Under the pieces are notes generated by a model. It had not been told where the DNA came from, made no database searches, and saw only the letters and a program-made list of their open reading frames with translations. A stretch of DNA of 64,000 nt from Ophiosphaerella korrae (lineage: Eukaryota; Ascomycota; Dothideomycetes; Pleosporales; Phaeosphaeriaceae): NCBI GenBank assembly GCA_028456385.1, contig JALNQF010000075.1, forward strand, positions 124,001-188,000. Direction: 5' to 3'. Each line of letters begins with the position of its first letter. The stretch's first letter is position 1. The translations under genes and the position numbers were made by a program. Below, piece after piece: positions 1-64,000 of this stretch.

Positions 1-2095
1 CTAACTTTTATAGAAAGTTAATAGTAAAATATTCTAAAGATATAAAACTAATTATAAAACTTATAAAAAAAGATACACTATTTAAATAAATAAAGGAATA
101 TAACAAGGTATTTAATAAGATTAAAAAGAAATTTATAGAGAACCTAGTTATTAGAATATATAACCTAGACCTACTAGTAAAAGTAAAAATAGACGTATCT
201 AATTTAGTCTATAGAATAGTACTAATATAAAAAGACCTAGAGACTAAAAAAGAATACCTAGTTAAATACTTCTCTAAGAAAATAAAGATAGTAGAACTTA
301 ACTACCTAATCTATAATAAAGAGATACTAGTAATCTATAAAGTATTTAAATAGTAGAGAGTATACTTATAAAGAGTAAAGTACTAGATAAAAGTCTATAT
401 AGACTATAAGAATCTTATAGGATTTATAATAAATAAAGAGCTATTATAATACTATATAAGATAGTAGGAATTTCTATTAATATTTAATATAGAAATTATA
501 TATATAAAGAGAAAAAATAATTAACTTATAGACGCCCTTAGTAGAAGACTAGACTTATAAGAAGAAGTAAGTATAACTAGTATAGTTCTAGTTAAGAATA
601 AAGAAAGATATTTAGTCCTAAATATACCTAAGATAGCTATAACACTTAAAAGAATAAGTAATAAGCTAAATAAATAGATTTAGAAAATAATATAAGAAGT
701 ATCTAAAGAAATAGAGAAACTAGAAATCTAAGAAGGATTTATATAAGCCTATAAAAGAATATATATTCTAAAGAAGATCTAAAGAGAATTTATATAATAA
801 TTCTATAAATTACTAGTATATAGTTACTAAAGTATAGAAAAAATACTAGATAGACTACTATAAGACTACTATATCCTAAAAGTAAGATAACTAGTAATAG
901 AAGTACTATAAGACTATATAGAATACTAGAAAAATAAATATAGTAGATATATACTATATAGAATACTATAACTAGTAGAAGTACTAAAATAACTATAAGG
1001 AGTTATTATAATAGACTTTATTATAAAACTACTTAAGTCTAGAGATATAATATTAGGAGTTAAATATAATAGAATCCTAATAATAGTAGATAAACTTATA
1101 AAGTATACGTACTTTAGGCTATATAAAGAAAAAAGTAGGATAGAAGTTACTATATACTAAGTTCTAAGAATAGTAATTAGTTAATATAGACTACTAGACA
1201 AAATTATTATAGATAGAGATATACGATTTATATTAAAACTATAGGGAATAATAGTAGTATAATTAGGAATATAGTATATAATATCTATAGTATATTATCT
1301 ATAAATAGATAGATAGTTAGAATAAATAAATTAGATAGTAAAATAGTACTTAAGATACTACCTTAACTATAACTAGAATAACTAGGTATAGCTACTACTT
1401 ATAGTATAGTTAGTATATAATAGTGTAAAGAATATAGTAATAAGAGTATTACTCTTTTTTATAAACTATAGATTTAAGCCTAATATATACTAAATACTAA
1501 GGAATTAGATATCTTAGTCTCTAAAAAGAGAAAACTTTGCTAATAGACTTAAAGATATATATAATTAACTAAGACAAGATATAGAATTCTTATATAACTA
1601 TATTGTAAAGTACTATAATAAGAAATATAAAGAAAGACCTTAATTTAAAGAGAGAGAAAAAGTATAGTTAGTATAGAAAAATATTAAGAGTAAGTAACTA
1701 AGTTTAAAATTAGACTATATTAAGATAAGACTATATAAAATTAAGAAAGAAGTTATACTAGTTATATTTAAACTAAAGCTACTAAATAAGATAAAGATAT
1801 ACCTAATATTTTACGTAGCCTTACTAGAATAAGTACTACAAGAAGTAAAACTACTAGTATACAAAGTAGATATATATAAAGAATAAGAAGAATAAAAAGT
1901 TAAAGAAATCTTATAGTACTAGTTTTATAATAGAAGAAACTATTACTTAGTAAAATAGATAGGTATAGATAAAAAAAGATAACTATAAGAAAAAATATAG
2001 GAACTAGAAGATAACCTTAACTACCTTAAGAAACTAAAAGAGTTCTAAAATTAAAATCTCCTAGAACGCCTAGTAGTAAACTAAGAGAACTAAGA
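1..2095 (+). pseudogene. pol: Element A pol remnant: RT end, RNase H, integrase, chromodomain
   Basis: Collinear with the pol of copy D but with many more stops. Approximate domain positions: the RT C-terminal tether at 1-120 (reads like ANFYRKLIV), RNase H at 170-560, the integrase zinc-finger and catalytic core at 810-1,530, and a C-terminal chromodomain-like stretch at 1,915-2,050. All stops seen are TAA or TAG, as expected when Gln and Trp codons are hit by RIP. No frame stays open over a whole domain, so no product is expected. Assignment rests on alignment by eye to the better-preserved copies in this window. Confidence 0.8.
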
Positions 2096-2737
2096 GAACT
2101 AATATTACTACTACTAGATAGAGAGGTAATAGAATTACTTAATATAGGACCTACTATAATAGCACTAAACACCTTATCTAAGTCTAGCTTAGCTTCTAGA
2201 GCTACTAACTACTTAGCTAATTTCTTATTATTTAGCGCCTTTATTTTATAAAAACAAGAGAGATAAGCTTAATTCTCTACTAGCTTACTCTACATAAGCT
2301 CCTAGATCTACTTATACTTAGCTTTAGCCTCTATAATTTAAGATAGTAATTTCTCTTAAGTCTAGTTAATAGCTTTCCCTATTATTATTAAGCCTAGACG
2401 CAAGAATAAGTATAATAAACGTATACTTAGAAAGAGAGACACTAAATATATTATAAGAACTACGTATATTTATATAGATATACGCTTTATAAGCTCTACT
2501 ATTATTTATAGAAATAATATAAAGAAGAGACTTAGAATTTAACTTAGAGAAAGTATAATAAGAACAAAGAAACATTTTAATACTATTACGTAATACGTAA
2601 TCTATAAAAAAGTAGTAATAATATATAGATAAGATAACTATAGAGAGTAATAAAAAACTATAGATTAATAAAGAAAGTAGATTAATAACTTTAGCTCTAG
2701 AGTAGATAAATAAAGACTTACTTAAAGAGAGAGATAG
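2096..2737 (-). pseudogene. Antisense accessory ORF region of element A, unknown function
   Basis: Between the pol end and the 3' LTR every family 1 copy carries about 640 bp that reads best on the strand opposite to pol. Here a 148-codon minus-strand frame stays open from 2,812 (inside the LTR, TTG start) to 2,366, containing the stretch SRAYKAYIYINIRSSYN. A second minus-strand frame nearer pol reads as a lysine- and leucine-rich, possibly coiled-coil segment; in copy D it includes KALNNKKLAKQLVALEAKLD when stops are read as Gln. The two parts lie in different frames, so an intron or an old indel lies between them. I do not recognise the protein. Antisense ORFs are known in some LTR retrotransposons of plants and fungi, but no relationship is claimed. 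Confidence 0.45.
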
Positions 2738-3211
2738 TATTATAATAGTAATAAGAGAACTATAGATAAACCTAATAAGCCCCTTAATAACTAACTTAGA
2801 CTTATACAACAATAAGAGATATAAACCTAATTAGGAGGCTACGTATAATTATAATACCTAAGGTAATCTATAATCTATAAACTCTTAGTATTAATAGATT
2901 ATAGATTAAAAGTAATCTACAATCTATTAGTCTTAGTATAATATAGATTAGAGATTAAAGGTAATCTATAAACTAATAACCTTAGTATATATAGATTACT
3001 ATAAGTATATATTTAGTAGTAATATATATTATTAGGATAGTATTAGTAATTTAATCCTTTAACTATAGAACACTAATATAAGATAGTTACAAAATATCTT
3101 CTATTATTTATAAGTTATTATAGATTTTAACCTAAGCTTTTACTATTACTTTATAATCTACTAACCTCTTTAAATTAGGTACCTATAGTTAATAATAGGA
3201 GGCCCCTTACA
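2738..3211 (+). repeat. 3' LTR of element A
   Basis: Starts TATTATAAT (RIP form of TGTTATA...) right after GAGATAG, as in the other copies, and ends GGAGGCCCCTTACA. The second half carries the family LTR core: a TATTAGGATAGTATTAG block, then TTTAACTATAGAAC, then GTTAATAATAGGAGGCC. The middle holds several partly palindromic copies of AATCTATAATCTATA. At about 474 bp it is longer than the LTRs of D (429) or G (427), mainly because of this internal repeat. The exact 3' boundary was set by comparison with the D ending CCTATAACA. Confidence 0.8.
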
Positions 3212-3549
3212 AGAAGATTCTTATAATATTAAGTATTATTACTCTTAGTTAAGAATTAGATTACTAATACTATCTTAATAATACGTACTACTACTAACTA
3301 TATACTTTTACTAATCTATTAATCTATATTTAATTTCTATCTATATACTTAATAGATTAAGGAATTACTAATCTATTAATCTATAATTAATTTTTATCTA
3401 TATACTTAATAGATTAAGAGATTACCTACGTATTCTAATTATAAGTAGCTTCTTAATCTAAGTTATTACTTTACTTATCTTATACTTTATTAGTACTTAA
3501 GTTAGGACTAATTAGTTCTATCTTAATTTCTCTTGTTACGTCTATAATA
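3212..3549 (-). repeat. Truncated 3' LTR of element C
   Basis: On the plus strand it reads as the reverse complement of the family LTR. It starts within the AGAAGAT...TTATAA block and ends CTATAATA at the LTR start (T-A-TTATAG on the minus strand). The first part of the LTR (its GGAGGCC end) is missing and should lie left of element A. A 57-bp unit is present twice (3,311-3,367 and 3,368-3,424), each with CTAATCTATTAATCTATA and CTATATACTTAATAG. Confidence 0.75.
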
Positions 3550-4255
3550 CTATTCTCTCCTTTAAGTAAGTTCTTATTTCTTTATCTTAGAAGTAAAGTT
3601 ATTAGCTCTATTTCTATATTAATATTAAGTTTTTTATCTTCTATCTCTATACCTACTAAGTTTACTTTTTATTATCTTTAATTAGCTAATTATATATTAT
3701 ACTATAATATTATAATATTTTCTTATTTTTATTATAAGTCTTTAAACTCTCTATTAGTTTATCTCTTTTTAAAGTATAGTAAAGCTTATAAAGTATATAT
3801 TTATACTAATACTTATTTATTTTATAACTTATCTAGTATATTTCTTATAAAGTATAAGTTAAGAATACTTATTTATTTATCTATACTTATATATAATAAA
3901 AAGAGCTATTAACTATACTTAAGAAAAACTATTATTATAAATTATAAAAGCTAAAAAAAAGTATAAAAGACTCTATAAGCTTTCTTATTATATACTAAAA
4001 AAATATTAGTTTTAACTTCTTAATAATTAAGTACTATTATCTAATAACTAAGCTTATTTATTTTATCTTTATAAGATAAAGGATTTAAATAATAAGAAGT
4101 TTATTAAATAGTTTACTCTTTTAGAGTCTAAGCTAGACTATAAAGATATAGTAGGAGCTACTCTAGCTCTTACTGTATTAGGCGTATCTATTACCTTTTT
4201 ACTTACTACTAGTAGTATAAGTCTTCTCTATTTACTACTAAGTAGTCTAAGAAAT
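3550..4255 (+). pseudogene. Antisense accessory ORF region of element C
   Basis: The same region as in A, D, F, G and H, here on the plus strand because C is on the minus strand. It starts at the inner LTR edge (CTATTCTCTCC) and runs to the pol end near 4,255. Stops are frequent. Codon-like blocks around 4,040-4,200 (a lysine- and alanine-rich segment, then a segment ending before CTACTAAGTAGTCTAAG) match the lysine/leucine-rich part seen in D. No product is expected and the function is unknown. Confidence 0.4.
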
Positions 4256-6767
4256 TTTAACTTTAAAAGTCTTTTAATTTCTTAGAGTAACTAAGATTAT
4301 TTTCTAGTTTCTATATATCTTTTTATAGTTATCTTTTTTTATTTATACTTATTTACTTTACTAAGTAGTAATTTCTTTTATTATAGAATTAATACTATAA
4401 GATTTCTTTTACTTTTTATTCTTTTTATTTATTATATATATTTACTTTATATACTAGTAGTTTTACTTTTTATAGTACTTTTTCTAGTAGTACTATATAA
4501 AATATTAAGTATATCCTTATTTTATCTAGTAGTCTTAGTTTAAATATAACTAGTATAACTTTCTCTTTTATTTTATATAGTTTTATCTTAATATAATCTA
4601 GTTTTAAACTTAATTATTTACTTTTAATATTTCTATATACTAACTATACTTTTCCTCTTTCTTTAAATTAAAGTCTCTTTTAGTATTTTTTATTATAGTA
4701 CTTTACTATCTAATCTTATAAAAATTTTATATCTTATTATAGTTAATTATATATTTCTTTAAGTTTATTTATAAAGTTTTCTTTTTTTAAAAACTAAAAT
4801 ACTTTAAATCTTAGTATCTAGTATATATTAGAGTTAAATCTATAGTTTATAAAGAAAAGTAGTATTCTTATTACTATATTCTTATTACTATATTCTTTAT
4901 ACTATTATATACTAACTATACTATAAGTAGTAGTTATACCTAATTATTCTAATTATAGTTAAAGTAGTATCTTAAGTACTACTCTACTATTTAATTTATT
5001 TATTCTAATTATCTATCTATCTATAGGTAGTATACTATTAATATTATATAACTAACTCCTAATAATACTATTATTATTTCCTATAGTTTTAATATAAATC
5101 TTATATCTCTATCTATAATAATCTTATCTAGAATACTATACTAGCTTATTATAGTTTCTAAGACCTAATATATAGTAACTTTTATCTTACTTTTTTTTTT
5201 ATATAGTCTAAAGTATAAGTACTTTATATACTTATTTACTATTATTAGAATTCTATTATATTTAACTCCTAATATTATATCTTTTAATTTAAGTAACTTT
5301 ATAATAAAGTTTATTATAATAACTCTCTAAAGCTATTCTAGTACTTTAACTAGTTATAATATTCTATATAGTATATATTTACTATACTTATTTCTATAAT
5401 ATTTTATATAATCTTATAGTACTTCTAATACTAGTTATTTTACTTTTAGAATATATTAATCTTTTAAAAGCCTATCTTATATTTTATTAATACTCTAGTA
5501 TCTATATACTAGTAATTTATAAAACTATTATATAAATTCTATTTATATTTTATTTAAAAGATATATTCTTCTATATACTTTTAAAAATTCTTTTTTAATC
5601 TTAAGTTTTTTTATTTCTTTAAAAGCTTTTTTTATTTCTTTTTAAATTTATTTATTTAGCTTACTACTCTTCCTTTTAAGTATTATAGCTATTCTAGGTA
5701 TATTTAAGACTAAATATCTTTCTTTATTCTTAACTAAAACTATACCTATAGCGTATACTTTTTCTTATAAGTCTAGTTTTCTACTTAAAGTATTTATAAA
5801 TTAATTATCTTTACTTTTAGTATATAAAATTTTAAGGTTAAATTTTAATAAGAATTTCTACTATCTTATATATTATTATAATAAATCTTTATTTAGTATA
5901 AATCTTATAAAGTTTCTATAGTCTATATAAACTATTATTTAATACTTTACTCTTTATAAGTATACTCTCTATTACTTAAATACTTTATAAATTACTAGTA
6001 TTTCTTTATTATAAATTAAGTAGTTAAGCTCTACTAGCTTTATTTTCTTAAAGAAGTATTTAACTAGGTACTTTTATTTTATAACCTAGTCCTTTTATAT
6101 TAGTACTATTCTATAAACTAAGTTTAATATATCTATCTTTACTATTACTAGTAGTTCTAGGTTATATATTATAATAACTAAGTTCTTTATAAACTTTTAT
6201 TTAATCTAATTAAATACTTTATTATATTCCTAAGTTTATTTAAATAGTATATCTTTTTTTATAAGCTTTATTAATAGTTAACCTATTTTAGACTATTTTA
6301 CTATTAATTTTCTATAAAAATTTACTAGTCTATAAAACTTTTATACTTCTTATAAGTTTTTTAGTATTAGCTATTCTTAGATTACTTTAATCTTATTAGA
6401 GTTAATCTATATTTTTTCTAGTTTAATAATAAATCTAAAGAAGTCTATTTTTTTAGTATAGAACTTATATTTCTTTATCTTAAGAAATAATTTATTTTCT
6501 ACTAGCTTTTCTAGTACCTTATATATATATTATACGTATTCTTCTTCTATTTCTAAGAATATAAGGATATTATCTAGGTATATAAATATAAATACGTCTA
6601 AGTATTTTCTTACGACTATATTAATTCTTTCTTAAAATACTACTAGTATATTTATTAATCTAAAAGGTATAACTATATATTTAAATAGTTTATACTATAT
6701 TCTAAATACTATTTTCTATTTATTACTTTTTTTAATCTTAATCTAATAGTAAGCGTTCTAGATATCT
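4256..6767 (-). pseudogene. pol: Element C pol remnant: chromodomain, integrase, RNase H, RT (part)
   Basis: On the minus strand the order is RT (about 6,767-6,260), RNase H (6,170-5,760), integrase (5,480-4,720) and chromodomain (4,420-4,260). The RT catalytic segment near 6,560-6,580 corresponds to the YLDD box of D (18,698-18,709). Stops occur throughout. Element B interrupts RT at 6,768, and the missing RT start resumes at 14,361. Confidence 0.8.
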
Positions 6768-7160
6768 TATTATAGGCGTAACAAGAGGAATTAAAATAGA
6801 ACTAATTAGTCTTAACTTAGAAGCTAACAAAGTATAAGATAAGTAAGGTAATAATATTAATTAGGAGATAGCTTATAACTAGGATACGTAAGTAATCCCT
6901 TAATCTATTAAGTATATAGATAGAAAATAGTTATAGATTAATAGATTAGATAAACTATATAGTTAGTAGTAATACGTAATATTAAGATAGTATTAGTAAT
7001 TTAATCCTTTAACTATAGAACGCTAATACAAGATAGTTATAAAATATCTTCTATTATTTATAGTTATTATAGATCTCTATATAAACTTCTACTATTACTT
7101 TATAATTTACTAACTATATTAAGATAGGTACTTATAGTTAATAATAGGAGGCCTATTATA
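6768..7160 (+). repeat. 5' LTR of element B
   Basis: Starts TATTATAGGCGTAAC and ends GGAGGCCTATTATA, the RIP form of TG...CA. It is 393 bp long, exactly 57 bp shorter than the partner 3' LTR, which has one extra copy of a 57-bp unit. Otherwise the two LTRs differ mainly by C/T and G/A. Confidence 0.9.
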
Positions 7161-9400
7161 CCTTACTAATTTAGTTATTATAAGAAGTAAAGCGTAAGTA
7201 GCGTATAGTCTAGCTAATATAATAGAAAAAAGTTTAACTAAATAAATAAGTAAAGCACCTAAAAGTAGTTACGAGTTTAATAGTACTATATAGGAAATAA
7301 TTAAGGACTAAATTAATAACCTAATCTTAGATAAAGAAAATATAAAAATAGTAATTAACGCTTTAGAAACGTAGAACAAGGAACTATAAGATTATATAAA
7401 ATAAAATAAAGTATAAATTAAAGCTATTATTAAAGGCTAGAACTAAATAGAATTAATTACTTAAAGACTAGAGATAAGTATAATAAAGAAACTACTAAAA
7501 ATACCTATTCTTAAAAAGTTTAATAGAATAAAAGAAAAACTAAAACCTTTTATTATATTAGTATAACTCTAGATAGATATATAAGTACTATACTTTAATA
7601 TAGAAGAAAAGAAAGTAATATATATTAGACTATACCTAGAAGAAGATATAATAAGATAGTATAAACCCTACTAGACTAACTATATAATATATTTTCTAAT
7701 AACCTAGAAAGATAAAACTAGAGCTATCTTTAGAAGTTATAAATACTTTACTAAATAAATAAGAGTAGTATTTAGAGATATAGATATTATATAATAAGCT
7801 AAAGAATAGCTAGAAAAGCTTATATAAAGTTAGAGTATTCTACAATATATATTATAATTTAAATAATTATTATAGAATATAGAATAGAACGAGTTAGCCT
7901 TAATATTACAATTTAAGTAAAAACTAAACTCTAAAATCTAATATAAAATAATCTATATAGAAAAACTATAAATACTAGAAGCTCTAAAGTAATAAGTAAT
8001 CTAAATTAATAATAATCTTCGAGAATAGAAAAAGAATAAATATAGAGGTTATACTTAGAACTATAATAAAAGAGACTCTATAGTCTTTAATATAAATAAA
8101 GATAAAAAGAAGAAAAAAAACAAAGACTTTATATACTTTAATTATAGTAAAAAAGGCTACTACGTAAAAGATTACTAATTATAGAAGAAGAAAGATATAG
8201 TATATTATAAATATAAGAAACTAAGATACTTTATAAAAGTCTATAGAAGTAAAAACCTAAAGAAAAAGACTTAGTTAAAGATAACTAAGAAAAAGAAAGA
8301 AGTACTATAAGTATAAGCTAAACCTTAAAAGAAAGTAGCTAGAAGTAAAGAAGTATAATATATAATACTCTACTAGACCTTTTATTATAATTATAACTAC
8401 TATATATATCTATTTAGTAAATAAAAAGTAGTATAGTTCTTATAGAAATAGAAATATAGAGTAGCTATAATAAAAGAAAATAGAATAAAAGCTTAGCTAG
8501 AAGAAATAGCCTAAGTAATAGACCTACTAATAGAAGACTTAGAAGGGAAAGAGCTTTTAGTACTATTAATCTAAGCTAAAGGACTAGTATAAGATAGAGA
8601 AACTACTATAGCTACTTCTAAAAAACTATAAAGAAGTAAGAAATAAGTTAGTATAAAAGATATAAAGTATACTTAGCTAATAATATATAGTTATAATAGC
8701 TATATAATAATAGATATAGAGGAATAAAATAAAGAATAGAGATTTATTTAAATATACTTAATAGTTATAAGTATAGAGGAAGTATATAAAGACTAGAAAG
8801 AACGTAATCTTAAAGAAATAAAGTTTATACTATTTTAAGAATAGATAAAGTAATATATAGTTATAGTAAGAAGAATACCTATATAAAAAGAATAGTAATA
8901 CTTTATAAGAAAGACGTAATAGATTAATAAAGCCTATATACTAAGAGTACTAGTAGTATACTATATCTTAATAATAAATATACTTAGTAAAGACAAATAC
9001 TAGGAAGGGGATAATAAAATAATAGATCTAGAATATCTAGTATACTTTAAAGTATTATAGATATTATACCTAGATAAGAATTATATTATATATAGAAACT
9101 CTAAAGTAAATAATAATATATAGCTTATAAGAAGAAGAGGCTATAACTATATAAGAGTAATTCTAGTAGAAAATATCTAAGGATAGGAAATAATCCTAGA
9201 AGATAGATACGTAGTAGTAAGGCCTAGACTAAAATTAACTAAGAAATACGTCTAAAGAAGACTATAGTATAAATATATAAATAATAAATATCTAAAATAT
9301 AAAGAATATAAACTTAAAGTAAAGTTATAGCCTTAGAAAGATAGATAATTTATAAAGTTACCTAAGTAAGAAAAGCTAAAAGGTATAGGAAGCCTATATA
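7161..9400 (+). pseudogene. gag: Element B gag remnant with two mutated zinc knuckles
   Basis: Gag-like region following the 5' LTR. The first bases CCTTACTAATTTAGTTATTA are shared by B and (with few changes) D and G, and must contain the primer-binding site, although I cannot assign the tRNA. The zinc-knuckle region lies at about 8,130-8,265: the expected Cys codons are TAT/TAC (Tyr) here, as RIP predicts for TGT/TGC. Downstream, a long linker leads to the protease. There are many TAA/TAG stops and no product is expected. Boundaries come from comparison with D. Confidence 0.75.
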
Positions 9401-12400
9401 TTATAAAAACAAGTATATACTAAAAAAAGAGAGTATAATTAATAATTAATAGTAGAGCTATAAAGAACTTTATATTAAAGAAGTTTATAGAAATACTCTT
9501 AATAATTAAGTATAATTAAAGGAAAACTATTCTAGAAACTTATTAGGTTTAAAATAGTTCTCTCTATATTAGAACTAGAAAAGATAACTATTAAGAATAT
9601 AGTTATAGATATAACAACAATTAATAATAAATAAGATATAATATTAGGTATACTATAGTTATAGATAACTAACCTATATATTAATTAGAGAATAGAAAAG
9701 ATTAATTACTATAAAATAGAAATATTAAAAGCTAACATAAATACTTATAAAAGAGAATTCTCTAAAGAATATAAGAAATAGGAAAAATAACTTATAGAGC
9801 TAGAAGATTACTTTCTAGAATATTAACTATAGGACTTAGTAATAGAACTAGAAGAAAGTAAAAATATAAGATAAAGCCTAGTCTATTAAAAAATAGAAGA
9901 AGAATTAAAAATTAAATAAGTATTTACCTAAAATATAATAAAAAAAAGATAGATAAAAGAGTCTAAATCCTTAGTAGAATATAGACTTATATTTATAGAT
10001 AAAAAAAGAATAAGTAATAAAAGACTTTACGTAGATTTTAGAAAAACTAATATAATTATAAACAAGAACTACTACCTATTACTATAGATAGATAAAATAT
10101 AAGACAAACTATAAAGAGTAAAAATCTTTATAAAGTTAGATATCTAGAACGCCTACTACTAGATTAGAATTAAAAAAGGTAATAAGTAGAAGATAGTATT
10201 TAGAATATAGTATAAACTATATAAATATATAGTTATACTATTTAGATTAATAAACGCACTAGTAGTATTCTAGGAAAGAATTAATATAGTACTAAGAGAG
10301 TACCTAGATATATTTATATTTATATACTTAGATAATATCCTTATATTCTTAGAGATAGAAGAAGAATATATAGAGTATATATATAAAGTACTAAAAAAAC
10401 TAGTAGAAAATAAACTATTTCTTAATATAAGAAAATACAAGTTCTATATAAAAGAAATAGATTTCCTTAGGTTTATTATTAAACTAGGAAAAATTAAAAT
10501 TAACTTAGAAAAGATTAGGCTAATTAATAAATAGCTAATACTAAGAAACCTAAAAGAGGTATAATAGTTTTATAGGCTAGCTAACTTTTATAGAAAGTTA
10601 ATAGTAAGATAGTCTAAAGATATAAAACTAATAATAAGACTTATAAAAAAAGATATACTATTTAAATAGATAAAAGAATATAATAAAGTATTTAAGAAGA
10701 TTAAGAAGAAATTTATAGAAAACCTAGTTATTAGAATATATAACCTAGACTTACTAGTAATAGTAAAAATAGATATATCTAACTTAGTCTATAGAATAGT
10801 ACTAATATAGAAAGACTTAGAGACTAAAAAGAAATACTTAGTTAAATACTTCTCTAAGAAAATAAAAGAAGTAGAACTTAATTACTTAATCTATAATAAA
10901 GAAATACTAGTAATCTATAAAGTATTTAAATAATAAAGAGTATACTTATAAAAGATAAAATATTAGATAAAAGTCTATATAGACTATAAGAATCTTATAA
11001 GATTTATAATAAATAAAGAATTATTATAATACTATATAAAATAGTAGGAGTTTCTATTAATATTTAATATAGAAATTATATATATAAAAGGAAAAGATAA
11101 CTAATTTATAGATACCTTTAGTAGAAGACTAGACTTATAAAAAGAAGTAAACACTACTAGTATAGTTTTAGTTAAAAATAAAGAAGGATATTTAGTTCTA
11201 AATATACCTAAAATAGCTATAATACTTAAAAAAACGAGTAGCGAGCTAGATAAATAGATTTAGAAGATAATATAAAAAGTATCTAAAAAAATAAGAAAAT
11301 AAGAAATCTAAGAAGAATTTATATAAACCTATAGAAAAATATATATTCTAAAGAAGATTTAAAGAGAATTTATATAATAATTCTATAAATTACTAGTATA
11401 TAGTTACTAAAGTATTAAGAAAATATTAGATAGACTACTACAAGACTACTATATTCTAAAAGTAAGATAATTAGTAATAGAAGTACTATAAGACTATATA
11501 GAATATTATAAGAATAAATATAATAAATATATACTATATAGAATACTATAACTAGTAGAAGTACTAGAATAGCTATAAAGAGTTATTACAATAGACTTTA
11601 TTATAAAATTACCTAAGTCTAAAAACTTAATATTAGGAGTTAAGTATAATAGAATTATAATAATAGTAGATAAACTTATAAAGTACTTATACTTTAAGCT
11701 ATATAAAAAAAAGAGTAGGATAGAAGTTACTATATACTAAGTTCTAGGAACTATAATTAGTTAATATAGACTACTAGATAAAATTATTATAGATAGAGAT
11801 ATATAATTTATATTAAAATTATAGAGAATAATAGTAGCGTAATTAGAAATATAGTATATAATATCTATAGTATATAATCTATAAATAGATAGATAGTTAG
11901 AATAAATAAACTAGATAGTAGAATAATACTTAAGATACTACCTTAATTATAACTAAAACAACTAGGTATAGCTACTACCTATAGTATAGTTAGTATATAA
12001 TAGCGCAAAGAATATAGTAATAAAAGTATTACTTTTCTTTATAAACTATATATTTAAGCTTAATATATATTAGATACTAAGAAATTAGATATTTTAGTCT
12101 TTTAGAGGAGAAAACTTTACTAATAGACTTAAAGATATATATAACTAACTAAGATAAGACGTAGAATTCCTATATAATTATATAGCTAAGTACTATAATA
12201 AAAAGTATAAAGAAGGACCCTAATTTAGAAAGAGAGAAAAAGTATAGTTAGTATAGAAAAATATTAAGAGTAAATAACTAAGTTTAAAATTAGACTATAT
12301 TAAGATAAAACTATATAAAATTAAGAAAGAAGTTATACTAGTTATATTTAAATTAAAGCTACTAAATAAAATAAAGATATACCTAATATTTTATATAGCT

Positions 12401-12660
12401 CTACTAGAATAAGTACTATAAAATATAGAACTACTAGTATATAAAGTAGATATATATAGAGAATAAAAAGAATAAAAAGTTAAAAAAATCTTATAGTACT
12501 AGTTCTATAATAGAAGAAACTATTACTTAGTAGAATAGATAGGTATAGATAAAAAAGGATAACTATAGGAGAAAATATAGAAACTAGAAGATAACTTTAA
12601 TTACTCTAAGAAACTAGAAGAGTTCTAAAGTTAAAACCCTCTAGAACGCCTAATAGTAAA
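9401..12660 (+). pseudogene. pol: Element B pol remnant: protease, RT, RNase H, integrase, chromodomain
   Basis: Approximate positions from alignment with D: protease 9,420-9,640 (INSRAIKNF in place of the expected D-S-G-A active site), RT 9,960-10,570 with YLDN near 10,330, RNase H 10,740-11,150, integrase 11,400-12,130 and chromodomain 12,480-12,625. A block after the protease motif is shorter than in D (around 9,490-9,580), suggesting a small deletion. Stops occur throughout. Confidence 0.8.
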
Positions 12661-12794
12661 TCGCAAGGAATAGTAGTACTAATAGTAGGTAGAGAGGCGC
12701 TAGACTTACCTAATATAATAAGAGCTAGAGTAGCCTCTACTTGTTAGATAAGTTGCACGATCAGATGCTCGATAGCATGTGCGCGGAGAGGCGC

Positions 12795-12824
12795 AACAGA
12801 TTCCGGGTGTACCTGGAATCTGTT
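12795..12824. repeat. Perfect 10-bp inverted repeat in S1
   Basis: AACAGATTCC at 12,795-12,804 and GGAATCTGTT at 12,815-12,824 with a 10-base loop. Confidence 0.9.
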
Positions 12825-12845
12825 GACTGGCTCGCTTAAGCTAGT

Positions 12846-12924
12846 GCTGCGATCTGATTGGCTTGGCGCACGGGCGTGACGATCGCCAAGCCGCCAACCC
12901 CGCCGCAGCTGAAAGGATCGCAGC
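12846..12924. repeat. Two nested perfect 9-bp inverted repeats in S1
   Basis: The outer arms are GCTGCGATC (12,846-12,854) and GATCGCAGC (12,916-12,924). The inner arms are GGCTTGGCG (12,860-12,868) and CGCCAAGCC (12,884-12,892). The two GC-rich stems nest, giving a long potential hairpin or cruciform. Confidence 0.9.
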
Positions 12925-13017
12925 CTCGACCTTCACGAACAAAGGAATCGAACAAAGAATCTCACATGCAAGGAGATAGACTACGTCAGCACAACTAATA
13001 CAACAAAGAAACCAGCA

Positions 13018-13040
13018 CCTCAACAGAAGGGGTGTTGAGG
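13018..13040. repeat. Perfect 8-bp inverted repeat in S1
   Basis: CCTCAACA (13,018-13,025) and TGTTGAGG (13,033-13,040) with a 7-base loop. Confidence 0.85.
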
Positions 13041-13905
13041 ATCCGGCTCGCTGCCGTCTCGAGAGACCCAGCCGAGACCGCCGCATCGCAGATACATAAA
13101 TAGAGCGCAGGGCCAGAGATAGAAAAAAAAAAAAAAACAATCAATCCACTTAGTTCATACTCATTACTTTCAAGTCATAGGTAACTAACTTAAAAAGGGC
13201 TTTTCTAAAAGCCTTAGTATCCCTCTCTAACAAGGCCTTTATATAGCTGTTACGAAAAAGCCTTTTTATTAAATTACTATAACCTCCTTTAAATCTAATA
13301 CTACTATATCTTTAAAATTAAGCTTAGACTCTAAGAGAGTAGACTACTTAATAGACTTCTTATTATTTAAGGCCTTTATCTTATAGAGATAAGATAAACA
13401 AGCCTAATTATTAGATAACTATATTTAATTTTTAAGAAAATAAAACTAATATTCTTTTAGCGTATAATAAGAAACTTTATAAAGTTTCTTACACTCTTTT
13501 TTAGCTTTTATAATCTATAATAATAGTTTTTCTTAAGTATAGTTAATAGCTCTTTTTATTATAAATAAGTATAGATATATAAATAAGTATCTTTAACTTA
13601 TACTCTACTATAAATATACTAAATAGATTATAAGATAAGTAAGTATTAGTATAAATATACGCCTTATAAGCCTTACTATATTTTAAAAAAAAATAGACTA
13701 AAGAGGAGCTTAAAAACTTATAATAAAAATAAGAAAATATTATAATACTACTATATAATATATAATCTACTAACTAAATATAATAAAGAGTAGACTTAGT
13801 AGGTATAGAAATAGAAGATAAAGAACTTTATATTAATAAAGAAACTAGACTAATAACTTTAGCTCTAAGATAAAAAAATAAAAAACTACTTAGAAGAGAA
13901 GATAG

Positions 13906-14355
13906 TATTATAGGCGTAATAAAAGGAATTAAGATAAAACTAATTAGTCTTAACTTAGAAGCTAATACAGTATAAGACAAGTAAAGTAATAATATTAATT
14001 AGGAGATAGCTTATAACTAGAATACGTAAGTAATCTCTTAATCTATTAAGTATATAGATAGAAAATAGTTATAGATTAATAGATTAGTAATCCCTTAATC
14101 TATTAAGTATATAGATAAAAAATAATTATAGATTAATAGATTAGATAAACTATATAGTTAGTAGTAATACGTATTATTAAGATAGTATTAGTAATTTAAT
14201 CCTTTAACTATAGAACGCTAATATAAGATAGTTACAAAATATCTTCTATTATTTATAGTTATTATAGATTCCTATATAAACTTCTACTATTACCTTGTAA
14301 TTTACTAACTTCTTTAAGATAAGTACCTATAGTTAATAATAGGAGGCCTATTATA
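13906..14355 (+). repeat. 3' LTR of element B, with an internal 57-bp tandem duplication
   Basis: 450 bp, TATTATAGGCG...GGAGGCCTATTATA. Positions 14,030-14,086 and the following 57 bases are two copies of a unit containing CTTAATCTATTAAGTATATAG. The 5' LTR has only one copy. Element C's LTR also has two. Confidence 0.88.
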
Positions 14356-14360
14356 TATCT

Positions 14361-15078
14361 AGTTTTATAAAGATTTAAGCTTTTTATAGCTTATCTTGTA
14401 TTTTATCTATATATAGTAAAAGGTATTAGTTTTTATCTATAATTATATTTATTTTCTTAAAGTCTATATAAAGTTATTTATTTTTTATCTTTTTTTTATC
14501 TATAAAGATAAGTCTATATACTACTAAGGATTAAGATTTTTTTATTTATTTTTTTCTTATTATATTTTTAATAAATACTTATTTAATTTTTAATTTTTCT
14601 TCTATTTTTTAGTAGACTAGGCTCTATTTTACGTTCTTTTCTTTTTCTAGATTTATTACTAAGTCCTATAACTAGTATTCTAGAAAGTAGTTATTTAGTT
14701 CTATAAGTTATTTTTTTTATTTCTTATATTTTTCTAGGAATTCTCTTTTATATATACTTATATTAGCTTTTAATATTTTTTTCTTAGAGTAGTTAATTTT
14801 CTTTATTCTTTAATTAATCTTTAAGTTAGTTATCTATAACTATAGTATACCTAATATTATATCTTATTTATTATTAATTGTTATTATATCTATAACTATA
14901 TTATTAGTTTCTAGTCTTTTTAATCTTAGTATAGAGAGTACTATTTTAAACCTAATAGGTTCCTAGAATAGTTTTCTTTTAATTATACTTAGTTATTAAG
15001 AGTATTTCTTTATTATATAGTATATTTTCTACCTTTCTATAAACTTCTTTAATATAAAGTTTCTTATAGCTCTACTAT
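14361..15078 (-). pseudogene. pol: Element C pol, middle piece: RT start and protease flank
   Basis: Continues element C after insert B. On the minus strand it reads from the protease active-site region (near 15,078) to the start of RT. The insertion point of D, ATAGT on the minus strand, falls in the codons matching the protease D-S-G motif (AATAGTAGAGCT). The bases CTATAACTATATTATTAG near 14,890-14,910 correspond to the region that became a 30-bp tandem array in element F. Confidence 0.8.
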
Positions 15079-15507
15079 TATTACAGGTGTAATAGAAGAA
15101 ATCGAGATAGAACTAATTAGCCCTAACTTAGTTGCTAACAAAGCATAGGACGAGCGGAGTAATAATCTCGATTAGAAAACAACATACAACTAAGACACAT
15201 AGACTAATCTATAATCTATAGACTCTTAGTAGCTATAGATTATAGATTAAGATAATCTATAATCTATTTATCTTAGTAGCTATAGATTACAGATTACGAG
15301 GAGTATATAGTTAGTAAGATGCGTATTATTAGGATAGTATTAGTAATTCAATCCTTTAACTATAGAACGCTAATACAAGATAGTTATAAAACATCTTCTA
15401 TTATTTATAGTTATTATAGATTACCCCTAAGCTTTTACTATTACCTTGTAATCTACTAACCCCCTTTAAGATAGGTACCTATAGTTAATAATAGGAGGCC
15501 TATAACA
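15079..15507 (+). repeat. 5' LTR of element D
   Basis: 429 bp. Sampled differences from the 3' LTR are C/T or G/A, for example GTTGCT against GTTACT and GGACGAGCGG against GGATAAGTAA, as RIP on both strands predicts. It carries AATCTATAATCTATAG and its inverse around 15,200-15,290, and the core CAATCCTTTAACTATAGAACGC near 15,350. Confidence 0.93.
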
Positions 15508-17730
15508 CCTTGCTAATTTAGTTATTACGAAAAGTAAAGCGTAAGTAGCGCGTAGTCTAGCTAACACAATAGTAGAAAGTTTAACTAAAATAAGTAAAGC
15601 CTTTAAGAGTAGTTATAAGTCTAATAGTACTATATAGGAAACAATTAAGGACTAAATTAACAACTTAATTTTAGATAAAGAAGACATAAAAATAGTAATT
15701 AACGCCTTAGAAACGTAGAATAAAGAACTACAAGATTACGTAAAATAAAACAAAGTATAGATTAAAGCTATTATTAAAGGATAGAATTAGATAGAGTTAA
15801 TTATACAACGTCTAGTAATAAGTACTATAAAGAAGCTACTAAAGATACCTGTCTTTAAGAAGTTTAATAAAATAAGGGAGAAACTAAGACCCTTTATAGC
15901 CTTAGTACAACTCTAGATAGATATACAAGTACTACACTTTAACACAGAAGAAAAGAAGGTAATATATATTAGATTACATCTTAAAGAAGACGCGATAAGA
16001 TAGTATAAACCTTACTAGATAGATTATATAACGCACTCTCTAATAACCTAGAAGGATAAAACTAGAGCTATTTTTAGAAGTTACAAGTACTTTACTAAAT
16101 AAATGCGAGCAGCATTCGAGGACACAGACGTTACCTAATAAGCTAAAGAATAGCTAGAAAAGCTTATATAGACCTAGAGTATTCCTAAGTATATATTATA
16201 ATTCGAATAACTATCCTAAAATACAGAATAGAATAAGTTAGCATTAATATTACAATTTAAATAAGGATTAAACTTAAAAATCTAATATAAGATAATATAT
16301 ATAGAGAAACCAAGGATACTAGAAGCCCTAAAGTAGTAAGTAATACAAATTAACGACGATTTTTAAGAATAGAAGAAGAATAAGTATAGTAACTAAACTA
16401 AGAACTAGGATACTAGAGATCCTATAATCCTTAATACGAATAAAGATAAGAAGAAGAGAAAGAATAAAGACTTTACGTACTTTAACTATAGTAAACTAAG
16501 CTACTATATAAAAGACTACTAATCTAAAAAGAAGAAGGACATAGTATACTATAAATGTAAGAAACCAAGATACTTTATAAATAGCTATAAAAATAAAGAC
16601 TATAAGAAAGATAAGGAAGCTTAGTTAAAGATAATAGAGAAAAAGAAGGAAGCACTATAAGTATAGGCTAAACCTTAGGAAAAGGTAGCTAGGAGCAAAG
16701 AAATATAATACGTAATACTCTATTAAACCTTTTATTACAAAGACAACTACTATATATATCTTTCTAGTAAGTAGAGAGTAGGATATTTCCTATAATAGAG
16801 AAATAGAGTAGTAGTAATAAAAGAAAGAATAAAAGCTTAGCTAAAAGAGATAGCTTAAGTAATAGACCTACTAATAGAAGATTTAGAAGGGGAAGAGCCC
16901 CTAGTACTATTAATCTAGGCTAATAGACTAGCACTAAATAAAGAGACTACTATAGCTCCCTCTAAAGGACTATAAGGAAGCAAGAGATAAGTTAGTATAA
17001 GAGATATAGAGTATACCTAGCTAACAATATATAGTTATAATAGCTATACTATAATAGATATAGAAGAACAAGACAAAGAATAGAAGTTTATTTAGAAATA
17101 CTTACTAGTTATAAGTATAGAGGAAGCGTACAAAGACTAGAAAGAACGCAATCCTAAAGAAATAAAGTTTATACTATTTTAAGAATAAATAAAGTAATAT
17201 ATAGTTATAGTAGGAAGAATACCTATATAAAAAGAATAGCAATACCTTACAAGAGAGACGTAATAGATTAACAAAGCCTATATACTAAAAGTACTAGTAG
17301 TGTACTATATCCTAATAATAGATATACCTAATAGAAGCAAATACTAAGAGGGGGATAACAAAATAATAGACCTAAAATACCTAGTATACTTTAAAGTATT
17401 ATAGATATTATACCTAGATAAGAATTATATTATATATAGAAACTCTAAAGCAAATAACAACGCATAGCCTATAAAGAGAAGAGGCTATAACTATACAAGA
17501 GTAATTATAGTAGAAGATATCTAAGGATAAGAAATAATCCTAGAAGATAGATATATAGTAGTAAGACTTAGCCTAAAATTATCTAAGAAATGCGTCTAAG
17601 GAGGACTATAGTATAAATACATATATAATAAGTATCTAAAATATAAAGAATATAAACTTAAAGTAGGCCTATAGCCCTAGAAAGATAGACAATTTAATAA
17701 ATTACTAAAGTAAGAAAGGCTAGAAGGTAT
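15508..17730 (+). pseudogene. gag: Element D gag remnant with two zinc knuckles
   Basis: Begins after the LTR with CCTTGCTAATTTAGTTATTA, the expected primer-binding zone; the tRNA is not identified. Gag-like reading around 15,690-15,800 gives INALET, NKELQDYVK. Two zinc knuckles lie at about 16,468-16,595: DFTYFNYSK...KDY followed by DIVYYKCKK...INSYKNK. With Tyr codons taken as former Cys or His this fits two C-x2-C-x4-H-x4-C motifs; only one Cys (TGT at about 16,556) survives. A long acidic linker to the protease follows. About every tenth codon is TAA or TAG. Not functional as it stands. Confidence 0.8.
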
Positions 17731-20700
17731 AGGAGGCCTATACATTATAAAAACAAGTATATACTAAGGAAAGAAAGTACGATTAATAATTAATAGTAGA
17801 GCTATAAGAAACTTTATATTAAAGAAGTTTATAGAAATATAGAGAATAAAGTATATAATAAAGAAATACCTTTAATAACTAAGTACGATTAAAGGAGAAC
17901 TATTCCAAGAACCTATATAGTTCGAGATAGTACCTTTAATACTAAAGTTAGAAGGACTAGAAATCTAGAATATAGTTATAGATATAACAACAATTAATAA
18001 TAAATAAGATATAATATTAGGTATACTATAATTATAGATAACTAACCTATACATTAATTAGAGAATAAGAAAAATTAGTTATAATAAAATAGATATACTA
18101 AAAGCTAATATAAGTACCTATAAAAGAGAATTCCTAGAAGAATATAAGAAATAAGAAAAGCAGCTTATAGAACTAAAAGATTACCTTCTAGAACACTAAC
18201 TATAGGACTTAGTAATAGAACTAGAAGAAAAAAAGAACGTAAGATAGAGTCTAGTCTACTAAAAAACAGAAGAAAAATCTAAGATTAAACAATTATTTAT
18301 ACAAAATACAATAAAGAAAGGATAGATAAGAGAATCTAAATCCTTAGTAGTATATAGATTAATATTTATAGACAAAAAAAAGATAAGTAATAAAAGACCC
18401 TACGTAGATTTTAGAAAAACTAACGTAATTATAAACAAGAACTAATACCTACTACTACAAATAGATAAAATACAAGATAAGCTATAAAGAGTAAAGATCT
18501 TTACGAAACTAGATATATAAAACGTATACTACTAGATTAGAATTAAGAAAGGAGATAAGTAGAAAATAGTATTTAGAACATAATATAGACTATATAAATA
18601 CTTAGTTATACTATTTAGTTTAATAAACGCACTAGTAGTATTCTAAGAGAGAATTAATATAGTACTAAGAGAATACTTAGATATATTTATATTCGCGTAC
18701 TTAGACAACATCCTTATATTCTTAGAAATAGAGAAAAAACACGTATAACATATATATAAAGTGCTAAAGAAACTAGTAAAAGCTAAAATATTCCTTAAGA
18801 TAAGAAAATGCAAGTTCTATACAAAAGAAATAGATTTCCTTAGATTTATTATTAAACTAAGAAAAATCAAAATTAACCTAGAAAAGATTAACTTAATTAA
18901 CAAATAGCTAACACTAAAGAACCTAAAAGAGGTATAGTAATTTTATAGGCTAGCTAACTTTTATAGAAAGTTAATAGTAAGATACTCTAAAGATATAGAG
19001 CTAATTACAAGACTTATAAAAAAAGATACGCTATTTAAATAGATAAAGGAATGCAATAAAGCATTTAAAAGAATAAAAAAGAAGTTTATAGAAAACCTAG
19101 TTATTAGAATATATAACCTAGAACTACTAGTAATAGTAAAAACAAACGTATTAAACTTAGTCTATAGAATAGCACTAATATAAGAAGACCTAGAGACTAA
19201 AAAGGAACACTTAGTTAAATACTTCTCTAAGAAGATAAAAATAGTAGAACTTAATTACCTAATCTATAATAAAGAGATACTAGCAATCTACAAAGTATTT
19301 AAATAATAGAGAGTATACCTACAAAGAGTAAAGCACTAGATAAAGGTTTACATAGACTACAAGAATCTTATAGGATTTATAATAAATAAAGAGCTATTAT
19401 AACGCTATACAAGATAGTAAGAGTTTCTATTAATATTTAATATAGAAATAATATATATAAAAGGGAAAGACAACTAATTTATAGACGCTCTAAGTAGAAG
19501 ACTAGATTTACAAGAAGAAGTAAGCGCTACTAGTATAGTTCTAGTTAAGAACAAGGAAGGATATTTAGTCCTAAACACACCTAAGATAGCTGCAACACTT
19601 AAGAGGATAAGTAATAAGCTAAACGAATAGATTTAGAAAATAATATAAGAAGTATCTAAAGAAATAGAGAAACTTAAAATCTAAGATAGATTTATATAAG
19701 TATATAGAAGAATATATATTCTAAGAAAAATTTAAAGGGAATTTATACAATAATTCTATAAATTACTAGTATATAGTTACTAAGGTATTAAAAAAACATT
19801 AGATAGACTACTACAAGACTACTATATTCTAAAAGCAAGATAACTAGTAATAGAGGTACTATAAGACTATATAGAATATTAAAAGAATAAATATAATAGA
19901 TATACACTATATAGAATACTACAACTAGTAGAAGTACTAAGACAACTATAAAGAGTTATTACAATAGACTTTATTACGAAGTTACCTAAGTCTAAAGACC
20001 TAATATTAGGAGTTAAGTATAATAGAATCCTAATAATAGTTAATAAGCTTACAAAGTACACATACTTTAAGCTATATAAAGAGAAGAGTAGGATAGAAGT
20101 TACTATATATTAGGTTATAAGAACTATAATTAGTTAATATAAACTACTAGATAAGATTATTATAGATAGAGATATACGATTTATATTAAAACTATAAAGA
20201 ACGATAACAGCGTAATTAGGAATACAGTACGCAATATCTATAGTATATTACCTACAAATAGATAGATAATTAGAATAAATAAATTAGATAGTAGAACAGT
20301 ACTTAAGATACTACCTTAACTACAACTAGAACAATTAAGTATAGTTACTACCTATAGTACAGTTAGTATACAACAGCGCAAAGAATATAGTAATAAGAGT
20401 ATTACTCTTCTTCGCAAACTATAGATTCGAGCCTAATATATACTAAATACTAAGAGAATAAATATCTTAGTCTCTAAAAGGAGAAAACTTTACTAATAGA
20501 CTTAGAGACATATATAACTAACTAAGATAGGATATAGAGTTCCTACATAATTAAATAGCGAAGTACTATAACAAGAAGTACAAGGAAAGACCCTAATTTA
20601 GAAAAGAAGAAAGAGTATAGTTAGTATAAAAGAATATTAAAAGCAAACAACCTAGTTTAAAATTAGACTACGTTAAGATAAAACTATATAAAATCAAGAA

Positions 20701-21035
20701 AGAAGTTATACTAGTTATATTCAAATTAAAGCTACTAAATAAGATAAGGATACACCTAACATTCTATATAGCCCTACTAGAACAAGTACTATAAAACGTA
20801 GAACTACTAGTATACAAAGTAGACACGTATAGAGAATAAAAAGAATAGGAAGTTAAGAAAATCCTAGTATACTAGTTCTATAATAGAAAAAACTACTATA
20901 TAGTAGAATAGATAGGTATAAACAAAAAAGGATAACTATAGGAGAAAATATAGGAACTAGAAGATAATCTTAATTACCTTAAGAAACTAGAGGAGTTCTA
21001 AAGTTAAAACCCTCTAGAACGCCTAGTAGTAAACT
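17731..21035 (+). pseudogene. pol: Element D pol remnant: protease, RT, RNase H, integrase, chromodomain
   Basis: Domains in order. The protease motif near 17,787-17,815 reads LIINSRAIRNF, in place of a D-S/T-G-A site. RT at 18,330-18,940 has RPYVDFRKTN, KIFTKLDI and the catalytic box FAYLDN (18,692-18,709), where the second Asp codon has become AAC. RNase H at 19,130-19,520 ends YIKGKDN, FIDALSRR. The integrase zinc-finger starts near 19,765; the catalytic core has its first Asp at 19,967-19,969 (ITIDFITKLPKS) and its second in IIIDRDIRF near 20,160. The C-terminal chromodomain-like segment is at about 20,850-21,005. The chromodomain places it among Ty3/Gypsy chromoviruses. Frames are broken by TAA/TAG only. 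Confidence 0.88.
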
Positions 21036-21681
21036 AAGAGAACTAATATTACTAACAATAGATAGAGAGACAATAGGGACGTCTAGTATAGGACCTACTA
21101 CAGCAATACTAAACGCCTTATCTAGATCTAGCTTAGCTTCTAGAGCTACTAACTACTTAGCTAATTTCTTATTATTTAAGGCCTTTATTTTACAAAAACA
21201 AAAGAGATAAGCTTAATTCTCTACTAGCTTACTCTATATAAGCTCCTAGATACGCTTACGCTTAGCTTTAGCCTCTACAATTTAAGATAGTAATTTCTCT
21301 TAAGTCTAGTTAATAGCTTTCCCTATTATTATTAAGCCTAGACGTAAGAATAAGTATAATAAACGTACACTTAGATAGAGAAATACTAGATATATTATAA
21401 GAACTACGTATATTCGCACAAATATATACTTTATAAGCTCTACTATTATTTATAGAAATAATACAAGAAAGAGATTTAGGATTTAATTTAAGAGAAGTAT
21501 AACAAGAATAAAGAAATATTTTAACACTATTATATAGTACGTAATTAGTAAGAAAGTAGTAATAACGTATAGATAAAATAGTTATAAGGGAGGATAAAGA
21601 ACTCTATATTAACAAAGAAACTAGACTAATAACTCTAGCTCTAAGATAAGAGAACTAGGACCTACCTAGAAGAGGAGATAG
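21036..21681 (-). pseudogene. Antisense accessory ORF region of element D
   Basis: Best copy of this region. On the minus strand, from about 21,340 down to 21,040, one frame reads EAKAKRKRI, then KALNNKKLAKQLVALEAKLD, then FSIAVVGPILDVPIVSLSI if TAA/TAG are taken as Gln. It is rich in Lys, Leu and Ala, like a coiled coil. The distal half (21,681-21,350) reads in another frame (SRAYK, CANIRSSYN, SLSKCTF). A frameshift or intron between them is likely. The plus strand shows no comparable reading. I recognise no domain. It is kept in every family 1 copy in the window, so it belongs to the element rather than to a chance insertion. Confidence 0.5.
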
Positions 21682-22110
21682 TATTATAGGTGTAATAGAA
21701 GAAATCGAGATAGAACTAATTAGCCCTAACTTAGTTACTAACAAAGCATAGGATAAGTAAGGTAATAATCTTAATTAGGAAATAACACACAACTAAGATA
21801 TATAGACTAATCTATAATCTATAGACTCTTAGTAGCTATAGATTATAAATTAAGACAATCTATAATCTATTTATCTTAGCAGCTATAGATTATAGATTAC
21901 GAGGAGTATATAGTTAGTAGGATACGTATTATTAGGATAGTATTAGCAATTTAATCCTTTAACTATAGAACGCTAATATAAGATAGTTATAAAACATCTT
22001 CTATTGTTTATAGTTATTATAGATTACTTCTAAGCTTTTACTATTACCTCGTAATCTACTAACCCCCTTTAAGATAGGTACCTATAGTTAACGACAGGAG
22101 GCCTATAACA
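21682..22110 (+). repeat. 3' LTR of element D
   Basis: 429 bp, TATTATAGGTGTAAT...GGAGGCCTATAACA, the same length as the 5' LTR and followed directly by the target duplication ACTAT. Confidence 0.93.
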
Positions 22111-22115
22111 ACTAT

Positions 22116-24015
22116 TAATTATAACTTATACTTTTTTTCTTTAGAAAGTACTTTATTTTATAATATATAGACTTATTATACTTTCTAGTTTTTTATACTA
22201 AGGTTATTCTTTAAATTATTTATTCTTTTAGAGCTATTACTTTACTTTATATTTATAGTTTTTATATTTTAGATACTTATTATATATATACTTATACTAT
22301 AGCCTCTTTTAAACGTATTCTTTAGATAGTTTAGGTCCTAGCCTAATTAATATATATTCCTTATTAAGTATTCTAATTATTTCTTAACTTTAGATTTCTT
22401 TTTTTTTAGAATTACCTTTATATAATTATATCCTTTCTTTTATATTAGTTATATATAGTTTTATACTTTTAATTCTTTATATAAGTAGTAGTTTATATTT
22501 AAATATAATACTTATAATATCTTATTATATACTAGATATTCTAGATCTATTCTTTTATTATTTTTTACTTAGTACTTATCTATACTAAGTCTTATTATTA
22601 CTAAGATATAGTATACTACTAGTATACGTAGTATATAGGCTTTATTAATCTATTATATTTTTTTTATAAAGTATTACTACTTTCTTTATATAAGTATTCT
22701 TTTTACTATAACTATATATTACTTTAAGATTACGTTTTTTTTTAGTCTTTATATACTTTCTCTATACTTATAACTAGTAAGTATTTCTAAATAAACTTCT
22801 ATTCTTTATTTTATTCTACTATATTAATTATTATATAGCTATTATAACTATATATATTTAACTAGGTATACTCTATACCTTTTATATTAACTTATCTCTT
22901 ATCTCTTTATAGTTTTTTTAAAGAGACTATAGTAGTCTTTTAATCTAGTACTAGTTTTTTAGCTTAGGTTAATAGAGTCTAGAGCTTTTCTCTTTCTAAA
23001 TCTTCTATTAGTAGGTCTATTATATATTTTATTTCTTTAAGCTATATTTAGGTTCTACTTTCTTTTATTACTACTACTCTATTCTTTTATAAAAACTATC
23101 TTTCTCTTTATTTACTAAAAAAATATATATAGTAGTTATTATTATAATAAAAAGTCTAATTAAGTATTATATACTATATTTCTCTATTCCTAGCTACTTT
23201 TTTTTTAAGGTTTAGCTTATACTTTTAGTACTTCTTTATTATTTTCTATTATTTTTAACTATATTTCTTTCTTTAGGTCTTTACTTCTATAGTCTTTTAT
23301 AAAGTATTTTAGTTTCTTATATTTATAATATACTATATCTTTTTTCTATTTTAACTAATAATTTTTTATATAGTAGCTTTTCTTACTATAATTAAAGTAT
23401 ATAAAGTCTTTATTCTTTTTTCTTTTTTTATCCTAATTAGTATTAAGGACTATAAGGTCTCTAATATCTTAATTTTTAAGTTATCTTCTATACTAATTTA
23501 TTCTCTATTCTTAGAAGTTATTATTAACTTATATTACTTATTATTTTAAAGCTTCTAGTATCTTTAGCTTTTTTATATAAATTATTTTATACTAGATTCT
23601 TAACTTTAGTCTTTATTTAAATTATAATATTAAAGATAGCTTATTCTATTCTATATTTTATAATAGTTATTTAAACTATAATATATATTTAGAAAAACTC
23701 TTATATTATATAAGCTTCTTAAGCTTCTTTTTAGCTTATTAGGTAATATCTATATTTCTAACTACTACTCTTATTTATTTTATTTTTTTATATTCCTAGA
23801 GTATATATTATATAATCTATTTAGTAAAGTTTAAACTATTTTATTATATCTTCTTTAAAGTATATTCTAATATATATTACTTTCTTATCTTCTTTATTAA
23901 AGTATAGTACTTATATATTAATCTAGAGTTATACTAATACTATAAAAAGTCTTAGTTTTTCTTTTATTTTATTAAACTTTTTAAGTATAAGTATTTTAGG
24001 TAGTTTCTTTATTAT
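22116..24015 (-). pseudogene. gag: Element C gag remnant (minus strand), right piece
   Basis: Continues C after insert D. It runs on the minus strand from about 24,015 (early gag, matching D near 15,850) through the zinc-knuckle region (near 23,260-23,400) to the protease flank at 22,116. It is cut at 24,015 inside a stretch equivalent to CTTCTTTATAGTACTTATT of D (reverse complement) by element E. It is very AT-rich. Confidence 0.75.
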
Positions 24016-24262
24016 TATAAAGTAGACTTTATATAAAATAACTTAATAAAGTAGTTTTAATAATTAACTAAAAAGAGTAAATAGTAAATAAAGCTATCTA
24101 AGTAAGTACTAGGTATATATACTTAGTAGCTTACTAAGCGCTAACTAAAAGTAAAAATATAGTTAAATATTAATAAGTTATAAACTTACTAATCTTAGTA
24201 TATATTAGTAAGTTTATAATATTAGTATAAAAATAAAAGATATAAGAAATAAATTCTTTATA
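24016..24262 (-). repeat. 3' LTR of element E
   Basis: 247 bp. On the plus strand it starts TATAAAGTAGACTTTATA and ends AATTCTTTATA. The element-strand form is TATAAAG...CTTTATA, the RIP form of TGTAAAG...CTTTACA. It contains the AGTAAGTTTATAA/TTATAAACTTACT palindromic motif also found in the LTRs of I. Confidence 0.85.
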
Positions 24263-25370
24263 TATTTCTTTCCTTTTAAAGAGTAAATTCCTAGAGCTTA
24301 AAAAGGGCTCTAATTAACTAATAATACCTATTAGGTAGTAGTAGTAGTAGTTAAAGTTAAAGAAGTTAACTATTTTTAGAGTTAAAATTATTATTTATAA
24401 AGTATAGAGCTAAAGTTTTTACTAATTTTAGTATAAAATTAAGACCTATATAACTTTTATATATAAAATATATTAACTATAAACTTTTTTTACTACTTTT
24501 ACTTTATACTAATAAAATTAAACCTAAAAGTATTTATATATAGTATAAAGAAAAGTAAAGTTAATACTACTAAGTAACTTAATAGTACTAGATTTCTATA
24601 TAAGTACTTACTATAGATATAAGCTTTATAATAAGTAAGTTTATTAATATAAGAGACTTAGTAAGCCTAATATTTATAAGTATTAAAAGGTAAGTAGTAT
24701 AAAGTAGTTCTAGTTAGAAATTTAGTAGCTAGTTATAAATTCTATAATAGTAAACTAGACTTATATATAACTAGTTATAAAAGAGTATAGTAGTTATAGC
24801 TATAGTAGTATAAGTAAGCTTTAACCTAAAAAGAGTTTTATACTTACTAACTAATATAAACTACTTCTATTATTTTTATACTATAATTTAGCTTTAGCTA
24901 GTAGTAAAGTTTTTTAATTATACTATAGAGAGCTTTTTTATACCTATAAATAGCTAAAGTACTTTACTAGGTTATATCTTTATTAAAGCTTTATTTTAAG
25001 TATATATTTAGTATTTTAAACTTTTCTAAGTAGTTTTAGTAAAAGTTAAAAGTAGTAATTATACTTTATAAAGAGCTTTTTTACGCCTATTAATAGTTTT
25101 AGGCTTATCTAAGTAGTTCTAGTAAGAGCTAAAAGTAGTAATTATACTTTAGAGAAAGCTTTTTTATACTTATTAGTAAGTTAAAGTAACTTAATAAGTT
25201 ATATCTTTATTAAAGCTCTATTTTTTAGGTATATATAGAGTTAGTAGTTTAGCTTTTTTTAAGTAGTTTTAGTAAAAGTTAAAAGTAGCTTTATATTTTA
25301 TAAATTCTTTTACTAGCTTTTATATAAGTTTATTATAGCTAGTCTAGTAGACTAAGTAGTACTATTTTAT
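24263..25370 (-). repeat. 3' noncoding region of element E with dispersed internal repeats
   Basis: No frame is readable. From about 24,915 to 25,320, three related units recur. Each has a TACTTTATA(G)AGAGCTTTTTTA-type block, a short spacer, and AAGTAGTTTTAGTAAAAGTTAAAAGTAG. The same units are in I at 49,310-49,690. They lie between the pol end and the 3' LTR. Confidence 0.65.
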
Positions 25371-28188
25371 ATATTTTCTATACTCTTTAAAGTATATATC
25401 TAATCTAGCTTCTACTAAGTATTCTTTATATATACTACTAGTTTCTTTATTAGTAATAATAATAGAAATTAGCTATAGTAAGTTTTAATCTAATAAAAAC
25501 TTTAAATTTCTAAGGTATAAGAGTTTTAAAAGAAAACTAAGAATATACTTTTACTTAGAATTTCTTAAAGTAATACTAACTTATATACTTTACTATTAAA
25601 GATAACTTTTTTAATAGAGTATAAGCTTACTTATTAGTAGTTTAATTTTAGAATTAGCTAAGTAGTTTTCTAATTAGCTATACTAATATAGGCTTAGTTA
25701 CTAACTTTATATACTAGTCTACTTTAGTAAAAAGTATTAGCTTAAGCTACTTACTTTTATTATACTTAGAGTATTTTTTCTTTAAAGTAAGCTACTAAGT
25801 TACTATAAGTATTAAGTAACTTATTAGATTATATATTAGTTATATTAAGCTAAGTTTAGTTAATCTTTATTATTTTTACTAGAGTATATACTACTATAGA
25901 GGTAATACTCTAGATTTATAAGAAATAAAGTTATTTTAATAAATATATTAATAGTATTATTTACTTAGAACTTAGCTATATATAGCTAAGCTACTTAGTT
26001 ATCTTATATATAGTTAATATATTACCTTAAAAAGATTTCTAGAGCTTAATTTACTTACTTAGTTTAGCTATTAGTTTCTAAGTAGTAAGTAGTTAAAAGC
26101 TTTTATATAATATAGAAGTATTTATATATATAGTACTAAAATTAGCTAATAAAAGTTATCTCTTTATTAGATATAATATTTATTAAGACTTTATAAAGTT
26201 TAAAAATAGATATAAAATATTAGGTAGCTTTTTTTAGTTTTAGAAACTTATAAAAGAAGAAATAGTATCTTTTTATAAAGTAGTAGTAAATTACTAAGAT
26301 ATATTTATAAATCTAGCTACTATTTTTACTAGCTAGTAAGGCTTAAATATAGTCTACTAAGATATTAGTTTAGAGTATATAGAGAATTAGTATAAGTTAA
26401 AAGTAACTAAGTTTACTATATTATAAGTTCTTTATATAGTAGTAGATTAGGTATATATTATAAAATTACTTAATAGCTTAAAGTATTTTAAGCTAATAAT
26501 AGTACTTATATATTAGATATAGTATACTATAAAGTCTTTTATAGCTTACTAACTAATAGTTATAGTATAAATTAAAGATTTAGTAGTATAGATAAGTATT
26601 TAAGAGAATATATAGACGCGTTTTATTAACTTAAAAGTACTTTTCTTTCTTTAATCTAGTAGAGCTAATATTAGTATATAAGAAGTAGTATCTTACTTTA
26701 TAGAAAGCTTTTAATAGTTTTTATTATCTACTATCTATAGTAGTAAATATAGCTTAAGCTATATAGTCTTCTAAGTATACTATATCTAGTAATTCTTCTA
26801 TTAGGTATAGGTTAATAATATATAATAAGAGTTCTAGGTCTAGTTCTCTATTATAAAGTAGTAGAAAATCCTTTATTAAGTTTACTAATTTAGGTTTTAT
26901 TTTTATAATATACTAAAAGTAAGTATATACTATAGTAGCTTATTTTAGTATATATCTATCTAGCTTTTATAAGTCTATATAGCTTAGAGTATAAATTACT
27001 ATATTTAGTATAGGTTTTATACTTAATACTAGAACTTAAGAGCTTAAAATAATTTAGTTAGCTCTTAATACTTATAGATTAGAATTATCTATAGAGTAAT
27101 CTTATAGTTAGTAGCTTAAGGTATCTATAACTTGATTTATATTACTAGGTATATATTTAATATAGAAATTAAACTAGGATAAAAATAATAACTAGTATAC
27201 CTAGTAGTAATTAAGCTTTTTAGTTATTATAAAAGTTTCTAAATTATAGTAGTCTATTATAACGTAGATTATATATAAACTACTTATAAGCTCTAGTTTT
27301 TATTTTTTAAATACTTAGATTATAGCTATAAGTTCTAGGTTATAGATATTATAATTATATTTTACTAGAGTATATTTTTTTAAAAAGAAGCTAACTAGCT
27401 ATTAGATTTTATCTTAGTTTAGTTAGCTTATTACTTTACCTAAAGCCTACTTAGAGGTATTAGTTTAGATATAGATTACTTTTAAAGAGTTAAAGTAAAG
27501 TAAAACTACTTTTAGTTAAAAAGTAGCTTTTAGTTTATTAAAAGTATATATATATTCTTAAGTAATTATAAAAAGCTTATACTAAGTCTTTTAAAAGAGT
27601 AGCTTATTTTTTTTAGTAAGTTTAGTAATAACTTAAAACTTAATTAACTTAGTAAGTAGTAAAGTAAAGCTTAAGTAATCTTTAATAAAGTACTAGAAGA
27701 ATCTAGTATAGCTTAGAAAGGCTAAGACTTCTTTAGTAGTCTTTAGTATTTCTTACTCCTAGATAGCTTTATCTTTAAAGAGATCTATTATAATTTCTTT
27801 ATTAGAGATAATTATACTTAAAAACTTAACTAAAGTAGTATAAAAGCTAGATTTTTTAGAGTTTATATAAAAGCTTTACTTTTTTAGTTATATAAATACT
27901 TTATAAATATACTAGATATAGTTTATTTTATTATTAGAGTATATTAGGACGTTATCTATATATATAGTATAGAAGTTATCTAAATATTCTAGTAAGGCTA
28001 AGTTAATAGTATACTAAAAAGTAGCTAGTATATTAGTAAAGCTAAAGAGTACTACCTTATAAGTATATATACTAAAGTAAGTAATAAAAGTAGTTAGCTA
28101 TTCTAAATTTAAAGTAATATATAAGTAGTAAAAGGTATATATTATATTAAATTTAAAGAAAATCTTTACTTTATTTAAGTAGGCTAGT
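25371..28188 (-). pseudogene. pol: Element E pol remnant: integrase, RNase H, RT (part)
   Basis: Read by comparison with I. On the minus strand, RT spans about 28,188-27,600 with its catalytic box near 27,950 (FYTIYIDN for the expected Y-I-D-D). RNase H lies at about 27,500-27,030, and the integrase and C-terminal region at about 26,750-25,450. Stops occur throughout. The N-terminal RT, protease and gag are missing because F was inserted here. Confidence 0.75.
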
Positions 28189-28631
28189 TATAATAGGCCT
28201 CCTATTATTAACTATAAGTACTTATCTTAAAAAAGTTAGTAGATTAAGAAGTAATAACAAAAGCTTATATTAAGATCTATAATAACTATAAATAATAGAA
28301 GATATTTTATAACTATCTTATATTAGCGTTCTATAGTTAAAGGATTAAATTACTAATACTATCCTAATAATACGTATCTTTACTAACTATATACCTAAGC
28401 CTCTTAGCTAACTTTATACTTTATATTTACTAAGATTATAAATTATAAATTTATTATATACTTAGCTTTATACTTTATATTTACTAAGATTATAAATTAT
28501 AAATTTATTATATATCTTTATTATAGTTAGTCTTCTAGTCTAGCTTATCTCTTTATAAGTTATATCCGTTATTATTATCTAGAGTAAAGCTAATTAGTTT
28601 AAAATAGCTTTCTCTTATTATAGCTATAATA
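28189..28631 (-). repeat. 3' LTR of element F with a tandem duplication
   Basis: 443 bp, reading TATAATAGGCCTCC...GCTATAATA on the plus strand. A unit of about 54-58 bp (28,403-28,460 and 28,461-28,514) with TATACTTTATATTTACTAAG is present twice. Confidence 0.85.
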
Positions 28632-29270
28632 CTATTCTCCTCTCTAGGTAGGTTTTTATTTCTCTATCTTAGGCCTAAGGTTATTAGTCTAGTTTCTTTA
28701 TTTATTTCTAGTTCTTTATTATTCTCTATATCTTTATATTCTAACTATAATAAACTTCTTCTTATTACTTATATTACTTATAATAGAGTTAAAATATTTC
28801 TTTATACTTATTATACTTAATTAAAACTTACTTATCTAATATCTTTAAAGAATAGTAAGTACTATAATAAGTATATTTTAGCTAATATTTAATATAAGTA
28901 TACTCTATCTAGTATCTCTCTTATAAAGTATAAGTATATAATTTCTATATAGTTTTCTTTTACTAAATTATATAAGGTAAGCTATTAACTAAGCTTAAAA
29001 GATACTATTATTATAGCTTATAAAAGCTAAAGCTAAGTATAAGCTAACTCTTTATAAGCTAGTAAATCTTTATTCTTATATTAAGCGTCTTTATAAGATA
29101 AAGGCTTATAATAATACTAAATTATCTAAATAGTCTTATACTTTAGAGGCTAAAATAGACCTTAAAGATATAATTTAGGCTACTCTAACTCCTATCGCGT
29201 TAGGCGTTCCTAATACCTCTCTATTTAATACTAGTAATATTAATTTTCTTAGTTTACTATAAAGTAGTCT
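28632..29270 (+). pseudogene. Antisense accessory ORF region of element F
   Basis: Same location and orientation (opposite to pol) as in the other copies. The block CTTTATAAGATAAAGGCTTATAATAATACTAAATT at 29,089-29,123 corresponds to the KIKALNNKKL part of D. Several stops; unknown function. Confidence 0.4.
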
Positions 29271-32200
29271 AAAAGGTTTTAACTTTAGAACTCTTTTAGT
29301 TTCTTAAAGTAATTAAGATTATCTTCTAGTTCTTATATCTTTTCTTATAGTTATCCTTTTTTATCTATTCTTATCTATTCTACTAAGTAGTAGTTTATTT
29401 TATTATAAAACTAGTATTATAAGATTTCTTTAACTTCTTATTCTTTTTATTCTCTATATATATTTACTTTATATACTAGTAGTTCTATATCTTATAGTAC
29501 TTATTCTAGTAAGGCTATATAAAATATTAAGTATATCTTTATCTTATTTAGTAGCTTTAGTTTAAATATAACTAGTATAACTTCTTTTTTAATTTTATAT
29601 AGTTTTATTTTAACGTAGTCTAATTTTAGACTTAGTTATTTACTTTTAATATTTTTTTATACTAACTATACTTTTTCTCTTTTTTTAAATTAGAGTCTCT
29701 TTTTATATTTCTTATTATAGTATTTTACTATATAATTATATAGGAATTTTACGTCTTATCTTAGTTAATTCTATATATCTTTAAGTTTATTAGTAAAGTT
29801 TTCTCCTCTTAGAAACTAAAATATCTAATTTCTTAGTATTTAGTATATATTAGGCTTAAATCTATAGTTTATAAAGAAAAGTAATACTTTTATTACTATA
29901 TTCTTTACGCTATTATATACTAACTATACTATAAGTAGTAATTATACCTAGTTATTCTAGTTATAGTTAAGGTAGTATCGTAGGTATTATTCTACTATCT
30001 AATTTATTTATTCTAATTATCTATCTATTTATAAATAATATACTATAGATATTACGTATTATATTCCTAATTACGCTATTATTATTCTTTATAGTTTTAA
30101 TATAAATTATATATCTTTATCTATAATAATTTTATCTAGTAGTCTATATTAACTAATTATAGTTCCTAGAACCTAATATATAGTAACCTCTATTCTACTT
30201 TTCTTTTTATATAGCTTAAAGTATAAGTACTTTATAAGTTTATTTACTATTATTAAGATTTTATTATACTTAACTCTTAATATTAGATCTTTAGACTTTA
30301 GTAGCTTTATAATAAAGTCTATTATAATAACTCTTTATAGTTATTCTAGTATCTTAACTAGTTATAGTATTCTATATAGTGCGTATCTATTATATTTATT
30401 CTTATAGTATTCTATATAGTCTTATAGTACTTTTATTACTAGTTATCTTACTTTTAGAATATAATAGTTTTATAGTAACTTATCTAATATTTTATTAATA
30501 CCTTAGTATCTATATACTAGTAATTTATAGAATTATTATATAAATTCTCTTTAAATCTTTCTTAGAATATATATTCTTCTATAGGCTTATATAAGTCCTT
30601 TTTAGATTTCTAGTTTTTTTATTTTATTAAGTACTTCTTTTATTACTTTTTAAATCTATTTATTTAGTTTACTATTTATTCTTTTAAGTATTATAGCTAT
30701 TTTAAGTATATTTAAAACTAGATATCTTTCTTTATTCTTTACTAGAACTATACTAGTAGTACTTACTTCTTTTTATAAGTCTAGTCTTCTACTAAAAGTA
30801 TTTACTAATTAGTTGTTTTTCTCTTTTATATATATAATTTCTATATTAAATATTAATAGGAATTCCTACTATCTTATATAGCGTTATAATAATTCTTTAT
30901 TTAATATAAATCTTATAAGATTCTTATAGTCTATATAGACTTTTATCTAATATTTTACTCTTTATAAATATACTCTCTATTACTTATATACTTTATAGAT
31001 TACTAGTATTTCTTTATTATAGATTAGGTAATTAAGTTTTACTATTTTTATTTTCTTAGAGAAGTATTTAACTAAATACTCTTTTTTAGTTTCTAGGTCT
31101 TCTTATATTAGTACTATTCTATAGACTAAATTATATACGTCTATTTTTACTACTACTAGTAGGTCTAGATTATATATTCTAATAACTAGGTTTTTTATAA
31201 ACCTCTTCTTAATTTTATTAAATACTTCCTTATATTCTTTTATCTATTTAAATAGCGTATCTTTTTTTATAAGTCTTATTATTAGTTCTATATCTTTAAA
31301 CTATCTTATTATTAACTTTTTATAAAAGTTAGCTAGCCTATAAAATTATTATACCTCCTTTAGGTTTCTTAGTATTAGCTATTTGTTAATTAATCTAATT
31401 TTTTCTAGGTTAATCTTAATTTTTCCTAGTTTAATAATAAATCTAAGGATATCTATTTCCTTTATATAGAACTTACATTTTCTTATTTTAAGAAATAATT
31501 TATTTTCTACTAGTTTTTCTAGTACTTTATATATATATTATACGTATTCTTCTTTAATTTCTAAGAATATAAGGATATTATCTAGGTATATAAATATAAA
31601 TTTATCTAAGTACTCTCTTAGTACTATATTAATCCTTTCTTAGAATACTACTAGTGCGTTTATTAAGCTAAATAGTATAACTAAATATTTATATAGTTTA
31701 TACTATATTCTAAATACTATTTTCTATTTATTACCTTTTTTAATTCTAATCTAGTAGTAAGCGTTCTAGATATCTAGTTTTATAAAGATTTTTACTCTTT
31801 ATAGTCTATCTTATATTTTATATATTTATAGTAATAGATATTAGTTTTTATTTATAATTACGTTAGTTTTCTTAAAATCTACGTAAGGTCTCTTATTACT
31901 TATTCTTTTCTTATCTATAAATATAAGTCTATACACTACTAAAGATTTAAATTCTCTTATATATTTTTTCTTAATTATATTTTCTATAAATACTTATTTA
32001 ATCTTAGATTCTTCTTCTATTTTTCTATAAACTAGGCTCTATCTTATATCTTTATTTTCTTTTAGATTTATTACTAAATCCTATAGTTAATATTCTAGAA
32101 GGTAGTCTTTTAGCTCTATAAGCTATTTTTCTTATTTCTTATATTCTTTAGGGAATTCTCCTTTATAGGTACTTATATTAGCTTTTAGTATCTCTACTTT

Positions 32201-33024
32201 CTAGTAGATAATTTTCTCTATTCTCTAATTAATATATAGGTTAGTTATCTATAACTATATTCTTAATTATTATTATATCTATAACTATATTCTTAATTAT
32301 TATTATATCTATAACTATATTCTTAATTATTATTATATCTATAACTATATTCTTAATTATTATTATATCTATAACTATATTCTTAATTATTATTATATCT
32401 ATAACTATATTCTTAATTATTATTCTTTTTAGTTCTAGTATAGAGAGAACTATTTTAAACCTAATAGGTTTCTAGAATAGTTTTCTTTTAATTATACTTA
32501 GTTATTAAAAGTATTTTTTTATTATATACTTTATTCTTTATATTTCTATAAACTTCTTTAATATAAAGTTTTTTATAGCTCTACTATTAATTATTAATTA
32601 TACTTTCTTTTCTTAGTATATACTTATTTTTATAATATATAGGCCTTTTATACCTTCTAGCTTTTCTTACTTAGGTATTCTTATAAATTATCTATCTTTC
32701 TAGAGCTATAGCTCTACTTTAAGTTTATATTTTTTATATTTTAGATATTTATTATACTTATATTTATACTATAGTCTTCCTTAGATATATTTTCTAAATA
32801 GCTTAGATCTAAGCCTTACTACTATATATCTATTTTCTAAGATAATTTCCTATCTTTAGATATCTTCTACTAGAATTACTCTTATATAATTATAGCTTCT
32901 CTTTCTTATAAGCTATACGTTATTATTTACTTTAAGGTTCCTATATATAATACAATTCTTATCTAAGTATAATATCTATAATACTTTAAAGTATACTAGA
33001 TATTCTAGGTTTATTATTTTATTA
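29271..33024 (-). pseudogene. pol: Element F pol and late gag remnant
   Basis: Minus strand: late gag/linker at about 33,024-32,600, protease at 32,600-32,240, RT at 31,960-31,290, RNase H at 31,170-30,770, integrase at 30,500-29,720 and chromodomain at 29,430-29,290. The RT box near 31,578-31,590 reads as TATCTAGGTATATAAAT on the plus strand, equivalent to YLD-. The protease-RT linker contains a perfect 30-bp tandem array (32,251-32,424). Confidence 0.8.
32251..32424. repeat. Perfect 30-bp tandem repeat, about 5.8 copies, inside element F
   Basis: The unit ATAACTATATTCTTAATTAT plus TATTATATCT repeats without a single mismatch from 32,251 to 32,424. Other copies of the element have one related unit at this place (D around 17,965-17,995, reading NIVIDITTIN on the element strand). 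The absence of differences between units in such a decayed element means the expansion is later than the main RIP mutation. 30 bp is ten codons, but the frame is already dead. Confidence 0.95.
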
Positions 33025-33451
33025 TATAATAGGCTACCTATTATTAACTATAGGTACCTATAATAGAGTTTAGTAGATTAAGAGTTAATAGTAAAAGCTT
33101 GTATTAAGATCTATAATAACTATAAATAGTAGAAGATATTTTATAACTATTTTATACTAGCGTTCAATAGTTAAAGAATTAAATTACTAATACTATCCTA
33201 ATAATACGTATCTTACTAACTATATACTTGTTGTAATCTATAATCTATAGTTACTAAGATTAGTAGATTGTAGATTACTTTAATCTATAATTTATTAATA
33301 CTAAGAATCTATAGATTATAGATTAACCTAGGTATCTTAGTTATATATAGTCTCCTAATTAAAGTTATTACCTTACTTGTCCTATACTTTATTAGTGCTT
33401 AGATTAGGACTAATTAGTTCTATCTTAATTTCTTCTATTACACCTATAATA
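33025..33451 (-). repeat. 3' LTR of element H
   Basis: 427 bp, plus-strand TATAATAGGCTACC...CACCTATAATA. It has the GGTAGCC variant end also found in G, not the GGAGGCC end of B, D and F, so G and H form one LTR subfamily. It contains palindromic copies of TAATCTATAATCTATAG. Confidence 0.88.
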
Positions 33452-33529
33452 CTATCTCTTTTCTTAGGTAAGTCCTAGTTTTCTTACTTTAGAGCTAGAG
33501 TTATTAGTCTAGTTTCTTTGTTAATATAG

Positions 33530-33956
33530 TATTATAGGTGTAATAGAAGAAATCGAGATAAAACTAATTAGTCTTAATCTAAGCGCTAATAAAGTATAAG
33601 ATAAGTAGAGTAATAACTTTAATTAAGAGACTATATATAACTAGGACACCTAGGTTAATCTATAATCTATAGATTCTTAGTATTAATAGATTATAGATTA
33701 AAGTAATCTATAATCTACTAATCTTAGTAACTATAGATTATAGATTATAACAAGTATATAGTTAGTAGGATACGTATTATTAGGATAGTATTAGTAATTT
33801 AATCCCTTAACTATAGAACGCTAGTATAAGATAGTTATAAAATATCTTCTACTATTTATAGTTATTATAGATCCTAATATAAGCTTTTACTATTAACTCT
33901 TAATCTACTAACTTCTATTATAGGTGCCTATAGTTAATAATAGGTAGCCTATTATA
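33530..33956 (+). repeat. 5' LTR of element G
   Basis: TATTATAGGTGTAAT...GGTAGCCTATTATA, 427 bp, with the AATCTATAATCTATAG palindromic block around 33,655-33,750. Confidence 0.92.
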
Positions 33957-36190
33957 CCTTACTAATCTAGTTATTATAAGAAGTAAAGTATAAGTAATAT
34001 ATAGTCTAGCTAATACAATAGTAGAAAGTTTAACTAAATAATTAGGTAAAGCCCCTAGGAGTAGTCTAGAATCTAATAGCACTATATAAGAAATAATTAA
34101 AGGTTATTTTAACTAACTAATTAATAATAAAGAAGATATAAAAATAGTAATTAATACTTTAGAAACGTAGAACAAGGAACTATAAGATTACGTTAAATAA
34201 AATAAAGTATAAATTAAAGCTATTATCTAAGGATAGAACTAGATAGAACTAATTACTTAAAGATTAGAGATAAGTGCGATAAAGAAACTACCTAAGATAC
34301 CTATACTTAAGAAGTTTAATAGAGAAAAAGAGAAACTAAGACTCTTTATTATATTAGTATAACTCTAGATAGATATATAAGTACTATACTTTAATATAGA
34401 AGAAAAGAAAGTAATATATATTAGATTATACCTTAAAGAAGACGTAATAAGATAGTATAAACCTTACTAGATAGATTATATAATATATTTACTAATAACT
34501 TAAAAAGATAAAACTAGAGCTATTTTTAGAAGTTATAAATACTTTACTAAGTAAATAAGAGTAGCGTTTAGAGATATAGATATTACTTAATAAGCTAAAG
34601 AGTAACTAGAAAAGCTTATATAGAACTAGAGTATTCCTAAGTATATATTATAGTTTAAATAACTATTACAAAATATAGAATAGAATAAGTTAGCTTTAAT
34701 ATTATAATTTAAATAAAGACTTAACTCTAAGATTTAATATAAGATAATATATATAGAGAAACTATAAATACTAGAAGCCCTAAAGTAATAAGTAATATAA
34801 ATCGATAATAACCTTTAAGAATAGAAAAAGAATAAATATAAAGGCTATATATAGAACTATAATAAAGGAGACTTTATAGTCTTTAATACTAATAAGGATA
34901 AGAAGAAAAAGAAAAATAAAGACTTTATATACTTTAACTATAGTAAGAAAGGCTACTACGTAAAAGACTACTAATTATAAAAGAAGAAGGATATAGTATA
35001 TTATAAATATAGAAAACTAAGATACTTTATAAAAGACTATAGAAGTAAGGACTTAAAGAAAGAAACTTAGTTAAAAATAACTAAGAAGAAAAAGGAAGTA
35101 CTATAAGTATAAGCTAAACCTTAAGAGAAAGTAGCTAGAAGTAAAGAAGTATAATATATAATACTCTACTAGACTTTTTATTATAATAATAACTACTATA
35201 TATATCTTTCTAGTAAGTAAAGAGTAGAATACTTCTTATAATAAAGATATAGAGTAGCTACAATAAAAGAAAGAATAAAAGCTTAGCTAGAAGAAATAAC
35301 CTAAGTAATAGGCCTACTAATAAGAGATTTAGAAAGAGAAAAGTCTCTAGTACTATTAATCTAGGCTAAAGAACTAGTACTAGATAAAGAAACTACTACG
35401 ACTACTTCTAAAAGACTATAAAAGAAAGAAAAATAAGTTAGTATAAGAGATATAGAGTATACCTAGCTAATAATATATAGCTATAATAGCTATATAATAA
35501 TAGATATAGAAGAATAAAATAAAAAATAGAGATTTATTTAAATATACTTAATAGTTATAAGTATAGAAGAAGTATATAAAGAATAGAAAGAATATAATTC
35601 TAAAGAAACTAAGTTTATACTATTTTAAGAATAGATAAAGTAATATATAGTTATAGTAGAGAGAATACTTATACTAAAAGAATAGTAGTACTTTATAAGA
35701 AAAACGCAATAGATTAATAAAGCTTATATACTAAGAATACTAGTAGTATACTATATCTTAATAATAAATATACCTAGAAAAAATAAGTACTAGAAAGGAG
35801 ATAACAAAATAATAGATCTAGAATATTTAGTATATTTTAAAGTATTATAGATATTATACCTAGATAAGAATTATATTATATATAGAAACCCTAAAGTAAA
35901 TAATAATATATAGCTAATAAGAAGAAAAAGCTATAACTATATAAGAGTAATTATAGTAGAAGATATCTAGGGATAAGAAATAATTCTAGAAGATAGATAC
36001 GTAGTAGTAAGACCTAGTCTAAAACTATCTAAGAAGTACGTCTAAGGAAGACTATAGTATAAATATACGTATAATAAATATCTAAAATATAAAGAATATA
36101 AGCTTAAAATAGGGCTATAGCCCTAGTAAGATAGATAATTTATAAAGATACTAAAGTAAAAAAAACTAGAAAGTATAGGAGGCCTATATA
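33957..36190 (+). pseudogene. gag: Element G gag remnant
   Basis: Collinear with D gag. The zinc-knuckle zone at about 34,920-35,050 reads DFIYFNYSKKGYYVKDY and then DIVYYKYRKLRYFIKDY. Cys and His positions are Tyr, as RIP predicts, and the G-Y-Y-V-K-D spacing is retained. There are many stops, and no Cys is left in either knuckle. Confidence 0.75.
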
Positions 36191-39100
36191 TTATAAAAAA
36201 AGGTATATACTAAAGAAAAAGAGTATAATTAATAATTAATAGTAGAGCTACAAGAAACTTTATATTAAAGAAGTTTATAGAAATATAAAGAATAGAATAT
36301 ATAATAAAGAAATACCCTTAATAATTAAAAATAATTAAAAGAAAACTATTCTAGGAACTAATATAGTTTAAAATAGTACTTTTAATACTAAGATTAGAAG
36401 AACTAGAAATTAAGAATATAGTTATAGATATAATAATAATTAATAATAAGTAAGATATAATACTAGGTATACTATAGTTATAAATAATAAACTTATATAT
36501 TAATTAGAGAATAAGATAAATTAGCTATAGTAAAATAGAGACGTTAAAAGCTAATATAAGTACTTATAAAGGAGAATTCCCTAAAGAATATAAGAAATAG
36601 GAGAAATAGCTTATAGAGCTAGAAGATTACCTTTTAGAATACTAACTATAAGACTTAGCGATAGAACTAGAAGAAAGTAAAAATATAAGATAGAGCCTAG
36701 TCTACTAAAAAATAGAAGAAGAATCTAAAATTAAGTAAACGTTTATCTAAAACGCAATAAAGAAAGGATAGATAAGAGAGTCTAAATCTTTAGTAGCGTA
36801 TAGACTAATATTTATAGATAAAAAGAGAATAAGTAATAAGAGACCCTATATAGATTTTAGGAAAACTAACGCAATTACTAATAAGAACTAGTACCTACTA
36901 CTATAAATAGATAGAATATAAGATAGACTATAAAGAATAAAAATCTTTATAAAACTAGATATTTAAAACGCTTACTATTAGATTAGAATTAAAGAAGGTA
37001 ATAAATAGAAAATAGCGTTTAGAATATAGTATAGACTATATAAATACTTAGTTATACTATTTAGCTTAATAAACGCACTAGTAGTATTCTAAGAAAGAAT
37101 TAATATAGTACTAAGAGAGTACTTAGATATATTTATATTTATATACTTAGACAATATCTTTATATTCTTAGAAATAGAAGAAGAACACGTATAATATATA
37201 TATAAGGTACTAGAGAAACTAGTAGAAAATAAACTATTTCTTAAAATAAGAAAATGCGAGTTCTATATAAAAAGAATAGATTTCCTTAGGTTTATTATTA
37301 AACTAGGAAAAATTAGTATTAATCTAGAAAAGATTAGATTAATTAACAAATAGCTAATACTAAGAAATCTAAAAGAAGTATAATAATTTTATAGGCTAGC
37401 TAACTTTTATAGAAAGTTAATAGTAAGATAGTCTAAAGATATAGAACTAATAACTAGACTTATAAAGAAAGATATACTATTTAAATAAATAAAGGAATAT
37501 AATAAAGTATTTAAAAAGATTAAGAAGAAATTTATAGAAAACTTAGTTATTAGAATATATAACCTAGACCTACTAGTAATAGTAAAAATAGATATATCTA
37601 ACTTAGTCTATAGAATAGTACTAATATAGGAAGATCTAGAGACTAGAAAAGAATACTTAGTTAAATACTTCTTTAAGAAAATAAAGATAGTAAAACTTAA
37701 CTACTTAATCTATAATAAGGAGATACTAGTAATCTATAAAGTATTTAAATAATAGAGAGTATACTTATAAAAAGTAAAGTATTAGATAAAAGTCTATATA
37801 GACTATAAGAATCTTATAGGATTTATAATAAATAAAGAACTATTATAACGCTATATAAGATAGTAGGAATTCTTATTAATATTTAATATAGAAATTATAT
37901 ATATAAAAGAGAAAGATAATTAATTTATAGATACTTTTAGTAAAAGACTAGACTTACAAGAAGAAGTAAGTACTACTAGTATAGTTCTAATTAAGAATAA
38001 AGAAGGATATTTAATTCTAAATATACTTAAGATAGCTATAATACTTAAAAGAACGAGTAGCGAACTAGATAAATAGATTTAGAAAATAACGTAGAAAATA
38101 TCTAAAGAAATAGAAAAACTAGAAATCTAAGAAGGAATTATACGAGCTTATAGAAGAATATATATTCTAAGTAAGATATAAAGAGAATTTATAAGATAAT
38201 TCTATAAATTACTAGTATATAGTTACTAAAGAATTAATAAAATATTAGATAGACTACTACAAGACTATTATATTTTAAAAGTAAAGTAACTAGTAATAGA
38301 AGTACTAAGAGACTATATAGAATACTATAGAAATAAGTATAATAAGTATACACTATATAGAATACTATAACTAGTAGAAATACTAGAATAACTATAAAGA
38401 GTTATTATAATAAACTTTATTACAAAGTTACTTAAGTCTAAAGACTTAGTATTAGGAGTTAAATATAATAGAATCCTAATAATAGTAAATAAGTTAATAA
38501 AGTATATATACTTCTAACTATATAAAGAGAGAAGTAGGATAGAAGTTACTATATATTAGGTTTTAGGAACTATAATTAGTTAATATAGACTACTAGATAA
38601 GATTATTATAGATAGAGATGTACGATTTATATTAAAACTATAGAGAACAATAATAGTATAACTAGGAATATAATACGTAATATCTATAGTATATTATCTA
38701 TAAATAGATAGATAATTAGAATAAATAAATTAGATAGTAGAGTAATACTTAAGATACTACCTTAACTATAACTAGAATAATTAGGTATAGTTACTACTTA
38801 TAGTATAGTTAGTATACAATAGCGTAAAGAATATAGTAATAAGAGTATTACTTTTTTTTATAAACTATAGATTTAAGCCTAACGTATACTAGATACTAAG
38901 AGATTAGATATCTTAGTCTTTAAGAGGAGAAAACTTCGCTAATAGACTTAAAGATATATACAATTAACTAAAATAGGATATAGAATTTCTATAGGATTAG
39001 ATAACAAAGTACTATAATAAGAAGTATAAGGAGGGACCCTAATTTAAAAAAAGAAAAAAAGTATAGCTAGTATAAAAGAATATTAAGAGTAAACGCCTAA

Positions 39101-39490
39101 GTTTAAAATTAGACTATATTAAGATAAGACTATATAAAATTAAGAAAGAAGTTATACTAGTTATATTTAGATTAAAGCTACTAAACAAGATAAAGATATA
39201 CTTAATATTTTATATAGCTCTACTAAAACAAGTACTATAAAATATAGAACTACTAGTATATAAAGTAGATACGTATAGAGAATAAAAAGAATAAGAAGTT
39301 AAAAAAATCCTATAATACTAGTTCTATAATAGAAGAAACTACTACTTAGTAAAATAGATAGGTATAAATAAAAAAAGATAACTATAAAAAAAATATAAGA
39401 ACTAGAAGATAATTTTAATTACTCTAAGAAATTAGAAGAGTTCTAAAATTAAAACCCTCTAGAACGCTTAGTAGTAAACTAAGAGAACTA
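36191..39490 (+). pseudogene. pol: Element G pol remnant: protease, RT, RNase H, integrase, chromodomain
   Basis: Protease motif near 36,235-36,265 (INSRATRNF), RT 36,790-37,400 with YLDN near 37,142-37,157, RNase H 37,560-37,960, integrase 38,210-38,930 (first Asp changed, IINFITKL near 38,410), chromodomain 39,310-39,440. TAA/TAG stops throughout. Positions come from comparison with D. Confidence 0.8.
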
Positions 39491-40126
39491 ATATTACTAA
39501 TAATAGATAGAGAGACAATAGAGATATTTAGTATAGGACCTACTATAGTAATATTAAACGCTTTATCTAAGTCTAGCTTAGCTTCTAAAACTACTAACTA
39601 CTTAGCTAATTTCTTATTATTTAAGGCCTTTATCTTATAAAGATAAGAAAAACAAGCCTAATTCTTTACTAGCTTACTCTAAGTAAGCTCCTAGATACAC
39701 TTATACTTAGCTTTAGCTTCTATAATTTAAGATAGTAATTTCTCTTAAGTCTAGTTAATAGCTTTCCCTATTATTATTAAGCCTAGACGTAAGAATAAGT
39801 ATAATAAACTTATACTTAGAAAGAGAAATACTAGATACGTTATAAAAACTATATATATTTATATAAATATACGCCTTATAAGCTCTACTATTATTTATAG
39901 AAATAATATAAAGAAGAGACTTAGGGTTTAACTTAAGAAAAGTATAATAAGAGTAAGGAAATATTTTAACACTATTACGTAATACGTAATTAGTAAGAAG
40001 GTAGTAATAACGTATAGATAAAATAAGTATAAGAGAAGATAAAGAACTCTATATTAATAAAGAAACTAAACTAATAACTTTAGCTCTAGAGTAGAAAAAC
40101 TAGGACTTACCTAAGAAGAGAGATAG
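39491..40126 (-). pseudogene. Antisense accessory ORF region of element G
   Basis: As in D and A, between the chromodomain and the 3' LTR, reading on the strand opposite to pol. Heavily mutated; unknown function. Confidence 0.45.
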
Positions 40127-40553
40127 TATTATAGGTGTAATAGAAGAAATTAAGATAGAACTAATTAGTCCTAATCTAAGTACTAACAAAGTATAAGATA
40201 AGTAAAGTAATAACTTTAATTAGGAGACTATATATAACTAAGATACCTAGGTTAATCTATAATCTATAGATTCTTAGTATTAATAGATTATAGATTAAAG
40301 TAATCTATAATCTACTAATCTTAGTAACTATAGATTATAGATTATAATAAGTATATAGTTAGTAGGATATATATTATTAAGATAGTATTAGTAATTTAAT
40401 CCTTTAACTATAGAATACTAGTATAAGATAGTTACAAAATATTTTCTACTATTTATAGTTATTATAAATCCTAATATAAGCTTTTACTATTAACTCTTAA
40501 TCTACTAACTTCTATTATAAGTACTTATAGTTAATAATAGGTAGCCTATTATA
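40127..40553 (+). repeat. 3' LTR of element G
   Basis: 427 bp, TATTATAGGTGTAAT...GGTAGCCTATTATA, followed by the TSD TATAG. Confidence 0.92.
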
Positions 40554-41170
40554 TATAGAGTTCTTTATCCTCTCTTATACCTATTTTATCTATACGTTAT
40601 TACTACCTTCTTACTAATTACGTATTACGTAATAGTATTAAAATATTTCTTTACTCTTATTATACTTCTCTTAAGTTAAACTTTAAGTTTTTTCTTTATA
40701 TTATTTCTATAAATAATAGTAGAGCTTATAAAGTATATATTTATATAAATATATATAGTTCTTATAACGTATCTAGTATTTCTCTTTCTAAGTATAAGTT
40801 TATTATACTTATCTTTACGTCTAGGCTTAATAATAATAGAAAAAGCTATTAACTAGACTTAAGAGAAATTACTATCTTAAATTATAGAGGCTAAAGCTAA
40901 GCGTAAGCGTATCTAAGAGCTTACTTAGAGTAAGCTAGTAGAGAATTAAGCTCGTCTCTCTTATTTTTATAAGATAAAGGCCTTAAATAATAAAAAATTA
41001 GCTAAGTAGTTAGTAGCTCTAGAAGCTAAGCTAGACTTAGATAAGGCGTTTAATATTACTATAGTAGGTCTTATACTAAACGTCTCTATTATCTCTCTAT
41101 CTATTATTAGTAATATTAGTTCTCTTAGTTTACTACTAGGCGTTCTAGAAAGTTTTAATTTTAGAACTCT

Positions 41171-41435
41171 TCTAATTTCTTAGAGTAATTAAAATTATCT
41201 TCTAGTTCCTATATTTTTTTTTATAGTTGTCTTTTTTTATTTACGCCTATCTATTTTACTAAGTAGTAGTTTCTTCTATTATAGAACTAGTATTATAAGA
41301 TTTTTTTAACTTCTTATTCTTCTTATTCTCTATACGTATCTACTTTATATACTAGTAGTTCTATATTTTATAGTACTATCTTAAGTAGTACTATATAGAA
41401 AGTTAAGTATATCTTTATTTTATTTAGTAGCTTTA
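41171..41435 (-). pseudogene. pol: Element H pol remnant, chromodomain end
   Basis: Minus-strand chromodomain and the end of pol, matching F at 29,280-29,545. Interrupted by S2 at 41,436; a 47-bp fragment (41,719-41,765) follows S2 and is then interrupted by element I. Confidence 0.7.
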
Positions 41436-41713
41436 TATTAAGAAGTAGCTAGAAGATAATAGTACTTACTATAAGCTATAAGAGATAGTAAAAAGATAAT
41501 AGATAGTATTTAATAGTACTACTAGTATCTAAGAGAGAATAATACTTACTTTACTCTCTTTATAAGTATAGAGCCTTTTATATACCTATATAGTATACTA
41601 GCTTTACTTTAAATTATAACTATATAATATTATAATCTTTAGTATATTAGCTTTACCTCTAACTTAAACTAGAGTTTATAAGAGTCTTAAGTATTTAATA
41701 AACTTTTATTATA
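41436..41713. mobile_element. S2: solo LTR-like insertion in H (TSD CTTTA)
   Basis: 278 bp that is absent from the homologous place in F (29,545-29,560), flanked by CTTTA at 41,431-41,435 and 41,714-41,718. The ends are TATTAAGAAG and TTTTATTATA, compatible with TG...CA after RIP. It has no coding capacity and is not related to the other LTRs here as far as I can see. A TATA-like CTCTTTATAAGTATAGAG lies at about 41,556-41,573. The precise excision point in the host supports an insertion; the LTR identity is inferred from the ends and the 5-bp TSD. Confidence 0.7.
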
Positions 41714-41765
41714 CTTTAGTTTATATATAACTAGTATAACTTTTTTCTTAATTTTATATAGTCTT

Positions 41766-42046
41766 TATAAGAAAGTAATCTCTTATATTTTTTATTTTTA
41801 TACTAATATTAGTAAATTTATAACTTACTAATATTATAAACTTACTAATATTATAAACTTACTAATATATTAGTAAGTTTATAACTTACTAATATTTAAC
41901 TACTTTTCTACTTTTAGTTAGCGCTTAGTAAGCTACTAAGTATATATACTTAGTACTTACTTAGATAGCTTTATTTACTATTTACTCTTTTTAGTTAATT
42001 ATTAAAACTACTTTATTAAGTTATCTTATATAAAGTCTACTTTATA
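41766..42046 (+). repeat. 5' LTR of element I
   Basis: 281 bp, 61 bp longer than the 3' LTR because a palindromic unit (TTACTAATATTATAAAC and its inverse AGTAAGTTTATAA) is repeated at 41,815-41,895. The second part, CTACTTTTCTACTTTTAGTTAG to GTCTACTTTATA, is shared with the 3' LTR and with E. Confidence 0.85.
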
Positions 42047-45000
42047 TAATAGTAGATCTCTATAAATATTTTACTTTTATAAGCTTCTCTATAACTTAGA
42101 ACTATACTAGTAGCTTTTTTACTTATACTAGAGTTACTATAAAATAGCTAATTATAGCTAACTCTTAATTAAGCTTAGCTAGCTAAAAAGAACTATACTA
42201 CTAAGAATTAGATCTTACCTTAGCTATAGCGCACTAAGTAGCTCCTTAAGTTTACTATATTATAGTTCTAGTTAAAGTTTCTAGTACTCTCTTTTTACTA
42301 GTACTAGTACTAACGTTCTAGAAAAAAATATATACTAAAGAAAAGTAGTTTAACTACTTTATAAGTTATAAAGCTTTAGCTTATACTTACTATATATACT
42401 TAAGTAAGAGCGTACTTATACTAGGTATTAAACTTAGGTAGTAGTACTAAAAAAAGAAAAGACCCCTAAACCTATATAAATTACTAGTACTTAATTTATA
42501 AGAACTAAGTAATAAAGTACTTTAGACCTTACTAAAACCTTTACTAGCTAGCGCTAAAGTTTTAAATCTTTATAAACTAATAGCTAAATATACTAATATA
42601 GTATATAACTACTATAACTTAGCTTATTATACTATAACTTAGTTATATAAAAAATCTTCTATCTCCTTAAAAGCTAGCTTCTTAAACTAAAATAATACTA
42701 GCTTATAACTTCTTTATTACTTAAACTAAGTATACTTATAAGATAAAGATATACTATAAATAGTAGACTATAAATCTACTAAAAAACTAAGAGAATACTC
42801 TAGAGCTACTATACTATAAAAAATCTATAAAATATATACTAAAACTAAGTTTCTAGAAAAATAGACTTAAAAACTTACTATACTAACTACTTTAATAAAA
42901 AAAGTACTAAGTAACTTCTAATAATATTTTAAGACCTTCTTATAAAAAAATAAAAGAAAATAAGTAATAGACTCTAAATCTTTTATTTAGCTAAAACTAC
43001 TTAGTAAACTTAATTTCTAACCTAATATAATTCCCTAATAAGTACTAGGTACTTTTCTAGCTAATAGCTCTATAATAAACTTAGCTACTCTTAACTAACT
43101 TATTATAGAAGAATTTAACTTAGATATAGACCTTACCTCTTTTAACTAAAGTAACCTCTTAAGGTATAGACTAGTTACTAAAGTCTCTTTTAATAACTAA
43201 ACTATATTAAATAACTTAATTAATAATACCTAACTAAACGTTAGCTAAGTATTATTACTTTAGCCTATACCTAAGCTTAAGAACTTAGAAGAGCTAAGAA
43301 ATAACTTACTATTAAATACTATAATTAATAAAGACCTACTACTAAGAATAGTCTTTATATTTTAAGATAAACTTAAGAAATTACTTACTAAGTTTACTAA
43401 GCTCTAACCCTTATTTTATACTCTATTACTAACTTTATACTAAGAAATTAAAGATAATAAACTTAGTAATTACTTATTTCTTAGAGAATTTACTTTAGCT
43501 AAAATAGTATTATACCTAGTAGTTATAAATACGTAAATATAAGATATAATTAATATAGTAAATAAATAAAACTAGAGGCTTATAGCTAGAGTAAGTAAAT
43601 TAGATAAATAACTCTCTTAATAAAATAACTAATTAGCTTAACTCTAAGAATACTTAGTATAATTACTACTAGACTATAACTATATTATAGAGTAATATAA
43701 TACTTTAAGTTAAAGAGATACTTAGTATAAAGCTTTATAAAAAGAAGCTATAGTAAAATATAACTACTTATATAAAGTAGTAATCTACTAAGAAGACCTA
43801 ATAGCTAAATAAACTAAGCTAAAAACTTTTAACTTTAATATACTAGTATAGAAAGATATAAAACTACTTTATACTAAGATCTTACTATAAAGCTAGTAAC
43901 TTAGCTTCTTTAAAAGAGAGTTTAAACTCTAAGTACTAGTAGTAGGCTACTATATCTTTAATAAAGAAGAGTTTACTTTAACTCTTTTCTTAACTAGTAT
44001 TTAAGAGCTAGTCTTTAATTTTTACTAGTATAAAGAATAAAGAGACTACTTTATAAAACTTCTATAATTTTTAGGTATAAGATACTATATAAATATTATA
44101 TCTTTTATTTAGTTTATATATAATTACTTTATTACTAATAGAAAAAAAAATATTAGCTTATAAACTTAAGCTAACGTTATTATATACTACTATATAGAAT
44201 TAGCTTACTTATACTTTACTATTCTAAATAGTATTATATACTTATACTAAGAAGAATTTATATATTTCTTTATACTTTTCTACTAATTTAGTAATATAGA
44301 TATAGTAAGATTAAGAGAAGTATATTATAAAACTTTAGAAATAGCTAAATTTAGACTAGACTAACTAATCTATAAAACTACCTAGTTAGTATAAGCTAAA
44401 TTCCTCTCTAAATTTAATAATATTAGCTTTAAACTATAATAAAATATATAGCTATAACTTTAGCTTAAAAAAGCTACTAGTACTACTTCTAGTATTTATA
44501 ATAGCCCTACTAATTTTTAAAAGATAATCTTAATATTAGAAAATAAAGTAAATATTTATAACTTAAATATAGACTCTAAGTAAACCTAGCTTTATACCCT
44601 AGCGCCTATAAGAGCTAAACTAAGAGTATAGATATAAAACTTTAAGGAAGAACTAGCTATAACTTTATAGGAACTAAAATACTATTAACTATAACTAGAA
44701 GGTATATTTAGAGAAATATACTTAACTAGTAAAAAGGCTACCTTAATTAAAACTAAGAACTTTAAAATAATTTCTTACTAGAGCTATAAAAAGATAGGCG
44801 TTAAGAAGCTAGACTATACTATTTATAAATAAATAAAAGCTACTAAATCTAAAATACTTACTAATACTATAAACTACTATATAGCTACTTATATAGTAAT
44901 AGACTTTAAAATAGATATAGAAATAGAAGACTAATTCTTTAAATATAACCTCTAACTAGATATAGAGCTAGAACTAGAGTCTAAGTTAGACTAGGATTTA

Positions 45001-46080
45001 GAAAATAATATTCTCTAAGCTTAAAGCTTTAACCTAAAGATTATATAAACTAAAAGAGTATAATTTACTACTAAAGTATAATTTCTAGTATAGCTATATC
45101 TTATATACTTACTTATAAAATATAGATAGTCTAGTATAAGAAACTACTAACTAACTTAATAGGAGTTAAGCTAAACTAATTTTTATTTACTAGCTTCTTA
45201 AGTAAAGACCTAATAGTACTTTATACTACTAGAACTCTAGCTAATAATAGAGCTAATATAAACTTTATTTACTAAAAATTTACCTAGAAGACTATAAAAT
45301 TATAAACTATCTAGCTACTTTAACTTATTATCTATAAAGGATATAATAGTTCTTTATCTAAGTCTATTATATATTAGGTTAAGTTCTACTTATAAGTAGG
45401 TATATATATTAAATATACCTCTACTTATATTATTAAAAATATAAGCTAATTTAACTTTATTCTAAGATTTTTATAGTATAAAGCTTACGCTATTAAACTT
45501 AACTACTATAATAAAATATTATTATTCTCTAATATTTACTACTAATAGTACTACTAGATAACTAATAAAATCTCTTTAGTAGTATACTATAGTATACTTA
45601 GATATTACCTTACTATAGCTTTAAAGAAGCTAGTACTTAAACTATTATCTACTCTTATAAAGCTTTTAGGTAAGTACTCTAATAAGTATAAATAGAACTT
45701 ATTAATAGATATTTAAACTATTAGTTATTATATAATTAAGGCCTTTACTAGAAGAAGTAGATATATACTTATAGTACTTACTTTAAATAAAATACTACTA
45801 CTAGTATACTACTATAAAGTAGCTAAAAAAGTAAACTACGTATAATTTTATAAACTACTAGCTATATTAGAGCTTAAAGATATCTTATCTATAGAACTAC
45901 TCTAACTATATTAAGACTTAATACTCTATTTTAATAAAAAAGCTACTAAAGAACTTTTTCTTTATAAGTTATATAACCTAGAAATTACTTTTAAGCTTAG
46001 TATAAAAATCCTAGACGCTAAACCTTACCTTTTTACTAGAAAATAAGATAAAGTAATCTAGAAATATATTTAAGAAATAG
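42047..46080 (+). pseudogene. gag: Element I gag/protease remnant
   Basis: Long degenerate region before RT. With TAA/TAG read as Gln it gives protein-like stretches. One around 43,590-43,810 is rich in Leu/Gln/Lys with heptad-like spacing (KQLSQQNNQLAQLQEYL), as in a coiled coil of a Gag. A segment near 43,050-43,090 (GTFLANSSIINLATLN) could be a protease active-site remnant, but its distance to RT (3 kb) is long, so this is uncertain. The bases after the LTR, TAATAGTAGATCTC, should include the primer-binding site; the tRNA is not identified. No zinc knuckle was recognised. Confidence 0.55.
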
Positions 46081-49000
46081 AAGGTAAGGGCTTTATTAGT
46101 AAATATAGCTCCTTAGCTAAGAATAACCTACTAATTATAGCTAAACTAGATAGTAGCTTATAAGTTTAGGTAGACTACTATAAGCTAAACAAATCTACTA
46201 TTAAAGACTAGTACTCTATTCTATTCTTTAAGGAAATACTAGCTTACTTAAATAAAGTAAAGATTTTCTCTAAATTTAACGTAATATACACCTTTTACTA
46301 CTTATATATTACTTTAAATTTAGAATAGCTAACTACTTTTATTACTTACTTTAGTATATATACTTATAAGGTAGTACCCTTTAGCTTTACTAATATACTA
46401 GCTACCTTCTAGCGTACTATTAACTTAGCCTTACTAGAATATTTAGATAACTTCTATACTATATATATAGATAATATCTTAGTATACTCTAATAATAAAA
46501 TAGACTATATCTAGTATATTTATAAAGTACTTATATAACTAAAAAAGTAAGGCTTCTATATAGACTCTAAAAAATCTAGCTTTTATACTACTTTAGTTAA
46601 GTTTTTAAGTATAATTATCTCTAATAAAGAAATTATAATAGATCTCTTTAAAGATAAAGCTATCTAAGAGTAAGAAATACTAAAGACTACTAAAGAAGTC
46701 TTAGCCTTTCTAAGCTATACTAGATTTTTCTAGTACTTTATTAAAGATTACTTAAGCTTTACCTTACTACTTACTAAGTTAATTAAGTCTAAGGTTATTA
46801 CTAAACTTACTAATAGAAATAAGCTACTTTTTTAAAAAACTTAGTATAAGCCTTTTATAATTACCTAAGAATATATAAATACTTTTAATAAACTAAAAGC
46901 TACTTTCTAGCTAGAAGTAGTTTTACTTTACTTTAACTCTTTAAAACTAATCTATATCTAAACTAATACTTTAGAGTAGGCCTTAGGTAGAGTAATAAGC
47001 TAACTAAACTAAGATAAAATCTAATAGCTAGTTAGCTTCTTTTTAAAAAAATATACCTTAGTAGAATATAATTATAATATTTATAACCTAGAACTTATAG
47101 CTATAATCTAAGTATTTAAAGAGTAAGAACTAGAGCTTATAAGTAGTTTATATATAATCTATATTATAATAGACTACTATAATTTAGAAACTTTTATAAT
47201 AACTAAAAAGCTTAATTACTACTAGGCTTACTAGTTATTATTTCTATTTTAATTTAACTTCTATATTAAATACAAATTAAGTAATATAAATAAGGTTATA
47301 GACGCCTTAAGCTACTAACTATAGGATTACTCTATAGATAATTCTAATCTATAAGTATTAAGAGCTAACTAAATTATCTTAAGCTCTTAAGTCTTAGCCC
47401 TAAGCGTAAAACCTATACTAGATATAGTAATTTACGCTCTAAGCCTTATAGACCTATAAAAGCTAGATAGATTTATATTAGAATAAGCTACTATAGTATA
47501 TACTTACTTTTACTATATTATAGAAATAAAACCTAAATTAGTAAACTTACTAGAAGATTTTCTACTACTCTATAATAGAGAACTAGACCTAGAACTTTTA
47601 CTATATATTATTAACTTACGCCTAATAGAAGAATTACTAGATATAGCGTACTTAGAAGACTATATAGCCTAAGCTATATTTACTACTATAGATAGTAGAT
47701 AATAAAAACTATTAAAAGCCTTTTATAAAGTAAGATACTACTTCTTATATACTAATATTAGCTCTACTAGATTAAAGAAAGAAAAGTACTTTTAAGTTAA
47801 TAAAACGCGTCTATATATTCTCTTAAATACTTATCTATACTACTAAATCTTTAATTTATACTATAACTATTAGTTAGTAAGCTATAAAAAACTTTATAGT
47901 ATACTATATTTAATATATAAGTACTATTATTAGCCTAAAATACTCTAAGCTATTAAGTAATTTTATAATATATACTTAATCTACTACTATATAAAAAGCT
48001 TATAAGATAGTAAACTTAGTTACTTTTAACTTATACTAATTCTTTATATACCTTAGACTAATATCTTAGTAGACTATATTTAAGCCTTACTAGCTAGTAA
48101 AAATAGTAGATAGATTTATAAATATATTTTAGTAATATACTACTACTTTATAAAATAATACTATTTTTTCTCTTATAAGTCTCTAAAACCTAAAGAAGCT
48201 AGCTAATATTTTATATCTATTTTTAAGCTTTATAGAGTTCTAATAAATATTATATCTAATAAAGAGATAACTTTTATTAGCTAATTCTAGCGCTATATAT
48301 ATAAACGCCTCTATATTACGTAAAATCTTTTAACTACTTACTACTTAGAAACTAATAGCTAAACTAAGTAAGTAAATTAAGCTCTAGAAATCTTTCTAAA
48401 GTAATATATTAACTATACGTAAAATAACTAAGTAGCTTAGCTATATATAGCTAAGTTCTAAGTAAATAATACTATTAATATATCTATTAAGATAACTTTA
48501 TTTCTTATAGATCTAGGGTATTACTTCTATAGTAGTATATACCCTAGTAAAAATAATAAAGACTAACTAAACCTAGCCTAATATAACTAACGTATATAAG
48601 CTAATAAGCTACTTAATACTTATAGTAACCTAGTAGCTTACTTTAAAGAAAAAATACTCTAAGTATAATAAAAGTAAGTAGCTTAAGCTAATACTTTTTA
48701 CTAAAGTAAACTAGTATATAAAGTTAGTAACTAAGCTTATATTAGTATAGCTAATTAAAAAACTACTTACTTAATCCTAAAATTAAACTACTAATAAGTA
48801 GGCTTATACTCTATTAAGAGAGTTATCTATAATAGTAAAGTATATAAGCTAGTACTACTTTAAGAAATACTAAGTAAAGGCGTATTCTTAGTCTTTTCTC
48901 TAAAACTCTTACGCTCTAGAGACTAAAAGCTCTTACTAGATTAAGACTTACTATAGCTAATTCCTATTATTATTACTAATAAAGAAACTAGTAGTATATA

Positions 49001-49240
49001 TAAAGAATACTTAGTAGAAGCTATCTTAGATATTATTACAAGATATAAGCTTAGGAATAAGTAGGAGATAATTATTAATTAAAGAGCTATCTAAGCTAAG
49101 CTACTTATATATAGTAGAGTAGCTTAAATAGCTTATATAGCTTACTTACTACTATAAGTTTACTTAAATTATATAGAGTAAAGCTCTAACTTATAATAGA
49201 TATATACTTTAAAGAGTATAGAAAATATATAAAATAGTAC
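46081..49240 (+). pseudogene. pol: Element I pol remnant: RT, RNase H, integrase
   Basis: RT at about 46,090-46,640 reads KIFSKFNVIYTFYYL, ITYFSIYTYKVVPFSF and the catalytic box YTIYIDNILVYS (46,453-46,488). RNase H follows at about 46,900-47,310 (ALGRVIS; VIDALS at the end). Integrase is at about 47,790-48,560, with the core D region ILVDYI and IISNKEITFIS (S-D-x-x-x-F changed). A C-terminal segment near 48,990-49,060 (KEYLVEAILDI) may be a chromodomain. Stops are TAA/TAG only. This order is that of Ty3/Gypsy. RT is clearly distinct in sequence from family 1. Confidence 0.75.
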
Positions 49241-50337
49241 TACTTAGTTTACTAAACTAGCTATAATAAACCTATATAAGAGCTAGTAAAAAAATTTATA
49301 AAATATAAAGCTACTTTTAACTTTTACTAGAACTACTTAGAAAAAGCTAAACTACTAACTCTATATATACCTAAAAAATAGAGCTTTAGTAAAGATATAA
49401 CTTATTAGAGTACTTTAGCTTACTAATAGGTATAAAAAAGCTCTTCTAAGGCGTAATTACTACTTTTAGCCTTTACTAGAACTACTTAGATAAGCCTAAA
49501 ACTATTAATAGGTGTAAAAAAGCTTTCTATAAAGCGTAATTACTACTTTTAACTTTTACTAGAACTACTTAAAAAAGCTTAAAATACTAACTATATACTT
49601 AAAATAAAGCTTTAATAAAGACGTAACCTAGTAAAGTACTCTAGCTATTAGTAGGTATAAAAAGAGCCTCTAAAGTATAATTAAAAAACTATACTACTAG
49701 CTAAAGCTAAATTATAGCGTAAAAAATAGTAGAAGTAGTTTACTTTAGCTAGTAAGTATAAAACTTGTTTTAGGTTAGAGTTTACTTTTACTACTATAGC
49801 TATAACTACTATACTCCTTTATAACTAGTTATATATAGGTCTAGTTTACTATTATAGAATTTATAACTAGCTACTAAATTCTTAGCTAAAGTAGCTTTAT
49901 ACTAACTACCTCTTAATACTTATAAATATTAGGCTTACTAGGTCTTTTATATTAATAAACCTACTTATTATAAAGCTTATATCTATAGTAAGTACTTATA
50001 TAGAGATCTAACGCTATTAAGTTACTTAGTAGTATTAACTTTACTTTCCTTTATACTATATATAAATACTTTTAGGTTTAATTTTATTAGTATAGAGTAA
50101 AAGTAGTAGAAAAGAGTTTATAGTTAATATATTTTATATATAGAAGTTATATAGGTTTTAATTTTATACTAAAATTAGTAAAAACTTTAGCTCTATACTA
50201 TATAAATAACGATTTTAACTTTAAAAATAGTTAACTTCTTTAACTCTAGCTACTACTACTACTACTTAATAAGTATTATTAGTTAATTAGAGCCCTTTTT
50301 AAGCTCTAGGAATTTACTTTTTAAAAAGAAAAAGATA
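49241..50337 (+). repeat. 3' noncoding region of element I with three internal repeats
   Basis: No reading frame seen. Units starting near 49,310, 49,457 and 49,542 each carry TACTTTTAACTTTTACTAGA, then ACTACTT, then a GGTATAAAAAAGCTCT-type segment and AAAGCGTAATT. E has the same units at about 24,915-25,320. The rest, up to the LTR, is AT-rich with no recognised feature. Confidence 0.65.
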
Positions 50338-50557
50338 TATAAAAGAGTTATCCTTTATATCTCTTATTTTTATACTAATATTAGTAAGTTATAAACTTAC
50401 TAATATTTAACTACCTTTCTACTTTTAGTTAGTACTTAGTAAGCTACTAGGTATATATACCTAGTACTTACTTAGATAGCTTTATTTACTATTTACTTTT
50501 TTTAGTTAATTATTAAAACTACCTTATTAAGTTATCTTATATAAAGTCTACTTTATA
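50338..50557 (+). repeat. 3' LTR of element I
   Basis: 220 bp, TATAAAAGAGTTATCC...GTCTACTTTATA. It holds a single copy of the palindromic AGTAAGTTATAAACTTACT unit. Confidence 0.85.
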
Positions 50558-50562
50558 GTATT

Positions 50563-51307
50563 ATTTTAATATAATCTAGTTTCGAATTTAGTTATTTACT
50601 TTTAAAATATTTTTATACTAACTATACTTTTTCTCTCTCTTTAAATTAGAGTCTTTTTAAGTATTTCTTTTTATAATATTTTACTATTCTATTATATAAA
50701 AATTCTACGTTTTATCTTAGTTAATTATATATTTCCTTAAGTCTATTTATAAGGTTTTTTCTTCTTAGTAACTAAGATTCTTTAGATCTTAGTATTTAGT
50801 ATATACTAGAGTTAAATCTATAGTTTATAAAGAAAAGTAATACTTTTATTACTATATTCTTTATACTATTATATACTAACTATACTATAAGTAGTAACTA
50901 TACCTAGTTATTCTAGTTATAGTTAAGGTAGTATCTTAAGTACTATTCTACTATCTAGTTTATATATTCTAATTATCTATCTATCTATAAGTAGTACACT
51001 ATTAATATTATATAATTAATTTATATTTATACTATTATTATTTTCTATAGTTTTAATATAAATCTTATATTTCTATTTATAATAATTTTATCTAGGAGTC
51101 TATATTAACTAATTATAGTTTCTAGAACCTAGTATATAGTAACTTCTATTCTACTTTTTTTTTTATATAGTTTAAAGTATAAGTATTTTATAAGCTTATC
51201 TACTATTATTAGAATTCTATTATACTTAACTTTTAATATTAGGTTTTTTAACTTAAGTAACTTTATAATAAAGTCTATTATAATAACTTTTTATAGTTAT
51301 TCTAGTA
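50563..51307 (-). pseudogene. pol: Element H pol remnant: integrase C-terminal part
   Basis: Minus strand, collinear with F at about 29,606-30,345 (CAAATTTACTTTT..., TATAGTATAGTTAGTATATAATAG-like block near 50,870). It ends at the first catalytic Asp region of integrase, after which unrelated sequence X begins. Highly AT-rich. Confidence 0.75.
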
Positions 51308-51319
51308 AACAATCTAATA

Positions 51320-51376
51320 GTAAGCCTGTATTAGGAAATAGAGGCACCCTATTTAGGGAATCTAGGCCTCGCTTAC
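51320..51376. repeat. Nested inverted repeat at the left edge of X
   Basis: The outer arms are GTAAGC (51,320-51,325) and GCTTAC (51,371-51,376). The middle arms are GAGGC (51,341-51,345) and GCCTC (51,366-51,370), the latter abutting the outer arm. The inner arms are CCCTA (51,347-51,351) and TAGGG (51,354-51,358). All pairs are perfect. The position, within 15-70 bases of the junction with H, suggests a subterminal structure. Confidence 0.7.
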
Positions 51377-52139
51377 AACTTTCGCGCTACACCTAAATAA
51401 GCAATCAACCTAGACGTTTACTATAAAACGCCCTCCCTCTATTATTATTTTCTCTCTCTCTCCTTAACCTTTTCTCTCTACTCTTACCCCTCTATCTACA
51501 CCCCCTTTATATACGCTAACTACTCTTATTAGGCCTTAGCGCATCTCTTATAAAGTATTTTTCAAATCCGCTACTACCTATTACTACACTACCTCTTCTC
51601 GTCTCTATTATTTTACCTTTATTTAGACTGCACCGTCTAGCTTTTCGTGCTCTAAAGATTTTAGCTACTAAAACTAATACTTAGCTTGCATTAACAAGCA
51701 TTTAGTAGCCCTCTTATTTTCTATTCTTATACTCTCGTACACTCTTACTTCTCTCTATTCTTTATTATAAGCTCTCCCCCTTCTCTCTTAAGATACTTGC
51801 TTACCTTACGTTAGTAGTAGCTATAGCTAAAGGGCGAAGCTCGCTACCTATTATATAGCTATACTAGTATATAGTCCTATAATACCCTCTCCCTTACTCT
51901 AGACTTACTACTAGCATTTACTACGCCTTTTCCTATTCCTATTTTAAGCGAACGAATGCGTATCTCTTACACTATTATCTTAGCTCTAATACGCCTATAT
52001 TGCGCCCTACTCCTTTAGTTAAATATACTAGACTAATCCTTTAGGTAGTAATATAGCTATTTACCTACATAACGCATTAATTTAGGCTATCCTAGCGTCT
52101 ATATTAGTACTAGTAGGATACTCTACCTTGTATAAAGTA
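51377..52139. other. Leader-like stretch of X, pyrimidine-rich, no gene assigned
   Basis: Contains a long C/T-rich segment (51,420-51,510 with CTCTCTCTCTCC) and other CT-rich tracts to 51,790, as in fungal promoter regions. An ATG at 51,956 opens a short plus-strand frame (MRISYTIILALIRLYCALLL) that could be a first exon of the following block. Nothing else is recognised. Confidence 0.35.
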
Positions 52140-53240
52140 TACAGCGTTGCTGTAATATTATAATATAACTAGTAAGAGGCTAATATCTAGAAGTTAGTAG
52201 CTAATAGCTTAGAGATAGCCTTAGGCGTACTATAGGAGGCGAACGAAGCCTTAAAGTCTAATTACTAGATAGTATAAAGCGCTGTTAGTAAGAATTACGC
52301 ATTTATACGTTATCTAGTATAGACCTATCCTACGTAAGAAAGTAGTTAGAGATTAAAGAAGAAGCTAGTAATTAGTAGTTTTATCTAAAGTAATATAAAT
52401 CCTTAGATAGCTAAAAGATACGCACGACCTAGTTATAATAACTATTTGCTAGCTAATCGTTATATAAGCTAAGCTAACTCTTAATACAATAAGCCTATCT
52501 ATACTACTTAAGAGGGTAATACGTAGTTCTTCTTAGAGACACTAATACTACTAAGCTTTAAGTTTATTTGTCCTCTCTATAAAGAGCGCCCTTGTACTAG
52601 TTGCTACGCCTACTATAACTATTTCTACGATAGATATAGTATTTCTATAAGCTATTCTTAGGTAGTAGTATTAACTACAATATATAAAGTAACGCTTAGT
52701 TTAGAGAAAGCTACTTCTATTAAACTCCTTACAATTAGAGAAGTTACTAGATTTCTATACTAAAAATAGCCTCCTCTTATAGTACCTTATTATTAGCCCC
52801 TTCTTTTCCTATAAAAATCGTTCTATACGTTCCTTAAGCGTCTAAGCCTAAGCTAAAATCTAGGGCTAAATTAATAGCTACAATAAAGATAGTAGAGTAT
52901 AGCTATTTAAGAGTTAGCTCTAAAGATAATAGAAAGTAGTTCTATATTAATAATTTCCTAATACTAGATTTAAATATATTACACTCTTTTAATCTAGGAG
53001 TACCTACTCTACTTAGAGCTATAGACGCTTCTACTTCGCTAGACTATAGTATTACTTACTTACTAACTATTACAAGCTAATAGAACTAAACTAATATATA
53101 GGCGTAGACGTAGTTAGTAGTCTTAGTACTACCTCTAAACTAGAGAAGCTAGAGTATTACTAGTCTAGTAGAGAATTACCTACTAGAAGAGAGATAGGCC
53201 GCGCTATAAGTATTATAAAGATAAACTTAGCTCTAAATAG
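52140..53240 (+). pseudogene. X1a: degenerate plus-strand coding block with a Cys cluster
   Basis: In the frame of 52,164 (TAT AAC) the plus strand reads as protein-like sequence, with TAA/TAG as Gln: EANIQKLVANSLEIALGVL, then ANEALKSNYQIVQ. A cysteine cluster follows at 52,569-52,604, CPLYKERPCTSC; if the Tyr codon TAT was TGT, this is C-x2-C-x4-C-x2-C, a zinc-binding pattern. From about 52,784 the reading shifts frame (KPKLKSRAKLIATIKIVEYS ... FNLGVPTLLRAIDASTSLDYS), so an intron or indel lies near 52,780. I do not recognise the family. About 360 residues. The next block (53,286 onward) is in the first frame again and may be the same gene. Confidence 0.45.
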
Positions 53241-53285
53241 TTTATTTAATAGAAATAGCCTAAGTAAGTATATAAGTAGAATATA

Positions 53286-55710
53286 GTGCTTATTTACTAA
53301 TTTATAATAGAATTTCCTTTACTTATAGAGAGTAACGTAGCTAAAGAGTATTATAATATAACGCAAGTTAAGCCTAGTAATAGAGCGCTAAGTACTAAAA
53401 GATACTATACTAGATAGAATAGTAATCTAGACGTAGCTAGTATACGTATCCTCTCTATAGAAAGTATAGAAAGTATTTACTATAGTAAGTAGTATTCTAG
53501 CACTAGTTAAGGAGCCTATTTTAATATCTTTAGAGCTATTACTAGTAGAAGACAAACTACGCTTTAGCATTAACGTAATAAATAGACCGCTATTAACACG
53601 TAAACAAATACACTATTTATCTAGTAATACAATAATCTCTTTAGTAGAGATATTAGATATTACGTTAGAACTAGAGCTAAAAGACCCTTACTTAGCAAAG
53701 TAGTAAAAGCTACCTAAGTAATAAGTAGAGAGTCTTATACTTAACTATATACCTACACCTAGTAGCCTAGATTTCTATTCTAGAGCTAGTAATAAGCCTA
53801 CTCTTAGCTCTCTTAATAGCTAAGGTAGCAGCGCTAGAAGCTTAGTCCTATCTTAAAATAGCCTTAAGGAAGAGAATAGTAATAATAGTATATATACTTA
53901 GAAAATAGTTAAAGAGCTATTCTATTCCTTAAGACAACCTATCTCTCCTCTTAAAGAAATAGAAGGTAATTAATATACTAATCTAGATTTAGACAGGCGT
54001 ACAAAGAAGAGTAACACTAGTAATAGCAAAATTAGAAAGAGCTACAAAGATAAACTTAGCTAGGTTAATAATACATCCTATAAAGCTTTAGTAACAACTT
54101 CTTAATAGTATAAACTAAGTAACTATCTAGTATAGAAGAAGGGACACAATCTATTACAAATTAGTCCTAGACTATAAGACTAGAGTACAGTGCCTACTAT
54201 AATATCGCGATAAGTATCGTTATCTTAATTATAACACCTATCTATATCTAGAACAAAAAAAGTTACTTAGTCTTGCTCTCTACAAAAATCCTATCTAGGA
54301 ACAAAGACTAGAGATAAACTTATTATTAGTAATAGTCCTAGCGATAAGATAGCTTACTAGATAGCTAATATTAGTCTTTACCCTATACTACAAGGCTTAT
54401 TAGTTGTAATAGTAATTATCTATTATAATAAGCTAAAATTACCTTTAAACTTAATAGCGCTATATCCTAGTATTCTTAGTAAGAGAGGCTAAGTTATCTA
54501 AATAACCTAGGTATCGCTAGACTTATAGTTGTTATTAGGATACTAATTTAGTAATATTACATATAATTGTAAAAGCTCGACGCTATATAATATAGACTAG
54601 ATAAGTAGTTTCTATAGTAATACTACTAGTTATAATAGTAACTACCTAGAAGATAACAAAGACAAAGATAACAAGAATAGAGATAAAGGTATAAGCAAAT
54701 ACAGACCTTATACTACTAGTAGTAATCTAGGGTTTAGTAGAAACAATATATACTTCTACTAACAAACGTATAAACTATAGAAAGAGTTAAACAAATAGCG
54801 CTTACTCTCGTACAAAAATAAGATAGCTATAGACTAAGATTAAATAGTTTCTTACTTCTTAGACTAGATAGTAGGTATAGTAAAACTACGCTACTACACG
54901 TTATACAAGAAGAATTCGTAGGGCTATTAGGATATACTTAATCTAGATATCCCCTACTACTTTCTAACAAAGATCGAAATCTCGCTTTATTAAGTTTAGG
55001 GCATTTAATAGATAGAGAAGTACGTATAGTAGATATACTACGCGTCTCTATAGTTATAGATAACGCAAAGGTCTAATTACTAGCTATAAAAGAGTATAGA
55101 AATCGTTAACAACTTTAATATCTATTACCTTAGCATAATATATCTTTATTTTAAGCTAAAGCGTTCCTCTACGCTCTATACCTAATACAATATTAACGCT
55201 AACTAGTCCTAAACGTATTACTCTCCTCGTTATCCTCCTTATATATAGTGCTAATTTTAACGTACGTATAGGCAGTAGAAGAGTAGAGGAGGTTTAAGAA
55301 TATCGCGTAACTACAAAGAGGAGCACTTTAATATTAGGCAAGAGAAGATATTAGTAGGATAGTAAGCGAGCGCGTTAACGTAAGAGTTAGCAAGGACAGT
55401 AAATACAACTAAATCTAGCTATAGCTAGGTTAGTCGATATAGTCGCTATATATACCTCGCAGTTATAATAAGAATATTTTCCGTGCTAGTTTACGTATTA
55501 GCTACCCGCGTATTACAAGGTAATAGGACTAACTATCTAGTATCTTATCTTGCTTGTTATCTCCTAAGGAATTAATAGAGTTACTATATACCCTCGCTAT
55601 TAGTTATAACTTTTGTAAACGCTTCTACTACAAGCTTAGTTACTAAAGAGTTAGTAGATAGTGTAACTAATAGGACTTTATAGGAAGAAGAAAGGCTTAT
55701 ATACGTTAAG
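53286..55710 (+). pseudogene. X1b: long degenerate plus-strand coding block, unknown
   Basis: Protein-like readings in successive frames. 53,286-53,600: EFPLLIESNVAKEYYNITQV. 53,602-54,200: DITLELELKDPYLAKQQKL, then a Ser/Asn-rich linker with TPSSLDFYSRAS. From about 54,760: KTTLLHVIQEEFVGLLGY, KDRNLALLSLGHLIDREVRI, and near 55,560 SPKELIELLYTLAISYNF. Frame changes at about 53,600 and 54,700 could be introns or decay. The Ser-rich linker followed by a more ordered C-terminal part looks like a large regulatory or element-encoded protein, but no motif is diagnostic. No transposase, helicase Walker motif or tyrosine-recombinase box was seen. Confidence 0.4.
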
Positions 55711-57060
55711 ATAGTAGGAAGTTGCTATTTATATAAAAAGCTTAATTTTAGGGTAATTTTAGTTACTTTTCTATTTTATACTAATATTTAAGCTACTTTA
55801 CTATTATATAAGCTATTAGCGTATTAAACTTAGAGATTTTTATAATTTTAAGTTTTAACTATATCTTATCTAATTTTACTACAATAGGTAATTGTATAGA
55901 AGTGTTAATTACTAAACAATTTTTTAATCCTAATTACTAAGAAGTTATATATAAGAGTAGAACTTGCATTAGGAAATTTTCTAGTTCTTATTTTTAAGCT
56001 TATCGCGACTACACATTCTACATAGGAAATAACTCTACTACTACTATAATAATATTAATATACGTATCTTACCCTATTACTACCTAAGTAAGTAATCTAT
56101 TCTCGCTTATCTCTTTAGGTATTATCTATAAATTTACCTACTATTTGTCTTTATCGCTTATATTTTCAAGATAGCAGAAAGGTTAGGTTTATTATAATTT
56201 TAATAGCTGTAACAATTAGATTAGTACAAGCTAAATTATATAGGTTCGAACTTGCCTATTATATTAACCTAATTAGGAGTAATAAGAGGTCTATATTTAA
56301 GGCTGTAGTTAAGTTAATACAATAAGTAAAGCTATAGCAAGTTAAAATAAACATAGTAGTACTTTTGTTGCCTATTCTATATTTATACCCTATAGAAAGT
56401 CTACTTAGGGTAGAGTAAATCTAATATTAGAATATATACGCTAAGAGCTATAAAGTAGGAATAGGTATTCTATTAATTAATTAGGCTTCCTTATATAACT
56501 ATTTTTATTAAGCTTTGCTACTAAACTAGCTAATTACGTTAATTTAATATAGTAACAAACGCGATATCGCTAGTAAGAAGCAGCTATACTACTACTACAA
56601 GTAGTATACACCTATAAGTAGATTATTAGTGCCTACTACTACTCTAAGCTACAAAATTTACGTAGCTACTAGTAATTATTTGTAAGCTTAGAGCGTTCCT
56701 TATAGCAACACTATAATAATTGTTATATATAGTATTAATAGTAATATTGTATTAGTATAGGTAATATCTTAAAGTTTTAGCGCGTAAAGTCTCCTTAGCA
56801 CAATATTAAGATACTTAGAAGAATATCCTTAAGGAAACTAGCTTATATTTTAAGCAACCCCACGTAACTATATAGTAGAATTACTACCTTACTAAGCTTT
56901 AAGATACTTGTAGCCTATATACACTACTACCTATAGTCCTAAGTATAGTATACTTAATATACAAATTGTAATACTCTTTAAGGGCTTTCTAATAGTAGTA
57001 GGATATAGCGCCGCTTCTCTAATAGTTTATTTAGGCTAGAGAATACTAGGAGGCTAAGAC
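55711..57060. other. AT-rich interval of X, coding strand unresolved
   Basis: 55,711-56,220 is the most AT-rich part of X and shows no convincing frame. In 56,230-57,060 both strands give open-looking readings: plus NYIVELLPYQALRYLQPIY near 56,870, and minus continuing the X2 block. I could not choose between them. Confidence 0.3.
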
Positions 57061-59940
57061 GAACTAAAGCTCTTACTAGCTAGAAGTTAGTATATAGACT
57101 AATTAGAAGCTAAGCTCTTACACGTAACTCTAGCTCTACTCTACATATAAAAAGGTTAAGTCTTTTTCTAGGTAGGAATTACTATAAATAGTAAATAACT
57201 CGTATTAACTTACGCTAGTACATACTTATATATCCTACCTATAATACGCCCTAGAGCTCCCTTTTCTACACGTAAGCGTAGCCCTCTAGATATATAATAG
57301 TTTAGTTAGCCTAGGTCGTAGAATTAATTAACAATTACCTATTAATAATATACACTACCCTAACACAATATTTACTAATTTGTTTTAGCTTACTATAGTC
57401 GCGAGTACAATTAGTTTCTAGTCCCTACGCTAGCTATATTCTTAGCGTATAGTCTATAGAACGTATAAAGAGTTATTAATATATATATTATTTACTTAAG
57501 CTATAGGCTAGCTACCTAAGATACTAAATTACACGTCTTGTTATTACCCTATTTACTATTATTAACAGCCTCTATATCTCTATTATTCTACTTAACGTAG
57601 TAGAAATCTCTATACTTTAAGTTCTTATATATATTAGACTTAGCATAACTTATTATCTACTAATTAGTCTAGATTATAAAGACTATCTAAGACCCTACTA
57701 AGTCTAAAGAGTTGTTGTTAATGTCTAACTTATATAGCTACTAGTTAGTAAAGAAGAAGACAATATTACTAAGTTTAATATAAACCTAAAGGCTAGTCTT
57801 AGGCAGCTTAAAGTTACTACCTTTACTAAGAACAAGTATTATAGAATAAAAATAGCTATCGTCTCCGTCGTTGTAGTAGTAACTAGTTCTACTACTAGTT
57901 AATATAGATACAGCTAATATACTCCTAATACTACTTATATAGTAACTAGAAGTGCTAGTGTAGCTAGAGTCTTTATTTAACTACGCCTACTAGGTCGCAG
58001 CAAACTTGTATATACTAGAAGTAGTACTAGTAATAGTAGCCTAAGCTATATCCCTATATCTCTAACGTATATAGTTATATATAGGCTCGTTAACTTTACA
58101 AAGTAGAGCAGCTAACTTCTTTAATAACTTATTAAGTGTATTAACTAGTTCTATTATAGCTAAGTTAAGCGCTAGTTTCTTTAGCTAACGTGTAGTAGAT
58201 ATAAAAAGTACTACTTAATACTTTATCTACACCCTAAACTAGGCTTACAAAAAGTTCTACCTATAGGCTTCTATAGTAGTAAATTTAAGTTTTAGCTAAT
58301 AACATTAGTATATTAGTATAGAGGTAATAGTAGAGTATACTTTAAATATATACTAATCTTATAGACTCTACTAAGCCTAGCAAAGTCTACTTTTACTCTA
58401 CTAAGACGCAGTCTATAAAGTAGATTATAGTGTAGCAAGAGATATTAGTACTATTAACGTAGTTTAGGTTTAGGATAGCTATATATATAATAGATACTAT
58501 ATATTAGATAGTATCTAAGTCTTACTATATTAGTGCGAGCTACTTAGACTTAAGAGCCTAAGGTCGCTACCTAGAGCCGTACTTAGACTAGACAAGATAT
58601 AGCCGCAGCTTAGTAGAGACCTTAAAAGAGAGCAAGTTATAGATAGCCTTCTGCGAAGCTTTAGAACTAGCCTTAGTTTATTACTATTTCTACGTCTACG
58701 CTAGCTTCTTAGTAGCTTAATTAGATATTCTAGAAGATAATATTCTAGAGGATAATATTATAAGAAGTTAACTACAATTAAATAAAGAAGTTTAAGAGTA
58801 AAGTAATAACTTATATACGTTTACTAGCGTGTAGAAAAGTAAATTATAGATACTTACTACAATATAGTAGCGCGCCTAGTACCTAGTAGTAGCTATAAAC
58901 AATACGCAACCTTTGTAATAGCTACGTATAAATAGAAGAAGGTATTAACCCCTACTAGCTAGCTATACTAAATAGCGTAGGGCGACTACTATAGTATCGC
59001 CTAGTTAGCTAACTTATACCTTACGCTAATTACCTTAACGCAAAGTTTAGGCCTTAAAGCCCTAAGTACTACTAAGCTTATATCTTTAGGTACCTACTTA
59101 CTCTACTATATTTATATCTTCTTATAGCTTAGAAAGAGCGATAGTAGTACTCCTCCTAAAACTCTAGTTAAGTCTAGCTACGCTAGCTAGGCTTAAGTTT
59201 AAGTCCTACCTATACTAAGCTCTATCTATTATTAGCGCGCCTCTTTACCCTACTACCTATTATATCTACCTTACTACTAATCGCCTAAGAGCTTATCTTA
59301 ATAAAAGCGCCGCCTCGCATAGTAAGATAGATTCTAAGGTAACTATAAGTCTTTAGCTAGCGCCTTTACTACTAGCTCTCCTAATAAAGTAGAAGTTACT
59401 TACTATAGCTATTTAGAGCTAAAGATACACTAAGTTACGCCTTAAAGACGTTAGAAGTAAAAGCCCTACTACGCTACTTAGTTAGCTAGCTTACGCTCTA
59501 GGCTAAAGGCATTAATATAGTATAAGAGTATACTACTATAGTCTCTATCTCTTCTAATACTCTAACGCTAGATCTTACTATAAGCTAAGCTACACTAGAG
59601 CTAATTATAGTTAACTACGTTGCCTAAGTAGCTAGCTTACACGCTAAGCTAGGAGTATAGACGTAGAGTAGTAATATACAATCTACCTTAGTAGGTCTAC
59701 GCCTAATTATATTATAGTATAGTAGCAAAGAGCTATAGTAGTAGTAAGGTAGCTACGTTATAAGAATAGCTTATAGTAGTTAATAAAGTAATAGAAGGTA
59801 AGATAATAGAGAGTAAGGCAATAGATAGTAACGTAATAGAGAGTAAGAAGTAAGTAGAGTAGAAGAAAATAAGATTAAGTTATTAACGTATATACGCAAG
59901 CGCCCGCGACGTAAAGCTACGTAAGTTTAAGTAGCTAATT
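57061..59940 (-). pseudogene. X2: long degenerate minus-strand coding block, unknown
   Basis: On the minus strand, with TAA/TAG read as Gln or Trp, protein-like segments follow one another. From 59,690: TKVDCILLLYVYTPSLACKL, LEEIETIVVYSYTILMPLA (Met at 59,512) and YLTMRGGAFIKISS (Met at 59,320, same frame). Near 57,900-57,560: YYYNDGDDSYFYSIILVLSK, IYKNLKYRDFYYVKQ, DIEAVNNSKQGNNKTCNLVS. To 57,130: GALGRIIGRIYKYVL and PFYMQSRARVTCKSLASN. Frame changes occur near 58,750 and 57,980. Opposite orientation to X1 and X3-X5. No known domain recognised. Confidence 0.4.
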
Positions 59941-60640
59941 AGATAATTATATTAGCTAGGGCCCTAGTTATATAATATTATAGCAATATACTAACTTAGC
60001 TATAGGCGGCCCTCTTACACAACACATATACACAGTTATAATTAATTAATTAGTTCTATTATTACGCTTATTAAAATATAATACCTAGCTATTACAAAAA
60101 AGCCTTTTTATTAACCTCTATTAAACTTGTATAAGTAACGCTTAAATCTAATAAAAGGGCTTTTTAAAACTAGACACAATAAAATAGTAATAAAGGTTAG
60201 TACTAAGTTAGGATTCTATACTATTAACAAATATATACAAGTCTTTTAAAAAAAAAAAAACGCTTTATAGAAAGGCTTTAATAAAATATAATTAACTATT
60301 AATAACTATACCTTAGTTTTATTAGAACTAATACAGAGTATACTACGTTTTACTCTATAGACTACATAGTGTTAAGGAGTAGTCTAGGCAACTAAATTTA
60401 TATAGAAGCAGTATTTAATAGGTATAATTTAAAACCTACTCTTCCCCTTTTAATTTACTAATATAGTACCTAGTATAGTTTATAGCTTAATAACCTCTAC
60501 CTACTTAAAACTAATTACTATTACCTAACTAGCCTCCTTATTCTATAGTATATTGCGAGGCTTCTAACAATAGATCTATTATATAGTACTCTATTTACTT
60601 TATACCTTCTACGTCTTCTCTATTGCTATTTATACTAATA
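59941..60640. other. Intergenic-like AT-rich stretch of X
   Basis: No coding frame seen. It contains AATTAATTAATTAG at 60,040-60,053, an A13 run near 60,248-60,260, and a segment at 60,088-60,150 resembling the right end of S1: AGCTATTACAAAAAAGCCTT here against AGCTGTTACGAAAAAGCCTT in S1 (about 13,237-13,256), and both finishing AAATCTAATA. Confidence 0.4.
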
Positions 60641-61560
60641 TTCTTAAACTAAGTTTCTTACTACTACTAACTAAGTTAAAGGAGAACACCTTAAGTAAAG
60701 GTAGAGGTAATAGCCTATAGATTAGGTGTTTAGGCGCAAACTATAATTTTAGCTATAACGTCTTAATATATAAGATAAGTAGAGATATCCTAAGCGCTAT
60801 TAAAGAGGTAGTACTTATTAGGAAGCTTAGTATAGTAAAGGCTTAAGATCGTGTAAAAGTAACGCTAGTTTAGAGACTTAAAGGTAGTATTAACGAAGTT
60901 AGTATAGCTATCCTAGATAGTCTAAGTAAAAGTATAAGGCTAGAATTACTATATTTTAGTAGTAAATAGAGTACTAGTAGTGCAAGAGAGTAGTATATAA
61001 GTTATATTATACTTAGTAGTCTATATAAAGTAGTAAAGGACCTAAACCTTAGTAGAGTTTAGAAGGCGCCTAGCGTACAAGTTAATAATAGTATTAACTC
61101 TAATATATACTTTAGTTAGGTCTTTCTCTATACTAAACATAGTACTAATATTAATCGCGTTCTTAATACTAGTGCAGTTAGACAGCTAAAGTAGTAGGTA
61201 AGGAACGTTAAGGAAAGGATTAGTAATCTAGATAGTAGAAATCTATACAATAATAGAGTTAACAGCCTATAAAGGGCGCGCTTAAAGTTAGCTAGTTCTA
61301 GAGGATATAATACTAAGGTAAGCTTACTAGAAGTAAAGAAGAAGTAAATATAGTAATATAGGAGTATAGACTAAGAAAGCAGCCTTATACACCTTAAGGC
61401 TACCTTTACCTATACGCTAGTAGTAGCTACCTATTCTTAGATAAGAGTAAAGGTACTACCTACCTTTATATAATAAGATAGCGTAGGTATATCCTTACTA
61501 TATCTACTTTAGTAGTACTACTACCTTCTTTTACCTATCTATCTACTTTATATACTATAA
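60641..61560 (+). pseudogene. X3: degenerate plus-strand coding block, unknown
   Basis: One plus frame (phase of 60,922) gives a continuous protein-like reading from about 60,650 to 61,400: SRDILSAIKEVVLIRKLSIV, DRVKVTLVQRLKGSINEVSI, HSTNINRVLNTSAVRQLK, NVKERISNLDSRNLYNNRVN, RARLKLASSRGYNTKVSLLE. Composition is balanced, with charged residues well spaced, unlike the low-complexity translations of noncoding DNA nearby. It may join X4 through an intron around 61,500. About 250-300 residues; family not recognised. Confidence 0.45.
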
Positions 61561-63400
61561 CGAGCACGTACTATAATAGCTAATCTAAGTCCTTAGCTCC
61601 TTTAACGTTCCTATATATGTAGACTCGAGCTGCGTAAGCGTAGCTAAGTAAGAGGGTTAATAGAGTATATACAGCGCTTTTGAATTTAGGTATACCTACT
61701 AGTAAAGAAGCTAGTTTAGTATATCTCTAATATACTAGCTCGCGAGCCTTATAAGCTCTTACAGCTTCTAGCAAACTCTATAGCACTCTAGGTTATACTT
61801 AAGCTAATAAGCTAGCTAGTGCTAGCCTAGTAGTAGTACTACCTTAGATAGGTCCTTAAAGTCTAATATAGCTTAAATACTACTCTATAACTATAGTATA
61901 AGTACTAGTATCTTTAAATCGTTGTAGTAGTAAATATACTACTTTACTATAAGCTCCTAGGTAGCGCTAAGACGTTAGTTTAGCTTAGAGCGTACGCTCT
62001 TCGATTTAACGCTACAAAAGCGTCGTAGATAGTCGTATAGTATATTGTAATTACGCAATAACTACGTTAAATTTAGCTTTTTTAATAGATCTATAGGCGC
62101 TAAAGTAGCTATAATTTACTCCTCTACGCTAGAATATAGGCTGTATTACAAAGCTATTGTTATTAGGCGAAAAAATGCGTGCGTAAGATAAAAAGTTAAT
62201 TAAATTTAGTATTAGACTATCTATAGCTAAGATACTCTATATCTTAGCTAGTATAGCAAGTAAATAACGTTTAAAGCAACTAATAAGTAATACTAGTAAG
62301 ATAGAATATATTATTATATAGCAAAGCAACTTAGGCCCTATATAATATACTAGTAAATTAGAAGATAAGAAATATAAACGCTACTTAAAGATAATAAAGA
62401 GGCTAAAAGAAAGGATTAAAAAGTTAATAATACTAAAATCGCTTGTAGTAAACACCTTAGGGCCTATTTAGTGCGCTAGCTATTTTTCAAATACCTAGTT
62501 TATACTAGAGGTAACGCTAGTAGCGTAGCTAAGGGCGCCTTAGTTTCTACTATTAGCCTTACTAAATCGAGCTAGATAAAATTTTAGTATATTTAGTATA
62601 GTAGTTTATCTATTTATATTCTATCTTAGTAGTTTTTATAACTATCTTAACTTTATAGAGCTTCTAAGTACGCCCTATAATATTAATCTTATGTAAGTTA
62701 CTTGCGCTACTCTTAGTAAGGCCTCTCTATCTCTATCTTAGTAATCCTTAAGTATAGTTACTACTACTCTTATATAGGCGCCTACACTATCGCTAGTACT
62801 AGTACTCTTACTATTATCCTAGCTAAATAGCACCTTTAAATAAAGTAATAAGAGTAAGCTAGCTCTTATTAATACTCTTATAAGCGCCTTTAACTATAGC
62901 CTCTACTTAGACTTAGAGTATAAGCTAGAAGCGTTAGCTTTAGTAATGCGCGAGGTATCTTAAGTCTCTAGCTAGGCTATAACTTAAGGCTAGTATAAGA
63001 ACAAGTACAACGTCTTTAAGAAAGATTATAGAGTTTATACTTAGCTCTTAAGTTAATCTAGGTTTAAGATAACTAGTAGTAGGCTAGTTAGCACCTCTAA
63101 GGGCGCACTTAGAGCCTATTTTAAAGCCTATAAAGATACTAAAAAGTTTAGAAATAAATAACTTAAGTATAAAGACTAGCTACAAACACTCTTTAAAAGA
63201 GTCTTAGCTACTAGCAAGTTATCTTAAAGCTTTAAGGAACTCTTAAGTAGTACTAGCCCTAATAATATTAGTAATTTAGTAGAGGTAGACAACAACCTAG
63301 ATAAGCTCTTAGATAAGACAGTTATACAGCGTAAAAGGGCTAGTATAGCGTCTACAGCGTAAGTTTAGCAGACTAAAAAATTAACCTCTACTAATTGTCT
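61560..63400 (+). pseudogene. X4: longest single-frame degenerate coding block in X, unknown
   Basis: A single plus frame reads for about 600 codons with TAA/TAG as the only stops. The only four ATG triplets on the plus strand of this interval (61,617; 62,175; 62,691; 62,946) all fall in that frame. Segments: VNRVYTALLNLGIPTSKEAS; GEKMRAQDKKLIKFSIRLSI; KYKRYLKIIKRLKERIKKL; LISAFNYSLYLDLEYKLEAL; YRVYTQLLSQSRFKITSSRL; DNNLDKLLDKTVIQRKRASI. The middle part (KYKRYLKIIKRLKERIKKL) is basic and could be helical or nucleic-acid binding; this is inference. Possibly upstream X3 is part of the same gene. No family recognised. Confidence 0.5.
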
Positions 63401-63439
63401 TAGCTTATATTTAGGTAATATAAACAATTAGCTTAAGTC

Positions 63440-64000
63440 TATTGTAATTGTAGTTTTAAAACTAATAAGGCTTTAGCTATCTTTTAAGCTAACTTTAACG
63501 TGCTCCTATATAGGCTTCTAATAACTATTGTAGACTTCTTTGCTAATAAGTTTACGTCCTAGAAGTTTATATTTTTGTCGCTAGAATATTATAAAAAATA
63601 GGTTCGAGATAAGCTCTTAGAGTAGCGTAATATACTAAGATAGCGTATATAATAGAGAGTCGTTTAACAATATAATAGCGAGCTTAGTATAGGAAGGAGA
63701 TAGTATTTTAGAGTTAAAGCGTTAAGATAGAGAGACTAAGCTAAGTTTGTAGAAATTGCTAAGTCTAGTAAGTAACTAAAGTAAAATAACTATAGTAAAT
63801 ATAGAAATAGCTAAAACGTCTATATATAATAATAGTTACTACAAAATTATATAGATAGCAATACTTACTTATAATAATACTTATCTCTATATAGTATTTA
63901 AGCTAGATTACTATATACAACTACGTATAAACTCTATAGAGATAGCTACTTAGAGACTTTACTCTTACTCTTACTACCTAGCGAGCCTTAGTAGTAGCGT
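63440..64000 (+). pseudogene. X5: degenerate plus-strand coding block, runs off the window
   Basis: In the phase of 63,461 the plus strand reads TNKALAIFQANFNVLLYRLL, ANKFTSQKFIFLSLEYYKKQ, RDKLLEQRNILRQRIQQRVV, GRRQYFRVKALRQRDQAKF, YKLYRDSYLETLLLLLPSEP. It is Arg- and Gln-rich with an amphipathic character. It is in a different frame from X4, so it is either a further exon or a separate gene. It continues beyond 64,000. Confidence 0.4.

What the first reader, a model, noticed from the sequence alone, without database searches (positions are those of the whole stretch)
51308..64000. Candidate undescribed large mobile element or cargo (X)
At least 12.7 kb with no recognisable retroelement or transposase, coding-like blocks on both strands, moderate RIP, a structured left edge, and apparent precise insertion into integrase of H. 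Moderate RIP implies that it is, or was, duplicated in the genome. The blocks have balanced composition and share no motif I can name.
Basis: partly seen in the sequence, partly recalled or inferred. Interest (0 to 1): 0.8.

Follow-up and report, generated by a model that had tools for sequence, protein, structure and literature searches.

The report
Tail of a giant fungal Starship transposon
The stretch is the far end of a roughly 140,000-base fungal "Starship" jumping element that multiplied to several near-identical copies and was then riddled with mutations of the kind made by a fungal anti-repeat defence; the kind is known, but so many copies of so large an element is unusual.

Summary
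The observation largely holds and the edge was called to the base. X (window 51308 onward) is multi-copy DNA with a precise end inside a Ty3-like retroelement. It is not a separate 12.7-kb element but the 3' tail of a Starship-type giant transposon whose captain (DUF3435 tyrosine recombinase) lies at the other end. Contig C656 carries a copy with both ends: 139.9 kb between TACT direct repeats, short inverted repeats at the tips, both flanks in one retroelement copy, captain match 1.2 kb inside the 5' end, a DUF3723 match within. The window's 3' flank and the 5' flank of contig C138 fit one retroelement site with a 4-bp TACT overlap, so C138 probably holds the captain end of this very insertion. 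End and probe counts give 5 to 8 copies. Five tails differ by 1,014-1,363 transitions but only 1-6 transversions per 16 kb: they were almost identical when RIP-type mutation struck. One copy keeps a 1.2-kb unmutated island. No Pfam family passes its cut-off in the tail. Verdict: new member of a known kind; unusual in copy number for its size. All 23 ends examined (this family and its siblings) lie in AT-rich DNA.

The parts
51304..51307 (-). TACT direct repeat (target site duplication) at the 3' end of the element, captain strand
   Evidence: Sequence; overlap with the C138 5' flank in 10 of 10 H copies listed
51307..51320 (+). Terminal inverted repeat, AAACAATCTAATAG here; its partner stands at the captain ends
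51308..64000 (-). 3' tail of the Starship-type element (captain strand is minus); continues past the window to the contig end at window-equivalent 67794
   Evidence: collinear to C656, which holds both ends
50554..51307 (-). Fragment of the Ty3-like retroelement H that holds the insertion
   Evidence: Matches six other H copies in the window at 81-87%; orientation
11562..11565 (+). Corresponding empty target site (TACT) in another H copy of the window
9995..11023 (+). Reverse transcriptase and RNase H matches of that H copy, showing that H is Ty3-like
   Evidence: RVT_1 41.6 bits, RT_RNaseH_2 55 bits, RT_RNaseH 44 bits

Best explanation
X is the 3' tail of a Starship-type giant transposon. SHOWN by sequence: the copy in contig C656 has both ends 139.9 kb apart, TACT on either side, a short inverted repeat at both tips, a DUF3435 tyrosine-recombinase (captain) match near its 5' end reading inward, a DUF3723 match inside, and both flanks in one Ty3-like retroelement copy. 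The family is present in 5-8 copies at different sites, with RIP-type mutations. INFERRED: the captain cut the element at its tips and inserted it at TACT, a motif common in RIPed AT-rich DNA. It reached several copies within a short time, perhaps by movement followed by mating between strains that carried it at different sites. RIP then mutated the copies, largely one by one, and broke the captain. The window's copy probably has its captain end on contig C138 (from about C138:32012). The middle of C656 was sampled by probes, not read through.
For: Captain-domain search: 45 matches, among them RIPed copies in C656, C402, C241, C138, C882, C298 and C95. These seven share one 5' edge to within a few bases. 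C656 captain 161.6 bits with 26 stops. Inverted repeat at both tips. Both C656 flanks lie side by side in H in 9 of 9 copies listed, apart from a constant 24 bp explained by a deletion between two 10-bp repeats in the right flank. Of 42 flank pairs tested, 3 fit one site: C656-C656, C138-C723 and C298-C77. TACT at 22 of 23 ends examined. A probe 29.5 kb inside lies at the identical offset of 29,516 bp in C138 and C656; a probe 59.5 kb inside hits 8 places; the stretch 114-122 kb inside is in 4 places besides C656. DUF3723 at C656:50574-51296. End patterns: 19 and 9 matches in the genome against 0 for the reversed control. 1,014-1,363 transitions against 1-6 transversions in each of 10 tail pairs.
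Against: The window's contig breaks off before any captain: the link to C138 rests on one shared target site. Most of C656:13501-110000 was not read, so further nested elements there are possible. The C656 flanks need a 24-bp deletion beside the 3' end. C714, a sibling, does not read TACT at its edge. C95 and C241 differ by a few bases at the 5' tip. No typical cargo domain was found in about 44 kb of the 3' part and 4 kb of the 5' part scanned. Numbers of 5' ends, 3' ends and inner probes differ (7, 5, 6, 8), so not every copy need be complete.
Confidence: 0.93

Rival explanations
1. X is a separate, shorter mobile element with its own mobility gene that happens to abut a Starship in C656.
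For: The window shows no captain. A weak DDE_Tnp_4 match lies at window-equivalent 64468-64767 (18.1 bits, cut-off 24.8).
Against: The tail tip carries the captain-end inverted repeat. C656, C138-C723 and C298-C77 pair a captain end with a tail end at one site, TACT shared. Collinear DNA continues through the contig breaks at 67794 in C623, C656 and C372. No Pfam transposase over cut-off in X.
Confidence: 0.03
2. X is a host segmental or subtelomeric duplication, not a transposon; two contigs ending in the same repeat suggest chromosome ends.
For: C723 and C627 both end at the same AAAGTA-type repeat.
Against: C623, C656 and C372 run straight on past that repeat. The ends are exact and flanked by unrelated insertion sites with TACT.
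Confidence: 0.01
3. Same Starship, other history: one copy was RIPed first and the damaged copy then spread (moved by a captain elsewhere).
For: Siblings with less mutated captains and ends exist (C261, C165, C312, C395, C148, C5). Sites changed in all five copies cannot be assigned to either order. Shared changes depart somewhat from independence (16 for C723+C656, 89 for C623+C372).
Against: 2,463 variable C/T or G/A columns, 780 of them changed in one copy only, and shared pairs follow mainly how heavily each copy was hit. The C627 copy has a 1.2-kb stretch with CRI -0.78 and GC 0.64 where the others are mutated, which a spread of already damaged DNA would not give by itself.
Confidence: 0.15

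Closest known systems
Starship superfamily of Pezizomycotina (captain = DUF3435 tyrosine recombinase)
   Same: Captain at the 5' end reading inward, short direct repeats, terminal inverted repeats, tens to hundreds of kb, DUF3723 inside, insertion into other transposons and AT-rich DNA (passages of PMC12134995, PMC11905480, PMC12153272)
   Different: 5-8 near-identical RIPed copies in one genome; in Aspergillus fumigatus mostly one copy per strain, though other species are said to gather several (passage of PMC12153272)
Horizon, 143-kb Starship of Pyrenophora tritici-repentis
   Same: Size, captain at the 5' end, direct repeats at the edges (abstract and passages of PMC9594970)
   Different: Described as a single mobile copy at different chromosomes in isolates; sequences were not compared here
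RIPed, gene-poor Starship of Gaeumannomyces tritici type A
   Same: Extensive RIP and few recognisable genes (passages of PMC11905480 and PMC12134995)
   Different: A single element under 100 kb there; a multi-copy family of 140 kb here
Crypton
   Same: Tyrosine recombinase
   Different: Recalled: small, no terminal inverted repeats; the captain domains are very distantly related (passage of PMC12134995)

Membership tests
Starship | DUF3435 tyrosine recombinase as first gene at the 5' end, reading inward | tested here: met
   Met for C656 and six sister ends. For the window's own copy only through the C138-C723 site match
Starship | Short direct repeats (target site duplication) | tested here: met
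   TACT at 22 of 23 ends; single TACT in unoccupied H copies
Starship | Terminal inverted repeats (common, not universal) | tested here: met
   AAA[C/T]AATCYRAYRG at both tips
Starship | Size of tens to hundreds of kb | tested here: met
   139.9 kb between the two TACT in C656
Starship | Mobility: same element at different sites | tested here: met
   Different flanks at shared ends
Starship | Recurrent accessory gene such as DUF3723 | tested here: met
   C656:50574-51296, 72.6 bits with 22 stops
Starship | Variable cargo with recognisable genes | tested here: inconclusive
   No Pfam family over its cut-off in six frames of the 16.5-kb tail or of 27.4 kb more; most of the middle was not read
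Starship | Working captain and placement in a named captain family | not tested
   Captain broken by stops; no reference captains were at hand, no tree built
Starship | Host in Pezizomycotina | tested here: inconclusive
   Species unnamed; best captain relatives are Pleosporales, but captains can move between species
Crypton | Small element without terminal inverted repeats (recalled) | tested here: not met
   139.9 kb with inverted repeats
LTR retroelement | Reverse transcriptase, RNase H, integrase in X | tested here: not met
   None in six frames of X, while the same method finds RT and RNase H in H
Helitron, Polinton, KDZ, Plavaka | Rep/helicase, DNA polymerase B or DDE transposase of that group in the element | tested here: inconclusive
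   None over cut-off in the scanned parts; the rest of the element was not scanned and these families were not searched one by one

The most novel reading that the evidence does not exclude
A captain lineage that uses RIPed heterochromatin as its landing pad. Its TACT target is 3.5 times as frequent in the RIPed nest as base composition predicts, and all 23 ends examined lie in flanks of at most 25% GC, even where the element's own end is 49-60% GC (7 of 23). This let a 140-kb element gather 5-8 copies in harmless places until RIP struck them, while siblings that share little more than the tips kept better preserved ends.
Probability: 0.3. Interest if true: 0.6.

Novelty: new member of a known kind. 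Interest (0 to 1): 0.45.

Why it matters
Whether RIP limits Starship copy number is raised in print, and RIP is already said to be able to degrade multi-copy Starships (passage of PMC12153272). Here a 140-kb element reached 5-8 copies and shows RIP-type damage at the places compared, beside sibling elements with well preserved ends and one copy with an unmutated island. Order of events, evenness and escape could be measured in one genome. It also shows how the captain-less tail of a Starship on a broken contig can look like an undescribed element.

Tried and rejected
Open-frame search in the window part of X: nothing of 100 aa. Codon-phase test of transversions against C77 and C186: no signal. 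Pfam, six frames, stops as X: no family over cut-off in X, C656:9501-13500, C656:110001-124900 apart from an unscanned 200-bp gap, C623:188901-193800 and 195001-198806, or the C627 island. Below cut-off: Myb_DNA-bind_3 at window 62859-63068 (15.2 bits; the genome search with that family gave 7 hits, none on the contigs of the five X copies) and DDE_Tnp_4 (18.1 bits). The method does see RIPed genes: captain, RT and RNase H. A separate short element, segmental duplication and Crypton were considered and rejected (see rivals, membership). An unmutated source for the C627 island was looked for: of 11 matches the best beside itself is 77% identical. Species: not determined. Papers: search listings and passages were seen, no whole text; PMC9156397 is not held. 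I make no claim that this element is unpublished: the species is unknown and no search of mine could show it.
Full report
WHAT WAS CHECKED. The window is C723:124001-188000 of an unnamed 63-Mb genome in 974 contigs. A 2-kb probe from X finds four further full-length places at 93-94% and more diverged ones (20 matches). Copies run from the same edge with different flanks over 16.5 kb in C623, C656 and C627; in C372 over 16.0 kb plus a 0.46-kb tip piece set apart by about 7 kb. X does not stop at 64000: contig C723 ends at window-equivalent 67794 in an AAAGTA-type repeat and C627 ends at the same point, which I read as an assembly break. C623, C656 and C372 continue. C656 lacks a 9.9-kb stretch that C623 has (C623:188901-198806); C372 shares its first 2 kb before that contig ends.

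THE OTHER END. A search with the Starship captain domain DUF3435 gave 45 matches, among them strongly RIPed copies in C656, C402, C241, C138, C882, C298 and C95. C656 carries captain matches at 7231-8569 (+) and a tail ending at 145867. The seven captain copies share one 5' edge to within a few bases, at 5986 in C656; C241 and C95 differ by a few bases at the very tip. Between the two TACT of C656 lie 139,874 bp. The tips carry one inverted repeat, AAA[C/T]AATCYRAYRG; in the less RIPed sibling C261 it reads AAACAATCCGACGG.

TARGET SITE. Both C656 flanks align side by side to the retroelement H in 9 of 9 copies listed, with a constant offset of 24 bp from a perfect 4-bp overlap. Those 24 bp are missing in the right flank between two 10-bp direct repeats and are read as a deletion there. 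Of 42 pairs (7 captain-side by 6 tail-side flanks), 3 fit one site: C656 with itself, C138 with C723 (4-bp overlap in 10 of 10 copies listed) and C298 with C77 (4-bp in 9 of 10, 3-bp in one). So the captain end of the window's copy is probably C138:32012; two insertions at one preferred site in different H copies are not excluded. TACT stands at 22 of 23 ends; the exception is C714. The 3' pattern used genome-wide contains TACT, but the alignment search that found the same tail ends does not depend on it. Reversed control patterns gave 0. Five of the 19 matches have two mismatches and may be chance. H is Ty3-like by its RT and RNase H domains.

COPY NUMBER AND COLLINEARITY. Captain ends of the family: 7 places, C656 included, at 90-93% to it, of 15 matches; C882 and C95 are cut by contig ends. 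Tail ends: 5 places of 18 matches. A probe 29.5 kb inside hits 6 places at 86-100%, and C138 has it at the identical offset of 29,516 bp. A probe 59.5 kb inside hits 8 places, one of them (C87) split. The stretch 114-122 kb inside lies over its full 8,059 bp in 4 places besides C656. I conclude 5 to 8 copies, about 0.7-1.1 Mb of the genome (inference). With the 9.9-kb stretch, other copies would be about 150 kb (inference).

RIP AND TIMING. Ten of ten pairwise comparisons of the tail show 1,014-1,363 transitions against 1-6 transversions over 16.0-16.5 kb: the divergence is nearly all of the RIP kind, and the copies were almost identical when mutated. Of 2,463 variable C/T or G/A columns, 780 are changed in one copy only and 779 in four. 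Shared pairs mostly follow how heavily each copy was hit, with moderate departures from independence. The kept C is followed by A 836, G 751, T 728 and C 148 times, so the mutations are not confined to CpA. The composite RIP index is 1.83-1.97 in the five copies and 1.64 in window 1-51300. One exception: the C627 copy holds an island of about 1.2 kb (window-equivalent 58800-60000) that is little mutated, GC 0.64 and index -0.78 over 981 bp, where the other four copies have GC 0.24-0.42 per window. It accounts for 232 of the 324 sites at which C627 alone keeps C or G. No unmutated source was found; the other matches are 71-77% identical and include a related stretch at the captain-side part of the element (C656:18197-18838). 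A skipped tract, conversion from a copy not in the assembly, or an assembly chimera remain open.

CONTENTS. No Pfam family passes its cut-off in the 16.5-kb tail in six frames with stops as X, nor in 27.4 kb more of the element, although the same method sees the captain at 161.6 bits through 26 stops. DUF3723, a recurrent Starship gene, matches inside C656 at 50574-51296 with 22 stops; of 38 matches in the genome, C538 and C87, contigs with inner probes of the family, also have one. The last 3.5 kb shows no codon phase. The 3' third looks gene-poor or filled with unrecognised genes.

MECHANISM. Shown: captain gene, tips, direct repeat, unoccupied target copies, several insertions, RIP-type damage. 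Inferred from established knowledge of tyrosine recombinases and Starships: cutting and insertion by the captain at TACT. A tyrosine recombinase does not by itself copy the element; a published suggestion is that movement followed by mating between strains with the element at different places makes it multi-copy (passage of PMC12134995). All 23 ends examined lie in flanks of at most 25% GC (91-300 bp measured), and in 7 of 23 the element's own end has 49-60% GC (C261, C165, C188, C312, the C5 end at 92614, C395, C148), so the flank was AT-rich on its own account. TACT is 3.5 times as common in window 1-51300 as base composition predicts (0.0214 against 0.0060 per position). Insertion into transposons and AT-rich DNA is already reported for Starships (passage of PMC12134995).

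RELATIVES. Sibling elements share the tips: tail ends in C186, C165, C188, C395, C312, C148 and two in C5, captain ends in C261 and C714. C77 is a mosaic: 93% to C656 59.5 kb inside but 76-80% in the tail. A C261 captain piece (489 residues, stops as X) finds 105 database proteins; the best is 51% identical over 99% of the query, from Lentithecium fluviatile, and the next two are from Clohesyomyces aquaticus and Plenodomus tracheiphilus, all three Pleosporales. Identities up to 82% occur over about a quarter of the query. Only proteins of 0.55-1.75 times the query's length could be found.

VERDICT. A Starship by the structural features that could be tested; a new member of a known kind, notable for copy number at this size and AT-rich targets. 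Confidence 0.93, interest 0.45.

Noticed in passing
C627:about 7800-9000 (L010), window-equivalent 58800-60000: An island of about 1.2 kb with GC 0.64 and no RIP signature inside an otherwise fully RIPed copy, aligned without gaps; holds two overlapping low-complexity frames of 146 and 187 residues, no Pfam match.
   Followed up: partly
C77:8257-9756 and C77:71154-74247 (L023): Mosaic sibling: 93% to C656 in the middle, 76-80% in the tail; its 3' flank fits the same retroelement site as the C298 captain end.
   Followed up: partly
C165:9374, C188:11609, C312:14912, C395:28849, C148:50098, C5:92614 and C5:126411, C186:31310: Eight sibling tail ends with the same tip; six of them little RIPed (GC 0.49-0.60), all in AT-rich flanks. 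The genome seems rich in Starships of this end type.
   Followed up: partly
C261:24493-27437 (L027, L040): Captain end at 80% to the C656 one, with few stops but a frame shift: a better preserved sibling.
   Followed up: partly
C623:188901-198806 against C656:128059/128060: A 9.9-kb stretch absent from C656; C372 has its first 2 kb, and matches of C275, C273 and C476 stop at the same point.
   Followed up: no
window 1-51307: Nest of RIPed Ty3-like H copies and other repeats, several nested in each other.
   Followed up: no
G000 genome-wide: DUF3723: 38 matches, some with no stop inside (C304, C55, C183), that is, apparently unRIPed.
   Followed up: no
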